Source of the DNA: Acidimicrobiales bacterium
Lineage (GTDB): Bacteria; Actinomycetota; Acidimicrobiia; Acidimicrobiales; Aldehydirespiratoraceae
NCBI GenBank assembly: GCA_029263175.1
Contig: JAJCXZ010000076.1
Span: forward strand, 1 to 64,000
Direction: 5' to 3'
Length of the DNA: 64,000 nucleotides
Made by a program: the position numbers and the translations under genes. This document shows positions 1 through 64,000 of the stretch, one piece after another (the first letter of the stretch is position 1; each line of letters begins with the position of its first letter). The notes beneath the pieces are model-generated. The model did no database searches. It saw only the letters and a list, made by a program, of their open reading frames with translations, and was not told the origin of the DNA.

Positions 1-819
1 GGCCAGTGGCTCGAGCACGTCGGCTCGATGGGGCGGCGGGAGGTAGATGAGGACGAGGTCGGCGCCTTGCTCACCAAGGTCCGCGGCCTGCTCCGCCGCG
101 GCGGCCGGTCCGGCCGCCGCGTCGTAGCGGACGGCAACCGAGCTGATGATCTCGGACGGATCGCGGCCGATCTTGGCGCACTCCTCATCGAGGAGCGCCC
201 GGTTCGCCTCGAGGCGGGCGCCGCCCCGGCCCGGGAAGTTCCAGTGCTGGGCGTAGCGGGCCACCGTCGGCAGGGTCCGCTTCGGCCCTTGTCCACCGAT
301 GCAGATCGGGGGATGCGGCGTCTGAACGGGGCCTGGGTTGTTGCGGGCGTCCTTGAGCTGGAAGTAGTTGCCGTTGAACGTCGTGGTCTCGTTCGTGAAC
401 ATGCTCGTGATGACCTCACACGCCTCGTCGGAACGGTCGAACCGCTCCGTCCATGTCCCGAGTTCGATCCCGTAGGCGTCGCACTCCTCTTCGTTCCATC
501 CCGAGCCGATACCGAGCTCCAGACGACCGTTCGACACGATGTCCAGCGAAGCCGCCATCTTCGTGAGAAGCGCCGGGTGTCGGTAGATGATTCCGTTCAC
601 CATCGTGCCGATTCGGATCCGATTCGTGGCCTGGGCGAGCGCAGTGAGCGTCACCCACGCCTCCATGCACGGTCCGGTGGTGTCCGGCACATTGATCGGG
701 TAGAAGTGGTCGAAGTTCCAGGCCGATGTGAAGACGTCGATGTCGTCGGCCGCCGACCAGACGTCGAGCATGTCCTGCCAGGTCGTGTGCTGGGGTGAGG
801 TCTTGATCCCGAACTGCAT
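1..819 (-). CDS. LLM class F420-dependent oxidoreductase (C-terminus cut by window edge)
   Basis: Luciferase-like monooxygenase fold, probably a coenzyme F420-dependent oxidoreductase of unknown substrate. The protein opens MQFGIKTSPQHTTW, then has a TIM-barrel pattern with MEAWVTLTALAQAT, RIRIGTMVNGIIYRHPALL and LELGIGSGWNEEECDAYGI, which are the hallmark blocks of the TIGR03560-type LLM family. The ATG at 819 fits the family N-terminus. The frame stays open to base 1 (273 codons seen), so the stop lies outside the window. It is divergent from the hydrolase at 896, and the gap between them carries a 21-base-period direct repeat. Confidence 0.85.
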   Translation of the reverse strand, partial: MQFGIKTSPQHTTWQDMLDVWSAADDIDVFTSAWNFDHFYPINVPDTTGPCMEAWVTLTALAQATNRIRIGTMVNGIIYRHPALLTKMAASLDIVSNGRLELGIGSGWNEEECDAYGIELGTWTERFDRSDEACEVITSMFTNETTTFNGNYFQLKDARNNPGPVQTPHPPICIGGQGPKRTLPTVARYAQHWNFPGRGGARLEANRALLDEECAKIGRDPSEIISSVAVRYDAAAGPAAAAEQAADLGEQGADLVLIYLPPPHRADVLEPLA

Positions 820-839
820 CGGGCGAGTCAAGCACACCA

Positions 840-878
840 CTAAGCCTTTTGGCCTACCTACTAAGCCCTTCGGCCTAT
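840..878. repeat. Two direct repeats, 21-bp period, in a divergent promoter region
   Basis: Copy 1 (840-857, CTAAGCCTTTTGGCCTAC) and copy 2 (861-878, CTAAGCCCTTCGGCCTAT) differ at three of 18 positions. Their starts are 21 bases apart, about two helical turns, so bound proteins would lie on one face. Each copy is itself an imperfect inverted repeat (AAGCC-N4-GGCCT). They lie between the divergent starts at 819 and 896, which fits an operator. The regulator is unknown. Confidence 0.5.
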
Positions 879-895
879 GTGCCGATGGAGACGGC

Positions 896-1768
896 ATGGA
901 GGACATGGTGGCGAACAGCGCGATTCAGCACAGGCCGATTCAGCTCACGTGGCCCGACGACATGCGGGCCGCCTGGCAGCCGCTGAAACCCGAGTTTGCC
1001 GCAGCATGCAACGGTCTCTCCCTCGGCATGCCGTACGGCGAGCCATACGTGATGGCGTCGGTGCGCTCCGCGCTCACCGACATCGACGACCCCGCCCTGA
1101 TCGCCCAGGTCGAGGACTATCTCGACCAGGAGCGCGAACACTCTCGCCAACACAAGCGGTTCAACACACTCCTCACAGCCCAGCACCCCGCGCTGAAGCG
1201 TGTCGAAAAGTGGTTGGCGTGGTCCTATCGCCTCCTGCAGCGCCGAGCCGGCAAGAAGTTCGGGGTCGCTTATGCCGCCGGCTTCGAGGCAACGGCGTTC
1301 GCGGCCGCCCGGTGGATGGACAGCAACCGCCACGAACTCTTCCGAGGGGCCGACACTGAACCGTCGACCCTCGTCCTCTGGCATCTCGCCGAGGAGGTCG
1401 AACACAAGACCGTCGCTCACGACGTATGGGCCGCAGTCGACGGCAGCCGACTCCGTTACGCGGCAGCGATGGCCGCGTGCTTCGTGATGCTCGTGTGGTT
1501 CATCTTCTTGAGCGTGGTCGTCCAGTTGACCGCGTGGAAACGGATCCTCTCCCCTGTCGCCTGGTTCCGACTCTGGAAGTGGGGCTTTGGCTTCGCGTTC
1601 GAGGTCGTGCCGACAATGGCGATCACCGCGTTGCGGTCGCACCATCCGAGCCAACAAGCCGACCCGACCTGGATGCCGCTGTGGCTCGCGGCCTACAACC
1701 CCGAGACCAACACCATCCCGGCCTGGGATGCGCCGATCGACGAATACCTGCTCACTCCCGTCGGCTGA
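896..1768 (+). CDS. Predicted metal-dependent hydrolase (PF10118 family)
   Basis: 290-residue protein matching the PF10118 predicted metal-dependent hydrolase family, whose members carry scattered Glu/His ligands as in ferritin-like helical bundles. Visible candidate ligands are in DQEREHSRQH, AGFEATAFAAARWM and LAEEVEHKTVAHDVW. A strongly hydrophobic segment (about residues 195-220, CFVMLVWFIFLSVVVQL) suggests membrane association. I chose the ATG at 896 because GGAG lies seven bases upstream; an in-frame ATG upstream at 728 would run through the repeat and into the divergent gene. Its stop abuts the stop of the convergent amidohydrolase. Substrate unknown. Confidence 0.75.
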   Translation: MEDMVANSAIQHRPIQLTWPDDMRAAWQPLKPEFAAACNGLSLGMPYGEPYVMASVRSALTDIDDPALIAQVEDYLDQEREHSRQHKRFNTLLTAQHPALKRVEKWLAWSYRLLQRRAGKKFGVAYAAGFEATAFAAARWMDSNRHELFRGADTEPSTLVLWHLAEEVEHKTVAHDVWAAVDGSRLRYAAAMAACFVMLVWFIFLSVVVQLTAWKRILSPVAWFRLWKWGFGFAFEVVPTMAITALRSHHPSQQADPTWMPLWLAAYNPETNTIPAWDAPIDEYLLTPVG

Positions 1769-2713
1769 TCAGTCGAGCTGCAGCAGGCCGGCGGCGTTGC
1801 GCCACAGAAGCCGCTCGAGCATTTCCTCGTCGTCGGGGTACGCGGCCTTCAGGCGATGCAGGCTGACGTCCATACTCCCGTAGGGCCAATCCGACGCGTA
1901 CATCACCCGATCCTCGCCGAATGTATCGACCAGCTTGTGAATGCCCTCGGGCTCCTGGAAGGAGACATCAACCCACAGGTTGGGAGCGTCGCCGAGGAGT
2001 TCGATCAGGTCGTCGACTTCCTCGAGCGCGCCGTGGGCAGCGACGAATCTGACCCCGGGGAATGCGTTGACGAGGTTGACGGCCGACGCGATGTAGCCGT
2101 TCTCCGGCTCCTCGACCTCACGGTCGACCGTGCATCCGAAATAGTTGCAGTAGCCGGCGTGGAAGAGGACAGGAAAGCCATGGGGCTCCCACGCGGCCAC
2201 GGCTCGAAACGTTTCTTCGCTCTCGAGACTCATGCGCTGCAGGATCGGGTGGAGCTTCAATCCCCGGGCACCTCGTTGAACATCTCCGGCCAGTTTCGCT
2301 TCGACATCATCGAGATTGTCGAAGTCGATCCCGGTGAAGGGGATGATCCGGGGTTCCTTTTCGGCCGCTGCGGCGAGATGTTCAAACCGGACGTTGGGGT
2401 AGATCGGGAGCATCGCGATCTGACCGACGTTGTTCTCATCGAGCGTGGCGCTCAGGTTCTCCAGAGTCGCCGCTGAGTTCCGGAGCTCATCACTTCGCCA
2501 GTGTTGCCGCTCCTGCCATCGACCTGCTGGCCCGATCCGATGCAGCAAGGTGAATATCGGGCGGAGGAGCCACGGCGCGCGAAGGGTCACCACATCCATC
2601 ACCCGTAGGAACTCGAAACGGGGTCGCTTCACCCCGGTTTGAGTGATTACATCCGCACCGTCGGGTCGCAGGATGTGGCCGAGGTGGGCATGGATGTCGA
2701 TGACACGTCTCAC
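1769..2713 (-). CDS. Amidohydrolase family protein (PF04909 TIM-barrel)
   Basis: 314-residue metal-dependent hydrolase of the amidohydrolase-2 type. The N-terminal metal motif DIHAHLGH is visible, followed by RGLKLHPILQ, a barrel His in VLFHAGYCNYFG, FVAAHGALEE and the C-terminal metal or catalytic Asp in YASDWPYGSMD, in the usual order. Family members hydrolyse or decarboxylate small acids; nothing shows the substrate here. Starts at GTG 2713. Convergent with, and touching, the metal-dependent hydrolase upstream. Confidence 0.8.
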   Translation of the reverse strand: MRRVIDIHAHLGHILRPDGADVITQTGVKRPRFEFLRVMDVVTLRAPWLLRPIFTLLHRIGPAGRWQERQHWRSDELRNSAATLENLSATLDENNVGQIAMLPIYPNVRFEHLAAAAEKEPRIIPFTGIDFDNLDDVEAKLAGDVQRGARGLKLHPILQRMSLESEETFRAVAAWEPHGFPVLFHAGYCNYFGCTVDREVEEPENGYIASAVNLVNAFPGVRFVAAHGALEEVDDLIELLGDAPNLWVDVSFQEPEGIHKLVDTFGEDRVMYASDWPYGSMDVSLHRLKAAYPDDEEMLERLLWRNAAGLLQLD

Positions 2714-2750
2714 GGCTGTGGTCTAGCGCAGATGGAGCAGGGAGCGCGAC

Positions 2751-2756
2751 TACTCT
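2751..2756 (+). promoter_or_regulatory. -10 element for leaderless transcription of the 2763 gene
   Basis: TACTCT is followed by six bases and then the ATG at 2763. In actinobacteria a TANNNT box 6-7 bases before the first transcribed base places the transcript start at the A of ATG. Confidence 0.55.
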
Positions 2757-2762
2757 CGCGCC

Positions 2763-4034
2763 ATGAGCCGAGCGACATTGCCGGGGATGGTCGTCTCCGA
2801 TCACACATTCTCGCTCCCCCTCGACCATGGCGATCCGGACGGCGAGACCACGGACGTCTTCGCTCGTGAAGTTGTCGCGCCGGGGCGAGCCAGCGAGAAG
2901 CTCCCGTTCCTTGTCTTCTTGCAGGGGGGACCCGGACATGAGTCGCCCCGTCCGCCGGCAGGCGCGTCCTGGCTGCCGCGGGCTCTGCAGGACTACCGCG
3001 TGCTCCTCCTCGACCAGCGTGGCACCGGTTGCAGCACGCGGCTGGACGCTCGCACGCTTGCCCGGCACTCGACGGGCGAACAAGCCCGCAGGCTCGGGCT
3101 CCATCGCATGGATGCGATCGTCAATGACTGCGAGGCGATCCGCAAGAATTTGGTCGGCGACGAGCCATGGACGGTGCTCGGTCAGAGTTACGGCGGTTTC
3201 TGCGCAACGCACTATCTCGCCACTGCGCCAGAAGGACTCGCCGCGGCGCTGATCACGGGTGGGCTGCCCCCGCTCGCCGCCCACCCCGATGACATCTATC
3301 GCCAGACCTATGTCCGTTGCCGCGAACGAAACGAGGGCTACTACGAGCAATATCCGGCCGACGTGCAGGCTGTGCAGTCGATCATCGCCCATCTGGCCGA
3401 AAACCGGATCGAGCTCCCGTCGGGTGACCCGCTCACGCCGCGCCGATTCCAGCTTCTTGGCCTCGCGCTCGGAATGAGTGACGGGTTCGAAAGCATCCAC
3501 TACCTCGTCGAGGACGCGTTCATCGCCGGACCGAACGGTCCTGAACTCGGCTTTCACTTCCTGTCCGGCGTCGAGCAAGCGTTGCGCTATGCAACCAACC
3601 CGATCTTCTCCCTGCTGCACGAGCCGATCTACTGCCAAGGGTTCGCGTCCAATTGGTCCGCAGAACGGATCCGGGGCGAGTTCCCCGAGTTCGACCCAAT
3701 GCGGGCCAACGGACCGGCACTGTTCACCGGCGAGATGATCTATCCCTGGATGTTCGACGAGATCGGGCAGATCAGTCCGCTCCGGGACGCCGCCCATCTC
3801 CTGGCGGAACGCTCCGATTGGCCGTCGCTCTACGACATCGCCCGACTCGAACGTAATGACGTGCCGGTGGCGGCAGCCGTCTACTTCAACGACATGTACG
3901 TCGACCGTTCGTTCTCGCTCGAGACCGCATCCACGATCCGTGGCGCACAGGTCTGGGTGACCAACGAGTACGAACACAACGGTCTGCGAGCGGACGGTGA
4001 ACGGGTGCTGGACCGGCTGCTCGGGATGCTCTAA
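2763..4034 (+). CDS. Prolyl aminopeptidase-like alpha/beta hydrolase (S33)
   Basis: 423-residue cytoplasmic serine peptidase expected to release N-terminal proline. The S33 signatures are all present: oxyanion block FLVFLQGGPGHES (around residue 50), LLLDQRGTGCSTR, and nucleophile elbow GQSYGGFCATHYL with Ser about residue 141. A C-terminal NEYEHNGLR supplies the likely catalytic His. Length matches the long (about 420-residue) actinobacterial form. The start is fixed by a leaderless -10 box six bases upstream. No signal peptide. Confidence 0.87.
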   Translation: MSRATLPGMVVSDHTFSLPLDHGDPDGETTDVFAREVVAPGRASEKLPFLVFLQGGPGHESPRPPAGASWLPRALQDYRVLLLDQRGTGCSTRLDARTLARHSTGEQARRLGLHRMDAIVNDCEAIRKNLVGDEPWTVLGQSYGGFCATHYLATAPEGLAAALITGGLPPLAAHPDDIYRQTYVRCRERNEGYYEQYPADVQAVQSIIAHLAENRIELPSGDPLTPRRFQLLGLALGMSDGFESIHYLVEDAFIAGPNGPELGFHFLSGVEQALRYATNPIFSLLHEPIYCQGFASNWSAERIRGEFPEFDPMRANGPALFTGEMIYPWMFDEIGQISPLRDAAHLLAERSDWPSLYDIARLERNDVPVAAAVYFNDMYVDRSFSLETASTIRGAQVWVTNEYEHNGLRADGERVLDRLLGML

Positions 4035-4070
4035 CGCTGGTGGCGAGGAATCCTTCCGACGGGACTGACC

Positions 4071-4076
4071 TACGCT
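4071..4076 (+). promoter_or_regulatory. -10 element for leaderless transcription of the 4083 gene
   Basis: TACGCT, six bases, then ATG at 4083. Same geometry as the other leaderless starts in this window. Confidence 0.55.
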
Positions 4077-4082
4077 CCTGAA

Positions 4083-5072
4083 ATGGCGGTTGACAGGCGC
4101 ACCCGATTCCCCGACATCAGCAGCACGGCTTGGGAGCACCCGGCGGATCGGGCGGCGCTGAATGCGCTCCGGCGAATCCCCGGCTTCGACATCGTGCTGC
4201 GCAAGCTCGTGGGCATGTTCGGCGAGAAGTCGATCCGCCTCACATTCAAGGCCAACGCGGTACGGGTCAGCGACAAGCAGTACCCGTGGATTCATGAGCG
4301 ACTCCTGCGGGTTTGCGACACCTTTGACCTCGCCGAGCCGCCCGAGCTCTACGTCAGCCAGACTCCACTGGTGAACGCCGGGGCCGTCGGACTCGACAAT
4401 CCGTTCATCGTGCTCAACTCCTCCACCATCGAGATTCTCGATCGCGATGAGGTCGAGGCCGTGATCGCTCACGAGGTGGGCCACATCATGAGCGGCCATG
4501 CCGTCTACCGCACGATGTTGTTCATCCTCCTGCGGTTCGCGCTGACCAGATACCCGCTCGCCGGCGTGGCCGTCCGGCCGATCCTGTACGGACTGCTCGA
4601 GTGGAGCCGCAAGGCCGAACTGTCGTGTGATCGTGCCGGCGTTCTGGCGGTGCAGGACCCTGAGATCATGATGGGCGCGCTGATGCGCCTCGCCGGCGGG
4701 TCCCGCGGCGAAGATCTCGATCTCGACGAGTTCATCGCCCAGTCCGACGAATACCGGGGCGACGGCGACGTGCTGGGCGGCGTCTACAAGCTGTTGGCCG
4801 CCCTCGGCGCCACGCATCCGTTCGCAGTGGTCCGTGTCGCCGAACTGCGCGATTGGGTCGAGGGCGGCGACTATCAGCGACTTCTCGACGGCGACTACCG
4901 CACCAACGCTGATGACGCCGCCACGCCCTACACCGAAGATCTCGGCGACGCCGCCGGCGGCTACGCAGCCACCATCCGCAAGCTGGCCGACGAGGTGGGC
5001 GACAAGATCGGCAACGTCACCAGTCGGATCACCGATGGTTGGCGCAACAACTCGGATACCGAAGACGACTGA
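4083..5072 (+). CDS. M48 family zinc metallopeptidase
   Basis: 329-residue protein with the zinc-binding HEVGH motif at residues 130-134, preceded by the typical LNSSTIEILDRDEVEAVIAH block. A downstream WSRKAELSCDRAG segment supplies the third zinc ligand Glu. A weakly hydrophobic stretch after the motif (TMLFILLRFALTRYPLAGV) resembles the membrane-associated loop of HtpX-like enzymes, but there is no N-terminal signal. Family members perform protein quality control. Followed by the rhodanese gene, whose start codon at 5121 lies 48 bases after this stop. Confidence 0.85.
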   Translation: MAVDRRTRFPDISSTAWEHPADRAALNALRRIPGFDIVLRKLVGMFGEKSIRLTFKANAVRVSDKQYPWIHERLLRVCDTFDLAEPPELYVSQTPLVNAGAVGLDNPFIVLNSSTIEILDRDEVEAVIAHEVGHIMSGHAVYRTMLFILLRFALTRYPLAGVAVRPILYGLLEWSRKAELSCDRAGVLAVQDPEIMMGALMRLAGGSRGEDLDLDEFIAQSDEYRGDGDVLGGVYKLLAALGATHPFAVVRVAELRDWVEGGDYQRLLDGDYRTNADDAATPYTEDLGDAAGGYAATIRKLADEVGDKIGNVTSRITDGWRNNSDTEDD

Positions 5073-5120
5073 CCCATCCGATACTGTCGCCGCACACCTC
5101 CGATGCGAAGGATCAGCGCG

Positions 5121-5531
5121 ATGGCAGTCAAATCCGTGTGGCAGATGGTCGACGAGGCGAAGACCGAAATCTCCAACCTCACCCCGACCGAGGCCCAACG
5201 CCGCGTCGACGAGGAGGGCGCGTTGATCCTCGACATTCGCGACGTCCGCGAACTGCAGCGGGGCGGCGCCATCGTCGGATCGATGCACGCCCCCCGCGGC
5301 ATGCTCGAATTCTGGATCGACCCACAATCGCCCTACTACAACGAGGTCTTCGGTGAGGATCGCGAGTTCATCCTGAGTTGCGCCAGCGGCGGTCGTTCCG
5401 CGCTGTCGACCAAGACCTTGCAGGACATGGGATTGCCGCGGGTTTCGCACATCGAGACCGGATTCGCGGGTTGGAAGGAAGACGAGATGCCGATCTCGGA
5501 CTACGACACGTATCGGGCTGCGCGCGGCTGA
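5121..5531 (+). CDS. Rhodanese-like domain protein
   Basis: 136-residue single-domain rhodanese. LILDIRDVRELQRGGAIVGSMHAPRG is the entry motif (quoted in part), and the active-site loop CASGGRSALSTKTL carries the persulfide Cys. The final TGFAGWKEDEMP block is typical of small sulfurtransferases. I start at ATG 5121, which has AAGGA upstream, rather than the in-frame ATG 5103. It lies just before the FrhB-like and selenoprotein-candidate genes, so a role in sulfur or selenium handling is possible but unproven. Confidence 0.82.
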   Translation: MAVKSVWQMVDEAKTEISNLTPTEAQRRVDEEGALILDIRDVRELQRGGAIVGSMHAPRGMLEFWIDPQSPYYNEVFGEDREFILSCASGGRSALSTKTLQDMGLPRVSHIETGFAGWKEDEMPISDYDTYRAARG

Positions 5532-5537
5532 TCGGAC

Positions 5538-5543
5538 TAGGTT
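5538..5543 (+). promoter_or_regulatory. -10 element for leaderless transcription of the FrhB-like gene
   Basis: TAGGTT followed by six bases and the ATG at 5550. It lies in the short gap after the rhodanese stop, so the FrhB/nitroreductase pair can have its own promoter. Confidence 0.5.
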
Positions 5544-5549
5544 CCTGCC

Positions 5550-6752
5550 ATGGCTGTGACCGACACGAGTACGACCGGGGGGTCCCCGGCCGGCGCGCCG
5601 AGCAAGACCAAAGAACGCTGGACCTATCAGTGGAAAGAGCTTCATGATGAGGTGATCACGAGCGGCCTGTGCACGGGGTGCGCCGGCTGTGTGATCGCAT
5701 GCCCTCACGACGTGATCGGCTACGAGCACGAACCAGGCGCGTACAAGCCGTTCCATCTCGAAGAGGAGCTCGGCACCGACGATTGCATCCACGGCCAGAA
5801 GGGCTGCACCTCCTGCACCCGTGCGTGTCCCCGCTTCCGTATGTGGGAACCGGAGGCCGACATGCATTTGCACGGCCGCGAGCGCGAACCCGAGGAGGTG
5901 TCGGGCATCTACAAGGACATCCTTCTCACGCGGGCGAGCGACGACTTCGTCTACGAGACCGGCCAGGACGGCGGCCTCGTGTCGGCGATTCTCATCTGGT
6001 GTCTCGAAAACGACATCGTCAACGGTGCGCTCACCTCCGGGGTCGAGAGTTTGCCGAACGGTGAGCCGGGATGGAAGGCCTTCCCGATGGTGGCCACCAA
6101 CCGCGAGGAAGTCATGCGCGGCGCCGGGAGTCGCTACACATACTCGGCCAACACAATGGCGTTCCCCGAGGCCAAGGAGAAGGGCCTCGATCGCCTGGCT
6201 CTCGTCGGCATGAGCTGCCAGACGTCGGTGGCGCCGGTCATGTGGCACCGCAAGATCGGCAAGGTTTCCAAACCCATCAAGCTGAATATCGGGCTGTTGT
6301 GCTCCAAGTCCTTCGACGACGCTCTCTTCGAGGAGTTGTTCGAGGTCAAGTACGGGCTGAAGCGCGAGAACATCGCCAAGATGAACATCAAGGGCGTCTT
6401 CCAGATCTGGACCAAGGACGGCGGCTACCACGAGATCAATCTCAAGGAGTGTCACGCCTGGACCCGCGAGGGTTGCACATACTGCCCTGACTTCGCCGCC
6501 GAGCACGCCGACATCTCCACTGGCGGCATCGGCAACGAAACCGACTGGACGCTCACAATCGTCCGCACCGAGCTCGGTCGGGCGATCATCGAAGCGATGG
6601 TCAAGGACGGCGTGATCGAGACTCGACCCGGCGACGACGACCCTGGGGCCATCGCCTTGATGCATCGTCTGGCCCAGAACAGCCGCAATCGGTGGCCCGA
6701 GTGGGCGCAGGGTGCCGCTCGCGTGGGAATTCCCGAGAAGAAGAAGGGTTGA
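5550..6752 (+). CDS. Coenzyme F420 hydrogenase/dehydrogenase beta-subunit family protein (FrhB-like)
   Basis: 400-residue iron-sulfur flavoprotein-type oxidoreductase. An N-terminal ferredoxin-like region has two cluster-binding sets: Cys 41, 44, 47, 51 (GLCTGCAGCVIACP) and Cys 79, 86, 89, 93. The FrhB N- and C-terminal domains follow, including GQDGGLVSAIL, GAGSRYTYSANT and ECHAWTREGCTYCPDFAAEHADIS with three more Cys. FrhB proteins pass electrons between F420 and Fe-S clusters; the physiological partner here is unknown. The next gene starts eight bases after its stop, so the two are probably co-transcribed and functionally coupled. Confidence 0.87.
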   Translation: MAVTDTSTTGGSPAGAPSKTKERWTYQWKELHDEVITSGLCTGCAGCVIACPHDVIGYEHEPGAYKPFHLEEELGTDDCIHGQKGCTSCTRACPRFRMWEPEADMHLHGREREPEEVSGIYKDILLTRASDDFVYETGQDGGLVSAILIWCLENDIVNGALTSGVESLPNGEPGWKAFPMVATNREEVMRGAGSRYTYSANTMAFPEAKEKGLDRLALVGMSCQTSVAPVMWHRKIGKVSKPIKLNIGLLCSKSFDDALFEELFEVKYGLKRENIAKMNIKGVFQIWTKDGGYHEINLKECHAWTREGCTYCPDFAAEHADISTGGIGNETDWTLTIVRTELGRAIIEAMVKDGVIETRPGDDDPGAIALMHRLAQNSRNRWPEWAQGAARVGIPEKKKG

Positions 6753-6760
6753 CACCGAGC

Positions 6761-7375
6761 ATGGATATCGAATTCTGGGTAGATCCGATTTGACCGTGGT
6801 GTTGGGTGACGGCCCGTTGGGTCGTCGACGAAGTGAAGCCGGCGCGTGATCTCAACATCACATGGCAGCCCATCAGCCTGCTGTTCAAGAACCAGCCGGC
6901 GGAGGACTCGTCGTACTACGAGGCATCCGCCTACACCCACAAGTTGTTGCGGGTGATGGAATCGGTGCGCAAGGCCGAGGGCGATGATGCCATCTTCGCG
7001 CTGTACTGGGAGTACGGCCGTCGCATCCACCACGACAAGGACCGCGAGTTCACCGCCGCCCAGGCGCTGGAGGCTGTCGGCCTCGATGTGTCACACGCTG
7101 CAGCGTTCGACGACGAGGACTGGGACAAGGAGATCCGCTCGCGAATGGACGCCGGACTCGATCTCTGCGGCGACGACGTCGGCACGCCGATCATCGCGTT
7201 CGATGATCGCAATGGTGTGAAGCAGGGCTACTTCGGTCCGGTCATCACGCGGGTGCCGAGCACCGAGGACTCCCTCGCCATGTGGGATGCGCTGCAGGCG
7301 ATGATGAACATCGACGGATTCTGGGAGCTGAAGCGCACTCGGACCGAACGTCCGGAGTTCGGCGACCGCCCGTAG
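6761..7375 (+). CDS. Mycothiol-dependent nitroreductase (Rv2466c/DsbA-fold), candidate selenoprotein with in-frame UGA as Sec11
   Basis: 204-codon thioredoxin/DsbA-fold oxidoreductase resembling mycobacterial Rv2466c, which uses mycothiol and a CPWC active site. From ATG 6761 the reading is MDIEFWVDPI, then TGA at 6791-6793, then PWCWVTARWVVDEV. The TGA falls exactly on the first active-site Cys, giving UPWC. The rest is intact: GEDVGTP-like GDDVGTPIIAF, the FFGP-like GYFGPVITRVP and the C-terminal ELKRTRTERPEF. A naive gene call would start at GTG 6806 and lose strand beta-1 and the active site. A hairpin with bSECIS geometry follows the TGA. The alternative is a single-base nonsense mutation or sequencing error. 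Confidence 0.75.
6807..6827 (+). promoter_or_regulatory. Candidate bacterial SECIS hairpin
   Basis: Bases 6808-6815 (GACGGCCC) pair with 6819-6826 (GGGUCGUC) in eight consecutive pairs, one of them G-U. A further U-G pair at 6807/6827 is possible. The apical loop is GUU at 6816-6818, so its first base is G. Twenty-two bases separate the UGA from the loop. The general bSECIS model asks for a stem-loop just downstream, a 16-37 base spacing to the loop and a G among the first two loop bases; all are met. The structure lies inside the coding sequence. Confidence 0.6.
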
Positions 7376-7459
7376 CCGCGGCTCGAACTGATCGATGTTC
7401 AACCAGATCGAACGACTTGTGGCAGCCTCGATCACACGCTCTGGTTGCATGCACAGTCC

Positions 7460-7477
7460 GGCCGCCCGTCGTCGGCC
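7460..7477. terminator. Weak hairpin between convergent genes
   Basis: GGCCG (7460-7464) pairs with CGGCC (7473-7477) around an eight-base loop, in the 173-base gap between the nitroreductase and the convergent membrane protein. There is no U-tract, so termination is only suggested. I see nothing else in this gap. Confidence 0.25.
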
Positions 7478-7548
7478 CGAGAGGGCGCGCTTCAGTTCAA
7501 CTCAACCGGCAACGGCCTCGAACGAAGCCGACCCGCGGTCGAGACCAC

Positions 7549-8514
7549 CTAACCGGCTGCCAGATCGGCGGACCAGCCAGCAATATCCCGGTGTCGGTAG
7601 AGGAACTGGCCATCGTCGTCAGTGGCGTAGACGAAGAGCTCTGTGCGCACGTTGGCCACCTCGACATCGTGCTCGGGAATGGTCACGTGGACTTCCAGCG
7701 TCGAAGAATCCAACCACTGAACCTCGGCCTCGAAACCGGTCAGTGGAGCCCGGTTTGCGTCGGTCAATGTCACGCCATACTCCTGAGCTATGTGATTCCA
7801 TCGCACGAAGACGTCGAACCCGGTGTCGTCGTAGTACACGTTGTTCGGCCACTGATTGTTCACAACAAAGAGCACTTCGTAGAACGTGTCATCTGCCGTA
7901 GCCAAGGTCTCACCATCACCCTCCACGATCATGGTGAAGACGTATGACCTCTTGTCGAACGACGTACAAGCAACGCCGGAGCCCTTTTCGATCGCCGTCT
8001 CGGCCACGTGTTCCGACGTCTCGCCCTCTTCTCCGGAGACCAATCGCCCGATGACGTCGAGCTGGAACCCGATGGGACAGTCGAAGAATTGCGGATTGGC
8101 GACGATTGCTTCGACATCGTCGGCGGCAACCGCCTCGGTCAATCCAGCGACCTCCTCCTCTTCCAGCTCCTCCGCCGCCAGCTGCGCGTAGAACTCGCCC
8201 GACTCCTCGCCAGCGCTCAGCCATCCCTGGGCATAGCCCAAGACCACGACTCCAAGAAGAGCAGCCGCGGCTACAACCGACTCCCTGGTACCCCACCGAG
8301 CGCGTTTGGCGTTGCTTGAATCGAAGAGCTCGTTGGGCCCAATGTCGTACTCACTTGTGTCGAACTGCCGTCCGCTCTTCCAGGCTGAATTCTGTGTCTG
8401 ATGCGGCGGCGCCTGGCCCGAAATCGGGTCGCTTGGCGCCACCTGGGGCTCGACCGCCGAGGCGCCGTCGTCGGACTCAAGACCGGGAAGCTCGGCATCG
8501 GACTCATCAGACAC
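7549..8514 (-). CDS. Hypothetical single-pass membrane protein
   Basis: 321-residue protein I do not recognise. Residues 1-75 are acidic and low-complexity, with a basic NAKRARWGTRES just before one transmembrane segment (about 79-100, VVAAAALLGVVVLGYAQGWL). A Glu-rich stretch (LAAEELEEEEVAGLTEAVAA) follows, then a soluble domain with two Cys (DCPIGF and VACTSF) that could form a disulfide outside the cell. The topology is inferred as N-in. GTG start at 8514. The function cannot be stated. Confidence 0.65.
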   Translation of the reverse strand: MSDESDAELPGLESDDGASAVEPQVAPSDPISGQAPPHQTQNSAWKSGRQFDTSEYDIGPNELFDSSNAKRARWGTRESVVAAAALLGVVVLGYAQGWLSAGEESGEFYAQLAAEELEEEEVAGLTEAVAADDVEAIVANPQFFDCPIGFQLDVIGRLVSGEEGETSEHVAETAIEKGSGVACTSFDKRSYVFTMIVEGDGETLATADDTFYEVLFVVNNQWPNNVYYDDTGFDVFVRWNHIAQEYGVTLTDANRAPLTGFEAEVQWLDSSTLEVHVTIPEHDVEVANVRTELFVYATDDDGQFLYRHRDIAGWSADLAAG

Positions 8515-8565
8515 GCGCTGCTCCTTCGCAGAGAGCGCCGACCCTACTGCTTGGCCGAATCGCAG

Positions 8566-9807
8566 TCAGCAGGTGGCGTCGAGGACTTCCAGCGCCCGGT
8601 CGATCTCCACCGCCGTGTTGTAGTGCACGGCCGACAGGCGAACGACGCCGTCTTCGGGCTCGAGCCCGAGCGCGGTGACGAGTCGGTGGGCGTAGAAGTG
8701 TCCGTGACCGCATGACACCTTGGCGTCGATGAGCGCCGCGTAGATCTCCGCCGACGAGTGCCGCTCGGACGCGAACGCGATGGTCGGAGCGCGAATGGTG
8801 TGGTCCGCTTCCGGCGCGCCGACGATCCGGACGCCGTCGCGGTCGCGCAAGAACGCGAGGAGCGGAGCGACCAAGCTCTCTTCATGAGCGGCGAACAAGT
8901 CGAACAGCTCGGAGGTTCGCGCGAAACGGCCGGTGTCGGTGGCTTCGAAGTGATGCGAATGGATCGCGTCGAAGTAGTCGCCGATACCCGCAGCTGCGCC
9001 GATCATGGCGTGATCGGGGCCGGCGGGGGTGAGCTTCGTGCTCGAGATGCCCGCATTGAAGTAGTGGCCTTGGTGGGCGATCTCATCGAGGAGATCGGCT
9101 CTGGTGTACATCATGCCGATGTGCGGGCCGAACGTCTTGTACGCGCTGTAGAGATATACGTCGCAGTCAAGCGCCTTCACGTCGACCAATGCGTGCGGCG
9201 CATAGGACACGCCATCGACCACGATGCGGCCACCCACGGCGTGCACCATGTCAGCCAGTTCTCGAATGGGGTTGACGCTGGCCGCGACATTCGATGCGTG
9301 GGTCACAGCGAGCAGTCGGGTGCGTTCGTTGATGAGGACCGCCACGTCGGCGACATCGAGCCGACCGGTGACGGGATCGGCCTGCCATTCGCGAACCACG
9401 ATGCCTGTGTCGGCGAGACGACGCCAAACTCCGGAGTTCGCTTCGTGATCTTGATTGGTGACGATGATCTCGTCACCCTCTGACCATCCGGCGCGGAACG
9501 CATGAGCAAGGACGTAGGTGTTCTGGCTGGTCGATGGCCCGAAGTGGATCTCGTCAAGGCCGGCGTTGAAGAGCTCGGCCATCACCAGCCGTGAACGATC
9601 CATTGCCTCGGTGGCGAGCACCGATGGGCCGAAGTCCCAGCTCGGTTGGCACTTGGCGTGAGAGAACAACTCGGTGATCAGGTCGATCACCTGGCTCGGC
9701 ACATAGCTGCCGCCGGCATTCTCCAGATGAGCCCACTCGCGTGTCGGCGAATCGGTCAGCGAAGGAAACTGAGCTCGGATGAAGTCGAGATCCAGCCGGT
9801 GGGTCAT
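8566..9807 (-). CDS. Cysteine desulfurase-like aminotransferase class V (PLP)
   Basis: 413-residue fold-type I PLP enzyme of the NifS/CsdA-like branch (COG0520). Visible blocks are HLENAGGSYVPSQV, the phosphate-binding FGPSTSQNTYVLAHAF, THASNVAASVNPI, the cofactor Asp in GGRIVVDGVSYAPHALVDV and the Schiff-base Lys in YSAYKTFGPHIGMMY. A C-terminal VSCGHGHFYAHRL occupies the region where desulfurases carry the substrate-handling residues. The substrate is uncertain; relatives act on cysteine or selenocysteine or other amino acids. GGAGGGA lies before ATG 9807. Confidence 0.8.
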   Translation of the reverse strand: MTHRLDLDFIRAQFPSLTDSPTREWAHLENAGGSYVPSQVIDLITELFSHAKCQPSWDFGPSVLATEAMDRSRLVMAELFNAGLDEIHFGPSTSQNTYVLAHAFRAGWSEGDEIIVTNQDHEANSGVWRRLADTGIVVREWQADPVTGRLDVADVAVLINERTRLLAVTHASNVAASVNPIRELADMVHAVGGRIVVDGVSYAPHALVDVKALDCDVYLYSAYKTFGPHIGMMYTRADLLDEIAHQGHYFNAGISSTKLTPAGPDHAMIGAAAGIGDYFDAIHSHHFEATDTGRFARTSELFDLFAAHEESLVAPLLAFLRDRDGVRIVGAPEADHTIRAPTIAFASERHSSAEIYAALIDAKVSCGHGHFYAHRLVTALGLEPEDGVVRLSAVHYNTAVEIDRALEVLDATC

Positions 9808-9829
9808 TTCCGTCCCTCCAGGGATTGGA

Positions 9830-10252
9830 TCAGGTTGCCTGCTCCAGGCATCCGCCCTTGCCCGTCAGCATCGCCTCGATGTCGGAGGGGATGTCTTCGG
9901 GATCAGAACGCAGGTCACTTTCGAGGTCCTTGAACGCTTCGAAGTTTCGGCCCTCGATCGCATCGACAACGTCGCTGATCTGACCGTTGGCCATCACTTC
10001 GCCGCCGTAGTACTCGACGAGCTCGGCGAAGGCGCACTCGCAGTAGACGGCACGCTCAGCGTCGGTGAGCTCGATCTCGCCACCCTCCAGGTTGGCCTCA
10101 TTGCAGGCCTTCTGGAAGTTCTCGAAGAGGTTGCCGTCATCGCCGGCTTCCTCCCAGCTCCCGGGATTGTTCGAACCACATGCAGTGCCGACGAGGGCCA
10201 CCACAAGCAGGATCACGACGAGGACAATACGGGAGCGATTTCTGCGTTCCAT
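9830..10252 (-). CDS. Small Cys-rich lipoprotein, unknown function
   Basis: 140-residue exported lipoprotein. A basic start (MERRNRSR), a hydrophobic core (IVLVVILLVVALVGT) and the lipobox VGTAC predict lipidation at Cys25. The mature part holds four more Cys (KACNEAN, VYCECAF, KGGCLEQ), likely paired. No family recognised. It is separated by 22 bases from the PLP enzyme gene downstream and may be co-transcribed with it. Confidence 0.65.
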   Translation of the reverse strand: MERRNRSRIVLVVILLVVALVGTACGSNNPGSWEEAGDDGNLFENFQKACNEANLEGGEIELTDAERAVYCECAFAELVEYYGGEVMANGQISDVVDAIEGRNFEAFKDLESDLRSDPEDIPSDIEAMLTGKGGCLEQAT

Positions 10253-10292
10253 GACCCGCTGAGGTTAGCGCCCCAGCGACGGGGAACGGTGC

Positions 10293-10541
10293 TCAGGCGG
10301 CCTTCGCGAAGATCGATGCAAGCTCCGGGCAGCCTGTGGCTTCGAAGACGGCCATCTCGAACCCATCGGCGACGGTGAGCACGTCGGCTTCAACGGAAGC
10401 GCCCGGGATCTGCAGGTTGAGGGCGGCGAGCAGTGCTCGGGTGCCTTCCGGGTTCCGCTCGGCGAAGTCAGCGCAGAGCATTCCATGTTCGTTTGTCAGA
10501 TCCAGGTCGACGTCTGCCATGCCCCAACTCTCGGTCATGGC
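10293..10541 (-). CDS. Small hypothetical protein
   Basis: About 82 residues from ATG 10541, with other possible in-frame ATGs at 10520 and 10616; no convincing ribosome site decides between them. The sequence includes a hydrophobic LTVADGFEMAVFEATG-like core and no signal peptide or metal motif. No family recognised. Codon usage is as GC-rich as the neighbours. It lies between the lipoprotein and the uracil-DNA glycosylase on the same strand. Confidence 0.45.
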   Translation of the reverse strand, partial: AMTESWGMADVDLDLTNEHGMLCADFAERNPEGTRALLAALNLQIPGASVEADVLTVADGFEMAVFEATGCPELASIFAKAA

Positions 10542-10653
10542 GCACACTTGGCCAAGGGCCGATCGAACCATCCGCCTCTGATTCGGTGCGGACGGCCCAG
10601 TTTCGCAAGACAGCAACGGGTCGTCCGACCCGGTTCACCGCACAGAAATTGGG

Positions 10654-11337
10654 CTATACGGCCCCTAGCTCACGAGCTCTGGTGAAAACCGAGTCGAGCA
10701 TCGGCTCGGTGAGACGACCCGTGAATGTGTTCTGCTGGCTCACATGAAAGCTGCACAGCAGGGTGCGATCCCCATCAAGAGGCACCTCGAGCCCATGGGC
10801 GAATCTCGGGCGTGGTCGCACGCCGAGCTCCTGACACGCGACCTGATAGCCGAAGCCACCGAGCACCACGATGACCTTCACCCGGTCAAGGGCTTCCATC
10901 TCGCGTGCAAAGAACGGCCTACAGGTGTCTCGCTCCTCGGTTGTCGGCTTGTTGGCCGGAGGGGCACACTTCACCGGCGATGTGATCCAGGCAGCCTTCA
11001 GGTTCAGGCCGTCGTCGAGTGCGGTCGACTCCGGTTGCGAGGCGTAACCGGCTCGCCAGAGCGCACGATAGAGCCAGTCGCCCGATCGATCACCGGTGAA
11101 CATGCGGCCGGTTCGGTTCGCTCCGTGAGCGGCGGGAGCGAGTCCGACCACCAGAAGACGCGCATTGGGATCACCGAACCCGGGCACGCCTCGCGCCCAG
11201 TACGTGTCATCTCGGTAGGCGGCTCGCTTCTCTTCGCCGATCTGTTCGCGCCACTCGACCAGCCGCGGGCATTGACGACATTGGGCCACATCGTCAGCGA
11301 GAATCGACAACGCCGAGGCGCGAGTCTTGGAATTCAC
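10654..11337 (-). CDS. Uracil-DNA glycosylase, family 5 (UdgB type)
   Basis: 227-residue base-excision repair enzyme that removes uracil from DNA. Motif 1 reads GLAPAAHGANRTGRMFTGD and motif 3 has SFHVSQQNTFTG, both typical of family-5 (UDGb) enzymes, which lack the usual catalytic Asp of other UDGs. Cys in CRQCPRL, SPVKCAPP and RDTCRPF form the expected Fe-S ligand set. An in-frame ATG at 11595 would overlap the divergent phosphomutase, so I choose GTG 11337, which begins 17 codons before CRQC. Starts are only 26 bases apart, implying overlapping promoters. Confidence 0.85.
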   Translation of the reverse strand: MNSKTRASALSILADDVAQCRQCPRLVEWREQIGEEKRAAYRDDTYWARGVPGFGDPNARLLVVGLAPAAHGANRTGRMFTGDRSGDWLYRALWRAGYASQPESTALDDGLNLKAAWITSPVKCAPPANKPTTEERDTCRPFFAREMEALDRVKVIVVLGGFGYQVACQELGVRPRPRFAHGLEVPLDGDRTLLCSFHVSQQNTFTGRLTEPMLDSVFTRARELGAV

Positions 11338-11348
11338 GAGGAGCAGGC

Positions 11349-11354
11349 TACGTT
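11349..11354 (+). promoter_or_regulatory. -10 element, near-leaderless, for the phosphomutase operon
   Basis: TACGTT ends nine bases before ATG 11364, predicting a leader of only a few bases. Confidence 0.4.
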
Positions 11355-11363
11355 GACGCGTCG

Positions 11364-12020
11364 ATGGCACGACGTTCTTCCGCCCCCCATACCCCGAAGC
11401 CGACTCTCGTGCTGTTCGTTCGACACGGACAGACACCGACCACCGGAGCCTCGCTTCCGGGTCGGGCTCCCAACCTGCATCTCGCGGAGAAGGGCGTGGC
11501 TCAGGCCGAGGCTGCCGCCGCACGGATTGGCGCGCTGAAGAGCGTGGCCGCCGTCTACGCATCGCCGATGGAACGGACTCAGGAGACCGCGGCACCGATC
11601 GCTCGGGCCCGCAAGCTGCGCGTCCGCAAGGCTGCCGGCCTGATCGAGTGCGACTTCGGCAGGTGGACCGGCAAGAAATTGGCGGATCTTCGCAAGCTGC
11701 CGGAGTGGAAGACCGTCCAGCGTTACCCCAGCGGATTCCGCTTCCCGGGCGGCGAGTCGTTTTCGGAGATGCAGAGCCGGGCTGTCGATGCCACCCATGA
11801 CCTCGTCGCCGCGCACCGAGGTGAGACGATCGTGGCCGTGTCTCACGCCGACGTGATCAAGGCAGTCGTGGCCGCCGCAACCGGCACACATCTCGACCTG
11901 TTCCAGCGCATCGTCGTGTCGCCATGCTCGATCACCGGGATTCTCTACTCCGCCGAAGGTCCGATCGTGCTCACTGTCAACTCCACCGGCGACGACCTGT
12001 CGTCGCTGTCGCCGTCATGA
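11364..12020 (+). CDS. Histidine phosphatase superfamily, MSMEG_4193-type putative phosphomutase
   Basis: 218-residue cytoplasmic phosphatase/mutase. The catalytic phospho-His lies in LVLFVRHGQTPTTG, a conserved Arg in VYASPMERTQETAAPIA, and the second His in ETIVAVSHADVIKAV. The PNLHLAEKGVAQAEAAA block is characteristic of the actinobacterial TIGR03848 subgroup. It is the first gene of a three-gene operon with DUF3090 and SCO1664-type proteins. In other actinobacteria this trio sits beside the mycothiol ligase gene mshC, which is not next to it here. Substrate unknown. Confidence 0.87.
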   Translation: MARRSSAPHTPKPTLVLFVRHGQTPTTGASLPGRAPNLHLAEKGVAQAEAAAARIGALKSVAAVYASPMERTQETAAPIARARKLRVRKAAGLIECDFGRWTGKKLADLRKLPEWKTVQRYPSGFRFPGGESFSEMQSRAVDATHDLVAAHRGETIVAVSHADVIKAVVAAATGTHLDLFQRIVVSPCSITGILYSAEGPIVLTVNSTGDDLSSLSPS

Positions 12021-12523
12021 CCGAATCGTTCGATTTCAGCGAGGTGGAGTTCTTCACGGTCGGGACGCTCGGTCCACGTGGAGAGCGAACGTTCTTCCTG
12101 CAGGGACGAGCCGATGGGCAACTGCTCTCGCTCAAGCTCGAGAAGCAGCAGGTGGCAGCCCTCGCCGACTACCTCGATCAGATACTCGAGGATCTGCCCG
12201 AGATCGAGCAGGAGCCTTCCGTGACCGAGGCCGCGGAGCTCGATCTGCGTGAACCGGTGGTACCCGCATTCACCGTCGGCGGCCTCGGCGTGGCGTATGC
12301 CGGTGACGAAGACCGGCTGGTCCTGATGGCCGAAGAGATGATCGACGCTGACGAGCCAGACGAGTACGAGCCTGCCCAGGCCCGCTTCCTTCTGCGTCGC
12401 GACCAGGTCGCCGATTGGATCGAACGGGCTCGCGAGATCGTCTCGGCCGGCCGTCCACCGTGCCCGTTCTGCGGCACGCCCCTCCAGCCGCGCAACGGCG
12501 ACTGGTGCTCCTGCAGCAACTGA
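12017..12523 (+). CDS. DUF3090 family protein
   Basis: 168-residue conserved actinobacterial protein of unknown function. It opens SFDFSEVEFFTVGTLGPRGE and ends with a Cys-rich tail, PPCPFCGTPLQPRNGDWCSC, that looks like a zinc ribbon with four Cys. The ATG overlaps the TGA of the phosphomutase (ATGA), so translation is coupled. The central stretch is acidic. A nucleic-acid or protein-binding role for the ribbon is only a guess. Confidence 0.87.
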   Translation: MTESFDFSEVEFFTVGTLGPRGERTFFLQGRADGQLLSLKLEKQQVAALADYLDQILEDLPEIEQEPSVTEAAELDLREPVVPAFTVGGLGVAYAGDEDRLVLMAEEMIDADEPDEYEPAQARFLLRRDQVADWIERAREIVSAGRPPCPFCGTPLQPRNGDWCSCSN

Positions 12524-12530
12524 GCGGCCT

Positions 12531-13310
12531 ATGTCTGAGGATTCCGGGGCCGATCAGTCCGACACCAACTCCCAGTCGCCCTTTCTCGACCGTGCCCCAA
12601 TCGAGACGGCTCGAGCGCTGATCTTGCTGGCCGAAGGCGAGGCCGATCTCGTCGGTCGAATGCCGTACTCGTCGAACGCCACATTCCTGGTTGACCTTCA
12701 TCACGAAGGCCTCGAGGCCCAGGCCATCTACAAACCTGGGGCCGGCGAGCGCCCGCTCTGGGATTTCCCAGATGGCTTGTATCAACGGGAAGTGGCCGCA
12801 TTCGAGGTCGATGAAGCGCTCGGGTGGGGGTTGGTCCCTCCCACCATCGTGCGGGACGACCTGGTGCATGGCGTCGGGTCACTCCAACTCTTCATGCCGA
12901 ACAACCACGAGGAGCACTACTTCTCGCTCCACGAAACCGACGACACGCATGACGACTCGTTCCGGCGAATCTGTGTCCTCGATCTGGTGATCAACAACAC
13001 CGATCGCAAGTCGGGGCATTGCCTGCTTGGTACCGACGGGCGCATTTGGGCGATCGACCACGGCGTGGCACTGCATCACGAGTTCAAACTGCGCACCGTG
13101 ATCTGGGACTTCGCCGGCGATTGGATCGACGATGAGGTTTGCGACGACCTCTGGCGGTTCCTGGCCGAGGATCTCCCCGAATCGCTCTTCGAGCTGCTGA
13201 GTCCGCTCGAGCGAGATGCGATGCTCACTCGAGCCCGCGCGGTTGCCACGGCCAGGCGTTTTCCCGAAGATGACACCGGTGGGCGTCGGTGGCCCTGGCC
13301 GTTGGTCTGA
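12531..13310 (+). CDS. SCO1664 family protein (kinase-like fold)
   Basis: 259-residue protein of the SCO1664/TIGR03843 family, related to PI3/4-kinase-like folds. Blocks seen are ARALILLAEGEADLVGRMPY, QAIYKPGAGERPLWDFPDG (candidate ATP-binding Lys), VLDLVINNTDRKSGHCLL (catalytic loop-like N-N-T-D) and IWAIDHGVALHHEFKLRTV (metal-binding Asp). Activity is unknown. It follows DUF3090 by seven bases and closes the operon; a hairpin lies just after the stop. Confidence 0.87.
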   Translation: MSEDSGADQSDTNSQSPFLDRAPIETARALILLAEGEADLVGRMPYSSNATFLVDLHHEGLEAQAIYKPGAGERPLWDFPDGLYQREVAAFEVDEALGWGLVPPTIVRDDLVHGVGSLQLFMPNNHEEHYFSLHETDDTHDDSFRRICVLDLVINNTDRKSGHCLLGTDGRIWAIDHGVALHHEFKLRTVIWDFAGDWIDDEVCDDLWRFLAEDLPESLFELLSPLERDAMLTRARAVATARRFPEDDTGGRRWPWPLV

Positions 13311-13322
13311 TTCGGCCGAACT

Positions 13323-13348
13323 TGCCCCTGACGGTTCCGCCGGGGGCA
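13323..13348 (+). terminator. Hairpin after the SCO1664-family gene
   Basis: TGCCCC (13323-13328) pairs with GGGGCA (13343-13348), with an inner CGG/CCG pair set. It starts 12 bases after the stop of the SCO1664 gene. A second stem (TAACTT at 13361-13366 with AAGTTA at 13380-13385) follows. No U-run is present. Confidence 0.35.
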
Positions 13349-13507
13349 TGCGCCTGTGGATAACTTCGAATCCTCTCGAAAGTTACCGTCGCGTTGGCCT
13401 GAAATCACGCGGTTCTTCTCATCACTGGGCAGAAATCTGCAAAAAATGGCTCCTGGACCCAGCATGGAAATTTCAGCTGTGCTATGGTTCTCTTTACCGC
13501 ATCGCTT

Positions 13508-13528
13508 CTCCGGGAAAACCCCGGGGAG
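13508..13528 (-). terminator. Hairpin downstream of etfA
   Basis: On the minus strand this reads as a GC stem around GTTTT: CTCC pairs with GGAG and GGG with CCC, with a small bulge. It sits between the tandem repeat and the rest of the 263-base convergent gap and may terminate the etfBA transcript. Confidence 0.3.
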
Positions 13529-13530
13529 GC

Positions 13531-13568
13531 GATCTTTGGTTTTGGCGCCGATCTTTGGTTTTGGCGCG
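13531..13568. repeat. 19-bp tandem duplication next to the etfA stop
   Basis: GATCTTTGGTTTTGGCGCC at 13531-13549 is repeated at 13550-13568 with only the last base changed. GCGCC and GGCGC segments in the unit can pair around a T-rich loop. It lies five bases beyond the etfA stop, in the 263-base gap between convergent operons. Confidence 0.6.
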
Positions 13569-13573
13569 AGGGC

Positions 13574-14545
13574 TCAGCGGTTGGCCAGTGCCTCGATCAG
13601 CTTCGGCAGCACCTTGTGCACGTCCCCGATGATGCCGAGGTCGGCGACGGCGAAGATCGGCGCCTCCGAGTCCTTGTTGATCGCGATGATGTTCTTGGAG
13701 CCTTTCATGCCGACCAGATGCTGGGTGGCACCGGAGATGCCGCAGGCGAGATAGACGGTGGGCTTCACGACCTTGCCGGTCTGTCCGACCTGGTAGCTGT
13801 AAGGCACCCAGCCGGAGTCGACGATCGCGCGGCTGGCACCGGGGGCGCCGCCGAGCGACTTGGCCAGGGTGTTGATCATCTCGTAGGCCTCGGCCTGCCC
13901 GAGACCACGGCCACCCGACACCACGATTGCGGCTTCGTCGAGCTTGGGGCCGTCTGCCTCTTCGGCGTGCGTCGCAGTGATACGGGCTGCGCCGGCAGCG
14001 CCGAGATCCGGCACGTCGAGATCCTCGGTGTCAGCCTCGGCCCCACCCATACCCACAGCCTCGAAGGACTTGGGGCGAACGAGGAAGATGCCGGACTTGC
14101 CGGATGTGTTCTTGACCTTGACGTCAGTGACACCACCGAAGATCGGCTCAGAGCCGACCAGCTGATCGCCATCGAGCTCGAGGCCAACGACGTTGGTGAT
14201 CACCGGAGTGTCGAGCTTGACCGCGAGGCGACCGGCGACGTCGCGACCGTCCTGGGTGGTGCCGATGAGGAAGGCATCGGGGCCATCAACATCGCCACTG
14301 CCAATGGCAGCAGCCACCGCTGACGCAACGGCCACGCCCTGCAACGCACCGCCGAGATCGCCGGTCGAGTACACCGTTTCAGCACCGTGTTCGCCGAGCT
14401 CCTCGGCGTAGTCGTCGCCGTCGCCGGCCATGAAGACCTCGACGGTGTCGGCCAGCTCACGGGCGGCCACCAGCATTTCGAGAGTGATCGAGGCCACAGC
14501 ATCGCCATTGGCCTCACCGAATACCCAGATCTTGTCGAGTCCCAT
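13574..14545 (-). CDS. etfA: Electron transfer flavoprotein, alpha subunit
   Basis: 323-residue FAD-binding subunit of ETF. It accepts electrons from acyl-CoA and related dehydrogenases and passes them to the membrane quinone pool. The N-terminal half has the alpha/beta ETF domain ([14 protein letters not shown]). The C-terminal FAD domain shows [46 protein letters not shown] and [19 protein letters not shown]. Its ATG overlaps the etfB stop by one base (TGATG), so the subunits are translationally coupled. The thiolase/enoyl-CoA hydratase operon at 50.8-54.0 kb would be a natural electron source. Confidence 0.95.
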
Positions 14546-15324
14546 CAGAGAACCTTCAATTCGTCCAGGAACGCCACAATGCGCTCGTGTGCGTCGCCAT
14601 CGTCTTCGATGATCTCGCCGGCCTCACGGGCGGGTGCGTCTTCGATTGCAACGATCTCCTGACCGGCGCCGGCCCAACCGACCTGATCAGCGTCGATGCC
14701 GAGGTCACCGATCGTGAGCTCATCAACCGGCTTCGACTTGGCGGCCATGATCCCCTTGAACGAGGGGTAGCGGGGCTCGACCACTCCGGCGGTGACGGAG
14801 ACGACTGCAGGCAGCGGGCATTCGACCTCGTCGTATCCGGCTTCGGTCTGACGCTGGATCTTGGCGGCGCCACCGTCGATGGCGATCGACTTGGCGAACG
14901 TGACGGAGGGCAAGTCCATGAGGGCGGCGACCATCTCCGGCACCGTGCCCGTATATCCGTCGCTCGACTCCGTGGCGGCGAGGATCAGATCGGGTTCCTG
15001 ACGAGCGATCGCAGCCGCGAGCACCTTGGCGGTGCCGAGCGCATCGCTGCCCTGGAGGGCATCGTCACTCACGATGGTGGCACTGGCGGCACCCATCGCA
15101 AGGGCGGTGCGCAAACCGCTGACCTCATTGTTCGGAGCCATCGACACCAGATGCACTTCACCGTCACCGGCAGCATCGACGAGCTGGAGAGCCATTTCGA
15201 CCCCGTATGAATCCGACTCGTCGAGGATGAGCTTCGAGTCCCGCTTGAGAGTCTTGGTCTCGGGGTCGAGCGCACCGGGATCGGCCGGATCCGGGATCTG
15301 CTTTACACAGACAACAACCTTCAT
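14545..15324 (-). CDS. etfB: Electron transfer flavoprotein, beta subunit
   Basis: 259-residue AMP-binding subunit of ETF. It starts MKVVVCVKQIPDPA at ATG 15324; the longer in-frame extension to 15498 would overlap the divergent lipid kinase and lacks family similarity. Typical blocks are LDESDSYGVEMALQL, EVHLVSMAPNNEV and the ETF-beta signature region with VVSVTAGVVEPRYPSFKGI. First gene of the etfBA pair. Confidence 0.95.
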   Translation of the reverse strand: MKVVVCVKQIPDPADPGALDPETKTLKRDSKLILDESDSYGVEMALQLVDAAGDGEVHLVSMAPNNEVSGLRTALAMGAASATIVSDDALQGSDALGTAKVLAAAIARQEPDLILAATESSDGYTGTVPEMVAALMDLPSVTFAKSIAIDGGAAKIQRQTEAGYDEVECPLPAVVSVTAGVVEPRYPSFKGIMAAKSKPVDELTIGDLGIDADQVGWAGAGQEIVAIEDAPAREAGEIIEDDGDAHERIVAFLDELKVL

Positions 15325-15427
15325 AGCGGACGAGTCTGCCACCTCGGGCTGGGTTTCCCCCCATGCGGGGCGGCCCAAATATCGACCTGATTTTGAGTCG
15401 CTCGACCGGCGAGTAGCGTCAGGGACC

Positions 15428-16348
15428 TTGCGCGTCTTGTTCATCGTCAACTCAGTGGCCTCGTCGGTCACGGCTCGACGCCGTGTGGTGATCCACAAGG
15501 CCCTGTCGGCGGATCACGACGTGACCTTGGCAGAGACGTCTCGGCGAGGCCACGCCACTCGCCTCGCCCAGTCGGCCGCGCGGGATCGCTACGACCTCGT
15601 CGTCGTACTCGGAGGCGACGGCACGCTCAACGAAGCTGCCAACGGGCTCGCCGGCACCGACACTGCCCTGGCCACGCTGCCTGGGGGCTCGACAAACGTC
15701 TTCGCCCGCATTCTGGGGTTACCCGACGACTCCGTGGATGCCGTGGGTGTACTGCTGCAGGCAATCGACGCGGGATCCATCCGGCGAATCGGGCTCGGCG
15801 CGGTCGAGGGCCGCTACTTCCTGTTCCACTGCGGGGTCGGCTTCGACGCAGCCGTGGTCGAGCAGGTGGAGCGCCGAGGCCCCTGGAAGCGCTGGGCCGG
15901 CCATCCGCTGTTCGTGTGGGCCGCGCTCGACACCTGGTTCCGTCGTGTCGACCGGAAGCACCCGCCATTGCGAGTTGTGGGTCCCAACGGGGAACTCCAC
16001 ACAACGGGGTTCTTCACCATCGCGATGAATGCGAACCCCTACACGTTCCTCGGCAGCCGCCCATTCGACATCGTGAAGGATCTGTCGCTTGAAGACCCGC
16101 TGGCTGTCGTGACTCTCGAGCGACTCGATGTTCGTACGCTCGGCCCGGTGGCCAGCAGTGCACTCCGATCACGAGACCTGTCGTCCAAGTCCGGCCTCGA
16201 CATCAGGCGCAATGTGCGATCCTTCGTGATCGAGGCCGACCCCCCGGCGCCGTACCAGGTCGACGGCGACCATCTCGGCTCGAGCAAACGTCTCCGCTTC
16301 ACCTGGACACCCGAACACCTGAGCCTCGTGGTGCCCGTGCCCGACTAA
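15428..16348 (+). CDS. Diacylglycerol kinase-family lipid kinase
   Basis: 306-residue enzyme of the DagK/YegS/sphingosine kinase family that phosphorylates a lipid hydroxyl. The ATP-binding motif VVVLGGDGTLNEAANGLAG and the second LATLPGGSTNVFARILGLP are intact. VGFDAAVVEQVERRG and a C-terminal PYQVDGDHLG Asp-containing motif complete the fold. I start at TTG 15428, where the protein begins MRVLFIVNS and AGGGA lies just upstream; an ATG at 15026 is in frame but would run through etfB. It ends at a hairpin shared with the convergent GDPD gene. Confidence 0.85.
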   Translation: MRVLFIVNSVASSVTARRRVVIHKALSADHDVTLAETSRRGHATRLAQSAARDRYDLVVVLGGDGTLNEAANGLAGTDTALATLPGGSTNVFARILGLPDDSVDAVGVLLQAIDAGSIRRIGLGAVEGRYFLFHCGVGFDAAVVEQVERRGPWKRWAGHPLFVWAALDTWFRRVDRKHPPLRVVGPNGELHTTGFFTIAMNANPYTFLGSRPFDIVKDLSLEDPLAVVTLERLDVRTLGPVASSALRSRDLSSKSGLDIRRNVRSFVIEADPPAPYQVDGDHLGSSKRLRFTWTPEHLSLVVPVPD

Positions 16349-16358
16349 TTAGGTCACA

Positions 16359-16375
16359 CTGGGGTCTGTCCCCAG
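16359..16375. terminator. Bidirectional hairpin between lipid kinase and GDPD
   Basis: CTGGGG (16359-16364) pairs perfectly with CCCCAG (16370-16375) around TCTGT. It fills the 29-base gap between convergent stops. The core GGGGTCTG-CCCC is shared with a hairpin at 59863. Confidence 0.5.
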
Positions 16376-16377
16376 CG

Positions 16378-17064
16378 TTACTTGAGACGGTCGACGACAG
16401 CGCGGCCGATGTCGGGGACGTCGGTGCAGATACCGTCAACACCCATGGCGATGAGTTCGGTCATCCGGGCGGGATCGTTGACCGTCCATACGTTGACCTG
16501 AAGTCCGGCTGCGTGGGCTCGATCCACGATCGTGGCGTCGACGAGCGGGTCGTACGGATGAATCGCAGACATTTCGTGCGCCACGGCACGTTCGATCGTG
16601 CTCGTGGGGTCGCCGATGTCGAACAGCAGGGCGAGCGGGATCGTGGGGTCGACCTGGTGGAGCCGATCAAGCGCATCGATGTTGAACGAGGACACGAGCA
16701 CCCGCTCAGGGCCCAGATAGGCCTGCGCCAGACCGGCAACGGCATCGCTGACGAGGTGGTCCTCGTCATAGTCGGGGTCGTCGCGAAGGTTCTTGATCTC
16801 GATGTTGACCCCCATTCCCTCGCACTCTTCAAGCGCTTCGGCGAGGCTGGGGATTGCCTCCGGCAGATCGTCGTAGTCGAGCTCTCGCACCATTCGACCG
16901 TCGGCAAGGTGGGCATCGTGATGCACTATGGCCACACCGTCGGCAGTGCGGCGAACATCGAGCTCGACCCAGTCAGCGCCGAACTCACGGGCAAGACGAA
17001 ACGCCGGAAGGGTGTTTTCCGTGGCCGCTTCACGAGCGCCGCGGTGAGCGATCACGTTCGTCAT
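16378..17064 (-). CDS. Glycerophosphodiester phosphodiesterase
   Basis: 228-residue cytoplasmic GDPD-family TIM barrel, hydrolysing glycerophosphodiesters to glycerol 3-phosphate and an alcohol. The catalytic His and metal ligands are in VIAHRGAREAATENTLPAF, VELDVRRTADGVAIVHHD and VNIEIKNLRDD; the C-terminal QVNVWTVNDPARM and GVDGICTDVPDI close the barrel. No signal peptide. It is convergent with the lipid kinase; both act on phospholipid headgroups, but each has its own promoter direction. Confidence 0.9.
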   Translation of the reverse strand: MTNVIAHRGAREAATENTLPAFRLAREFGADWVELDVRRTADGVAIVHHDAHLADGRMVRELDYDDLPEAIPSLAEALEECEGMGVNIEIKNLRDDPDYDEDHLVSDAVAGLAQAYLGPERVLVSSFNIDALDRLHQVDPTIPLALLFDIGDPTSTIERAVAHEMSAIHPYDPLVDATIVDRAHAAGLQVNVWTVNDPARMTELIAMGVDGICTDVPDIGRAVVDRLK

Positions 17065-17170
17065 GGATCAAGTGTCGCGTGGTTCGCGCCGCTGCACGTG
17101 GCAGGTCACCCCGGACTCAAGGCCGAATCCGACCGTCCTGTGGAAAACGAGAACTCGTTACAACTTTTGC

Positions 17171-17200
17171 TTGCGCGAAACGAGAACGTGTTCCTAATAT
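17171..17200 (+). promoter_or_regulatory. Promoter for whiB-family gene
   Basis: TTGCGC (17171-17176), an 18-base spacer and TAATAT (17195-17200) form a housekeeping-type promoter. It would give a leader of roughly 47 bases before the TTG start at 17254. The leader contains GGGGGGA six bases before that start. Confidence 0.5.
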
Positions 17201-17253
17201 GACGCTCGGTAACCGGAGAGGTCCGCTGTTACCCATGACCTGGGGGGATTCCA

Positions 17254-17538
17254 TTGGCGCTGACGGCTGAGGTTTTTGCAACGACGATCGATTGGCGCAC
17301 TGACGCCGCGTGCCGAGACACTGATCCGGCCCTGTTCTTCCCGATAGGAACCACCGGGCATGCAATCGCGCAGATTGCCGACGCCAAGCAAGTGTGCTTC
17401 GAGTGTGCGTGCCGTGACGACTGCCTCGAGTTCGCGCTCTCGACGAACCAGGACACCGGGGTCTGGGGCGGAGCGTCCGAGGAAGAGCGACGCATAATCC
17501 GCCGCCGCCGCAGGGCCGAGCGCCAGCGCGCCAGCTAG
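17254..17538 (+). CDS. WhiB-family transcriptional regulator
   Basis: 94-residue actinobacterial Fe-S regulator. Four Cys that bind a [4Fe-4S] cluster are at 20 (DAACRDTDP), 48, 51 and 57 (VCFECACRDDC), followed by the GVWGG turn and a basic C-terminus (EEERRIIRRRRRAERQR) for DNA contact. TTG start with a strong GGGGGGA ribosome site. WhiB proteins act with the primary sigma factor. Its tail overlaps the convergent ThDP enzyme by four bases. Confidence 0.93.
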   Translation: MALTAEVFATTIDWRTDAACRDTDPALFFPIGTTGHAIAQIADAKQVCFECACRDDCLEFALSTNQDTGVWGGASEEERRIIRRRRRAERQRAS

Positions 17539-19094
17539 ACCACAGCTTCGATCAGCGACGGGCCGGGCTGGGCCAGCGACCTCTCGATCGCGGCGTTGAA
17601 CTCCTCGGCGGTCGTCGCCCGAGATGCCGGCACACCCATGCCTTGGGCCAGGGAAACCCAGTCGAGATCCGGGTTGCTGAGGTCGAGCATGCTCATTGCC
17701 TTCGGCCCGGGGTCGTGGGCGCCGACCCGACCGAACTCGAATTGCAGAATCGCGTACTGACGGTTGGAGAAGACCACGGTGGTGACGTCGAGTCCTTCTC
17801 GGGCTTGAGTCCAGAGTCCTTGCACGGTGTACATGCCCGCACCGTCGGCCTGCATGTTGATCACGCGGCGGTCAGGGCATGCCACCGCCGCGCCGATCGC
17901 CGCGGGAATGCCATAGCCGATGGCACCGCCGGTGAGGGCGAGGAACGAGTGGCTGGGGGCCCCACGCATACCCATCTGGTAGGCCCCGCCCGAGAGTCCG
18001 CTCTCGTTGACGACGATGCAGTTGTCGGGCATGTGATGCGCCGTGGCCTGACCGATGGCGAGAGGGGTGAGCTCGCCGGACGGCAGGTCGGGGCGAGCGA
18101 GCTCCCAACGCGGTGGTTCTTCCCCGGCTGCGCCGGCCGCGTCGACAAGAGACTCGAGCGCACCATCGACGTCGCCGGTGATATCGCAGATCTCATGGAT
18201 CACCGCGCCCTCCGGGGTGAGCCAGTTCGGCTTGTCCGGGTAGGCGAAGAAAGTGACCGGCGGCCTGCCGCCGATGACGATCAGGTGTTGCGTTCCTTCG
18301 AGCTGCTCGGCGGCTTGTTCGCCGAAGTATTGAAGGCGACGAATCGGTACCGCGCCGGCACCCATCTCCTGGCGGGGAGCCCAGGTGGACGCCACGACCT
18401 TCGCGCCGGTCGCAGCTGCGATGCGGGCGACCGCAGCGACCCGAGCCTCAGGGAGCGCTCCGCCCAGAAAGATCGTGCAGCGTTCGCCGCCGGCCAGCGC
18501 CCGGACGGCGCTGGCGATGGCATCGGCGTCGGGAGCCGATGGAGACGTCGGCGGCTTCCCCGCCACCGCCTTTGCGCTGGTCTGACCCCAAGCGGTGTCT
18601 GCCGGGAGAATCAGGGTGGAGATCTGGCCTGGCGCAACCATTGCGTTCTCGACGGCCTCAGCGCCAAGGGCGGCGACGCTGTCGGGGGAGTCACCCATCC
18701 GCACCCAGTGCGACATGGGAGTAGCGACACCGACGACATCGGAGCTCAACGGCGAGTCGTACTGACGGTGGTAAGTGGCGTGCTCTCCGACAACATTCAC
18801 CATCGGCGTCCGCGCCTTCTTGGCGTTGTGCACGTTGGCGAGGCCGTTCGCCAGGCCCGGACCGAGATGGAGCAGGGTTGCGGCCGGCTTGCCGGTCATC
18901 CGCCCGTAGCCGTCCGCCGCGCCGGTGACGACACCCTCGAAGAGTCCGAGGATGCACCGCATCGTGGGGTTTGTGTCGAGCGCCGCCACGAAGTGCATCT
19001 CAGATGTGCCGGGATTGGCGAAGCAGACGTCGACGCCGGAGTCGACGAGGGCGTGAACGAGCGCCTCGCCACCGGTCATTGATTGGGAAGCCAT
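17535..19094 (-). CDS. Thiamine diphosphate-dependent enzyme (acetolactate synthase/benzoylformate decarboxylase-like)
   Basis: 519-residue ThDP enzyme with the three-domain layout of the acetolactate synthase family. The catalytic Glu is in ILGLFEGVVTGAADGYGRM, the N-terminal block is VDVCFANPGTSEMHFVAAL, and the ThDP/metal motif is MQADGAGMYTVQGLWTQAREGLDVTT (quoted in part), a GDG-NN-like segment reading ADGAGM...SNRQYAILQ. It has the short length typical of IlvX/MdlC-like decarboxylases rather than a full biosynthetic AHAS, and no small subunit is nearby. Substrate unknown. Confidence 0.82.
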   Translation of the reverse strand: MASQSMTGGEALVHALVDSGVDVCFANPGTSEMHFVAALDTNPTMRCILGLFEGVVTGAADGYGRMTGKPAATLLHLGPGLANGLANVHNAKKARTPMVNVVGEHATYHRQYDSPLSSDVVGVATPMSHWVRMGDSPDSVAALGAEAVENAMVAPGQISTLILPADTAWGQTSAKAVAGKPPTSPSAPDADAIASAVRALAGGERCTIFLGGALPEARVAAVARIAAATGAKVVASTWAPRQEMGAGAVPIRRLQYFGEQAAEQLEGTQHLIVIGGRPPVTFFAYPDKPNWLTPEGAVIHEICDITGDVDGALESLVDAAGAAGEEPPRWELARPDLPSGELTPLAIGQATAHHMPDNCIVVNESGLSGGAYQMGMRGAPSHSFLALTGGAIGYGIPAAIGAAVACPDRRVINMQADGAGMYTVQGLWTQAREGLDVTTVVFSNRQYAILQFEFGRVGAHDPGPKAMSMLDLSNPDLDWVSLAQGMGVPASRATTAEEFNAAIERSLAQPGPSLIEAVV

Positions 19095-19105
19095 GGCCTA
19101 CTGGT

Positions 19106-20635
19106 CTAGCCCAGCGGCAGCGATTCGACCCTACGAGGAACTCGGATTTCGACGGCTGTGCCACGAGGCGCCGCGACCTGAGCCGGTCCGATCGAGATCG
19201 TGCCACCGAGATCGTGAACGATGAATGTGCGTACGATCGTCAAGCCCAAACCAGCGTCACGATCCAGCGAGAACCCATCGCTGACCCCGTCGCCGCCGTT
19301 GATCACCCGAATCGACAGCGTTCGGGGCTCAGCCACAAGCTCGATGGTGACGTCGGCTGACCGTGGCGCAGCGTGGTCGATCGCGTTCTGCACGAGTTCT
19401 GTGACCGCGACCGACAGCGGCATCGCCATGTCGCCGGGTAGCTCACCGACACGACCGTCAATGGTTACCCGCAACGGACGCTCGGGGGCGCCAAGCCCCT
19501 CCTCGACCATCCGGACGATCCGGCCGACCACCTCGTCGAAGTCGACGACATCTGCCACCTGGCTCGACAGAGTCTCGTGAACGAGAGCGATCGAACCGAT
19601 GCGGCGAGCCGACTGCTCGACCGCGTATCGCGCCTCAGCAGCAGAGAGGCGCCGCGCCTGGAGACGCAGGAGCGACTGGATTGTCTGGAGGTTGTTCTTC
19701 ACCCGGTGATGGATCTCGCGAATCGTCGTGTCCTTCGATACGAGCAAGCGGTCACGAGTTCGCAACTCGGAGATGTCGCGCAACACGGCGAGCGCGCCGG
19801 TGGCGCGACCCCGTTCGATGAGCGGATGGCAACGCACGACCACCGTGAGGTCGGGGCCGTGCTCGAGCTCGGTGACGGTGCTGTGCCGGGTTGCCAGTGC
19901 CCGCCGGATGACGGAGTCATCAATGCCGACATCGGCGAGGGATCGACCCTCCACATTGGATTGGACGCCGAGACGATGGAGGGCGGAGATCCCGTTGGGC
20001 GACGCAAAAACGACACGGCGCTCCCGGTCGACCAGCACAACACCATCGCCGACGCGAGGCTCGCGGAACTCTCCGACCTGCTCCTGCAGCGACAGCGGGA
20101 ACTCGCCTTCCTCGATCATCAACGCAAAGCGATCCCACAGACGGCGATACATCGACTCGAGCGTGGTGCGATGCCGGATGAGTCCGGGTTCGGATTCGCG
20201 CGTGAGCACCGCGATCACGTCATCGCCGTAGCGGACCGGAATGGCGTCGATCTGGACTCGGCCGATCGTTCCCGGGAGGAGGATCTCCTCTTCAACGGTG
20301 TCGTCGGCCGGCGCAGCATCCGTTCGGGGGCCGATGACCCCACCGCGAGTAACGCCCTCGAAGAACGCCGTGCGAAGCAGCGACAGCAGATCGGGGTTGA
20401 TCGACTCCCCCACCGGATCGGCTCGGTACACGGTGGCACCCGCGGCAGAACGGGCGTGACCGAGCACGACGAAATCGGTCTGAGAGCTGCCAGGATCGAC
20501 GGGTGCGCTCAGAAGCACGTCTGCGAATGACAGGTCGCACGGCAGCGCCCACGCGGCAACGAGCCGTTGGAGGTGGGCGATCTCATCGCCGCTCAATGCA
20601 GTTCGAGCTCGAGCGAGCTCGGCGAGGCTTGCCAT
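19106..20635 (-). CDS. Sensor histidine kinase, PdtaS type
   Basis: 509-residue soluble kinase. An N-terminal GAF-like sensory domain (about 1-150, H_kinase_N type) is followed by a PAS-like domain (about 185-300). The phosphorylation site is the HisKA_2 motif in REIHHRVKNNLQTIQSLLRL, and the HATPase domain has ELVQNAIDHA (N box), RVINGGDGVSDGFS and GLGLTIVRTFI. This matches mycobacterial PdtaS, which signals to an ANTAR RNA-binding response regulator; no such partner is encoded in this window. A leaderless -10 box precedes the start. Confidence 0.87.
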   Translation of the reverse strand: MASLAELARARTALSGDEIAHLQRLVAAWALPCDLSFADVLLSAPVDPGSSQTDFVVLGHARSAAGATVYRADPVGESINPDLLSLLRTAFFEGVTRGGVIGPRTDAAPADDTVEEEILLPGTIGRVQIDAIPVRYGDDVIAVLTRESEPGLIRHRTTLESMYRRLWDRFALMIEEGEFPLSLQEQVGEFREPRVGDGVVLVDRERRVVFASPNGISALHRLGVQSNVEGRSLADVGIDDSVIRRALATRHSTVTELEHGPDLTVVVRCHPLIERGRATGALAVLRDISELRTRDRLLVSKDTTIREIHHRVKNNLQTIQSLLRLQARRLSAAEARYAVEQSARRIGSIALVHETLSSQVADVVDFDEVVGRIVRMVEEGLGAPERPLRVTIDGRVGELPGDMAMPLSVAVTELVQNAIDHAAPRSADVTIELVAEPRTLSIRVINGGDGVSDGFSLDRDAGLGLTIVRTFIVHDLGGTISIGPAQVAAPRGTAVEIRVPRRVESLPLG

Positions 20636-20641
20636 CAGCTC

Positions 20642-20647
20642 AGCGTA
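20642..20647 (-). promoter_or_regulatory. -10 element for leaderless transcription of the PdtaS-like gene
   Basis: On the minus strand TACGCT is followed by six bases and ATG at 20635. Confidence 0.55.
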
Positions 20648-20671
20648 TGGCAGCCGCTAGGACAGGAGTCG

Positions 20672-20899
20672 CTAGCTGAAGCCGATCGGGTTGCCACCTT
20701 CGGGGCCGAGTTCGACATAGGCGATCTTCGCTGCCGCGATGCCGAGGTCCTTGCCCTTGTCATCGGTGAGCCACAGGGTTGCGGCTTCTCCGGACAACGC
20801 GGAATCGACCTGGCTGCGCAACTCGGCGCGGTCGGTGTCGTCTGACAGCTGGATGTTGATCTCGCGCGGTGAGTCGCTGACGCCGATACGAATGTCCAC
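20672..20899 (-). CDS. DUF3107 family protein
   Basis: 75-residue conserved actinobacterial protein that starts MDIRIGVSDSPREINIQL and ends with AKIAYVELGPEGG. No function is established, although it is sometimes annotated as ATP-binding without a visible P-loop. GTG start with GAGGAGA upstream. It follows the mrp gene by ten bases on the same strand, so the two are probably co-transcribed. Confidence 0.87.
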   Translation of the reverse strand: MDIRIGVSDSPREINIQLSDDTDRAELRSQVDSALSGEAATLWLTDDKGKDLGIAAAKIAYVELGPEGGNPIGFS

Positions 20900-20909
20900 G
20901 GGGGTCTCC

Positions 20910-22049
20910 TCAGATGATCTTGAGCTCAGGGTGCGAGCGTTTGCTCGGCGCGTGAGCGGTAACCCACTCTGCCATCTTCACGAACGCAAGCGACGCTTCG
21001 TTGGTGGGATCCTCGGCCATGATCGGTCGGCCTTGATCGGAGCCTTCGCGCATCGGGATGGTCATCGGCACCTGGGCGATGAGGTCAACCTCGAGTTGGT
21101 CGGCGAGATCCTGGCCGCCACCGGCGCCGAAGAGCGGGTAGATCTTGCCGTCATCACCGGTGAACCAGGACATGTTTTCGATCACGCCCTTCACCTCGAT
21201 GTTGACCTGCTTGAACATGAACGCCGAACGTTGGGCGACCTTCTGGGCGGCGGGGTTCGGCGTCGTGACAATGAATGCTTCGGCGCGGGGCAGGAACTGG
21301 GCGAGCGAGAGCGAGATGTCGCCGGTGCCCGGAGGCAGATCGATGAGCAGGAAGTCGGGATTGTTCCAGAAGACGTCGGTGAGGAACTGCTCGAGCGCCT
21401 TGTGCAGCATCGGGCCACGCCAGATGACGGGCTGGTCTTCTTGGGCGAAGAAGCCCATGGACACGCATCGCACGCCATGGGTCTCAGGCGGGATGATCAT
21501 GTCGTCGATGACCGTCGGCGGTTGCGACACGCCGAGCATGCGCGGAATGGAGAAGCCCCAGACATCAGCGTCGATGACGGCGACAGAGTTGCCGGCGTCG
21601 GCGAGGGCGATTGCGAGGTTGGCTGTCACCGATGACTTGCCCACGCCGCCCTTGCCGGAGGCGATGAGCATCACCCGAGTGCGGTTGCCCGGCTCGTTGA
21701 ACGGGATGGCACGGCCCTCGGCGTGACCGTGGGCAGCCTGGCTTCCGGCGCTGGCCGATGGGTCACCGTGCACGAGCTCACGAACCTTGGCCCGCTGCTC
21801 GTCGGTCATGACCCCGAAATCGAGCGTGACGACGGAAACGCCGTCGAGGGCGGTGCCGGCATCGGTGACCCGGGTCGTGATCTCGCTGCGCAAAGGGCAA
21901 CCGGCGATGGTGAGGTCGATTCCGACCTCGACATGACCACCATCGATGGTGACGGAACGGACCATTCCGAGGTCGACGATGCTGCGATGCAGCTCCGGAT
22001 CTTCGACCGGGCGCAAGGCCTCGATCACAGCGGCTTCGGTGACGGTCAT
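20910..22049 (-). CDS. mrp: Mrp/ApbC-family P-loop ATPase, iron-sulfur cluster carrier
   Basis: 379-residue protein. Residues 1-90 are a MIP18/DUF59 domain (VEDPELHRSIVDLGMV); the rest is a ParA-like ATPase with deviant Walker A in ASGKGGVGKSSVTANLAIAL, AVIDADVWGFSIPRML and LLIDLPPGTGDISLSL. Family members ferry Fe-S clusters to apoproteins. The C-terminal CxxC of classic ApbC is absent: that region reads ENMSWFTGDDGKIYPLFG. It is divergent from a SufR-like Fe-S-sensing regulator across 56 bases, supporting a shared Fe-S theme. Confidence 0.9.
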   Translation of the reverse strand: MTVTEAAVIEALRPVEDPELHRSIVDLGMVRSVTIDGGHVEVGIDLTIAGCPLRSEITTRVTDAGTALDGVSVVTLDFGVMTDEQRAKVRELVHGDPSASAGSQAAHGHAEGRAIPFNEPGNRTRVMLIASGKGGVGKSSVTANLAIALADAGNSVAVIDADVWGFSIPRMLGVSQPPTVIDDMIIPPETHGVRCVSMGFFAQEDQPVIWRGPMLHKALEQFLTDVFWNNPDFLLIDLPPGTGDISLSLAQFLPRAEAFIVTTPNPAAQKVAQRSAFMFKQVNIEVKGVIENMSWFTGDDGKIYPLFGAGGGQDLADQLEVDLIAQVPMTIPMREGSDQGRPIMAEDPTNEASLAFVKMAEWVTAHAPSKRSHPELKII

Positions 22050-22070
22050 TCGGGCTCCATGCAGTTCCCA

Positions 22071-22102
22071 GGTATTTCCCCTACGGCGATAGGTAGAATA
22101 CC
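22071..22102. promoter_or_regulatory. Inverted repeat over the regulator's -10 region (possible operator)
   Basis: GGTATTT (22071-22077) and GAATACC (22096-22102) form an imperfect inverted repeat. The right half overlaps the -10 hexamer of the SufR-like gene. It lies between mrp and that gene and could be an autoregulatory site for both directions. Confidence 0.35.
22094..22099 (+). promoter_or_regulatory. -10 element for leaderless transcription of the SufR-like gene
   Basis: TAGAAT, six bases, GTG at 22106. Confidence 0.55.
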
Positions 22103-22105
22103 GGC

Positions 22106-22846
22106 GTGGATGGTGTGTCCCCCCGACTTGAGACGGCTTCCGAGCTGAGTCCCACCGAGTTCGCTTCGGCGGTCACGGCAATCACGAGCGCGTTCGGCGA
22201 CCCCACCCGCAGAGAGATCTATCTTTTCGCCCACGAGCAGAGCGAGGGCATTACTGCCACGGAGACCGCGAAGCGGTTCGCCTTGCACGCCAACGTGGCG
22301 CGGCATCATCTCGACAAGCTCTCGTCGGGTGGGTATCTCGAAGTCGCCATGGCCAAGCCATCAGGTGGTGTCGGGCGTCCCTCGAAGCGGTACCGGGCTA
22401 CCCAGCCCGAGGTTCGTCTCGAAGTGCAAGTGCGCCACGATGACATTCTTGTGAGCCTTCTCGGCAGGGCGTTGTCGCTGTTGCCGCCAGAAGCGGCGGA
22501 GCAGATGGCGGAAGAGGTCGGCGTCGAATACGGCAAATCGATGGCCGATTCCATCGAACCGGGGGCCACCCACCGATCGTTTCAGGGTGCGCTGCACGCT
22601 GTCGCCGATGCGTTGTCGGCGCACGGCTTTGCCGCTCGCGCCGAGAAGCCCGAGGGTCAGGATCTACAGATCGTCGCCGAAAACTGCCCGTTTGGCGATG
22701 CAGTCGTGCAGTCCCCGGTGATCTGCGCGGTGGATCGCGGGATCGTCAAGGGGATGCTCAGCAAGCTCTATGGCCCGACCGCCACGGATACCGCATCGTC
22801 AAAGCCCCAGGGCGATGACATCTGCGTCACGCACGTCACGCTGTAA
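22106..22846 (+). CDS. SufR-like winged-helix regulator with Cys ligands
   Basis: 246-residue COG2345-type regulator. The helix-turn-helix is in TATETAKRFALHANVARHHLDKL with a wing at GRPSKRYRAT. The C-terminal domain has Cys 194 and 207 with twelve residues between (AENCPFGDAV ... PVICAVD) plus Cys 240 near the end. This is the spacing used by SufR to hold an Fe-S cluster and repress Fe-S biogenesis genes. No suf operon is in the window; the divergent partner is mrp. GTG start set by the leaderless promoter. Confidence 0.8.
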   Translation: MDGVSPRLETASELSPTEFASAVTAITSAFGDPTRREIYLFAHEQSEGITATETAKRFALHANVARHHLDKLSSGGYLEVAMAKPSGGVGRPSKRYRATQPEVRLEVQVRHDDILVSLLGRALSLLPPEAAEQMAEEVGVEYGKSMADSIEPGATHRSFQGALHAVADALSAHGFAARAEKPEGQDLQIVAENCPFGDAVVQSPVICAVDRGIVKGMLSKLYGPTATDTASSKPQGDDICVTHVTL

Positions 22847-23344
22847 CTAGCTGGCGTACACCCGGTCATCGACGCGGCGCGGCGGTAGCTTGCGCCGTTC
22901 CCAACCGACCTTGTTCCAGTCCTGGTGGACGCGACGGTTTCGGCCCGAACGCCGATCACTGCTGTTGCTGTCGCCGAGGTGGATCGTCATCCACGAGTCG
23001 ATGTCGTGGAGACAGTTGAGAATGGCATCCAGATCGTTGCGCGGAACGACTGCGAAGGCACCCGTGGCCCCAACATCGCTCGGAGTCCAGTTGTCCGATA
23101 CGACGAGCATCGCCTTGGAGGACGGGCTGATCTCGGCCAGACGAGCGAGACCCAGCCAACCTTGTTCGCCGGTCAGGTCATTCTCGACAAGGACCACGTC
23201 CGGGGAAACGAGATCCACGAGACGTTCGCCGTTCACCATCGTGTTCGCCACGCCCTTGACCTCGTAGCCCGCCTGTTGGACGAGCGGCTCGAAGGCCTCG
23301 ACATGCGTTGCAATGAGAACCGCTGATCGATGGGTTGTTTCCAT
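22847..23344 (-). CDS. Receiver-like domain protein
   Basis: 165-residue protein from ATG 23344; GGAGGTGGAGG upstream acts as ribosome site, so I do not use the in-frame ATG at 23365. Residues 1-115 resemble a response-regulator receiver: SAVLIATHVEAFEPLVQQAG, then SPDVVLVENDLTGEQGW where the phospho-acceptor Asp may be replaced (VLVEND), and AMLVVSDNW. The C-terminal 45 residues are Arg-rich (DRRSGRNRRVHQD) and unstructured. Classification is tentative and no output domain is seen. It is convergent with the SufR-like gene. Confidence 0.55.
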   Translation of the reverse strand: METTHRSAVLIATHVEAFEPLVQQAGYEVKGVANTMVNGERLVDLVSPDVVLVENDLTGEQGWLGLARLAEISPSSKAMLVVSDNWTPSDVGATGAFAVVPRNDLDAILNCLHDIDSWMTIHLGDSNSSDRRSGRNRRVHQDWNKVGWERRKLPPRRVDDRVYAS

Positions 23345-23430
23345 CAGAACCACCTCCACCTCCATTGTTACTGCCTTCTGTCACCTCTGGCATGAGCCGT
23401 TTGGCTCACTATTCGGCATGATTCGCCGAC

Positions 23431-23436
23431 TACGGT
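23431..23436 (+). promoter_or_regulatory. -10 element for leaderless transcription of the histidine phosphatase gene
   Basis: TACGGT, seven bases, GTG at 23444. This favours GTG 23444 over the in-frame GTG 23435, which overlaps the hexamer. Confidence 0.5.
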
Positions 23437-23443
23437 GGCCGCC

Positions 23444-23917
23444 GTGACCCTGCATCTGGTGCGGCATGCAGCCGCGGGCCACCGGTCCCCTTTCGATGGC
23501 GACGACCTCGGCCGCCGGCTCAGCGAGGTCGGCCACGAACAGGCAACGGCCTTGGCCGGTTTCTTTGCGGAGATGCCGGTGCGAGCAGTGTGGTCTTCGC
23601 TTGCCGAGCGATGTCTCCAGACGGCAGCACCGGTTGCGGCTCAGCACGGCCTTGAGGTGGTGCCCCAGCGGTTCCTGACCGAGGGTGGTCGTGCCACGCA
23701 CTTCATGGAAGCCCTTCGGGCCGAGGCTCCCGTCGAGGGCGACATGGTGATGTGCAGCCACGGCGACATGATCCCCGACGTGCTCAGCCGGCTTCTCCGC
23801 GACGGCATGTCGGTTGTCGGGCCCCGAGGCTGCGAAAAGGGCTCCGTCTGGAGCCTGGAAACCCGTGGCCGCGACATCGTCCGAGCCATATACATCGCCC
23901 GCGTCAGCGCGGACTGA
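23444..23917 (+). CDS. Histidine phosphatase family protein (SixA-like)
   Basis: 157-residue phosphatase. The RHG motif is HLVRHAAAGHRS (His phospho-acceptor), with VWSSLAERCLQTAAPVA and the second catalytic His in MVMCSHGDMIPDVL. The short length resembles SixA-type phosphohistidine phosphatases, but the true substrate is unknown. The 3' end overlaps the convergent Crp/Fnr gene by 14 bases. Confidence 0.8.
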   Translation: MTLHLVRHAAAGHRSPFDGDDLGRRLSEVGHEQATALAGFFAEMPVRAVWSSLAERCLQTAAPVAAQHGLEVVPQRFLTEGGRATHFMEALRAEAPVEGDMVMCSHGDMIPDVLSRLLRDGMSVVGPRGCEKGSVWSLETRGRDIVRAIYIARVSAD

Positions 23918-24590
23918 TCACTGCAGCGAGTCCAGCCGCGTCGAGTACGGCCATACGGCGGTACCCGGTGCTGATGAGTCCGGCTGCTTCGAGCCGACGT
24001 ACCGACTGGTTGACGCTGGTACGGCGGGCACCCAGCAGGCGGGCCAGCGTCTGCTGGCTCACGGCCGCGCCCTCGGTGCCTGCCTCCCGCAGCAGCCATG
24101 ACGCGACCTGAGCGTCGAGTGTGCCGGAAAGCAGGTCGCTCACCCGATCCTGCATCGAAGCCATCCGTTGGGCTACCGATACCAGCCAACGACGGGCGAG
24201 CATCGGCCGCTTGCCGAGCAACGAGAAGAGGGTGAGCGACTCGATCGAGTAGATCACGCTGTCGTTGAGAGCTCGAGCGGAGGTGGGTTCGCCGGTACGG
24301 AGAAAGAGCGGAATGTCGCCGAACACACTGCCGTCGTTCAGGAGTTGGACCAGTGCCTCTCGCTCACCGATCGATCGAGTGAGCTCGACCATCCCGGATC
24401 GAAGGATGTAGACCCGGCTGGGAAGCTCGTCTCGTTCGTAGATCAACGTCCCGCCGGCATAACGGTGCTCGGCCAGGTGCGAAGCGAACTCTTCGAGATC
24501 CTCACATGAGAGCGGAGCGAGGTCGCCTCGTCCGAGGCAGGTGCCGAGCCAGTTGACGAGGTCGATCGGGGGCGCTTGTGCGACGGTCAT
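23904..24590 (-). CDS. Crp/Fnr-family transcriptional regulator
   Basis: 228-residue regulator. The N-terminal cyclic-nucleotide-binding fold includes GTLIYERDELPSRVYILRSGMVEL and GSVFGDIPLFLRTGEPTSARAL, an altered phosphate-binding cassette in the usual place. The dimerisation helix is followed by an HTH_Crp domain (VSQQTLARLLGARRTSVNQSVRRLEAAGLI). I start at ATG 24590; the open frame to 24923 overlaps the DUF3179 gene antisense to its own codons and has no similarity. No Fe-S Cys set is seen, so it is not an Fnr proper. Ligand unknown. Confidence 0.85.
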   Translation of the reverse strand: MTVAQAPPIDLVNWLGTCLGRGDLAPLSCEDLEEFASHLAEHRYAGGTLIYERDELPSRVYILRSGMVELTRSIGEREALVQLLNDGSVFGDIPLFLRTGEPTSARALNDSVIYSIESLTLFSLLGKRPMLARRWLVSVAQRMASMQDRVSDLLSGTLDAQVASWLLREAGTEGAAVSQQTLARLLGARRTSVNQSVRRLEAAGLISTGYRRMAVLDAAGLAAVISPR

Positions 24591-24627
24591 GGACTCGGAA
24601 CCCGGTGACAAACCGTCTTGTTCCCGA

Positions 24628-25905
24628 CTATCCGACCGGAGTTGCGATTTCGGCACCCGGGTCGAACGCTGCGATCGCAAACCAGAAGGTGTCGAGATGT
24701 TCGACCGACTCGAGTCGAGCCTCGCTGCCGTCGATCGCTCTCCCGAAGATGTCGAAGACGATGCCGCTGTTGTTGTCATGGAAACCTTCGTCGGTGCGGA
24801 CGAGGTCAACCCGATTGCCGTCGAGTTCGGCGACGAAGACTGCACTGGAGCCCTGGTCGCGTCCCAGGCCGACTCCGTCGCTGTCGAGTGGGCTCGCGGT
24901 TCCGGGCTCCACGGCGGCGACAAGGGCGCGGCCGTGGGCCTCGAAAGCGAATGTACCGGCGGTGAACACCTCTTCGAGGCGCAGCACCACGGCCGGGAGG
25001 TCCGGATCTCGAACGACGATCACTCGGTCTTTCGGTTCGAGCCGGGGGTCGTAGTCGCCGTCGTACAGGAACGGGCGATCCTCGGGATTGTCGTAGCCCT
25101 GGTAGGGATTGCGGCCGTAGTCGCGGCTGAAACCCGTGACCCGGCTGAGCACGAGACCCTCGGGATTGGCATCGAGCCAGCGCTGCCACGAGACCATCTG
25201 CAGGGAGAACGTGTCGAGTTGTTCACCGGTGAGGTGGCCGACGACGGCTTTTCCGTCGAAGTGGGTCCAGAGGGACTCGGTCTGGCGGTCGTACATCACG
25301 AGCGACGAATTGAAGAGTTCACCGGATGTGCCGAAGTCGAGGATGCGGTCGCCCAGACGGCGATCGTAGGCAAGGGCGGAGTTGCAGAGCGGGCAGTAGG
25401 CGACCGTTACCGGCACGTCACCAAGGGTGTCGTTCACGATCTCGTGCCACATCATGATCTGTACCGGATACGCCCGAGCCTCGCCGTCGATCTCGAGCGC
25501 GATCACGGCTTCCTCCGCGGCGAGCCAACCAACCGAGGCGGCGGCCTGGAACTGTGGATTGTCGATCGGTGGGATGCCGTCAGGCGGAGGTCCTCCCGAG
25601 AGGATGCGGTCGAGGTCGATCAACGCAGCCGGGAAGGACGGATCACGACGGTCGTCTCGGAGGGCCGACGGCACGGCTTCTCGAGCGGTCGATGCGATCT
25701 GGTCGACAGTGCCGACCTCGGAGCTGACGTCGGGATCGAGTACGGGATGGTGCGTCCCGTCCGCCTCGGTCACCGCCCGGTAATCGCCGGCCGCCGCCGG
25801 AGAGGCGGCCGGCGAGCTGCCGACTGCCGCGTCAGAGCCGGCACCACACGCGGCAGCGACGATCGACAGAAGCGCCAGGATGGTGATGAGAGGGCGGCGG
25901 GACAC
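24628..25905 (-). CDS. DUF3179 domain lipoprotein
   Basis: 425-residue exported lipoprotein: hydrophobic leader PLITILALLSIVAAAC with Cys20 as the lipid anchor, then an Ala/Ser-rich linker. The DUF3179 core contains ARAYPVQIMMWHEIVNDTLG, VTVAYCPLCNSALAYDR with two Cys and NSSLVMYDRQTESLWTHFDG. The family's role is unknown; the CPLC pair suggests metal or redox chemistry. It lies 37 bases upstream of the Crp/Fnr gene on the same strand. Confidence 0.87.
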   Translation of the reverse strand: MSRRPLITILALLSIVAAACGAGSDAAVGSSPAASPAAAGDYRAVTEADGTHHPVLDPDVSSEVGTVDQIASTAREAVPSALRDDRRDPSFPAALIDLDRILSGGPPPDGIPPIDNPQFQAAASVGWLAAEEAVIALEIDGEARAYPVQIMMWHEIVNDTLGDVPVTVAYCPLCNSALAYDRRLGDRILDFGTSGELFNSSLVMYDRQTESLWTHFDGKAVVGHLTGEQLDTFSLQMVSWQRWLDANPEGLVLSRVTGFSRDYGRNPYQGYDNPEDRPFLYDGDYDPRLEPKDRVIVVRDPDLPAVVLRLEEVFTAGTFAFEAHGRALVAAVEPGTASPLDSDGVGLGRDQGSSAVFVAELDGNRVDLVRTDEGFHDNNSGIVFDIFGRAIDGSEARLESVEHLDTFWFAIAAFDPGAEIATPVG

Positions 25906-26014
25906 GGCTGTGAAACCCCCGTTGGTCGGTCGTCACTCCCGACTGTCTCGATATGGACAGTTGCGGGATGGGGACGTCCGTGCACTCGTTGCCACAGTCA
26001 TGAAGACTGACGCC

Positions 26015-26980
26015 ATGACTCGTGACCATCGCAACGCTGCCGCTGCCGCCACCGCCCTGCTCGGCGACGGCTACTCGGCCCGGGTGCTCGAGCCCTCGCT
26101 CCCGACGGTGAGCGAGGGCCCGTTCTTCGCCGACGACCCTGTCGCGGTCGGGGAAGCCGACGGCCTCGTCGTGGTGTCGCCCGTGTCGAACGGCGATCAG
26201 ACCTGGGATCAGCTCATCACCGAGCGCCCAGACCTCGCCGAGTTCGCCCGGGCCCATTGGCTCGGGGCCCGCGGTTCGCTGCCCACTGTTCCCGACAACT
26301 ATCCGGAAGCCCGCAACGCCTTTCATCGTCTTGCCTATTCAGTGGTCGCCGAGGCGCGGCGACGGTCGAACGGCAAATTCGGTTTGAGGTACACCGCGCG
26401 GGGATTCGGCACGCCGTTCTTCGGGAACGACGAACAGGTGCGGGTGATGGGTGATCTGGTTGTGCACCAGACAGCCGACGCTGTTCGAGAGATCCCGATC
26501 ACAACACTTGCCGAGGTCGCCGCCGCGCTGGGAATCGAGCCGGGAACTGATGCCGCCGAGCACGACTCGCCACCGTTGGGCGATATCAACGAGCCGCTCG
26601 CCGTCAACGCAACAACCGGCATCTTTCTCGGCGAGTGGTTTGGTTTCGCATGGTCGGTCATCGAGGAGCTTCGGGCAACGCCGGGAGCGATTGATCCCGA
26701 GCGCCCGCAGCTCTGGCCCGGCCATTTCGATCCGGCCCTCGCCATCGGCGCTGTCGAGGCGGGACGGGCCACCTACGGCTGCTCCCCCGGCGACCACAGT
26801 CACGATGAGCCGTATCTCTACGTCGGCGCCTGGGGCGATGTCGACCGAAACGATCCCTACTGGAACGAGACCACGTTCAATGGCGCGTCGCTGCCGTTTT
26901 CCGCTCTGGCCGACGGCGACGACCCCTACTCAATCGCACTGCAGTTCTTCCGGTCCGGCTACGACAGGCTGAACTCCTGA
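26015..26980 (+). CDS. Hypothetical protein, conserved in actinobacteria
   Basis: About 321 residues from ATG 26015; ATG 26000 is also in frame, and longer extension would overlap the divergent DUF3179 gene. No catalytic motif or membrane segment is seen. Recognisable blocks are TARGFGTPFFGNDEQVRV and a C-terminal aromatic/acidic segment GDHSHDEPYLYVGAW and VDRNDPYWNETTFNGA. The uniform codon bias says it is real, but I cannot assign a function. Confidence 0.7.
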   Translation: MTRDHRNAAAAATALLGDGYSARVLEPSLPTVSEGPFFADDPVAVGEADGLVVVSPVSNGDQTWDQLITERPDLAEFARAHWLGARGSLPTVPDNYPEARNAFHRLAYSVVAEARRRSNGKFGLRYTARGFGTPFFGNDEQVRVMGDLVVHQTADAVREIPITTLAEVAAALGIEPGTDAAEHDSPPLGDINEPLAVNATTGIFLGEWFGFAWSVIEELRATPGAIDPERPQLWPGHFDPALAIGAVEAGRATYGCSPGDHSHDEPYLYVGAWGDVDRNDPYWNETTFNGASLPFSALADGDDPYSIALQFFRSGYDRLNS

Positions 26981-27012
26981 TCAGGTGGAGGTCGCGGGCC
27001 GCGTCGCGGCAG

Positions 27013-27018
27013 TAGTTT
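27013..27018 (+). promoter_or_regulatory. -10 element for leaderless transcription of the M3 peptidase
   Basis: TAGTTT, six bases, ATG at 27025. Confidence 0.5.
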
Positions 27019-27024
27019 GACCGC

Positions 27025-29166
27025 ATGTCGATTTCAGCGGACTCCGCAGCCCTCGAGCGCCTCAGTCGGACCCGACGGAGCGGCCCGATCGCCCATCTGC
27101 CGGAATGGCAGGACATCGACGCCGGCGATATCGAGGCCGGCGTCCAGGCTCTCATCGAGGCTGCCGAGGCCGAGTTCAGCGCCCTTGAATCGAACGTCGA
27201 AGCGACATGGGTCGGCCTGATGGAACCTCGGGAACGGATCGACAATCGGCTCGGCGCCATGGTTGGTCCGATCACTCATCTCATCAGCGTCAAGTACTCC
27301 GACGAGATGCAGGCCGGCTACGACACCGTTCGTCCGGCCATCGTTCAGCTGTCGAATCGAATGAGCCAGAGCCGCCCTGTCTATGAAGGTATGCGCGCAC
27401 TCCGAGCTTCCCCCGAGGGGCAGGCGCTGACGACGACCAGAGCCAGGATCCTCGACGAATCAATTCGCTCGATGGAGCGATCCGGCGTGCACCTCGAAGG
27501 CGATGCGAAGGCTCGCTATCAAGAGATCGACGAGCGGCTGTCGGAGCTGAGCAACGACTTCCAGACCAACCTGGTGAAAGAGGAGAAGGACTCCCGAATC
27601 ATCATCGGCGACGCGTCCCGCCTCGAAGGAATTCCGGCGCCGCTCGTGGCGATGGCGCGCCAACAAGCAGTCGACGACGACGACGACGCCGACAATGACG
27701 ACGACCGTGCCGACACATGGCATTTCGTGGTCAACGGCGTCGGTTACATCGGCGTCATCCAGCACGCGAAGGATCGGTCGCTACGCGAAGAGTTCTATCG
27801 AGCCTTCAAGGCCCGCGGGATGGCCGACGGTCTCGACAACAGACCCGTGCTGCAGGAGATCCTCGAACTCCGCCAGGAAGCAGCGCGACTGGTCGGATTC
27901 GATACCTACGCCGACCTCAGCATCGACGCCAAGATGGCTCCGTCGACCGCCGCCGTCTGGGAGCTGATGACTCAGCTCGAGACGGCGGCGCGGCCGGCTG
28001 CAGTCGCCGAACTCGATGCCCTCACGCGGTTCATGGCCACCCAGTCGTGTCCGGATGCCACCGACCCCGCCCCATGGGACATCGCCTTCTGGTCCGAGCG
28101 TCAGCAGGAGGCGCTGTACTCCTATGACGCCGAGGCGCTGCGCGACTACTTCCAGCTGCCCCGCGTGCTCAACGGCCTGTTCGACCTCGTCACGAAGCTC
28201 TACGGCGTGGACATCGTGGAATCCGATGACGATTCCATTCCGGTTTGGGACGACGCTGTTCAGTTCTTCGAGGTGCGCCGCCACGGTGAGGTCATCGCCG
28301 GCTTCTACATGGACCCGTATGCGCGACCGGGCGAGAAGCGCGGCGGCGCCTGGATGAACACTGTCGTCGGCCGCGACCGGCTCCTTGCGGTCGACGATGC
28401 GACAGCGTCTCTGCCGGTCGCCCTGTTCGTCATGAATGCCCGACCCCCGGCTGATGGCCGGCCCGGGCTGATGTCGCTCGATGAGGTGCGCACCCTGTTC
28501 CACGAGTTCGGACACGCCACCCAACACATGTTCACCGAGATCGACGACGGCGGCGCGTCGGGCATGAACCTGGTCGAGTGGGACTCGGTCGAATTGGCGA
28601 GCCAGTTCAACGAGTACTGGATGGAACACAAGCCATTCCTGAAGGCGCTCACAGCCCACGTCGACACCGGCGAACCGCTCGACGACGACACGATCGACCG
28701 CATCATCGACAGCCGAAATTTCATGGTCGGCAACGCCACGCTTCGACAGTTGTGTTTCGCCAAGACCGACATGCGTTTGCACGAGGCCTTCGGGCTCGAG
28801 GCGGCCTTTGTGCAGCCCCGAGATGTCGAGGCGGCCATCGTCGCCGAGACCCTGGTGCTTCCGATGCTCGACAACGAATCCCAACTCCCGGCGTTTGGTC
28901 ACCTGTTCGCCGGCGGGTATGCCGCCGGTTACTACTCCTACAAATGGGCCGAGGTGCTTGCGGCCGACGCGTTCGGGGCATTCCGAGAGGTCGGTCTCGA
29001 CAACGTCGAGCAGTTGCAGGAGGTCGCCGACCGGTTCCGGTCCACAGTGCTGGGACTCGGGGGGAGCATGCCGGCAGCCGAGGTCTACCGATTGTTCCGC
29101 GGTCGCGACGCCACGCCTCACGCTTTGCTCGCCGACCAGGGTCTGCTCGACAGCGACGTCGCCTGA
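27025..29166 (+). CDS. M3 family oligopeptidase (oligopeptidase A-like)
   Basis: 713-residue cytoplasmic zinc peptidase that degrades short peptides. HEFGH at residues 493-497 (TLFHEFGHATQHM) binds zinc, with the third ligand Glu in MNLVEWDSVELASQFNEYW. FMVGNATLRQLCFAKTDMRLH and GYAAGYYSYKWAEVLAADAF are the substrate-binding and C-terminal blocks of the family. Length is usual. An unusual Asp-rich insert (DDDDDADNDDDRAD, near residue 215) interrupts the N-terminal half. The stop abuts that of the convergent gene. Confidence 0.93.
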   Translation: MSISADSAALERLSRTRRSGPIAHLPEWQDIDAGDIEAGVQALIEAAEAEFSALESNVEATWVGLMEPRERIDNRLGAMVGPITHLISVKYSDEMQAGYDTVRPAIVQLSNRMSQSRPVYEGMRALRASPEGQALTTTRARILDESIRSMERSGVHLEGDAKARYQEIDERLSELSNDFQTNLVKEEKDSRIIIGDASRLEGIPAPLVAMARQQAVDDDDDADNDDDRADTWHFVVNGVGYIGVIQHAKDRSLREEFYRAFKARGMADGLDNRPVLQEILELRQEAARLVGFDTYADLSIDAKMAPSTAAVWELMTQLETAARPAAVAELDALTRFMATQSCPDATDPAPWDIAFWSERQQEALYSYDAEALRDYFQLPRVLNGLFDLVTKLYGVDIVESDDDSIPVWDDAVQFFEVRRHGEVIAGFYMDPYARPGEKRGGAWMNTVVGRDRLLAVDDATASLPVALFVMNARPPADGRPGLMSLDEVRTLFHEFGHATQHMFTEIDDGGASGMNLVEWDSVELASQFNEYWMEHKPFLKALTAHVDTGEPLDDDTIDRIIDSRNFMVGNATLRQLCFAKTDMRLHEAFGLEAAFVQPRDVEAAIVAETLVLPMLDNESQLPAFGHLFAGGYAAGYYSYKWAEVLAADAFGAFREVGLDNVEQLQEVADRFRSTVLGLGGSMPAAEVYRLFRGRDATPHALLADQGLLDSDVA

Positions 29167-31284
29167 TCACTCAGAGTCAGGGATGACCGCAATGCTGGAG
29201 AAGCACATCTCGTCGACCGTGCCCTCGTTCCAGGTGATGTAGCGAGGCTCGTCCGAATGGACGAAGGTTCGGTCCCACCAGCACTCGAAACGCACGGTGT
29301 CGTCACGGTCGATTCGGATGTCGCCAACGGGGCGATAGTTCAGCTGCCACTCGAAGCTCCAGGTGGGAATGTCGAGAAGCACCCGTTCCTCGGGGGTGTC
29401 CGGGTTCAGGGTCATCCGATAGGCCGCGCCGAACTCGTGCATGTGGCCGAGCACGGAGAAAATCGTGCCCTCGTCGGCCGCACTGAGGTCACACGAGCTA
29501 TGGCCCACCGTGCCGTCGAGATCGTCGTAGTCGTCGACGCTCCCACCGCACTGGGCGATGATGAAGCCGGGGATGAACGTTGCCTCGACGCCGTACTTCT
29601 GCCCGATTTCGGCAATGACCGCATCTCGATCACAGAGTGGGCCTTCTTCTTCAGGCGTACAGGGAATCTCAGCGGGCGTGAGGTATGCCGTGCCCTGGAT
29701 CGAGCGCATCCCGTCGGCGACTTCAGCCGCTGAAGCGGTCTGTAGGACGATCGCCGACGCATCGGCCGGTGTGTCGTGGCCGTAGTGGTAGTGGATCTGG
29801 TTGACGATCATGTCGCCGGCTTCAAGGCGGATGCCGATGCCGGCGGGATAGAGGTCTGGTTCCTGGCCTGGAGCCCATCCGGCGATGTTCTCGACTCCCT
29901 GGGTCCGCAAGCCACTACGACCGAAGCAGGTCCAACCCGGCTGACCATCGGCTCCGTCCTTCGCCTCGACCTCGGAGCGAGCCGATGCCGGCACGCGGTA
30001 GACGATGGCGTGATGAACCACGGCGGTCTGATCGGGCTCGAAACTGAATCCGGTGGCCCAGGTGCCGTCGCCTTCGGGATCATCGAGCTCGTAGACCAGG
30101 CAGCGGTAGTCATCGGGCTGGTCGAGTGAGCCGGTGTATGGCTCGGGCACCAACACCTGATCGCGCTCCAACGGCCTGATGAGCTGGGTCCGGGCAACAA
30201 GAGCAGTGTCGGGCGAAACATCCAGGCCCCCGCCGTCGGCGGCCCACGTCGCCAATGTGGCCAGCTCGTCGAGGCTGAGCGACCAGTCGTTGTGGAACTC
30301 GACACCGACATCGCTCGGTAGCCACGGCGGCATGTAGCCGGCACCGGTCACGAGGGCGATGTCGTCGGCGATCACGGCCGCGTCTCCAGCGGTGTCGAGC
30401 GCGAGGGTGCTCCACCCTGGACCATCAGTGGTGTGGCAGCTCACACAGCGGTGCTCGAGAATCGGCTGCACGTGCTCAGCGAACGCTCCGCCCGCCACCT
30501 CGTCGGCTGGGACCTCACGCGAAAGGTCGTTCTCGGCCGCGCCACCATCATTCACGCGGTCGGCGACCAGGTTGAACTCGAGCCGGATCTGATCATCGGT
30601 GTGGGCCAACCGAGCGATATTGATCGGGCCGACACCGAATTCCGACCCGAGAACGGTGGCCGCGACCGCCGCTGTCATGGTGTCTTCAGTGACGGACATC
30701 TTGCCCTCGAAGGTCACAATCCGAGCGGTCTCCTTGACCGTGAGCTCGCCGGATATCGCGACGTCCACCACCTCACCCGGCGTCAGATCACGGGGCAGCC
30801 CGGCGACTTCGGTGGTGACAAAGTGGGCGAAGGGCCAATGGGTCGACTCCAGGAAGTCGTTGCGCAGCCGCTTGTCCCGCAGCGCCGAGTCCGAGTCGAA
30901 CATCTCAACATTGACGACGATCTCCCCCACTGTGGAACGACTCGGATCGTCCACATCGACAAGGATGTCGCCGCCGACAACGGTCGTGGTGCCGTGCGTC
31001 GTCTTTTCGGAGCCGGCGAGGCGCTCGGTGACCACGTAGCGGACCTCCGACCCGTTGTCGGGCGATATTCGGAAGAGCCACGTCTCTCGATCGTCGTCCT
31101 CGACCTCGAGTTCGGGTGCGTCCACCCCCTGCGTCTCCGCTTCATCGGCGCCGAGGGCCCAATCCCAGCGATCCTTGGTCAACATCGCGACGGTTCCGAC
31201 AACCACGAGCGCGAGAAGCGCGAGACGGCCGAAGTCGAGTCGACGAAGCACGGTCACCGGACCAGTGTGGCGCACGCTCGCCAC
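29167..31284 (-). CDS. Membrane-anchored YceI-like / cytochrome c / copper monooxygenase-like fusion
   Basis: 705-residue extracytoplasmic protein with a transmembrane anchor (about 20-36). Residues 68-245 form a YceI-like domain (NDFLESTHWPFAHFVTTEV). A c-type heme site CVSCH at 280-284 follows, with a possible Met ligand in GYMPPWL (318). Residues 370-705 resemble copper type II ascorbate-dependent monooxygenase domains, with candidate copper ligands HH (424-425), HYH (498-500) and HMH (614-616), and many Cys that may form disulfides. It lies nine bases after ccmI, so it likely uses the Ccm machinery for heme attachment. Substrate unknown. In-frame GTG codons leave the exact start open. Confidence 0.78.
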   Translation of the reverse strand: MASVRHTGPVTVLRRLDFGRLALLALVVVGTVAMLTKDRWDWALGADEAETQGVDAPELEVEDDDRETWLFRISPDNGSEVRYVVTERLAGSEKTTHGTTTVVGGDILVDVDDPSRSTVGEIVVNVEMFDSDSALRDKRLRNDFLESTHWPFAHFVTTEVAGLPRDLTPGEVVDVAISGELTVKETARIVTFEGKMSVTEDTMTAAVAATVLGSEFGVGPINIARLAHTDDQIRLEFNLVADRVNDGGAAENDLSREVPADEVAGGAFAEHVQPILEHRCVSCHTTDGPGWSTLALDTAGDAAVIADDIALVTGAGYMPPWLPSDVGVEFHNDWSLSLDELATLATWAADGGGLDVSPDTALVARTQLIRPLERDQVLVPEPYTGSLDQPDDYRCLVYELDDPEGDGTWATGFSFEPDQTAVVHHAIVYRVPASARSEVEAKDGADGQPGWTCFGRSGLRTQGVENIAGWAPGQEPDLYPAGIGIRLEAGDMIVNQIHYHYGHDTPADASAIVLQTASAAEVADGMRSIQGTAYLTPAEIPCTPEEEGPLCDRDAVIAEIGQKYGVEATFIPGFIIAQCGGSVDDYDDLDGTVGHSSCDLSAADEGTIFSVLGHMHEFGAAYRMTLNPDTPEERVLLDIPTWSFEWQLNYRPVGDIRIDRDDTVRFECWWDRTFVHSDEPRYITWNEGTVDEMCFSSIAVIPDSE

Positions 31285-31293
31285 GGTGAGAAG

Positions 31294-32343
31294 TCAGCCC
31301 GCTATCTGGGTGCGGAGGTCGAACACGTCGATCATCTCCACGAGATCCGCCGGTTGGTCGGCGAGTGCGTCGAACGCGGCAAGGTCCTCGCCGGCCCCGA
31401 CCGAGTTGCCCAGCAGGTTCCGGACGAACGCGCGGTAGACCAGCGCTTCCGGATACGTCGGGTCGATCTCGAGCGCATCGTCGAGATGGGTCTCCGCGAC
31501 CTCCGCGGCCAGAGGCTCCTCCGGTGTAGCGGCTCGTGCCAGCAGCCAGCTGTAGCCGGCGATCAACTCGACGTCGTCGGGACGGTCAGCGAGCACCAAT
31601 GCGACCTGCTCGATCGCTTCGAACACCAAGCCGTCTTGCGCCATTGCTTCTGCTGCGCGCAACACGTCGTTGGTGGCCAGGAGCCGAGACCGCAGGCCCA
31701 TCTGCACGACCAGATCTCGCATGATCGGTGGAGCGTCGAGCGCGTCGAACGCCTCCAGGTGGGCGCGTGCGCCTTCCTCATCGCCGAGGTCCGCGGCAAC
31801 CACGGCGGCGAAGACTCTCGCGTCGGGATAGGTCGGATCAACTGCTACCGCTTCCTCGATGCTTTCTCGGGCATCTTCGGTCGCTCCACCGAGGCGGAGG
31901 AACCAGCCGCGGTAGGCCAGCGCCTCGACATTGGTGGGCTGGAGCTCGAGAACCTCGTCGTACACCGCGATCGCTCCCTCGGTGTCGCCGCTGCCGGCCA
32001 GCTGTTGCGCTTCGCCGAGCATCTCTCGCGTGGAGGTGCGGATGTCGCCGGTAATCGAATCGTTGGCGCCTCGAGCGCCCGAGAACTGGTTCACGAGCAG
32101 CCCGGCCACGACGACCACGGCGAGTGTGCCGCCCAGCCACGCCAAGACTCGAATCCAACTGCGGTCGGCCTGGGCGGGGCCGGTTTCGACCGGTGTGGAT
32201 TCGGCACGAATCGCGACAGCGGCGCGTCGGGTGTAGTCCGCCTTCAGCGTCGCGTAGTCATCCATGTCGATGTCACCAGCGGCCAACTCGGCTTCCAGAT
32301 CGTCGATCGAACGAAGCAGGAAGTCCAGTTCCTCAGTCGTCAT
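31294..32343 (-). CDS. ccmI: Cytochrome c biogenesis TPR protein (CcmI-like)
   Basis: 349-residue protein: an N-terminal helical MTTEELDFLLRSIDDLEAEL, one transmembrane segment (about 65-85, LAWLGGTLAVVVVAGLLVN), then TPR-like repeats (EGAIAVYDEVLELQPTNVEALAYRG type). CcmI delivers apocytochrome c to the CcmF/H ligase. The ATG at 32343 overlaps ccmH; the longer in-frame extension is out of ccmH's frame and not real. Assigned from architecture and position. Confidence 0.75.
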   Translation of the reverse strand: MTTEELDFLLRSIDDLEAELAAGDIDMDDYATLKADYTRRAAVAIRAESTPVETGPAQADRSWIRVLAWLGGTLAVVVVAGLLVNQFSGARGANDSITGDIRTSTREMLGEAQQLAGSGDTEGAIAVYDEVLELQPTNVEALAYRGWFLRLGGATEDARESIEEAVAVDPTYPDARVFAAVVAADLGDEEGARAHLEAFDALDAPPIMRDLVVQMGLRSRLLATNDVLRAAEAMAQDGLVFEAIEQVALVLADRPDDVELIAGYSWLLARAATPEEPLAAEVAETHLDDALEIDPTYPEALVYRAFVRNLLGNSVGAGEDLAAFDALADQPADLVEMIDVFDLRTQIAG

Positions 32344-32797
32344 TGCGTTCTCGCCGGGCGGCAGCCACCAGCGCCTCGTCGGCCGCGGTTGCTTCGCTGA
32401 CCGCTTCGGCCTGCCAACGCCGGAACACGATCGTGAGACCGGCGATCGCCGCGAAGCCGCCGACGATCGGAAGGACCCAGACGAGGGCGGAGATGCCATC
32501 GGTCGATGGCGAATAGTCGATGTCTTCGCCATAGATGCTGACGAGTTCATCGCGGATGAAGGCCTCGCTCCGACCCTCGTCAACCCAGATACGGATATTG
32601 CGTCGGATCGTGCGGGCGATCGGTACATCACTCTCCGCAATCGATTGTCCCTGACACACCGGACACGCGAAGTCCTTGGCCAAGGAGTAGGCCCGGTCGC
32701 TGTTGGTCTGTGGTTCGCCCTCGTCAACCGCCGCGATGACTAGCGCCGAGACTGCGACGACCACGACCAGAATCCACGAAACAGTCCGGCGGGTCAT
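32333..32797 (-). CDS. ccmH: Cytochrome c biogenesis thiol oxidoreductase CcmH
   Basis: 154-residue membrane protein. The redox motif is ACPVCQGQSIAESD, the classic CcmH LRCxxCQ-like site, preceded by a signal anchor (WILVVVVAVSALVIAA) and followed by the three-helix domain and a second membrane helix (ISALVWVLPIVGGFAAIAGLTIV, quoted in part). It reduces apocytochrome c before heme attachment. Its start overlaps the ccmG stop by four bases. Confidence 0.9.
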   Translation of the reverse strand: MTRRTVSWILVVVVAVSALVIAAVDEGEPQTNSDRAYSLAKDFACPVCQGQSIAESDVPIARTIRRNIRIWVDEGRSEAFIRDELVSIYGEDIDYSPSTDGISALVWVLPIVGGFAAIAGLTIVFRRWQAEAVSEATAADEALVAAARRERNDD

Positions 32798-33342
32798 GCG
32801 TCAGCTCCACTCAAGGTGGCAATGGCGTCGTCGAGCTCGACCGCGGTCAGGCCACCGATGAAACGACCGACGATGACTCCAGAGGGGGCAACGATGTAGC
32901 TCTCGGGCACGCCGGTCACGCCGTATTGCACGGCAATCTGGCCGGTGTCCTCGACCAGCACGGGCCACGAACCACCGTTCTCCCGGAAGAACTCGATCAC
33001 GTTCTCGGCCCGGTCGTCGAAGGCGACGGAAACAACAGTTGCATCGCCGACGACATCGTGGGCGGCTGCGAACTCGACGAGTTCGGGATGTTCGATGATA
33101 CAGGGCACACAGGTCGTCGAGAAGAAGTTGACGATCACCCAGCGGCCCCGCTGTTCGTCGATGTCGAACCATCCGCCGTCGATCGTGGGGCCCGCGATCA
33201 GCGGCGCGATCTCGCCCTGGAGCTGGAACGTGTTGTTGCGCTTGGAAGCGGGATCGCCGGTGGCAAGCAATAGCACGAGGAGGCCGAGCGCAACGGCTAT
33301 CGGCATGACGATCCAGAAGGCCTGACGATCTTTCCCGGTCAT
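32794..33342 (-). CDS. ccmG: Thioredoxin-like cytochrome c biogenesis protein CcmG/DsbE
   Basis: 182-residue membrane-anchored thioredoxin fold. N-terminal anchor (AFWIVMPIAVALGLLVLLLA), active site FFSTTCVPCIIEHPEL (CVPC) and cis-Pro region TGVPESYIVAPSG. It hands electrons to CcmH in the heme-ligation pathway. Overlaps ccmF by four bases. Confidence 0.9.
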   Translation of the reverse strand: MTGKDRQAFWIVMPIAVALGLLVLLLATGDPASKRNNTFQLQGEIAPLIAGPTIDGGWFDIDEQRGRWVIVNFFSTTCVPCIIEHPELVEFAAAHDVVGDATVVSVAFDDRAENVIEFFRENGGSWPVLVEDTGQIAVQYGVTGVPESYIVAPSGVIVGRFIGGLTAVELDDAIATLSGADA

Positions 33343-35342
33343 GCGTCGACTCCCACGGGTTCGGGGTCCTGGTCGGGCTCCGGTACTCGGGCCGACGTCG
33401 GCGACGTGGGATGTCGACGCTTGCCGGGGATGACCGCAAGGAGGGTTCCGAAGGCCATCACCAATCCACCGATCCAGAGCCAGACGATGAGGGGCTGGAT
33501 GGTGGCGCGGAGAATCACGTCGTCCTCCTCGGTCTCGGGGAAGCTGAGCACCGACAGCGCCACGTCGTCAAAGATCGTTGAACGCACCGACGGAATACCG
33601 ATTGTCTGGCTGGCGAAGGGATAGACGGCGATTCCTGGCTCATACGCCTTGCCACCGTCGACCGATACCGCCGCGGTCCACTCTGTGCGGTTCGAGTACT
33701 CCCGGAACGTCGACCCCTCATACGTGAGCGTGTGTCCTGCGATCTCGGCGGTCTCGCCGGGCAGGAGCGTGAACTCGCCCTGGCGGACGTAGGCGTTGCT
33801 GGCCGCAAACGCCACTGCGATCAGAACAACCCCGATGTGCACGATCATGCCACCGTTGGTGCGACCGACGAACCCGCGCCAGCCTTGACGGCGACTGGCC
33901 AGAATGACCTGGCGAAGTGCTGCTCCGCCGGCGAAGCCGCCGAGTCCGAAGGCGAGGGTGGGCGCCCAGCCTCGAGCACCGATCAACAGCGAGACCACCA
34001 TGGCGCCGGCGCCCATCCACGCCGGCCAGATCAGCCGGTCGGCCAGCACCGTTCCCGAGGCCTTGCGCCACGGCAAGACCGGCGCGACCGCCATGAGGAA
34101 CAACAAGGTGAAGCCGATCGGCATGGTCATCTGGTCGAAGTAGGGGTTGCCCACCGAGATGGTGCGGCCATCGATGGCCTCCACGATCAGCGGGAAGACT
34201 GTGCCGAGCAACACGACGAACGCGAAAGCCGCGAACAACACGTTGTTGGCGAGGAAGGCGCCCTCCCTCGAGATCGGGGAATCGATTCGGCCCGGCGATC
34301 GAAGTTCGTCACCCCGCCAGGCGATCAGGCCGAGGGATACGACCACGATCAACCCGAAGAACGTGAGGATGGCCGGGCCGATGCCCGACTCGGAAAAGGC
34401 GTGAACCGACTGGAGCACACCGGAGCGGGTGATGAAGGTGCCGAGGATCGTGAGCGAGAACGTGGCGATGACAAGCGACAGGTTCCAGACCCGCAACATC
34501 CCTCGCCGTTCCTGAACCATCACGGAGTGGAGGAATGCAGTGCCCGTGAGCCAAGGCAGAAACGATGCATTTTCGACGGGATCCCATGCCCAGTATCCGC
34601 CCCAGCCGAGCGTCTCGTAGCTCCACCATGCGCCCAGCACGACGCCGAGCGAGAGCAAACCCCATGCCATCACGGTCCAGCGGCGGGTCGCCAGCAACCA
34701 ACCCTCGCCGACGCGACCGGTGACGAGCGCGCTGATGGCGAAGGCGAACGGCACGGTGAACCCGACATAGCCGAGATAGAGCACGGGCGGATGGAACGCC
34801 ATGAGGATGTGGTTCTGCAGCAGCGGGTTCGGGCCCGGGCCATCGAACGGCGTGCCATCGGCCAGAGGTTGGGGATCGAAGGTGTCGAACGGCGTCGCCA
34901 CCGTCAGCATCAGAAGAAAGAAGAAGCCACTGACGATGAAGAGGGTGAGGACGGCCCAGCCGACCATCGGGTCATCGCCTTGGCGCCGAAACTTCAGCAC
35001 TACGGCCACGACGTAGCCGCAGAGAATCAGTGTCCACAGGAGGATCGACCCCTCGAGCGCCGACCACAGGGTGGCGAAGTTGAAGAGCGCAGGAGTGCGG
35101 GACGAACCATTCTCAGCCACGAACGCCACCGTGAAGTCGCGGGTGATCAGCGCCCGCTCCATCGCGACGAACGCCCCGACAGACGCTGCCATCATGCCGA
35201 AGACGAGGGTTCTCGCCTCGGCGAACCAACGAGGGCGGCGACCGGCGAGGCCGAGCACGACGATGATCGAGCCGACAACGGCGCACGCCATTCCCAGAGC
35301 TACTGCTCCGGCTCCGATGGCGGCGTTACTCATGTGCCGCAC
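33339..35342 (-). CDS. ccmF: Heme lyase CcmF
   Basis: 667-residue polytopic membrane protein of the CcmF/NrfE family, the core of the heme-apocytochrome ligase. The tryptophan-rich WWD heme motif reads LGWGGYWAWDPVENASFLP; His residues in MAFHPPVLYLGY and GTAFLHSVMV fit the transmembrane heme ligands. Many transmembrane helices and a large C-terminal periplasmic domain are present. The length is normal. It overlaps ccmE by 13 bases. Confidence 0.93.
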   Translation of the reverse strand: MRHMSNAAIGAGAVALGMACAVVGSIIVVLGLAGRRPRWFAEARTLVFGMMAASVGAFVAMERALITRDFTVAFVAENGSSRTPALFNFATLWSALEGSILLWTLILCGYVVAVVLKFRRQGDDPMVGWAVLTLFIVSGFFFLLMLTVATPFDTFDPQPLADGTPFDGPGPNPLLQNHILMAFHPPVLYLGYVGFTVPFAFAISALVTGRVGEGWLLATRRWTVMAWGLLSLGVVLGAWWSYETLGWGGYWAWDPVENASFLPWLTGTAFLHSVMVQERRGMLRVWNLSLVIATFSLTILGTFITRSGVLQSVHAFSESGIGPAILTFFGLIVVVSLGLIAWRGDELRSPGRIDSPISREGAFLANNVLFAAFAFVVLLGTVFPLIVEAIDGRTISVGNPYFDQMTMPIGFTLLFLMAVAPVLPWRKASGTVLADRLIWPAWMGAGAMVVSLLIGARGWAPTLAFGLGGFAGGAALRQVILASRRQGWRGFVGRTNGGMIVHIGVVLIAVAFAASNAYVRQGEFTLLPGETAEIAGHTLTYEGSTFREYSNRTEWTAAVSVDGGKAYEPGIAVYPFASQTIGIPSVRSTIFDDVALSVLSFPETEEDDVILRATIQPLIVWLWIGGLVMAFGTLLAVIPGKRRHPTSPTSARVPEPDQDPEPVGVDA

Positions 35343-35875
35343 ACTGCGGCGGAGGCATCACTTGCCGCTTTGCTCTCCGCGAGTCGCTGATCGTAGTCCT
35401 CGTCGTTCTTGTAGTCGTTGTCGTGCTTCACACGCATGCGATCGGAAGCGAAGTACCAACCGTCATCGGCGACACCGTCGAATCCTTCGACTGGTGCATC
35501 GCCCTCGATCCAAGCACCGTCGAGTACCACGGGGACATCAGGCTGGAAGAGCTCGGCCGGGTCACCGAAGTGCACGATGTCGACCGTCTCACCGCCGAAT
35601 GTGACACTGAACGCCACGACGGGATCCTCACCGTTGAAACCTTCGATGATCGAGCACCCGATCGGTGCCCCTTGCAGGGTGAACCGTTCGTCGCCCAACT
35701 CGACGCGCCGCTCGACTGCTTCGTCGGCGTTGTAGAAGAACAGGCTTCCACCGACCAGGTTCGCCACGAGCCCGACCACAGCGACGATCACACCGACCCC
35801 GATGAGCATCGGCACGATGCGCCGCCGGCCGGAACGGACCGGGCGGGGTGCTTGCGGGGCAAGATCGTCGGTCAT
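35330..35875 (-). CDS. ccmE: Heme chaperone CcmE
   Basis: 181-residue periplasmic heme chaperone with an N-terminal anchor (IVPMLIGVGVIVAVVGLVANL) and OB-fold. The covalent heme site HxxxY is present in RVKHDNDYKND, so this is the His type, not the Cys variant known from some lineages. ATG 35875 overlaps the ccmD stop (ATGA); longer in-frame starts are rejected because they would swallow ccmD in another frame. Confidence 0.87.
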   Translation of the reverse strand: MTDDLAPQAPRPVRSGRRRIVPMLIGVGVIVAVVGLVANLVGGSLFFYNADEAVERRVELGDERFTLQGAPIGCSIIEGFNGEDPVVAFSVTFGGETVDIVHFGDPAELFQPDVPVVLDGAWIEGDAPVEGFDGVADDGWYFASDRMRVKHDNDYKNDEDYDQRLAESKAASDASAAVCGT

Positions 35876-36024
35876 GATGCGTCCTTGGCGGTCATCCAGC
35901 GTCGACGGTCGGTCGGCACGCGAGCGGCCAACCGGCGGCCGCGGGTGATCAGGCGGGCGGCGTAGGCGGCTCCGGCTGCGAGCGACACGCCCCAACCCAC
36001 GATGAGATATCCGAGGTGGGTCAC
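35872..36024 (-). CDS. ccmD: Heme exporter protein D (CcmD), 50 residues
   Basis: A very short gene easily missed. From GTG 36024 it encodes MTHLGYLIVGWGVSLAAGAA and then a basic tail ending MTAKDAS: one transmembrane helix followed by a cytoplasmic Arg-rich stretch, the CcmD plan. The GTG overlaps the ccmC stop (GTGA) and its TGA overlaps the ccmE ATG, so it is locked between its expected neighbours. CcmD releases holo-CcmE from the CcmABC complex. Assignment rests on topology and position because CcmD sequences are poorly conserved. Confidence 0.8.
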   Translation of the reverse strand: MTHLGYLIVGWGVSLAAGAAYAARLITRGRRLAARVPTDRRRWMTAKDAS

Positions 36025-36785
36025 AGCACTGGGCTTTCGTCGTGGAGCGCTTCTGCTCGTCGTTCAATGATGGCCTCATCGAGGTCGCCGACTCGTAGCT
36101 CTCGTTCGAGCCAGGCGATTCGGAAGCGGTGAATCATCGCCCACAGGAAGAAGGCAGCCCACACGGCAATGCCCACCACAAGGGTGAAGAGCGTCATGTC
36201 TTCGAGGTTGCCGTCGGTGAGCGATGACTTCTGGTGCAGTGTGCGGTCGAACCACCACTCGACCGAACGGTTCACGATCGGGAGATTCACCGCGGCAACC
36301 AATCCGACGACCGCCGCTCGGGTGCTGGTGGCCTCCTCATCGCCGCCGCTGGCGCGAATCGAGAGGTAGCCGATCATGATGAGAAAGAGGATGAGGGTGG
36401 TGACGAGGCGAACATCGCCCCAGTCCCAGTAGGTGTTCCAGGTCGGACGACCCCACACCGACCCCGTGAACAGGGTGAGTGCGCAGAAGATGACGCCGAT
36501 CTCCGCCGCGGCGTGGGCGGTGATGTCCCACCACAGCGAGCGCTTCCAAATCCACATCAGCGAGCCGACGGCCGTCATCGAGAAGGCGACATAAGTGAGT
36601 AGCGCCGACGGCACGTGCACAAAGATCATCCGGACGGCGTCACGCTGCTCGTCATCCGCGGGAGCGGCGAAGAACCCGAGGACGACCAGGGCAACGGCGC
36701 CGGCGATGACCGCGACGCCCAGCCAGAACGTGAAGCGCGACCCAGTGCCCGTTCGTGCTGTCGCATTTTCGCTCGTCTGGGTCAT
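36021..36785 (-). CDS. ccmC: Heme exporter CcmC
   Basis: 254-residue six-helix membrane protein that loads heme onto CcmE. The WWD-type heme motif is in FTGSVWGRPTWNTYWDWGD, with conserved His in MIFVHVPSALLTY and TAHAAAEIGV. ATG 36785 has GGAGGA upstream and overlaps the ccmB stop (ATGA). Confidence 0.92.
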   Translation of the reverse strand: MTQTSENATARTGTGSRFTFWLGVAVIAGAVALVVLGFFAAPADDEQRDAVRMIFVHVPSALLTYVAFSMTAVGSLMWIWKRSLWWDITAHAAAEIGVIFCALTLFTGSVWGRPTWNTYWDWGDVRLVTTLILFLIMIGYLSIRASGGDEEATSTRAAVVGLVAAVNLPIVNRSVEWWFDRTLHQKSSLTDGNLEDMTLFTLVVGIAVWAAFFLWAMIHRFRIAWLERELRVGDLDEAIIERRAEALHDESPVL

Positions 36786-37450
36786 GTCTCCTCCAAGAGC
36801 ACGCCGTAGGCCAATGCTCCCAGTACCAGGTTGATCGCGCCGAAGCCGGCGAGAAGGCCGAGCCATGCCCAGCCATCGACGGCAACGGAGCCGAGGGCAT
36901 CGTCGAACGCCCGGGTTGCTCCGATGAGCACCGGTGCAAGAATCGGAAGCAGGAGGATCGGCAACACCGTCTCCCGCGCCCGCACTCCGGCAACCAGCGC
37001 ACCGAGGAGACTACCGGCGGCGGCGATGCCAACGGTCGCGACCACACACGTGGCCAACAGCAGCACCCATTGACCGACCGACGCGCCATACAGCACGATC
37101 ACTCCAGCCACCAGGAGCACTTGCACCACCAGGAGCTGAGCGGCGATGGCAACGGTCTTGCCGAGGAAGACGGCGATCGGCTCGATGCCCGCGAGCAGAA
37201 GGGCACGGCGAGCGCCGTCGTTGATCTCCACGGCCGTGGAGCGCTGCACGGCCATCGTGGCCACGAACATCACCGTGATCCAGAACAGGCCCGACGTGGC
37301 GGTTTCCAGGACCGGCCGATTGGCGTCGAGGGCAAACCCGAACAACACGAGTACGAGTGCGGCAAACGGGACGATCTGACTCAACGTGACGCGCGAGCGC
37401 CACTCGATCCTGAGGTCCTTGAGAGCGACGAGCCTGACGTCACGAAGCAT
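36782..37450 (-). CDS. ccmB: Heme exporter CcmB
   Basis: 222-residue integral membrane subunit of the CcmAB ABC transporter with about six helices. Starts MLRDVRLVALKDLRIEWRSR, the typical CcmB entry, and contains RRALLLAGIEPIAVFLGKT. The ATG at 37450 overlaps ccmA by 11 bases; an upstream ATG in frame would lie entirely within ccmA. Confidence 0.88.
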   Translation of the reverse strand: MLRDVRLVALKDLRIEWRSRVTLSQIVPFAALVLVLFGFALDANRPVLETATSGLFWITVMFVATMAVQRSTAVEINDGARRALLLAGIEPIAVFLGKTVAIAAQLLVVQVLLVAGVIVLYGASVGQWVLLLATCVVATVGIAAAGSLLGALVAGVRARETVLPILLLPILAPVLIGATRAFDDALGSVAVDGWAWLGLLAGFGAINLVLGALAYGVLLEET

Positions 37451-38114
37451 CGTGGTCTCCCGGCTCAGCGGCGCGAACCTGCCGGTCGGCAGTGATGGTT
37501 CCGCCCGCAACAGTGACGTGGCGGGTGGCCAGATCGACCGTGCGATCGAGTTCGTGTGACGCCATGACCACGGTGGCGCCGGCCCGGGCGGCATCGACCA
37601 CCAGCTGATCGACCAGGTCGCGGCCCCGCTGATCGAGACCGGCGTGGGGTTCGTCGAGCAGCCACAGCGTGGGTCGGCGCACCACGACGCCGGCAAGGGC
37701 GACGCGCCGGCGTTGCCCGGCGCTCAAGCGAGACACCGCCACGGCGTGCAGTCGGCTTGCGACGCCGAGCCGATCGAGCGCCGGAAGGACCGATTCAGGG
37801 GCGACTCGCGAGGCGGCGGCCCAGAACTGGAGGTTCTCCAGCACCGTGAGGTCGTCGTAGAGGGCGGTGTCATGGCCGAGCAGCCCCACCGACCGACGCA
37901 CCGCGGCCCGATCGACGGAGAGATCGTGGCCCAACACTTCAGCCGTGCCTGATTCCACTCGCAGCAACCCGGCACACACGCGGAGCAGTGTCGACTTTCC
38001 GGCCCCATTCGGGCCCTGAACCAGCACGATCTCGCGGGCATCGATCTCGAGATCGACCCCGGCGAGGGCGGGGAAACGCCCCAACAGCGCGACAACCCCG
38101 CGCAACCGCACCAT
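37440..38114 (-). CDS. ccmA: Heme exporter ATP-binding protein CcmA
   Basis: 224-residue ABC ATPase. Walker A LVQGPNGAGKSTLLRVCAGL, signature VSRLSAGQRRRVALAGV, Walker B PTLWLLDEPHAGLD and the switch His in ATVVMASHELDR are intact. ATP hydrolysis releases holo-CcmE from CcmC. First gene of the ten-gene operon running down to 29167. The ATG at 38114 is preceded by an in-frame GTG at 38120 that could also serve. Confidence 0.92.
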   Translation of the reverse strand: MVRLRGVVALLGRFPALAGVDLEIDAREIVLVQGPNGAGKSTLLRVCAGLLRVESGTAEVLGHDLSVDRAAVRRSVGLLGHDTALYDDLTVLENLQFWAAASRVAPESVLPALDRLGVASRLHAVAVSRLSAGQRRRVALAGVVVRRPTLWLLDEPHAGLDQRGRDLVDQLVVDAARAGATVVMASHELDRTVDLATRHVTVAGGTITADRQVRAAEPGDHDAS

Positions 38115-38227
38115 GGACACATCGGAACGCTACCGCCGCGCCCGTTTGGCACCGTCACCCGCCGTACGATCTCTCCTACGCGAACCGAACCCTCACGAGC
38201 GACCGGCGACACGCCGATGGGTAGGCC

Positions 38228-39439
38228 ATGACGGCCGACGAGCCCCTCGAGACCGACGAGACGACCGTGCCCACGATGTCGACACCGCGCCTTGCCATCG
38301 TGCTGGGCAACGTGGGCCGGGCGATGATCCTCGCCGGAATCGTCACCTTCTTGTTCGTCGGATTCCAGCTGTGGGGCACCGACATCCAGGAGGCTCGAGC
38401 CCAGGACGGCCTCCGCGCCGATCTCGGTGAGCGCTTCGACGCTGCGGCCGGTGTGCTCGAGGATCTGCTGGCTGCACCGACGACCACCACTCCAGACCCG
38501 GAGTCGGTGGAGACCCCTGCTGTGGGAGTGGCCACCCTGCCGCCACCATCGTCGACCCTCCCCGGCGGTCACGACCCCGACGTGCTCGCCCTCTTCTTCC
38601 CCGAGGACGGAGATGCGCTCTCTCGCATCGAGATCCCGGCCATCGATCTCGACAAGGTCGTTGTTCGTGGTGTTGCGGTGGCCGATCTTCGCAAGGGTCC
38701 CGGCCACTACAGCCAAACCTCATTGCCGGGAAACGCAGGTAACGCCTCGATCGCGGGCCATCGCACGACCTACGGCGCGCCGTTCAACCGCATCGATGAA
38801 CTCGTGCCGGGCGACGAGATCACGATCACCTCGATCCAGGGCGAGTTCACCTACCGGGTGATGGATCCATTGATTGCCTACGCCGATCATCTCGAGCAGG
38901 TCGACGCGGTCGGCGAAGGCCACATCATCGTTCGCCCGAGCGCCACATGGGTACTGCAGGACTTCGGCGACGATCGTCTCACCCTGACCGCCTGCCACCC
39001 CAAGTTGTCGTCGCGCCAACGAATCATCGTGGCCGCAGAGTTGGTGACTGATGTCGTGGCGTTGCCCGATTGGGTACTCGAGGCTCAGTCCGAGCGGGAG
39101 ACCGCGGCGATCTCGATCGCCGACGAGGCCCAGCCCGCCGATGACGGCAGTGCCGACAGTGACAGCACGGCCGACGGTGACGACGGGTCTACCGCGGAGC
39201 CAACGACGCCAGCCGCCGACCTCGATGAAGGTCTCAACGGTGAGCGAGGCGCAATTCCCGGCGCGGCGATGTGGATGCTGGCCGGTCTCGCGTTCTGGTA
39301 CGCCGGTGGTTGGTTCGGTCGCCGAAGGAAGAGCGGCCGAGGTGGTCGTCTCGCCCTTCGCCTCGTCGGGTTCGTGCCTGCCGTCTTGTGCCTCTGGTTC
39401 TCGTTCGAGATGATCGACCGGGCACTCCCCGCGGGCTGA
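38228..39439 (+). CDS. Class E sortase
   Basis: 403-residue membrane transpeptidase that anchors surface proteins, class E being typical of high-GC actinobacteria. N-terminal transmembrane helix (AMILAGIVTFLFVGFQLWG), Pro/Thr-rich linker, then the sortase barrel: IPAIDLDKVVVRGVA, catalytic His in SIAGHRTTYGAPFN, Cys in LTLTACHPKLSS and Arg in SRQRIIVAA. A Ser/Asp-rich linker and two C-terminal membrane helices follow, an added module compared with minimal enzymes. It is divergent from the ccm operon. Confidence 0.9.
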   Translation: MTADEPLETDETTVPTMSTPRLAIVLGNVGRAMILAGIVTFLFVGFQLWGTDIQEARAQDGLRADLGERFDAAAGVLEDLLAAPTTTTPDPESVETPAVGVATLPPPSSTLPGGHDPDVLALFFPEDGDALSRIEIPAIDLDKVVVRGVAVADLRKGPGHYSQTSLPGNAGNASIAGHRTTYGAPFNRIDELVPGDEITITSIQGEFTYRVMDPLIAYADHLEQVDAVGEGHIIVRPSATWVLQDFGDDRLTLTACHPKLSSRQRIIVAAELVTDVVALPDWVLEAQSERETAAISIADEAQPADDGSADSDSTADGDDGSTAEPTTPAADLDEGLNGERGAIPGAAMWMLAGLAFWYAGGWFGRRRKSGRGGRLALRLVGFVPAVLCLWFSFEMIDRALPAG

Positions 39440-39457
39440 CCTTCGCCATCGCCGATC

Positions 39458-39463
39458 TACGCT
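39458..39463 (+). promoter_or_regulatory. -10 element, near-leaderless, for the Septum_form lipoprotein
   Basis: TACGCT ends eight bases before GTG 39472. Confidence 0.4.
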
Positions 39464-39471
39464 GGGGCGCT

Positions 39472-40149
39472 GTGCCCCACCGCTGTCGTCTCCCCTGCCT
39501 CCGCATCGCCCTCGCGATCGCCGCATTCGTGATTGCGTCGTGTTCCGACGACACACCCGCTACGCAAGAAACCGACCCTGCGGCGGCGGCCGACGCCGCG
39601 CTCAGCGAGCGGGCGACCCTGGCGACGACCCGGCCAACGCCGAGCACGGCGGAAGCGGCGAATACACCACCCACCGACACGCTGCCCACGGCCTTCGCCC
39701 CGATCGATGAGAACACACCATCGGTCGACGAGTCCTACCTGGCGCCGGGGCCCGGCACGGTGATCAGCCACTACGACTTGCGCATCAACGACTGTTTCGA
39801 CCGCGACGAGCAGTTGATCTCCGGGCAGAGTCGTATTACCACGACGCGATTGCCTTGTGAGGAGCCACACCGCTTCGAAGTGTTCGCTCGGCTCGACTAT
39901 CCGGCCGAGCATCCCACCATCTACCCCGGCGACGACGTGATGGAGGACTTCGCTCTGCAGTCCTGCTACCGCCATTTCGAACGATGGGTCGGCTCGGTCT
40001 ACGAGACCAGCGAACTCGAGATCAGCGTGATTACACCGAACCAGATCGACTTCGAGGACGATCTGAACCGCTACCGCGGAATTCACTGCGCGGTGCGACG
40101 CCTCGATGGCGAGCAACTGCTCGGTACGGCTCGTCGCTCCGGCCTCTGA
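39472..40149 (+). CDS. Septum formation-family lipoprotein
   Basis: 225-residue exported lipoprotein: hydrophobic leader RIALAIAAFVIASC with lipobox IASC, a Thr/Pro/Ala-rich linker, then a Septum_form-like domain with spaced Cys (INDCFDRDE, LPCEEPHRFEVFARL, LQSCYRHFERW, GIHCAVRR). The CxxPHxxEV-like pattern around PCEEPHRFEVF is the family hallmark. GTG 39472 is chosen because the open frame upstream lies inside the sortase gene. Role in division is inferred only from the family name. Confidence 0.8.
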   Translation: MPHRCRLPCLRIALAIAAFVIASCSDDTPATQETDPAAAADAALSERATLATTRPTPSTAEAANTPPTDTLPTAFAPIDENTPSVDESYLAPGPGTVISHYDLRINDCFDRDEQLISGQSRITTTRLPCEEPHRFEVFARLDYPAEHPTIYPGDDVMEDFALQSCYRHFERWVGSVYETSELEISVITPNQIDFEDDLNRYRGIHCAVRRLDGEQLLGTARRSGL

Positions 40150-40195
40150 TACAGTCCTTCTCGGTCGGCGGGCACGACCTGGGAGGATCCCTCTC

Positions 40196-40933
40196 GTGGC
40201 CTTCGCGCCCATCGCCCCGTTTGCGCCAATTGGCATCGCTCTACTTCTCGGTTTCACCGTCGGTCGCCTCCGACGTGGTCGGGTCACTGCCATCGCCGGC
40301 ACCCGTCTCGGACTGAGCGGGCTCTTTGCCGTGGCGGTTGCCTGCGGGCTGGCCGTCGACTTCGCGGATGTCTCGAACCCCGGTCTCGTGGCCCTCGTCG
40401 GGCTCGGCGCCGGTTTGGTGTTCTCGCTACGGAACTTCCAGGTCACCGGGATGATGGTGATCGCTGTCGGCGTCGCCACCAACCTCCTCCCAGTCGCGCT
40501 CAATGGTGCGACTCCTGTACGAACCCAGGCGCTCGTTGATGCCGGCATGGTCGATATCGGTGATGTCGACCGGGTACTTCTCGACGGCGCCCGGGAGCTC
40601 ACCACCGACGACACGATCCTGCCCTGGCTCGGCGACACCGTGCCGGTGGCCGTCTTTGATCAGGTCGTGTCCTTCGGTGACCTGATCATCCTCGCAGGCG
40701 TCGTCAGCGTGATCAGCAACCTCATGCTGCGCCGGCGGCCTCGCCGCGTTCCCCCGAGTGCCATCGCGTCACTGGAAGCGTTTGGCTGGCGAGAGTTCGC
40801 GGTGGGCGACGGCACGATGGTCGAGGTTGTCCATGACCTTCGATCCCTCGACGACTCCTCCGCTGAAACAACCGCTCAGCGGGAGTTCGTGCCCACGGCC
40901 GCGAGCAGCAGCGCCAAACCGGTCCCGGACTGA
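40196..40933 (+). CDS. DUF5317 family membrane protein
   Basis: 245-residue protein with four to five hydrophobic segments (for example APIGIALLLGFTVGRLRRG, GLFAVAVACGLAVDFA, GLVALVGLGAGLVFSLRN, MMVIAVGVATNLLPVALNG). The VALNGATPV and LGDTVPV blocks match the DUF5317 pattern. GTG 40196 follows GGGAGGATC. The soluble C-terminus (about 180-245) is unique. Function unknown. Confidence 0.8.
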   Translation: MAFAPIAPFAPIGIALLLGFTVGRLRRGRVTAIAGTRLGLSGLFAVAVACGLAVDFADVSNPGLVALVGLGAGLVFSLRNFQVTGMMVIAVGVATNLLPVALNGATPVRTQALVDAGMVDIGDVDRVLLDGARELTTDDTILPWLGDTVPVAVFDQVVSFGDLIILAGVVSVISNLMLRRRPRRVPPSAIASLEAFGWREFAVGDGTMVEVVHDLRSLDDSSAETTAQREFVPTAASSSAKPVPD

Positions 40934-41012
40934 GGCCCTGCGCCGCCTACCTCCGCGGTGAGGTATCCGGTGACGACGAATCGTTCTGTGCTGCTCACCG
41001 ACGCCCGATGGC

Positions 41013-41018
41013 TACGGT
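41013..41018 (+). promoter_or_regulatory. -10 element, near-leaderless, for the small membrane protein
   Basis: TACGGT ends nine bases before ATG 41028. Confidence 0.4.
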
Positions 41019-41027
41019 GATGGCCTC

Positions 41028-41306
41028 ATGACCGATGAATCAGCGATCGACCCGATCCTGCAGCGACGCGCGGCGGCATCCCGCCTCGTCGAACTTGGTC
41101 ACCGAGTGGGCTACGGCCTCTATGGCATTGCCATGTTGTTGTTCTTCATCGGGCTGTTCACGAGTTTCTCGTCGACTGTTTCGACGGTCATCATCGGCTG
41201 CATCATCGCCGGGTCGGTTGTCCTCGCCCCCACCATCGTCGCCGGTTACGCCGTGAAGGCCGCCGTTCGCGACGATCTCGAGCACGGCCGGGACATCGGC
41301 TCATGA
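41028..41306 (+). CDS. Small two-helix membrane protein
   Basis: 92 residues with two transmembrane helices (YGLYGIAMLLFFIGLFTSF and TVIIGCIIAGSVVLAPTIV). No family certain. Its stop overlaps the TetR gene start (ATGA), so it is co-translated with that regulator and may be its target or a partner in membrane-lipid sensing; that is inference. Confidence 0.7.
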   Translation: MTDESAIDPILQRRAAASRLVELGHRVGYGLYGIAMLLFFIGLFTSFSSTVSTVIIGCIIAGSVVLAPTIVAGYAVKAAVRDDLEHGRDIGS

Positions 41307-41893
41307 ACGCGCGCTTGCCTGCGGCGCAACGTCGAGCGCAGCTGTTGCAGGTCGCCCTCGAAACCTTCTCTGCCGACGGCTACGCCAGCACCACCATGGA
41401 TCTCGTGGCGCGTCGCGCCGGCGTCACCAAGCCGGTGCTCTATCAACACTTCGCATCGAAGCACGATCTCTTCCTGGAGCTCCTGCGCGATGTCGGCAAT
41501 CGCCTCGAGTCGATGGTGGCCGAGGCAACCGCACACACCGGGACACCACGGGAGATGGTGGAGGCCGGCATCTCGTCGTACTTCCGGTTCGTCTTCGAGA
41601 ATCCGCTCGAGTTCCAGCTGCTGTTCGGCGAGGGTGTCCGGTCCGAGCTGGAGTTCGCCGCGCTCGTTACCCAGGTCGAGCGCGAGTTTGCCGACTTCAT
41701 CGCCGAACTCATCGCCATCGAAAACATGCCCGCCGATGACCGCAAGCTGGTGGCCAACGGCATCGTCGGTCTGGCCGAGTCAACGGCACGCTTCGTGCTC
41801 CTCGATCTCGAGGGGCACACCTGCGACGCCGTGGCGTCACGCGTGGCCGATCTCCTGTGGAGCGGCCTCCGAGGCGACCCCGAAGTCAGCTGA
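41303..41893 (+). CDS. TetR/AcrR-family transcriptional regulator
   Basis: 196 residues. N-terminal HTH: RRAQLLQVALETFSADGYAS then TTMDLVARRAGVTKPVLYQHF, a textbook TetR domain. The C-terminal ligand domain resembles fatty-acid or drug-responsive members (SYFRFVFENPLEFQLLFGEG). ATG overlaps the upstream stop; its tail overlaps the convergent NUDIX gene by eight bases. Ligand and targets unknown. Confidence 0.9.
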   Translation: MNARLPAAQRRAQLLQVALETFSADGYASTTMDLVARRAGVTKPVLYQHFASKHDLFLELLRDVGNRLESMVAEATAHTGTPREMVEAGISSYFRFVFENPLEFQLLFGEGVRSELEFAALVTQVEREFADFIAELIAIENMPADDRKLVANGIVGLAESTARFVLLDLEGHTCDAVASRVADLLWSGLRGDPEVS

Positions 41894-42398
41894 ACCGACC
41901 GCCCTGTTCCCGGGTCGGCGTGATGTCGATCGGCTCGTCGGGAATTCTGCCGGCCACGAGATCGGGCAGAAACTCACGAAGCCGCGCCGGCACGGTCGGC
42001 TCATCGGATGCCAGGAGCTCGTCGAGGGTCCACCATTTGGCGCCCTTGAAGGCTGCTGCTTCCAAGGCTTCGAGGCCCTGCGGATCGTATTCACCACCGT
42101 CACACCAGGCGATATGGATGCGGTCATCGGACTCGAAGTGATAACCGGCAAACGTGTATTCCGTCTGCTGTACCCACACGCACGGTCCCATCTCGACGTT
42201 CGGGATGCCGGTCTCCTCGTGGAGCTCGCGGAGTGCAGCGTGCCCCGACGCTTCGTTCCAACCCATGCCTCCGCCGGGGATCTCCCACCAGTCGGGCTTG
42301 TAGGGATCGATCGGGTCTTCGGCCGAGATCAGAAAGATCCGATTCTCTCGATCGAAGAGCACACAGCGTGCAGCAGGACGGCGGAGTGTGAACGTCAT
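41886..42398 (-). CDS. NUDIX hydrolase
   Basis: 170-residue hydrolase of nucleoside diphosphate derivatives. The Nudix box is complete: GGGMGWNEASGHAALREL then HEETGI, matching GX5EX7REUXEEXGU. The strand before it, WWEIPGGGM, is also typical. Start ATG 42398; the open frame extends upstream into the thioesterase gene in another frame and is not used. Substrate unknown. Confidence 0.88.
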   Translation of the reverse strand: MTFTLRRPAARCVLFDRENRIFLISAEDPIDPYKPDWWEIPGGGMGWNEASGHAALRELHEETGIPNVEMGPCVWVQQTEYTFAGYHFESDDRIHIAWCDGGEYDPQGLEALEAAAFKGAKWWTLDELLASDEPTVPARLREFLPDLVAGRIPDEPIDITPTREQGGRFS

Positions 42399-42409
42399 CG
42401 TCGTCGACC

Positions 42410-43201
42410 CTAGCGAGCCTCGCGGACCAGCACCTCCTGGGCGATCGTGGCGACATGGACGCCTCCAGCAGTCCACAACTCGCCAAAGGCGAGCCCTCGA
42501 GCGGCGTTCACCCCCGACGATCGGTAGTCGTGCAGAATCCAGTCGGTGGCCGGCGCGTGACGGTGGAACCAGATCGAGTGGTCGAGGCTCGCTCCCTGGT
42601 ATTGCCGCGCTTTCGCATCGGGGTCGGAGCGCCCGAGCGGGTGTTCGAGGTGAACGGCCTCGGTTGCCATGTCGTCGCTGAGGAACGTGTGAGCGAGCGC
42701 GGCGGCCAAGGGATCGTCGTCGATCGGATCGGTCATGCGCATCCACGCCCGCGCCGCGCTCGCTTTGCCCACGGATCTCCGCTCGAAGCACGACATCCAC
42801 GAATCGGTCTCGCCATCCTGCGGGGCCGGCACGTCAGGCATCTCGATCGCGGTGACGTCAGGGGCCGCCTCGGGCACGTGGAAGGATGCCGAGAGGTTCA
42901 GGATTGCGCCGTTCGACTGACGAGCCACGACTCGACGAGTCTCGAACGAACGACCGTCACGGATCCGGTCGACCTCATAGCGAATCGGTTCATCGGGGTT
43001 TCCTCCGCGGATGAAGTAGGCGTGCAGCGAATGCGGTACAACGTCGGCCCGGACTGTCTGGGCAGCCGCCCAGAGTCCCTGGGCCGCGACCTGGCCGCCG
43101 TACACCCGGCCCCACGGATAGACAGCGCTGCGACCCACCCATACATCGGGTCCGTGCTCGGCCATGTCGTAGAGATCGGCGTAGGAGATGGAGTCGCTCA
43201 C
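42410..43201 (-). CDS. Acyl-CoA thioesterase (TesB-like double hot-dog)
   Basis: 263-residue cytoplasmic thioesterase that hydrolyses acyl-CoAs. First hot-dog domain: YGGQVAAQGLWAAAQTV and SLHAYFIRGGNPDEPIRY; second domain: ARQYQGASLDHSIWFH with the catalytic Asp in SLDHSIWFHR and the characteristic VATIAQEVLVR ending. Eleven bases upstream of the NUDIX gene on the same strand. Length slightly below E. coli TesB (about 286). Confidence 0.88.
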   Translation of the reverse strand: MSDSISYADLYDMAEHGPDVWVGRSAVYPWGRVYGGQVAAQGLWAAAQTVRADVVPHSLHAYFIRGGNPDEPIRYEVDRIRDGRSFETRRVVARQSNGAILNLSASFHVPEAAPDVTAIEMPDVPAPQDGETDSWMSCFERRSVGKASAARAWMRMTDPIDDDPLAAALAHTFLSDDMATEAVHLEHPLGRSDPDAKARQYQGASLDHSIWFHRHAPATDWILHDYRSSGVNAARGLAFGELWTAGGVHVATIAQEVLVREAR

Positions 43202-43238
43202 CTGCAGGAAGATAGCCAGCTGGCGCGAGGATGATGGA

Positions 43239-43865
43239 ATGAATTCCCGACCTCATCAGCTTCGGTCCATCGAGATCGGCGATTCACCGAAGTCGTGGGC
43301 GGCGGCCGGATTCACCGTCGCCGACGGGGCCGTCACGATCGGATCGACCAGCATCCAGTTGGCCACCGGTGCATCCCGGGGCATCTCGCGTCTCGGGGTC
43401 GACGGTATCGACGGGTCCATCGACGGCATGCCATTCGGGGCGAGCAGGTCCACGACCGACAGGGCTCCCGCTCATGTCAACCATGTGGTCGCCATCGACC
43501 ATCTCGTGGCGATGTCGTCCGATGTCGACCGTACAATCGCGGCGCTTCGATCCGCCGACATCGAGCTGCGCCGCGAACGCCACTTCGGCGAAGGCGACGA
43601 TGCGAGGCGCCAGGCGTTCTTCTGGCTTGGAGATGTGATTCTCGAACTGGTCGGCCCGGCGGCAGCCGGCGCCGAAGGACAAGCTGCACTGTGGGGGCTT
43701 GCGCTCACGTGTGACGACCTCGACGTCGCCAAGGGCCACCTCGGCGACATGCTCTCTGATCCGAAGACGGCAGTGCAACCGGGTCGACGCATTGCGACGC
43801 TCCGCACGCGCGATCTCGACATCTCCGTGCCGGTCGCGCTCATGTCGCCCCATCCTGGCCGATAG
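43239..43865 (+). CDS. VOC-family (glyoxalase-like) protein
   Basis: 208 residues. A VOC-like half is visible from about residue 85: NHVVAIDHLVAMSSDVDRTI, a typical first strand/helix with metal His, then RQAFFWLGDVILELVGP with the Glu ligand. The N-terminal part (IEIGDSPKSWAAAGFTVADG) is a degenerate repeat. GAGG precedes ATG 43239. Substrate unknown. Confidence 0.75.
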   Translation: MNSRPHQLRSIEIGDSPKSWAAAGFTVADGAVTIGSTSIQLATGASRGISRLGVDGIDGSIDGMPFGASRSTTDRAPAHVNHVVAIDHLVAMSSDVDRTIAALRSADIELRRERHFGEGDDARRQAFFWLGDVILELVGPAAAGAEGQAALWGLALTCDDLDVAKGHLGDMLSDPKTAVQPGRRIATLRTRDLDISVPVALMSPHPGR

Positions 43866-43878
43866 AATCCCGCCCACC

Positions 43879-44232
43879 ATGTGGTCTCACCTCACCCGCG
43901 GCGGCTCTCGACTGATTGTCGGCGCACTCTTGATCGTCCTGCTTGCCGGCGCATGCGGCGGGAGCGGCGCCGACGGTGCCCCAGATTCGTCGACATCGTC
44001 CACTCTGGCGCCCTCGTCCACCGCGCCGGCCTCGTCTGGCACATCGACGACCAGCACCGCCCCGCCCGAATCCGATGCCACCATGTCGACCAGCACGACG
44101 GTCGCCACCACCACGCCTTCCGGCGACCCGACGACGACCTTGTCCAACGGTCTGCCCGAACCAGCGGACCCCGACGACCCGGGTTACCCCACGGTGCCTC
44201 CGTCGCCGGTCGTCACCTACCCGACCGAATAG
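43879..44232 (+). CDS. Ser/Thr/Pro-rich lipoprotein
   Basis: 117-residue putative lipoprotein. RLIVGALLIVLLAGAC gives a signal peptide with lipobox LAGAC; the mature part is almost wholly Ser, Thr, Pro and Ala, ending in a DPDDPGYPTVPPSP segment. It looks like an extended surface stalk, possibly glycosylated. TAGAAT lies ten bases upstream of the ATG. No functional domain. Confidence 0.65.
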   Translation: MWSHLTRGGSRLIVGALLIVLLAGACGGSGADGAPDSSTSSTLAPSSTAPASSGTSTTSTAPPESDATMSTSTTVATTTPSGDPTTTLSNGLPEPADPDDPGYPTVPPSPVVTYPTE

Positions 44233-44294
44233 GCCTATAGGCCCACTTCCGATCGGCCGACAACCTGGTTGTGTCCGGGTTTGTCAAGTGGAGG

Positions 44295-44627
44295 TCACGG
44301 AGCAGGCCGATGGCGCACCGCGCCTGTCGCCCGCATCCTCACGGCAGTCTCGGGCGAAGGTTCTCGGAGAACTTCAGCCTGACCGTCCACGATGAGACTC
44401 ATCGACTGATCGGCAGTGGCGGGCCAGACGAGCGACATCATCGGATTCGCCCGAGCGGCCGACGCAGCGCCCCGACCGAGCAGCATCTCAATCGACTCGC
44501 CGTCGAAGCGCACCCGGACATGGGTCACTCTGGGTGCCCCCTCGTCACTGTTGACCACGGCATAAGCCGTATCGCCGTAGTCGGTCGCGGCGGCTTCCAG
44601 TTCGTTGAGAGGAACTTGCTTGCTCAT
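44295..44627 (-). CDS. Pyridoxamine 5'-phosphate oxidase-family-like protein
   Basis: 110 residues. DYGDTAYAVVNSDEGAPRVTHVRVRFDG and NPMMSLVWPATADQSMSLIVDG (both quoted in part) resemble the split-barrel FMN/F420-binding fold of the PPOX family. It is short and may bind flavin or F420, but no catalytic residue can be assigned. ATG 44627 is chosen over the in-frame ATG at 44741, which would overlap the divergent transglycosylase gene. Confidence 0.6.
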   Translation of the reverse strand: MSKQVPLNELEAAATDYGDTAYAVVNSDEGAPRVTHVRVRFDGESIEMLLGRGAASAARANPMMSLVWPATADQSMSLIVDGQAEVLREPSPETAVRMRATGAVRHRPAP

Positions 44628-44662
44628 GGCACAACCGTACTCATTTTCCTTTCGCGGGGGCG

Positions 44663-46180
44663 ATGTGTGCCGATGGATCCACCACGGTGAGTGGTCGATT
44701 CGGGAATCGAGCAACGCGACGCATGTCGACGTTGATTGCATTGGTTCTTTTCGCGCTCGGAGCGGGAGCGCTGCTGAGTGCCGCGCACGCCGACGACACG
44801 GACGCGGACGACAGCGGGCGGCCCGATCCGATCACCGTGGCATCCAACGGACAATCGTTCGAAGAAGCACTCGCCGGAGCCGGACTCGATGCCGCATGGC
44901 GTGCCACTGTTCAGCTCGGCCCGATCGCGCGCGGCATGGCTGTCGAGTACGACGACGAGGGCACCGTCATCGTCGTGGAGTTGCTGGAGACCATCGATGC
45001 GATCGAGCGAACGACAACGCTGCACGACGGGGTCGTCGCCGAACTACGCGGCGCGGCCAGAGCCAGAGATGATGCGGTCGATGCCGAGCGTCAACGGCTC
45101 ATCGAGCGAAACAAGGCCGAGACCCACCTTCGCGGCATGCGAGCTCTCCTCGAAGTCGTTGCCGTGGACGTGTTCGCCGGCACGGGGGAGTCAGACGACA
45201 TCCTTCTCGGCTCCGACAACACCGCACTCATCGGCGTGCAACGAAACGAACGACTACGGGGTCACACCCTCGACGAGATGTGGGACCGGCACCGCGTCGC
45301 CACCCTGGCTCTCGCCGACGCCGAGGCAGCACTTGCCGAGGCGATCTCGAGTCGTGAGGAGTTGGACCGGATCCACGCTCTCCTGCGGGCGGAGGCCACC
45401 ACCCTTGCTCGCAGCCGCAACGATCTCGAAGGGGCGGCGCGAGACCTGCTGCCGGGTGCCGCCGAATCCTTCACCCTGGCAAGAGTTCCGCGAGCATCAG
45501 GTCTGACTCCGCGCGCCATCGAGGCATACGTCAACGCCGAGCTCGAGCTGCAGGATACGCAGCCGAGATGCCGCATTTCGTGGCGCACAATTGCAGCGGT
45601 CGGCGGGGTCGAGGGAGGCCATGGAACCCACGGCAACCGACTGCTTCAGCTCGATGGCACACCCGACCGACCGATCGTCGGTCTTGCGCTCGATGGGCAG
45701 AACACCGACAACTTCGGTGAGGTCGTGGCCTCGATCGCCGACACCGACGGCGGTCGCTTCGACGGTGACACCGTGTACGACCGGGCTGTTGGGCCGATGC
45801 AGTTCATCCCCGAGACCTGGCAGCGCTGGCAACGAGACGGTGACGGCGACGGGGTCATGGATCCGCAAGACCTCGACGACGCCGCGCTGGCCGCCGGCGC
45901 CTATCTCTGCAACTACGGCAGCCAGCGAGACTGGGAGGTCTGGAAGAGCGCCGTCTTCGGCTACAACCACTCCCCCGCCTACGTCGCGTCGGTCAAGAGT
46001 CGCCACGATCAGATGCGCTACGTCCGGCTGCCAGAGTTCGAGGACGTGGCGGAGGGCGAGGAGATCGATCCCCTCATCCAGCTGGAACCGGCGGCGCCCT
46101 ATGGAGTCTATGTGCCGATGCCGATTCCCGAGCCAGAGCCAGAAGAAGGCGTGGGCGAAGCGGCGCCCGAGTCAGGCTGA
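44663..46180 (+). CDS. Lytic transglycosylase-like secreted protein
   Basis: 505-residue exported murein hydrolase candidate. Signal peptide (STLIALVLFALGAGALLSAA), a coiled-coil region (about 100-250, with TLHDGVVAELRGAARARDDA), then an MltB-like SLT domain from about residue 300: RISWRTIAAVGGVEGGHGTH with the catalytic Glu, RAVGPMQFIPETWQRW, DGDGDGVMDPQDLDDAALAA and FGYNHSPAYVASVK. The acidic Pro/Glu tail ends the protein. The start may instead be ATG 44723; GGGGG before 44663 supports the longer form. Confidence 0.82.
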   Translation: MCADGSTTVSGRFGNRATRRMSTLIALVLFALGAGALLSAAHADDTDADDSGRPDPITVASNGQSFEEALAGAGLDAAWRATVQLGPIARGMAVEYDDEGTVIVVELLETIDAIERTTTLHDGVVAELRGAARARDDAVDAERQRLIERNKAETHLRGMRALLEVVAVDVFAGTGESDDILLGSDNTALIGVQRNERLRGHTLDEMWDRHRVATLALADAEAALAEAISSREELDRIHALLRAEATTLARSRNDLEGAARDLLPGAAESFTLARVPRASGLTPRAIEAYVNAELELQDTQPRCRISWRTIAAVGGVEGGHGTHGNRLLQLDGTPDRPIVGLALDGQNTDNFGEVVASIADTDGGRFDGDTVYDRAVGPMQFIPETWQRWQRDGDGDGVMDPQDLDDAALAAGAYLCNYGSQRDWEVWKSAVFGYNHSPAYVASVKSRHDQMRYVRLPEFEDVAEGEEIDPLIQLEPAAPYGVYVPMPIPEPEPEEGVGEAAPESG

Positions 46181-47590
46181 GCCGACGACGGCTCGCTCGA
46201 TCGACGCGACGATCGCGTTGACGTCGTCCTCGTCGGTGCGCCAGTTCGAGACCGAGAGGCGAATCCCGAACTCGCCCTTCCACACCGTGGAGCTCGGGTG
46301 GCAGATGCCCTCGCCGAGCACCGCGGCAAGCACTGCTTGGGTACGCTCGTCGGCCGACTGGGTGGGCGTGGCCGCACACCTGATGATGATCTGGTTGATT
46401 ACGGCGGCGCGGACTTGAACTCCGACAACGTGTCGGAGGCGGCCCGCGAGTTCGGTGGCGCGGTCACAACTGCGGTCGATCATGGTGGCTGTCCCATCGC
46501 GGCCCAATGCCCGGATGGCGGCCCAGACAGGGATCCCGCGTGCACGTCGAGAGGCCTCGGGGACCAGGTCAACAGGATTCGGGATCCCGCCAGGAGTCGG
46601 TAGGTAGGCGGCCTGGAGCCCGATCGCTCGAGCGAGCACCTCGGGATCACGGACAATCGAGATCCCGCAGTCGTAGGGAACGTTGAGCCATTTGTGAGCG
46701 TCGCAGGTCCATGAATCAGCCCGTTCACTCCCGGTGGCGAGCGCTCGGTATCGATTGCCCGCTCGAACCCACAAGCCGAACGCGCCATCGATGTGGAACC
46801 ACGTGTCCTCCACGCTTCGTCGCGAGCGGCGCTCATCGACGATGTCGGCAATCTTTGCGATTGGATCAAAACCACCACCGTTCACGTTGCCCGCTTGGGC
46901 ATACACGATCGTGGGTCCGTCGAGCGTTTCGAGCGCAGCTCGGAGGGCGGAGGGGATCATACGACCACGCCGGTCGGTGGGAATCCTGATCGCCGTGTCC
47001 GCACCGAGTCCCGCGAATCGCAGCGAACGGAACACCGTCGAGTGTTGCTCATCGCCCAGCACCACGTTCACCCGAGGGGCGCCCTGGAGGCCGCGGGCTT
47101 CGACGTCGTGGTCATGGGCGGCGAGCACCGCATTCCTGGCCGCAAGGAGGGTCGCCGTGTTCGCACCCTGCGCCCCGGTGGTGAATCCGACTGCCGCCTC
47201 CGCGGGGAGGTCGAGCAGGTCGAGAATCCAGCGACCGGCAGCGTGCTCGATCGCTACCGCTGCGGGATAGAGCTCGCCGAATGACGCATTCTGATCCCAG
47301 GCCGACACGAGCCAATCCGCTCCGAGCGCCGAGGGCAGTACACCGCCGGTCACCAGCGCCAGATAGCGGCCCGATCCGGTGCCGGCAAGGCCGGGCTCGG
47401 CACACGCCGAGAGCTCTCGAAGCACGGCCGCTGGTTCGAGGCCGGCGGCCGGCAACTCGACGGGAAGGGAGGCAAGAACAGCGGCCGCGTCAGCCGACGG
47501 CGTGACCGGGCGTTCATCCGTTCCCGACAACCAGGCGCGAGCCAACTCGTTGGCAGCATCAAGTGCCGAATCAAAATCAGCGTCGAGCAT
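46172..47590 (-). CDS. PLP-dependent group II amino acid decarboxylase
   Basis: 472-residue decarboxylase of the glutamate/aromatic amino acid type. The PLP Lys is in WTCDAHKWLNVPYDCG, with FTTGAQGANTATLLAARNA, the Asp/His of WFHIDGAFGLWVRA and GTGRYLALVTGG-like substrate region. Which amino acid it uses cannot be read. ATG overlaps the ycaQ-like stop by one base (TGATG), making it the last gene of a three-gene operon. It overlaps the convergent transglycosylase by nine bases. Confidence 0.88.
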   Translation of the reverse strand: MLDADFDSALDAANELARAWLSGTDERPVTPSADAAAVLASLPVELPAAGLEPAAVLRELSACAEPGLAGTGSGRYLALVTGGVLPSALGADWLVSAWDQNASFGELYPAAVAIEHAAGRWILDLLDLPAEAAVGFTTGAQGANTATLLAARNAVLAAHDHDVEARGLQGAPRVNVVLGDEQHSTVFRSLRFAGLGADTAIRIPTDRRGRMIPSALRAALETLDGPTIVYAQAGNVNGGGFDPIAKIADIVDERRSRRSVEDTWFHIDGAFGLWVRAGNRYRALATGSERADSWTCDAHKWLNVPYDCGISIVRDPEVLARAIGLQAAYLPTPGGIPNPVDLVPEASRRARGIPVWAAIRALGRDGTATMIDRSCDRATELAGRLRHVVGVQVRAAVINQIIIRCAATPTQSADERTQAVLAAVLGEGICHPSSTVWKGEFGIRLSVSNWRTDEDDVNAIVASIERAVVGSA

Positions 47591-48792
47591 CAGCTGCTCC
47601 CGAGGTCCGAGATCACGTCACCAGCCTGGCCTGACACCGTCCAGCCGTCCACACCGACGAAGACCGCGAGGTCGGCCAGCGCCGACCGCATGCCCCCGAT
47701 GACCGCGTCGCGATCGTTGCCGGGTTCGCTGAACGCCCCCAGGACACGCAGCACACCGTCGACGCGATCGGTCTTCAGGTCGACGCGACCGACGATCTTG
47801 TCGCCCAGGAGGAACGGCAGCACGTAGTAGCCGTACTTGCGTTTCGGCTGCGGGACGTAGATCTCGATCTTGTAGTCGAAGTCGAAGAGGCGTTGGGCGC
47901 GTTCGCGATGCCACACCATCGGATCAAAGGGCGACAGCAGGGTGCACGCACTGATCTTGCGCGGTCGAGCCGCATCGGGATGGATGTAGGCCTGGCGATC
48001 CCACCCGTCGACGGAGACCTCGACGAGATCGCCTTCCTCGATGAGTTCCAACGCGCGGAGTCGACCGGCCTTCTTGGGCACCCGGTGATAGTCGATCAGC
48101 TCAGGCAAGGAGAAAACGCCGAGGCTCCTGGCGCCACGACGGAGAAGTTCGCGGGTGGCGTCCTCCTCGCTCGGGGTCGGCAGGTTGCGGATCTCCTCGG
48201 GCACGATCCGTTCCGTCAGATCGAATTCCTTCACGAACCCCGGCTTGCGCCGGATCCCGACCTCGCCGACCCGGAACATCCAGTCGAGGGCAAGCGAGCC
48301 GATCGAGCGGCTCCCCCACCATTCGCCCTCACGAGGGCGGGGATCGTTGAGGTCGCCCGGGGCAAGAGGTCGTTCGCGTACCTGGTCACGAACCTCGTTG
48401 ATGTAGGCCTTCTCCTTGGCGGCGAACTCGACGAGCCCTCCCCACGTGTCGCCATTGCGAGCACGATCCTTCATGAACCGCAGGAGCGGTTCGTCCTCGA
48501 CGGGGACGAGGGAGGCTTCGTGGCACCACGCCTCGATCCACTCGTCGTCCTTGTAGGCGATGCGGTCGTGGAGAACGGGGTCGTACGGGCCGAGGCGGGA
48601 GAACGCCGGCATGTATTGGGTGCGCATGACCACAGGCACCGAGTCGAGCTGAATGTAGTTGAGCCGACCCATGACACGGCGCAGGTGGCGACGGTCGACG
48701 CGACCGCGGGGACGAGGGTCGGTGAAGCCCTGGGCGCCGAGCGAGATGCGGCGCGCCGCAGCGGCGCTGATTCGGGGCGGCTTCACACTCAT
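47590..48792 (-). CDS. YcaQ/AlkZ-type DNA glycosylase (winged-helix)
   Basis: 400-residue HTH_42 protein. The catalytic QxD motif is in LNYIQLDSVPVVMRTQYMP, as in interstrand-crosslink glycosylase YcaQ and AlkZ. Winged-helix repeats and YYVLPFLLGDKIVGRVDLKTD follow. It should unhook alkylated or crosslinked bases. ATG 48792 overlaps the HAD stop (ATGA). Assignment by motif; biochemical activity is inferred. Confidence 0.85.
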   Translation of the reverse strand: MSVKPPRISAAAARRISLGAQGFTDPRPRGRVDRRHLRRVMGRLNYIQLDSVPVVMRTQYMPAFSRLGPYDPVLHDRIAYKDDEWIEAWCHEASLVPVEDEPLLRFMKDRARNGDTWGGLVEFAAKEKAYINEVRDQVRERPLAPGDLNDPRPREGEWWGSRSIGSLALDWMFRVGEVGIRRKPGFVKEFDLTERIVPEEIRNLPTPSEEDATRELLRRGARSLGVFSLPELIDYHRVPKKAGRLRALELIEEGDLVEVSVDGWDRQAYIHPDAARPRKISACTLLSPFDPMVWHRERAQRLFDFDYKIEIYVPQPKRKYGYYVLPFLLGDKIVGRVDLKTDRVDGVLRVLGAFSEPGNDRDAVIGGMRSALADLAVFVGVDGWTVSGQAGDVISDLGSS

Positions 48793-49517
48793 GTCAGATG
48801 GTCCGCGAGGGCGTGTAGACCCGGAAGACGCCAATGGTCGTGATCATCGTGATGATCGAACGGGTCGAGCTGCACCACGGGCATGCCGGCGGCTTGCGCG
48901 CCTCGAACATCGGCGTGCACCGTGTCGCCGACATACAACGTGCGATCGGCGGCGGTGGCCAACGCAGCAATGGCCGGGTCAAAGATCCGGGGATCCGGCT
49001 TCGAGATACCGAGCACTCCTGAGTCGACGATGGCGGCCACCCTGGGCAACGGCCCGTCGTCGAGCTGGCAGATCCCATGATCGAGGCATTGCTGGATGGC
49101 CGTGCCGTTGTTGTTCGTCACGATTGCAACCGGCCTCAGGGCTGCGATTCGAGCAAAGCCGGCGATGTTCTCGGCGAGTAGATGGCGCCACACCAGCTCA
49201 CCCTCGCCGTGCTTTCGTAGTTCCCCGCGTGCTCCGATTGCCACATCGAGCTCGTCGCCGTCGATACCCACGACGCCGAAGTACGCCCGGTCGTAGTGCT
49301 CCCAGACGTCGAGGTTCCCGTCGCGGACGTCGGCGTGCTCCAGCAGTTCAGTCATCGCCCGCACGCCGGCGTAGTGGCTCTCGGCCGCATTCTCCGGCGC
49401 CAGAGCGGCGCGCACGCCGTGGGAGAGAAGGATGTCGTTGAGCACAACGGGGTCGGGAACGACGAAGACACCACCCATGTCGAAGACCACGGCATCGATC
49501 GCTTCGGGGGAATACAC
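48789..49517 (-). CDS. HAD-superfamily hydrolase
   Basis: 242 residues. Motif I VVFDMGGVFVVPDP (nucleophile Asp), motif II AIVTNNNGTA, motif III Lys in SGVLGISKPDPRIFD and motif IV LYVGDTVHADVRGAQAAGMP. A helical cap lies between motifs I and II. Second acidic residue of motif I is Gly, as in the sEH-phosphatase subclass. GTG 49517 is chosen so as not to overlap the divergent MFS promoter. Substrate unknown. First gene of the HAD-ycaQ-decarboxylase operon. Confidence 0.83.
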   Translation of the reverse strand: MYSPEAIDAVVFDMGGVFVVPDPVVLNDILLSHGVRAALAPENAAESHYAGVRAMTELLEHADVRDGNLDVWEHYDRAYFGVVGIDGDELDVAIGARGELRKHGEGELVWRHLLAENIAGFARIAALRPVAIVTNNNGTAIQQCLDHGICQLDDGPLPRVAAIVDSGVLGISKPDPRIFDPAIAALATAADRTLYVGDTVHADVRGAQAAGMPVVQLDPFDHHDDHDHWRLPGLHALADHLT

Positions 49518-49557
49518 GTCGGTGAGTAGATCACGCCTCGACCTCGACCGCCATCCG

Positions 49558-49563
49558 TAAACT
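49558..49563 (+). promoter_or_regulatory. -10 element for leaderless transcription of the MFS gene
   Basis: TAAACT, six bases, ATG at 49570. Confidence 0.5.
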
Positions 49564-49569
49564 CCCGCG

Positions 49570-50802
49570 ATGCCCACCCGCTTCTCGGGATGGCGGATCG
49601 CGGCTTTCGCCACCGTCGTTCTCGGCCTCACCGGCCCTGGCCAGACCCTTGGCGTGAGCGTGTTCATCGACCACTTCGCCGATGACCTCGACCTCTCGAA
49701 GAACGCGGTTGCCGGCGGCTACGCCGTCGGCACGCTCATGGGTTCGTTGATGATGCCGACCGTCGGCAGCTGGATCGACCGCTATGGCGTCCGCCGCTCG
49801 ATGACGGTGATCGCCGTGCTTTTCTCGCTCGCCCTCGTGGCGATGGCAGGGGTGCAAGGAATCCTCAGCCTGACCGCCGGTTTCGTCTTCATCCGCATGC
49901 TCGGTCAAGGCAGCCTGTCGCTGGTCGGGATCGTGTCGGTCTCGCTGTGGTTCGAACAGAAGCGGGGCCTCGCCCTCGGCATTGTGCTTACCGCATCGTC
50001 GGCGTTGATGGCACTCGTGCCCGTCGCGTTGTCGTTCCTGATCGGCGAGTTCGGCTGGCGCCAGGCCTGGCTGTTTGCGGCCGCCACCGTCGCCATGGTC
50101 GTCATCCCGATCGCCTGGTTCGGGATGATCGATCGTCCGTCGAGCGTCGGTCAACACGTCGATGGCATCACCCCGCACGACGATGACCTCGACTTCGAGG
50201 TCTGGGGCGTCGATCGATCGACCGCAATGCACACGCGTGCGTTCTGGATTCTCGCCGGCGCGAGTGCCGCCGCGTCGATGCTGGTTACCGGTGTGAACTT
50301 TCATCAGATCTCGCTGCTCGGCGAGTCGGGTTTCACCGAGACCCAGGCCGCGATCATGTTCCTCCCGCAGGTGCTCGGTACGTTTGTCGGGTCACCGCTC
50401 GCAGGCTTTGTGCTCGATCGAGTCGGCAGCCGCCACGCACCTGCGATCTCCCTCACGCTGTTGTCGATCACGCTGTTTCTCGCCGGCAGTGTGGCGTCGA
50501 CTGCGGCGGTTATCGCCTACGCGTGCATGCTCGGCTTCAACAGCGGCGTCATCCGCACCCTCAGCTCCGCACTGGTGCCCGGCTGGTTCGGCACGAAACA
50601 CATCGGATCGATCCAAGGGGCCATGACATTCATGGGCGTGCTCGCATCCGCAGCGGGCCCGATCGCTCTCGCCCTGACCGAGTCGGCCACCGGCAGCTTC
50701 CGCACTGCGGCGCTGGTCTGGTGCGGCGTTCCTCTCGTCGGCGCCGCCCTCGCCACGCGAAACCGACTCCCCACATTCAGCAGGGAGCCGGTCGCAGTCT
50801 GA
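49570..50802 (+). CDS. Major facilitator superfamily transporter (monocarboxylate-like)
   Basis: 410-residue twelve-helix carrier. The MFS loop motif between helices 2 and 3 is GSWIDRYGVRRSMT, repeated in the second half as AGFVLDRVGSRHAPA. GYAVGTLMGSLMMPTVG and the RMLGQGSLSLVGIV helix resemble the oxalate/monocarboxylate subfamily. Substrate not predictable. Divergent from the HAD operon, convergent with the beta-oxidation operon. Confidence 0.9.
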   Translation: MPTRFSGWRIAAFATVVLGLTGPGQTLGVSVFIDHFADDLDLSKNAVAGGYAVGTLMGSLMMPTVGSWIDRYGVRRSMTVIAVLFSLALVAMAGVQGILSLTAGFVFIRMLGQGSLSLVGIVSVSLWFEQKRGLALGIVLTASSALMALVPVALSFLIGEFGWRQAWLFAAATVAMVVIPIAWFGMIDRPSSVGQHVDGITPHDDDLDFEVWGVDRSTAMHTRAFWILAGASAAASMLVTGVNFHQISLLGESGFTETQAAIMFLPQVLGTFVGSPLAGFVLDRVGSRHAPAISLTLLSITLFLAGSVASTAAVIAYACMLGFNSGVIRTLSSALVPGWFGTKHIGSIQGAMTFMGVLASAAGPIALALTESATGSFRTAALVWCGVPLVGAALATRNRLPTFSREPVAV

Positions 50803-50818
50803 TCTGGTTCCTGACCCG

Positions 50819-51580
50819 TCAGGTTCCGGTCCAGTTGGGTTCGCGCTTCTCGGCGAACGCCAGCGGGCCCTCCTTGGCGTCGTTGGAGCGAAAGACCGCT
50901 CCTTGGATGCCGGCCTGCATCTCCCACAACGCAGCCTCGTCGTAGCCCTGGCTCGCGGCCTTGACGATCTGCTTCGATGCGGCGACCGCGAGCGGCGCGT
51001 TCTTCGCCACTCGCTCGGCCAACGCGATCGCGGCGTCAACCGCTCCACCGACAGGCGTGATCTGAGCGAGCATGCCTGCCGCCAGGGCCTCCTCGGCGGT
51101 GATGTTGTCGCCGGTGATCGCCATCTCCATGGCCTTCGAGTACCCGACCCGGCTCGGAAGCCGCATCAGACCGCCGCCAGCGGCGAACAGGCCGACCTTC
51201 ACCTCACGAATGCCGAACTTGGCTCCCTCGGCCGCGACCAGCAGGTCACAGGAGAGGGCCAACTCGCAGCCGCCGGCGATAGCGAACCCTTCGATCGCGC
51301 CAATCAGCGGCTTCTCGGCACCGGCCTTGATGAAATCCATCATGGGGCCGATGTCTTCACCCCGGGAGAAGGCCTTCAGGTCCATGCCGGAGCAGAAGCC
51401 CCGACCGTTGCCCGTGAGGACGCCGGCGGTGAGACCAGGATCAGCATTGAGCTCCTGCACGGCGTTCCAGAGACCGTGCGAGATGGCGCCGTTGATCGCG
51501 TTCATCTGATCGGGCCGGTTCAACGTGATGATCATCACGCGGTCACGGCGTTCTGTCAGCACTGCTTGTTCATCGCTCAT
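50819..51580 (-). CDS. Enoyl-CoA hydratase/isomerase (crotonase)
   Basis: 253 residues. Catalytic Glu pair in AIAGGCELALSCDLL and FGIREVKVGLFAAGGGLMRLP, CoA-binding RGFCSGMDLKAF. It hydrates enoyl-CoA in beta-oxidation. ATG 51580 overlaps the SDR stop (ATGA). Last gene of the MarR-thiolase-SDR-ECH operon. Confidence 0.92.
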   Translation of the reverse strand: MSDEQAVLTERRDRVMIITLNRPDQMNAINGAISHGLWNAVQELNADPGLTAGVLTGNGRGFCSGMDLKAFSRGEDIGPMMDFIKAGAEKPLIGAIEGFAIAGGCELALSCDLLVAAEGAKFGIREVKVGLFAAGGGLMRLPSRVGYSKAMEMAITGDNITAEEALAAGMLAQITPVGGAVDAAIALAERVAKNAPLAVAASKQIVKAASQGYDEAALWEMQAGIQGAVFRSNDAKEGPLAFAEKREPNWTGT

Positions 51581-52356
51581 TTGGGTGGCATCCGGATTCC
51601 GCCGTCGAGACGGATGGTCTCGCCGTTCATGTACGGGTTGGTGATGCACTCCATCACACCGAATGCCAACTCCTCGCCGGAGCCGAGCCGCTTGGGGAAC
51701 AGCACGGACTGGCCCAGGTGGGCCTTGAACGCGTCGGCCTGTTCACCCTCGCCGTAGATCGGCGTGTCGATCAGACCAGGGGCGATCGTGTTGACACGGA
51801 TGCCCACGGCGCTGAGGTCACGGGCGATCGGCAGGGTCATACCGACAATGCCACCCTTCGACGCCGAATAGGCGCACTGGCCGATCTGGCCGTCGAAGGC
51901 AGCCGCCGACGCCATGTTGACGATGGCGCCGCGGGCGCCGTCTTCATCAACCGGATCGGTCTTGGCCATCGCTGCGGCCGCACGGCTGAGCATGTTGAAC
52001 GAACCGATCAGGTTCACTCGCAGCACGAACTCGAACTTGTCGAGCGGGAACGGATCGTTGTTGCGGTCGATGGTGCGACCGGCGTAGCCGAGCCCGGCGG
52101 AGTTGACGAGCGCACGAAGCGGACCCATCTCCGACGCTGCAGCAACCGTGGCGTCGGCGTCTTCGATCGACGAGACGTCGCACTTGACGAAAAGGCCGCC
52201 GAGTTCAGACGCGACGGCTTGACCCTTCTCTTCGTTGAGGTCGGCGATCACGACACGGCTGCCGGCGGCGGCGAGTTGCCGAGCGCTGGCTTCGCCGATG
52301 CCGGAGGCACCGCCGGTGACGATGGAGGAGCTGCCCTCCAGATTCATACGTGGCAT
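51577..52356 (-). CDS. Short-chain dehydrogenase (3-hydroxyacyl-CoA dehydrogenase type 2-like)
   Basis: 259-residue NAD(P)-dependent SDR. Cofactor motif [16 protein letters not shown], Asp for NAD preference in [23 protein letters not shown], catalytic Ser in [11 protein letters not shown] and YxxxK in [14 protein letters not shown]. The human HSD10-like insertion pattern and its place between thiolase and hydratase suggest 3-hydroxyacyl-CoA oxidation. Overlaps thiolase by one base (TGATG). Confidence 0.92.
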
Positions 52357-53528
52357 CAGGAATCGATCCTTTCGATGATCGTTGCGTTGGCGAGGCCGCC
52401 ACCTTCACACATGGCCTGGAAGCCGTAGCGGCCGCCAGTGCGTTCGAGCTCGTTGACGAGCGTGGTCATCAGCTTGGCACCGGAGCAGCCGAGGGGGTGA
52501 CCCAGGGCGATGGCGCCGCCATTGACGTTGACCTTGTCGAGATCGACGCCGGTCTCCTTCTGCCATGCAAGCACGACAGAGGCGAAGGCCTCGTTGATCT
52601 CGAAGAGGTCGATGTCGTCGAGGGTGATCTCGGCTTTGGCCATGATCTTCTCGGTGACCGGGATCGGACCCTTCAACATGGTTACCGGATCGGTGCCGGC
52701 CAGGGCGAAGTTGGTGAAGCGGGCACGAGGCTTGAGCCCGAGCTCGGCGGCCTTCTCGGCGCTCATGATGAGAACCGCGGCCGCGCCGTCGGAGATCTGC
52801 GACGAGTTGCCGGCCGTGATCTTGCCGTCTTCGGTGAAGGCGGGCTTCAGGTTGGCGAGCGTCTCGGGCGTCGTGTCGGGGCGGATGCCCTCGTCGTTGG
52901 TGAACATCTCGGTCTCGCCGTCGATCTCCACCGGCACGGGCACGATCTCGTTCTCGAAGCGACCTTCGGCGGTGGCCTGTGTGGCCCGCTGCTGGCTCTG
53001 GGCGGCGAAAGCATCGAGGTCCTCGCGGGTGATGCCGTACTCGTCGGCGATCATGTCAGCACCGATGCCCTGGGGCGGCAGGCCGGTCTCCTCGTAACGC
53101 TCGAAGACCTTGGGACCCATCGGCATGCCGAGCTCGCCGCCGGCAGCGGAGGAACCCATCGGCGTACGCGTCATCGACTCGACACCGAGCGCCACGACCA
53201 CGTCGTACGCGCCGGCCATGACACCCTGGGCGGCGAAGTGAATCGCCTGCTGGCTGGAACCACACTGACGGTCGACAGTGGTGGCCGGCACGGACTCGGG
53301 CCAACCGGCAGCGAGCACCGCGTTGCGGCCGATGTTGAACGCCTGCTCACCGATCTGGGAGACGCAGCCGGTGATCACGTCATCGACGAGGGCCGGATCG
53401 AGATTGTTGCGCTCTTCAATCGCCTTGAGGACGTGGGCGCCGAGATCAGCGGGATGCCAATCCTTCAGCTTTCCGTTGCGACGGCCGCCCGGGGTTCGGA
53501 CGACATCGACGATGACTGCTTCATGCAT
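52356..53528 (-). CDS. Acetyl-CoA C-acetyltransferase (thiolase)
   Basis: 390-residue thiolase. Acyl-accepting Cys in TTVDRQCGSSQQAIHF, the His/Asn motif VNGGAIALGHPLGCSGA and the final Cys in QAMCEGGGLANATI. NEAFASVVLAW completes the active site. It cleaves 3-ketoacyl-CoA. I start at ATG 53528 (MHEAVIVDVVRTP); the in-frame extension to 53585 lies inside the MarR gene. Overlaps MarR by eight bases. Confidence 0.95.
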   Translation of the reverse strand: MHEAVIVDVVRTPGGRRNGKLKDWHPADLGAHVLKAIEERNNLDPALVDDVITGCVSQIGEQAFNIGRNAVLAAGWPESVPATTVDRQCGSSQQAIHFAAQGVMAGAYDVVVALGVESMTRTPMGSSAAGGELGMPMGPKVFERYEETGLPPQGIGADMIADEYGITREDLDAFAAQSQQRATQATAEGRFENEIVPVPVEIDGETEMFTNDEGIRPDTTPETLANLKPAFTEDGKITAGNSSQISDGAAAVLIMSAEKAAELGLKPRARFTNFALAGTDPVTMLKGPIPVTEKIMAKAEITLDDIDLFEINEAFASVVLAWQKETGVDLDKVNVNGGAIALGHPLGCSGAKLMTTLVNELERTGGRYGFQAMCEGGGLANATIIERIDS

Positions 53529-54021
53529 TGGGTTCTCTCTCTTGTCTCTGTGGGGAGTTCTGTATGGCGGTTTCGATGTTGGCATCGAGCCGTTCGAGGG
53601 TTTCAGCGAGCTGCTGACGATCGTCGCGGCCTATGCCGCGGCGAAGCTCGGCCCGCAATGCGCTGTCGATCTCGTAGAACCGCTCGACGATCTGGCGGCC
53701 GGCATCGGTTGCGGCGACGAGCCAAACGCGTCGATCGTTCGGGTCCGGCTGACGCTCGAGCAGCCCTCGGGTCTCGAGTTGATCGATCATCGTGCCGGTG
53801 GCGGCGCGGCCCAAACCGACCATCTCTGCAAGCGCCGTCTGCGTGCTGTCACCGAAGTCGACGACGAAGGCCAGCAGGCTCGCCTGGTTGAGATTCAAAT
53901 CGAGCGACTCAACCCGAGCGTTGAAGACGTTGTTCAAGCGGCGGGCGGTTCCGATGATCGCGATCTCGAAGCGGCGCCACGACGGTGTCTCACTCATCGG
54001 AATCGGAGAAGCGGCGGTCAT
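53521..54021 (-). CDS. MarR-family transcriptional regulator
   Basis: 166 residues. Winged helix with QTALAEMVGLGRAATGTMID (recognition region) and the wing PDPNDRRVWLVAATDAG. It heads the thiolase operon and probably represses it in response to an acyl-CoA or aromatic ligand. A near-perfect palindrome touches its start codon. An in-frame ATG at 53997 is an alternative start, since the -10-like TATAGT lies only two bases from ATG 54021. Confidence 0.9.
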   Translation of the reverse strand: MTAASPIPMSETPSWRRFEIAIIGTARRLNNVFNARVESLDLNLNQASLLAFVVDFGDSTQTALAEMVGLGRAATGTMIDQLETRGLLERQPDPNDRRVWLVAATDAGRQIVERFYEIDSALRAELRRGIGRDDRQQLAETLERLDANIETAIQNSPQRQEREPNA

Positions 54022-54045
54022 AGACTATATGTTCTCATACAGTCT
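54022..54045. promoter_or_regulatory. Palindromic operator of the MarR/beta-oxidation operon
   Basis: AGACTATATG (54022-54031), TTCT, CATACAGTCT (54036-54045): ten-base arms with one mismatch, abutting ATG 54021. On the minus strand it contains TATAGT as a possible -10. The length and A/T-rich arms fit a MarR dimer site for autorepression. Confidence 0.6.
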
Positions 54046-54120
54046 GTCGTCACACAATATGAGGACCAGTGACATCGGTCATGGACCACACGGGGCAACA
54101 ATCAGTGTCTGGTGTGGTCG

Positions 54121-57100
54121 TCAGCAGTCGGGACGGCCGAGATAGGCGAGACAGTCCTCCGTGGTCAATGGCTCGACGGTGTCGGCAATGCCGGCGAGAA
54201 GATCGTCGGGGTCGATGTAGTACTGCCATACCTGATTCCCGACCATGATGGCGAACCGCTCTCCGTCGGGGCTGACCACAACGGATAACCCACGACCACG
54301 GGAGGGGAGATCGAGCCGCCAGACGGTTTCATCGGCGACCCAGTCCCAGAGTTCCACATGGCTCTGGTTGACGGGAACAACGAGCACGTGCGTCGTCCCC
54401 GGCACCGGGAGGCCGAAGGAGTCCTCCGTGCGATCTCGGTGCCAGATCGGTTCACCGAATCCGATCCCGCCATTCTCGCGCTCAATCGGATACACCACGA
54501 CGCCGGCTTCCGTACCGACGACGACCGCCTCGTCATCCGGCGAGAATTGGATCGAGATCACAAAAGCAGAAACCAGCGTCGCTGCTCGAACGGACGTGGC
54601 CAGCTCCACAAGCTGGATCTGATTCTGCTTCGCGGCAGCAACCGTGGTGCCCGTCGAGTCGAACGCCCCAGCGTTGCCTTCGCTGAGGCCCTCAGAGAGC
54701 AGGATTGCATCGCCGCTGATCCGGTCTTCGACCGTGAACTCCGAGAGATCGTCGTTGAAGTCGGTGACGAGCCCGATGATCATCTGCCTGCCATCGGGGC
54801 TGACATTGAACGCAGTGTACTCATTGCGGCTGGTCTCGCTTTGCACGATCTCCAACGTGGCGGGGTCTACAACAGTCCAGCCATCGGTGCCCGGGACCAC
54901 GAGGAGCTCTGCGTCCCTGGCATACATGAGCCCGGCAACCTCGGTTGACGAAAGAGCCCGGCTCAGGGGGCCCGGTCGCCCTTCTTCGTCGAATGCCTCG
55001 AGTCGGCCATCAATGAGGCGGGCGACGAACCCCCCGTCGGGAAGGTACACGCCGTCGAGCACGTCGGCGCTGGCAAGAAGATCACCGGCGTTGTTCGCTC
55101 CGGTCGACCTCGCCAGAACCGCAAGCCCAGATCCCGCGCCCTCAATCGGCTCGAGGGTGGCAAGGAGATCCCCTGACGTGGGCTCGATCGACAGATCGAC
55201 AACTTCCCCGCCCAGCGAAAGGAAGGTCCTTGCCACCGAACCGTCACCGGCCCGATGAAGCGAGACGCGACCGCGGTCCTCGCCTACGTACAGACCCTCG
55301 CTATCAAACGACCACACCAATGTTGATGTCCCGATCCCCGAGCGCCGCCAACGCTCCTCTCCCGAGTTGTCGTAGACAACAAGCGATCCCGCAAAAGCAC
55401 TGGTTGTCACTGCGAGCGCGACGCTGGTGCCGTCGGGGGAGACGGCGAGGCCGGTGACTATGCCCTCGTCGATGGGAACGACGATCGTAGTCCCAGCCTC
55501 ACCATCGATGACCATCTCCGCAGAGTCCTCCGACACCCCAACGATCATTCGTCCGTGGGCATCGCTCGCTACACCGTGCCTCCCCGTGGCCTGGTTGACG
55601 AGCTCCCAGGTCGTGATGTCGAGTACGGCCAACCGGTAGGGCGGTAGTGGGGACCGGATGGTCATGAGGGCGGCCCCTGGCGCATAGATCGGATCGGCAG
55701 CCGACCCAAAGCCCGCTATGTCGATCTCGGTGTTCTCACCAGTGGCCAGATCATGAACGGTGATGTTCGGGCTGAGGCGATGAGTGACGAGGAGTTGTCC
55801 GTCGCCAAGCCGGGTGAATCCGGTGACCGGGCGATCGAACTCGATCGCGTGCGACAGGGTGAGGGCATCCGCGGTCAGATCGAACAGCTCGATGCTGTCG
55901 CTTCCCAGCGGGGCATCCCTTTCGAGAATGCCGATCATCCGACCTTCGTCGAGATACTTGGCCTCCACGACTTGCCGTTGAAGCCAGTGAACCGTCGTTC
56001 GACCTGCAACCGCGCTGTACAGCGCCTGCACCGCTGAACTCGCCCGGTCGGCCCCCGCCTCCCCGAAGAGCTCCATCGATCGGACCGCCATTGCCAGCGC
56101 CGCCTCGGGGTCGATCTCGCGAACCACCGCGGACGCAGCCGCGTACTCGCGCGCCTGCGCCAGCGTCACACTCCGCTCAGCAGCCGCTCGTTCCCGATCG
56201 GCCTGATCGGCGAAGCGAAGCGCCGCGGCGGCCAGGACCAGGGAGACGACGGCTGCAGCGCTGATGCCTATCAGGATGTAGCGGCGGACGCGGGCCGATC
56301 GTCGTTCACGCGCGTCCTCGCGGTCGCGGCTCACCTCGAGATACGCGTGCTCTTCAGTGGTGAGGACGAGATCGGACTGCTCGGTCCATTCCTCGAACTG
56401 CTGGAGGCGGCCCTCTCGAAGCAGGAAACTGTCGCGCTCGTCCGCCTGCTTCCACTCCTGCCGCGCCGCGTCGAGCCGGCGGCGCAACACGAGATCCTCG
56501 CGCTGATGGTCCACCCACTCCCGCAGTCTCGACCACTCGCGGATCAACGCCTCGTGGGCCACCTCCACAGTCGGGCCCCTCGTGATCGGGTCGAGGTCGA
56601 AGGTGAGGAGTCGGCTCGCCCCGTACAGCCGGAGTGCCTCGTCGAGCGCCGCCCGATCGACGTCGAGGGTGTTGAGCTCTGAGCGAGAGGCGCGACGACG
56701 GAGATCGTCAGACCCTTCGTCCACTGTCACCAGCCGGAGAAACGCCTGCTGGATCGCAGATTGCCCGGCTGGGGGGAGGTCGGCATACAACTCCTCGGCC
56801 CTCCTCCCGAGCGCGCCGATCACGCCACCCGTCGCCAAGTAGGAATCGAGGGTCAGTTGGTCGGCGTCACGCCGGCGAAAGAGTTCCGTCAGGGCGAACT
56901 GGAGCAGCGGCAGACCCCCGGGCTGATCGCCGACATCGCGGACGATTTCGGGGACGAGCCCCGGCTCCAACTCGAGACCGACCCGCCTCGCCGGTTGCGA
57001 GATGGCGCGGGCGAGCCCATCGGCACCAGGCACCGAGAGAGGAACGAGGCCCGCTTCGAGGAGCGAGCCGAACTCGGGATACTCCAGCGGTCGGTCGAAG

Positions 57101-59046
57101 AAGTCCGCCCGCATCGTCAGAACGATCCGAAGCCGCGAGCCAGGGTCCTGAACGGCGCTGCAGATGTTGTCCAGGAACAGCTGACGGTTCTTCTCGCTCT
57201 CGACCATCGAAAACAGTTCCTCGAACTGGTCGATCACCAGGACGAAGTCGGAGTCGTCGTCGGGGAGTACCAGCTTCGTGGCCCGGGATAGCCCGCGGTC
57301 GTCACGAGCAAGCTCGTCGAATATCGGGATCTGGCGCACTGCCACCCGCTGGATCGCCGAACCGAGCTCTTCGAAGGGGAACGCACCGGGGAACATGTGG
57401 GCGACCAGATAGCGGTCTTTTGACGCGTGGAGCCGGGCGGCAAGCCCCGCCTTCACCAGGCTCGACTTGCCAGACCCACTCGGGCCGACGACCGCCACCA
57501 GGCGTTGGTTCCTGACCATCCCCACCAACCGATCGATCAGCTCCTCACGACCGAAGAAGTCATCAGCGTCGGCCTGCTGGAACGCCTGCAACCCCTTGAA
57601 GGGATTGCGAAGCTCGGTTCGCGGCAATGCATCGGTGTGGGCAAGTCCGGCGGAATCGCTGGCGGTCGCCTGACGGAGCGCACGCAGCAGGTCCTCGACC
57701 CGGGGATAGCCGTCGTCTTGGGCCGCGGCCAGGACCCGCTCACAGTCGTCCAGCCGATCGCCGACAAGCTCAGAAGCCAGACGGGCAAGTGCACGGATGT
57801 CGGCCGCTGGAGCCTCGTCGAGCACCGGCGATCCGATCGCGAACCCGGCCAGGTACGCATCGCGGTCGCGGGATATGCGGACGGCCTCAGCGTTGAGGGA
57901 GCCGTGGATGACGCCACCTCGATGTGCTGCCGCGAGGGCACCCCCAACCTGTTCGAGGATCCGTGTCGCGGCCAGCGTCCCGAGCGGTTGCTCATCGTCA
58001 AGCAGTTCCCGTAGGGACTGCCCATCTACCCAGCGGAGCACCTGATAGGCCCGGTCCGGCTCGCGCCAGGTGTCTTGCACGTACAGGAGATTGGGATGAT
58101 CGACTTGGGCGAGTCGCTCGGTGTCGGCATGGAAACGAGCGATGAACGTCGGATCGTTCGCCACCGTCGACCCAATCACCACCACCGCCACTTCTCGACC
58201 CACCGAGCGTTGGTAGGCGCGGTGGATCGTCCGGGCGCCGTCGGACGAGATGACTTCGCGCAGCTCGTAGCCCCGAATTGCCCTCGGAGCCGCCTCCGGG
58301 TCCGACGCCGGCCCGGCCAGGTCCGGGTCCTTGGCGAGAATTCGACCCTCCAGTTCGCGGAGTTCGGCCGACGGATCGATTCCCAGTTCATCAGCGAGGA
58401 TCCGTCGGCCCCGCTCATACACCCGAAGCGCTTCGCCCTGGCGACCGGCCCGATACAGGGCGAGCATCAGCTGGGCTCGAAACCGCTCCCGGAGCGGGTA
58501 CTCGCGGGCGAGCGAGGTGATCTCCCCCACGAGCTCGTGATGCCCCCCGAGCGCAAGATCGGCATCAATCCGATCGGCGACCGCGTCAAGCCTCGCCTCG
58601 TCGAGGCGGGTGATCGTCGACATGAGTGCGGGCTCGAAGTCGAGGTCACTGAGCGGGGTTCCCTCCCACATCTCGAGTGCCTCACCCAGCAGTTCGCCGG
58701 CTCGACGGGGATCGACATCGAGCAGGTCCTTCGCCTCGCCGACCCGGCCATCGAACTCATCGGCGTCCACGACACAGCCATCGCGGAGCAGCTGATACCC
58801 ATTCCCGACCGTCGCCAGCCGGTCACCGACCTGGACCCGCAGATGATGGACATATCCCTGGATGGTCTTCCGCGCGGTCTGAGGAGGACTCTCCGGCCAC
58901 AACGCATCAATGAGCGCTGACGTCGACACCGCCCGCCCGTCGGCGATCAACAGGACAGCCAGAACCAGCCGTTGCTTCGGCCCACCGAGGCCCAGCCATT
59001 CGTCTCCCGCCCGAACCCCCAGGGGGCCGAGCACTCGAAATCGCAT
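54121..59046 (-). CDS. SARP/BTAD - pseudokinase - STAND ATPase - transmembrane - beta-propeller protein
   Basis: 1641-residue multidomain protein. Residues 1-95 are a SARP/OmpR-type DNA-binding domain and 96-240 a BTAD domain. About 258-455 is a kinase-like domain without the catalytic residues: the VAIK Lys is gone (REVAVVVIG), HRD is HGS (VIHGSLNAEA) and DFG is AGF. A NPFKGLQAF entry leads to a STAND NTPase with Walker A GPSGSGKSS (521-529) and Walker B VLVIDQFEELF (602-612). One transmembrane helix (923-944) precedes a long C-terminal beta-propeller. The ATG at 59046 has a leaderless -10 box. Such proteins are thought to be signal-gated; the trigger is unknown. Confidence 0.85.
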   Translation of the reverse strand: MRFRVLGPLGVRAGDEWLGLGGPKQRLVLAVLLIADGRAVSTSALIDALWPESPPQTARKTIQGYVHHLRVQVGDRLATVGNGYQLLRDGCVVDADEFDGRVGEAKDLLDVDPRRAGELLGEALEMWEGTPLSDLDFEPALMSTITRLDEARLDAVADRIDADLALGGHHELVGEITSLAREYPLRERFRAQLMLALYRAGRQGEALRVYERGRRILADELGIDPSAELRELEGRILAKDPDLAGPASDPEAAPRAIRGYELREVISSDGARTIHRAYQRSVGREVAVVVIGSTVANDPTFIARFHADTERLAQVDHPNLLYVQDTWREPDRAYQVLRWVDGQSLRELLDDEQPLGTLAATRILEQVGGALAAAHRGGVIHGSLNAEAVRISRDRDAYLAGFAIGSPVLDEAPAADIRALARLASELVGDRLDDCERVLAAAQDDGYPRVEDLLRALRQATASDSAGLAHTDALPRTELRNPFKGLQAFQQADADDFFGREELIDRLVGMVRNQRLVAVVGPSGSGKSSLVKAGLAARLHASKDRYLVAHMFPGAFPFEELGSAIQRVAVRQIPIFDELARDDRGLSRATKLVLPDDDSDFVLVIDQFEELFSMVESEKNRQLFLDNICSAVQDPGSRLRIVLTMRADFFDRPLEYPEFGSLLEAGLVPLSVPGADGLARAISQPARRVGLELEPGLVPEIVRDVGDQPGGLPLLQFALTELFRRRDADQLTLDSYLATGGVIGALGRRAEELYADLPPAGQSAIQQAFLRLVTVDEGSDDLRRRASRSELNTLDVDRAALDEALRLYGASRLLTFDLDPITRGPTVEVAHEALIREWSRLREWVDHQREDLVLRRRLDAARQEWKQADERDSFLLREGRLQQFEEWTEQSDLVLTTEEHAYLEVSRDREDARERRSARVRRYILIGISAAAVVSLVLAAAALRFADQADRERAAAERSVTLAQAREYAAASAVVREIDPEAALAMAVRSMELFGEAGADRASSAVQALYSAVAGRTTVHWLQRQVVEAKYLDEGRMIGILERDAPLGSDSIELFDLTADALTLSHAIEFDRPVTGFTRLGDGQLLVTHRLSPNITVHDLATGENTEIDIAGFGSAADPIYAPGAALMTIRSPLPPYRLAVLDITTWELVNQATGRHGVASDAHGRMIVGVSEDSAEMVIDGEAGTTIVVPIDEGIVTGLAVSPDGTSVALAVTTSAFAGSLVVYDNSGEERWRRSGIGTSTLVWSFDSEGLYVGEDRGRVSLHRAGDGSVARTFLSLGGEVVDLSIEPTSGDLLATLEPIEGAGSGLAVLARSTGANNAGDLLASADVLDGVYLPDGGFVARLIDGRLEAFDEEGRPGPLSRALSSTEVAGLMYARDAELLVVPGTDGWTVVDPATLEIVQSETSRNEYTAFNVSPDGRQMIIGLVTDFNDDLSEFTVEDRISGDAILLSEGLSEGNAGAFDSTGTTVAAAKQNQIQLVELATSVRAATLVSAFVISIQFSPDDEAVVVGTEAGVVVYPIERENGGIGFGEPIWHRDRTEDSFGLPVPGTTHVLVVPVNQSHVELWDWVADETVWRLDLPSRGRGLSVVVSPDGERFAIMVGNQVWQYYIDPDDLLAGIADTVEPLTTEDCLAYLGRPDC

Positions 59047-59052
59047 GTCGCG

Positions 59053-59058
59053 ACCGTA
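59053..59058 (-). promoter_or_regulatory. -10 element for leaderless transcription of the SARP/STAND gene
   Basis: On the minus strand TACGGT, six bases, ATG at 59046. This fixes the start against the much longer open frame that reaches 59685 and would overlap the divergent gene. Confidence 0.55.
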
Positions 59059-59244
59059 TTGCCTCGATGCCATGCCTGCACGATGTCGCGGGCGGGTTGG
59101 AAGACGGTTGGAGAGACAAAGGCCCTGGTAAACGCCGGTTTTCTCCCGCGTCCCGTCAGCGCGGGGACAGCGGTTGGCGTTGCTCCAACCGAGTCCAATC
59201 CAGATCTCGGAAAGGCCTGAACCGGCGACTCGGACGGTGTTCTC

Positions 59245-59853
59245 ATGAACACCGCACTCCGCCTCGCCTTCGCCGCCGTTGCCCTCGTCAGCAACCTCAC
59301 CAGCCAACAGGTTCTCGACACCATGGACGAACCGCCGACCGAACTCGTCAGCCTCGTTGTCCTCAATGCCACCGCCGATCAGGAGGCTGCCGTCGGTGAA
59401 GCGCTGGTCAAGTTCGCCGACGCCGGTCTCGCGCTTCCGCCGCTGGTCATCGAGTTCAGCGCTGAAGCCGAGCTGTGCAACGGCCACGCCGGGATGTACC
59501 GCCCCCGCTCGTTCGAGGACCCGGCTGTGGCCGACAAGATCGACATCTGCAACCGACTCCCGCAGATCCTCATCCATGAGCTCGCTCACGCCTGGGAGCG
59601 TCACTTCGCCACCGACGAGGCCCGCGAGGCGTTGCTGGGTCGTTGGGATCTGGAGAGCTGGAACGACCACAGCGATGATTGGCATGACCGAGGCGGCGAG
59701 CGAGCGGCCGACACGATCGCCTACACCCTGACCATCGACGAACCCACCGACAACGACATCTTCCGCCGCTACGTCTGCGGATTCGAACAGCTGACGGGTA
59801 CCGATCTCCCGGCGGCGGTCATCGGTACGGATTGCGCCGGGTTCACGATCTGA
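59245..59853 (+). CDS. Secreted HExxH zincin-like protein
   Basis: 202 residues with a short hydrophobic leader (ALRLAFAAVALVSNLTS). HELAHAWERH (about residues 113-122) is a zinc-binding HExxH; the Glu of GGERAADTIAYTL is a good third ligand. Four to five Cys (AELCNGHAGM, IDICNRLPQ, RYVCGFEQL, GTDCAGF) suggest disulfides and export. No named family, so it could be a metalloprotease or a binding protein with a zincin fold. Its start is 198 bases from the divergent SARP/STAND gene. Confidence 0.75.
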   Translation: MNTALRLAFAAVALVSNLTSQQVLDTMDEPPTELVSLVVLNATADQEAAVGEALVKFADAGLALPPLVIEFSAEAELCNGHAGMYRPRSFEDPAVADKIDICNRLPQILIHELAHAWERHFATDEAREALLGRWDLESWNDHSDDWHDRGGERAADTIAYTLTIDEPTDNDIFRRYVCGFEQLTGTDLPAAVIGTDCAGFTI

Positions 59854-59862
59854 GCCGGGTTG

Positions 59863-59885
59863 AAACGGGGGTCTGACCCCCGTTT
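59863..59885. terminator. Strong bidirectional hairpin between the zincin gene and leuS
   Basis: AAACGGGGGT (59863-59872) and ACCCCCGTTT (59876-59885) form a perfect ten-base-pair stem with loop CTG. On each strand the stem ends in A/T bases, so both convergent genes could use it. It shares the GGGGTCTG core with 16359-16375. Confidence 0.65.
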
Positions 59886-59889
59886 GAAC

Positions 59890-62742
59890 TCACACGATCA
59901 GATTGACCATTCGGCCGGGGACCACGATCGTCTTGCGGAGATCCTTGCCGTCGATGTGGACGGCGACGTTTGCGTCGGCCAGTGCCGAAGCGACCACCGT
60001 GGCCTCGTCGGCATCGGCCGCGACCGTGACCCGGCCGCGGACCTTGCCGTTGACCTGCACCGGCATCTCGATCTGATCGTCGATCAACATCGCGGGATCG
60101 GCAATCGGGAACGCGGCACGGGTCACCGTGCCCTCGCGGCCGAGCATCGCCCACAACTCCTCGGCCACGTGCGGGACAAGCGGCGACAACATGGCCACCA
60201 TTGCCTCTGCGACGACGCGTGGAGTCGGTCCGTCGATCTTGGTGATCTCGTTGTTCAACTCGGTGATCTTGGCGATGGCCGTGTTGAAGCGCAGGTTGTC
60301 CATGTCGGCACGCACACCCTCGATGGTGCGATGCATCGTGCGGGCGAGGTCGTCGCTCGGACCCTCATCCACGACGACGAGCTCACCGGTGTCTTCGTCG
60401 ACGATGTTGCGCCAAACGCGCTGCAGTAGGCGCTGTGAACCGACGACCGAACGGGTCTCCCATGGGCGATCCTGATCGATTGGACCCATTGCCATCTCGT
60501 ACAGGCGAAGCGTGTCGGCACCGTAGGCCTCATACATGTCGTCGGGCGTGACGGCGTTCTTCAACGACTTGCCCATCTTGCCGTAGTTGCGTTCGACGGG
60601 CCGGCCCTCGAAGCTGAAACCCGACTGGGCGTCGCCCTCGACTTCTTCGGCCTCGACATAGATGCCGCGGCTGTCCTGGAAGGCGGCCGCCTGGATATAG
60701 CCCTGGTTGATCAACCGCTTGAAGGGCTCAGCCGTGCTGACGACGCCGAGGTCGAAGAGGACCTTGTGCCAGAACCGGCTGTAGAGCAGGTGCAGCACGG
60801 CGTGTTCGACACCGCCGACGTAGAGGTCGACGCCACCATTGGCCGTGTCGCCTCCCATCCAATACCTCTCCGCGACAGGATCGACCACGACATCGTCGCT
60901 CACCGGATCGATGTAGCGCAGGTAGTACCAGCACGAGCCGGCCCACTGCGGCATCACGTTGAGGTCGCGCTGGTAGGTCTTCATACCGTCGCCGAGATCG
61001 AGGTCGACGGTGGTCCACTCAGTCGCGCGACCCAATGGTGGTTCCGGCTCGGAGTCTTCGGCGAGCTCACGCGGCGCCCAGTCGATCAACTCCGGCAGAT
61101 TCACCGGCAACTGGTCATCGGGGACGGAGATCGGATTGCCGTCAGCGTCAAAGACGATCGGGATCGGCTCGCCCCAGTAGCGCTGTCGAGCGAACAACCA
61201 ATCGCGCAACTTGGTGGTGACCGTTCCCTCACCGGCTCCGGTCTCCTCGAGCCGAGCGATCATCGCCGACTTCGCCTCGGCGACCTCCATGCCATCGAGG
61301 AAGCCTGAGTTGATGGCGGGGCCATCGCCCGTATAGGCGTCCCCCTCGAAGTCGGCGGGAGGCTGAACGGTGCGGATGATTTCGAGGTCGAAGGCGCTGG
61401 CGAACTCCCAGTCTCGATCGTCCTGGCCCGGCACGGCCATGATCGCGCCGGTGCCGTAACCCATCAGCACATAGTCGGCGACGAAGACAGGGATCGATTC
61501 GTCGTTCACCGGATTGATCGCGTATGAGCCCGTGAAGACACCGGTCTTCGTCTTGTTCTCCTGCCGATCCATGTCGGTCATCTGTGCGGTTGCGGCGCGG
61601 TACGCCGCGACCGCTTCGGCCGGAGTGGCTGCGCCGCCGGTCCACGTGTCTCTCGTGGCCACCGGCCAGGTGTCGGCCGTCAACTCACCGACGAGCTCGT
61701 GCTCTGGCGCCAACACCATGTAGGTCGCGCCGAACAAGGTGTCAGGGCGAGTGGTGAACACCCGGATGACGGGGCCCGGGTCTGCGACGCCGCCCGCTGC
61801 GACGACAGAGAAGTCGACGTTCGCGCCCTCGGAACGGCCGATCCAGTTGCGTTGCATCGTCTTGATGCTGTCGGTCCAGTCGAGCAGGTCGAGGTCTTCG
61901 ATCAGACGGTCGGCATAGGCCGTGATCCGCATCATCCACTGCTTCAGTGGGCGCCGGAACACGGGGAAGTTTCCGCGATCGCTTCGACCCTCGGCGGTGA
62001 CCTCTTCATTCGCGAGCACCGTGCCCAGACCCGGACACCAGTTCACGGGGGCCTCGGACACATACGCCAACCGATACTCGTGCAGGACCGCACGCTGCTC
62101 GCTCAACGACAGGTCGGCCCAGGGTCGACCATCTGGGGTCGGGCGGCTGCCGTCGACGAATCCGCTCTCGAGCTCGGCGATCGGGCGAGCCCTCTGTTGA
62201 TCCTCATCGAACCAGGCGTTGAAGATCTGGCCGAAAATCCACTGAGTCCAGCGGTAGTAGGCCTCGTCAGTCGTGGCGATCGAGCGGCGATGGTCATGGC
62301 CGAGCCCCAACCGGTCGAGTTGGCGGGTCATGTTCGCGATGTTGGCTTCGGTGTTCTCACGGGGGTGGACGCCGGTCTGGCGGGCGTGCTCCTCGGCCGG
62401 CAACCCGAATGCATCGAAGCCCATGGTGTGCAGCACGTTGAAGCCCGTCATGCGCTTGAAGCGGGCGTAGACGTCGGTCGAGATGTAGCCGAGCGGGTGG
62501 CCGACGTGAAGACCCGATCCCGACGGGTACGGGAACATGTCCATGATGAAGAGCTTCGGCGCATCGGCGATGCCGAACGGATCATCACTCAGCGGACCCG
62601 AAGGATTCGGTGCGTGGTAAGTGCCCGCCTCTCGCCAGTGGGCCTGCCAACGGGTTTCGATCTCATCGGCCCGAGCAGCGTCGTAACGGTGGCTCGGGGC
62701 GTCGTCTGCGGTGTGCGCAGTAGGGGTTTCGGACACCGCCAC
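59890..62742 (-). CDS. leuS: Leucyl-tRNA synthetase
   Basis: 950-residue class I synthetase charging tRNA-Leu. The HIGH-type motif is in [18 protein letters not shown] and KMSKS reads [15 protein letters not shown]. The CP1 editing domain (about 230-430) includes the T-rich region and DDRDWEFA; the anticodon-binding and C-terminal domains end [10 protein letters not shown]-like ([15 protein letters not shown]). Start ATG 62742. It is essential and single-copy, so a useful marker for placing the organism. Confidence 0.97.
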
Positions 62743-62783
62743 AGGTTACGCGAACAGGCTTCCGTTCCAGAGGAGTTTCATGA

Positions 62784-62809
62784 TACGGTACAGTTCCACG
62801 ATGCGGAAC
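62784..62809 (+). promoter_or_regulatory. Promoter -10 and inverted repeat ahead of the corrinoid gene
   Basis: TACGGT (62784-62789) is a candidate -10. GTTCC (62793-62797) and GGAAC (62805-62809) form an inverted repeat around the predicted transcript start. The leader to ATG 62883 is about 87 bases, too short for a cobalamin riboswitch. Confidence 0.3.
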
Positions 62810-62882
62810 AGCCTTGGCCGGCCGCACGCTGTGTATTTCAAGCCTTGTGTGCACACCTTCTCGAGCTTCCAGGAGTTGCCAT

Positions 62883-63581
62883 ATGTCCGACGAGATGGAT
62901 GAAGAGATCGATCTCAGTGCGTTGAGTGACGAGGATCTCACCGCCCAGATGCATGACGATCTCTATGACGGCCTCGCCGACGAGATCCACGAAGGTACGA
63001 ACATCTTGCTGGGTCGGGGCTGGAGCGCCGGCCGAGTCCTCAACGACGCCCTCGTCGAAGGTATGCGGATTGTCGGCATCGATTTCCGTGACGGCATTCT
63101 CTTTGTGCCCGAGGTCCTTCTCGCCGCCAACGCGATGAAGGCGGGCATGGCCATCCTGCGGCCAATCCTCGCCGAGACGGGAGCCGAGTCGATCGGCACC
63201 GTTGTCAACGGCACGGTGACGGGCGACATCCACGACATCGGCAAGAACCTGGGGGGGATGATGCTCGAAGGCGCCGGGTTCGAGGTTCACGACCTCGGTA
63301 TCAACACCGATGTCGACGAGTTCCTCGCTGCGCTCGATGAGCACAAGCCCGACATCCTCGGTATGTCAGCGCTGCTCACCACGACGATGCCGTACATGAA
63401 GGTCGTCATCGACACGCTCGAGGAGAAGGGTCGTCGCGACGACTACATCATCCTTGTCGGGGGCGCTCCGCTCAACGAAGAGTTCGGCGAGGCCATCGGT
63501 GCCGATGCGTACTGCCGAGACGCCGCGGTTGCGTCGGAGACCGCGTCCGCCCTTGTTCAGGCCAAGCGCGCCGCGGCGTGA
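62883..63581 (+). CDS. Corrinoid (B12-binding) protein of a methyltransferase system
   Basis: 232 residues. A helical cap (about 30-100, with GRGWSAGRVLNDALVEGMRIVG and VPEVLLAANAMKAG, quoted in part) precedes a Rossmann-type cobalamin domain. The DxHxxG ligand motif is TVTGDIHDIGKNLGG, the Ser is in DILGMSALLTTTM and the GG motif is IILVGGAPLN. It carries a methyl group between a substrate-specific methyltransferase and a downstream acceptor, as in MtbC/MttC. ATG 62883 has AGGAG upstream. No methyltransferase is inside the window; the DUF1638 gene follows at once. Confidence 0.9.
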   Translation: MSDEMDEEIDLSALSDEDLTAQMHDDLYDGLADEIHEGTNILLGRGWSAGRVLNDALVEGMRIVGIDFRDGILFVPEVLLAANAMKAGMAILRPILAETGAESIGTVVNGTVTGDIHDIGKNLGGMMLEGAGFEVHDLGINTDVDEFLAALDEHKPDILGMSALLTTTMPYMKVVIDTLEEKGRRDDYIILVGGAPLNEEFGEAIGADAYCRDAAVASETASALVQAKRAAA

Positions 63582-63591
63582 GCTGACGTTC

Positions 63592-64000
63592 GTGGACGCT
63601 CCGCAGGTGCTGATTCTGGCCTGTGGCGCCCTTGCCCGGGAGATCCGTGACATCACACGGCTACATGAACTCGACAACGTGACCCTCGACTGCCTTCCCG
63701 CGGTGCTGCACAACCGCCCCACCGAGATCCCCGACCTCGTGCGCGAACGCCTTGACCGCGATGCGCACAAGTACGACCGGATCCTGCTCGGCTACGCGGA
63801 TTGCGGCACCACCGGCGAGTTGGCCGACATCTGCCAAGAGCGCGGCATCGAGATGCTCCCCGGCGACCACTGCTACGAGTTCTTCGCCGGTGGCGATACG
63901 TGGCAGCGGATGCACCACAACGACCCGACCGCGTTCTACCTCACCGACTATCTGGCGAAGCACTTCGACCGAATCATCATGGACGGACTCGGCATCGAGG
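63592..64000 (+). CDS. DUF1638 domain protein (C-terminus cut by window edge)
   Basis: 136 codons seen, open at base 64000. QVLILACGALAREIRDI, LDCLPAVLHNRPTEIPDLV, ILLGYADCGTTGEL and MLPGDHCYEFFAGGDTWQ are the conserved DUF1638 blocks, with Cys and His that could bind metal or corrinoid. In bacteria this family is often encoded next to corrinoid methyltransferase genes, as here. GTG 63592 is the best in-frame start, ten bases after the corrinoid gene stop. Confidence 0.85.
   Translation, partial: MDAPQVLILACGALAREIRDITRLHELDNVTLDCLPAVLHNRPTEIPDLVRERLDRDAHKYDRILLGYADCGTTGELADICQERGIEMLPGDHCYEFFAGGDTWQRMHHNDPTAFYLTDYLAKHFDRIIMDGLGIE

Follow-up and report, generated by a model that had tools for sequence, protein, structure and literature searches.

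The locus and the family of its product

The window analysed here, the whole 64,000-nucleotide stretch of DNA from an Acidimicrobiales bacterium, contains a gene interrupted at codon 11 by an in-frame TGA and located directly downstream of an FrhB/FdhB-family flavoprotein gene. The features of this locus are listed in Table 1.

Table 1. Features of the UPWC gene locus, with positions in the window.
Feature	Position	Strand	Remarks
Rhodanese-domain protein, encoded 5' of the FrhB gene	5103..5531	+	PF00581; neighbour in some relatives only
FrhB/FdhB-family flavoprotein, ferredoxin-like N-terminus	5550..6752	+	PF04432, PF04422, weak Fer4; directly upstream of the UPWC gene
CDS of the predicted Sec-containing Rv2466c-family protein	6761..7375	+	204 aa; ATG start, TAG stop 7373-7375
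UGA codon 11, predicted Sec codon; aligns with the nucleophilic Cys of CPWC	6791..6793	+	TGA in 58/58 distinct full-length relatives; TGC/TGT in Cys relatives
Cys14, resolving Cys of the UPWC motif	6800..6802	+	Invariant, 58/58
Predicted bSECIS hairpin	6808..6826	+	Stem 6808-6815 with 6819-6826, loop GUU 6816-6818

When the TGA is read as selenocysteine (U), the product begins MDIEFWVDPIUPWCWVTARWVVDEV and has no visible signal peptide. The preliminary description of this DNA had proposed that the frame fits the Rv2466c family on both sides of the TGA and that the TGA replaces the nucleophilic Cys of CPWC, the second Cys being kept. Both points held. A single open frame runs to the TAG stop, and the read-through product matched the Pfam profile PF22234 (Rv2466c-like) with 139.4 bits against a cut-off of 27 (E 1.8e-40), as well as the Rv2466c structures 4zil, 4nxi and 5xur of the PDB (E about 1e-37), onto which U11 aligned with the first and C14 with the second Cys of CPWC. 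In the AlphaFold2 model of the product (pLDDT 91.5), residues 2-7 form strand 1 and helix 1 begins with residue 12, which puts the UGA at the classic active site of a thioredoxin fold. In a Foldseek comparison of this model with the PDB, Rv2466c or its homologue from M. leprae accounted for each of the ten best matches, with query TM scores of 0.78-0.81. By its profile score and its predicted DsbA-like fold, the product therefore belongs to the Rv2466c family. No family model for an Rv2466c-like UPWC protein was present in NCBIfam, and the gene has probably been truncated or overlooked in annotation because of the in-frame UGA.

Conservation of the TGA among relatives

We found a full-length orthologue in 45 of the 51 genomes of the source's taxonomic family; in the remaining genomes, two orthologues were cut by contig ends and four genomes had distant paralogues only. 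Exactly one in-frame stop, a TGA, was present in 44 of these 45 orthologues, a regularity that far exceeds chance. A scan of 84,980 species returned 43 loci, all with a stop at codon 11 and all from Acidimicrobiales/Acidimicrobiia or other actinobacterial MAGs (the relatives' loci that bear record titles all come from MAGs). Altogether, codon 11 was TGA in each of the 58 distinct full-length Acidimicrobiales orthologues, and the PWCWVTARWVV that follows it was invariant. A sample of the phylum added one more Sec form beyond the source's family (G081), the other relatives in which the active site could be read having TGC or TGT at this position, so that the in-frame UGA is aligned with the Cys of homologues. 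The preliminary description had counted a TGC or TGT on resequencing, or random stops in close relatives, as evidence against itself; independent assemblies give TGA, and in close relatives it occurs at the Cys codon only. We conclude from these alignments that a predicted Sec form of the Rv2466c-type enzyme is present in most relatives of this bacterium.

Stops were also seen in Rv2466c relatives of three other Actinobacteria (G418, G221 and G189); they lie off the active site, whose Cys codon is TGC, and these candidates were rejected.

In 51 of the 58 sequences a T immediately precedes the UGA. In the window (6788-6790) and its relatives, ATT accounts for 31 of 38 Ile codons at this place, as against 8 of 113 in the neighbour genes, where ATC is preferred. 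A T just before the UGA is a possible read-through context.

A hairpin conserved at the RNA level

Downstream of the UGA lies a hairpin, GACGGCCC-GUU-GGGUCGUC, with a stem of 8 bp and a G as first loop base, separated from the UGA by 22 nt. This spacing and this loop base are as the preliminary description had given them. The single-sequence fold of the hairpin, which it had called stable, is unremarkable (z about -0.6 to -1.1). Since the hairpin of one sequence is not unusually stable, comparative data were needed. In the orthologue comparison 99.6% of the stem cells were paired, and the hairpin codons 16-22 had a pS of 0.087 as compared with 0.50-0.76 elsewhere, their third-position entropy being 0.22 versus 1.31 bits (p 5e-5). 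Codons 17 and 21 face each other in the stem with their third positions, which form G-C in 52 sequences, A-U in 3, C-G in 1 and U-A in 1, with a single A-C mismatch. As both sites are silent, this covariation points to selection at the RNA level. A shuffle control for cells changed on both sides gave 0 of 500. Double changes were confined to this one of the eight stem pairs because most of the other pairs are fixed. The Arg19 codon is CGT in 57 of the 58 sequences, CGT making up 22 of 152 CGN codons among the neighbours in the window, and the core motif of the hairpin was found nowhere else in the fetched loci. These data support a bSECIS element that has a G among its first loop positions and is kept by selection.

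Selenocysteine machinery of the source genome

The source genome (4.4 Mb, 97% complete, 111 contigs) was searched for the four Sec genes whose absence would have spoken against the preliminary description, and the full set was found. It comprises a tRNA-Sec with a UCA anticodon (64 bits), selA (386 bits) and selB (278 bits), which are neighbours on one contig, and selD (355 bits, C3:15979-16917). This selD itself contains one in-frame TGA, which is an independent sign of Sec use in this genome. SelD would thus share Sec decoding in the same organism with the UPWC gene and serve as an internal positive control, although it is an unrelated protein with another hairpin sequence.

Cys forms of the enzyme

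The sole full-length Cys orthologue in the source's family is that of genome G023, which has TGT at codon 11 and a degraded or lost hairpin. It is also the only one of the 51 genomes without a selA match, and its searches for selB and selD returned only related paralogues below the cut-off. As G023 branches, on a long branch, inside the Sec clade and the machinery is absent from it, Cys most likely took the place of Sec upon loss of the machinery. In another family, G163 still has selA, and codons 11-23 of its orthologue (locus L095) combine TGC at codon 11 with an unchanged 19-nt stem-loop that looks like the SECIS relic of a former Sec form. Two more genomes, G206 and G173, have the Cys form with selA present and no intact hairpin. 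The expectation that alignment of homologues would show either Cys or UGA at codon 11 was borne out.

Three genomes of the source's family (G022, G039 and G018) contain selA with the UPWC orthologue undetected, through incomplete assembly or gene loss; in G018 selD was likewise undetected.

Taken together, the position of the UGA, the machinery, the covariation of the SECIS, the selection and the co-distribution of Cys and Sec forms make us highly confident, on this comparative ground, that this is a genuine selenoprotein gene of the Rv2466c family.

Proposed mechanism, mycothiol and the neighbouring flavoprotein

In the explanation that we favour, UGA codon 11 is decoded as Sec by the genome's own SelA, SelB, SelD and tRNA-Sec, guided by the downstream hairpin, and the product is a reductase of the Rv2466c (Mrx2) family that has a DsbA fold and U-P-W-C at its active site. 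Rv2466c itself uses Cys19 as nucleophile and Cys22 as resolving residue, and mycothiol serves as its reductant (PMC11841060, PMC8280269). By homology with it, the nucleophilic role should fall to Sec11, which would most likely attack electrophilic substrates such as disulfides or mycothiolated proteins; the adduct would then be resolved by Cys14 through an Se-S bond, and re-reduction might come from a low-molecular-weight thiol (mycothiol) or from a thioredoxin-like or flavoprotein donor. Sec may bring a kinetic benefit. Any nitroreductase or mycothiol-dependent activity of the UPWC clade, as well as the catalytic upgrade by Sec of which the preliminary description spoke, would be an extrapolation from Rv2466c.

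Mycothiol synthase MshD scored above its cut-off in all 11 genomes tested, and MshC-like genes gave strong matches that nevertheless fell under the NCBIfam MshC cut-off, which is why mycothiol is no more than likely in this organism. Two MshC-like paralogues (G000:C111:67135-68295 and G000:C100:16979-18061) scored well over a third, CysS-like match, and one of the two adjoins the CysS-like gene; they possibly belong to a variant mycothiol pathway.

The chances that mycothiol is the main electron donor appear about even. The one alternative of some weight, which rivals only this functional part and accepts the selenoprotein, is that the partner is the adjacent FrhB-type iron-sulfur flavoprotein, delivering F420H2 or ferredoxin electrons or acting as the substrate. 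In 9 of the 10 genera of the source's family, the Cys revertant G023 included, the FrhB gene is indeed found beside the UPWC gene or close to it, but it is not adjacent to the Sec gene in other Acidimicrobiales (L063, L066, L069-L071, L079-L088), and mycothiol genes are present. FrhB adjacency as a general feature was accordingly rejected, being limited to one family, and we regard such a partnership as possible but on the whole unlikely. Rather doubtful, too, is a combined picture in which a Sec-dependent, mycothiol-linked reductase branch would be old within Acidimicrobiales and coupled to an FrhB-type F420/ferredoxin flavoprotein in one family. Given the MshD and MshC scores and the restriction of FrhB adjacency to that family, we infer electron donor and substrate of the proposed Sec reductase.

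Other readings of the UGA

Chance, pseudogene, sequencing error, an internal start and genome-wide reassignment of UGA are all poor explanations of the locus. With an internal start, translation would begin past the UGA at GTG 6806 (codon 16), yielding a 189-aa protein, and the upstream part would be non-coding. This GTG is present in all 58 sequences; its overlap with the hairpin stem accounts for that conservation. Codons 2-10 have a pS of 0.67 and a pN of 0.07 (pN/pS 0.11), so they evolve and are translated as protein, and the PWC between UGA and GTG is invariant. As had been anticipated, such a start would also remove the modelled strand 1 and the active site. We consider it very improbable.

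Hardly more credible is the insertion of an ordinary amino acid at the UGA, by genome-wide reassignment to Trp or Gly or by a Cys-charged tRNA with a UCA anticodon. The product would again be full length, and a suppressor that inserts Cys would agree with the residue seen in the alignment. However, the FrhB gene just upstream terminates at a TGA (6750-6752), which shows that UGA is not reassigned genome-wide; moreover, a canonical tRNA-Sec is found together with selA, selB and selD, the SECIS hairpin is conserved, and loss of the Sec genes goes with a Cys codon in place of the UGA. A nonsense mutation, a pseudogene or a one-base assembly error can be dismissed as practically negligible, for although the source genome is in many contigs and the titled relatives are MAGs, the identical TGA recurs across many assemblies and genera (58 distinct sequences) and the rest of the frame is open and conserved.

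Comparison with known systems

The Rv2466c family has been studied as an activator of anti-tuberculosis prodrugs. With this predicted Sec-containing member, a bacterial group for which the searchable literature yielded no selenoprotein paper gains a selenoprotein subfamily, which would link Sec with the mycothiol system. The Cys revertant lacking Sec genes and the hairpin-bearing Cys form would offer a direct system for studying what Sec adds.

In the searchable literature, which leaves most subscription papers outside, selenoprotein or selenocysteine never appeared alongside Rv2466c, the pairing with mycothiol gave nothing relevant, and selenoprotein, selenocysteine and Acidimicrobi- were not found together. 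UxxC "DsbA-like" selenoproteins do appear in reviews (PMC13188914, PMC1088965), and DsbA-like selenoproteins are listed in Deltaproteobacteria and Clostridia (PMC1794560). As the UxxC DsbA-like category is already listed, the novelty lies at the subfamily level: we found no Rv2466c-type Sec member described in the searchable literature.

The closest of the listed forms, "DsbA-like protein form 1" (PF01323, NIP15863.1; PMC13188914, PMC1088965), likewise belongs to the DsbA superfamily, has a UxxC motif and was found by UGA/Cys comparison. It differs in coming from the Sargasso Sea metagenome and in its assignment to COG2761, and its descriptions leave Rv2466c, mycothiol and Acidimicrobiia unmentioned; the two are set apart by description only, and overlap is possible. 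NCgl2478 and NCgl2339 of Corynebacterium glutamicum (DsbA-Mrx1; PMC8280269) are akin to the UPWC protein as members of the mycothiol-linked thiol-disulfide reductase family, but have a Cys nucleophile in a CPFC motif. Also among the closest known systems is Rv2466c/Mrx2 itself, the mycothiol-dependent nitroreductase of M. tuberculosis (PF22234, DsbA-Mrx1 cluster), which the UPWC protein resembles in fold, length, position of the C/UPWC motif and resolving Cys, and from which it differs in sequence, with about 35% identity, and by a predicted Sec11 in place of the nucleophile Cys19.
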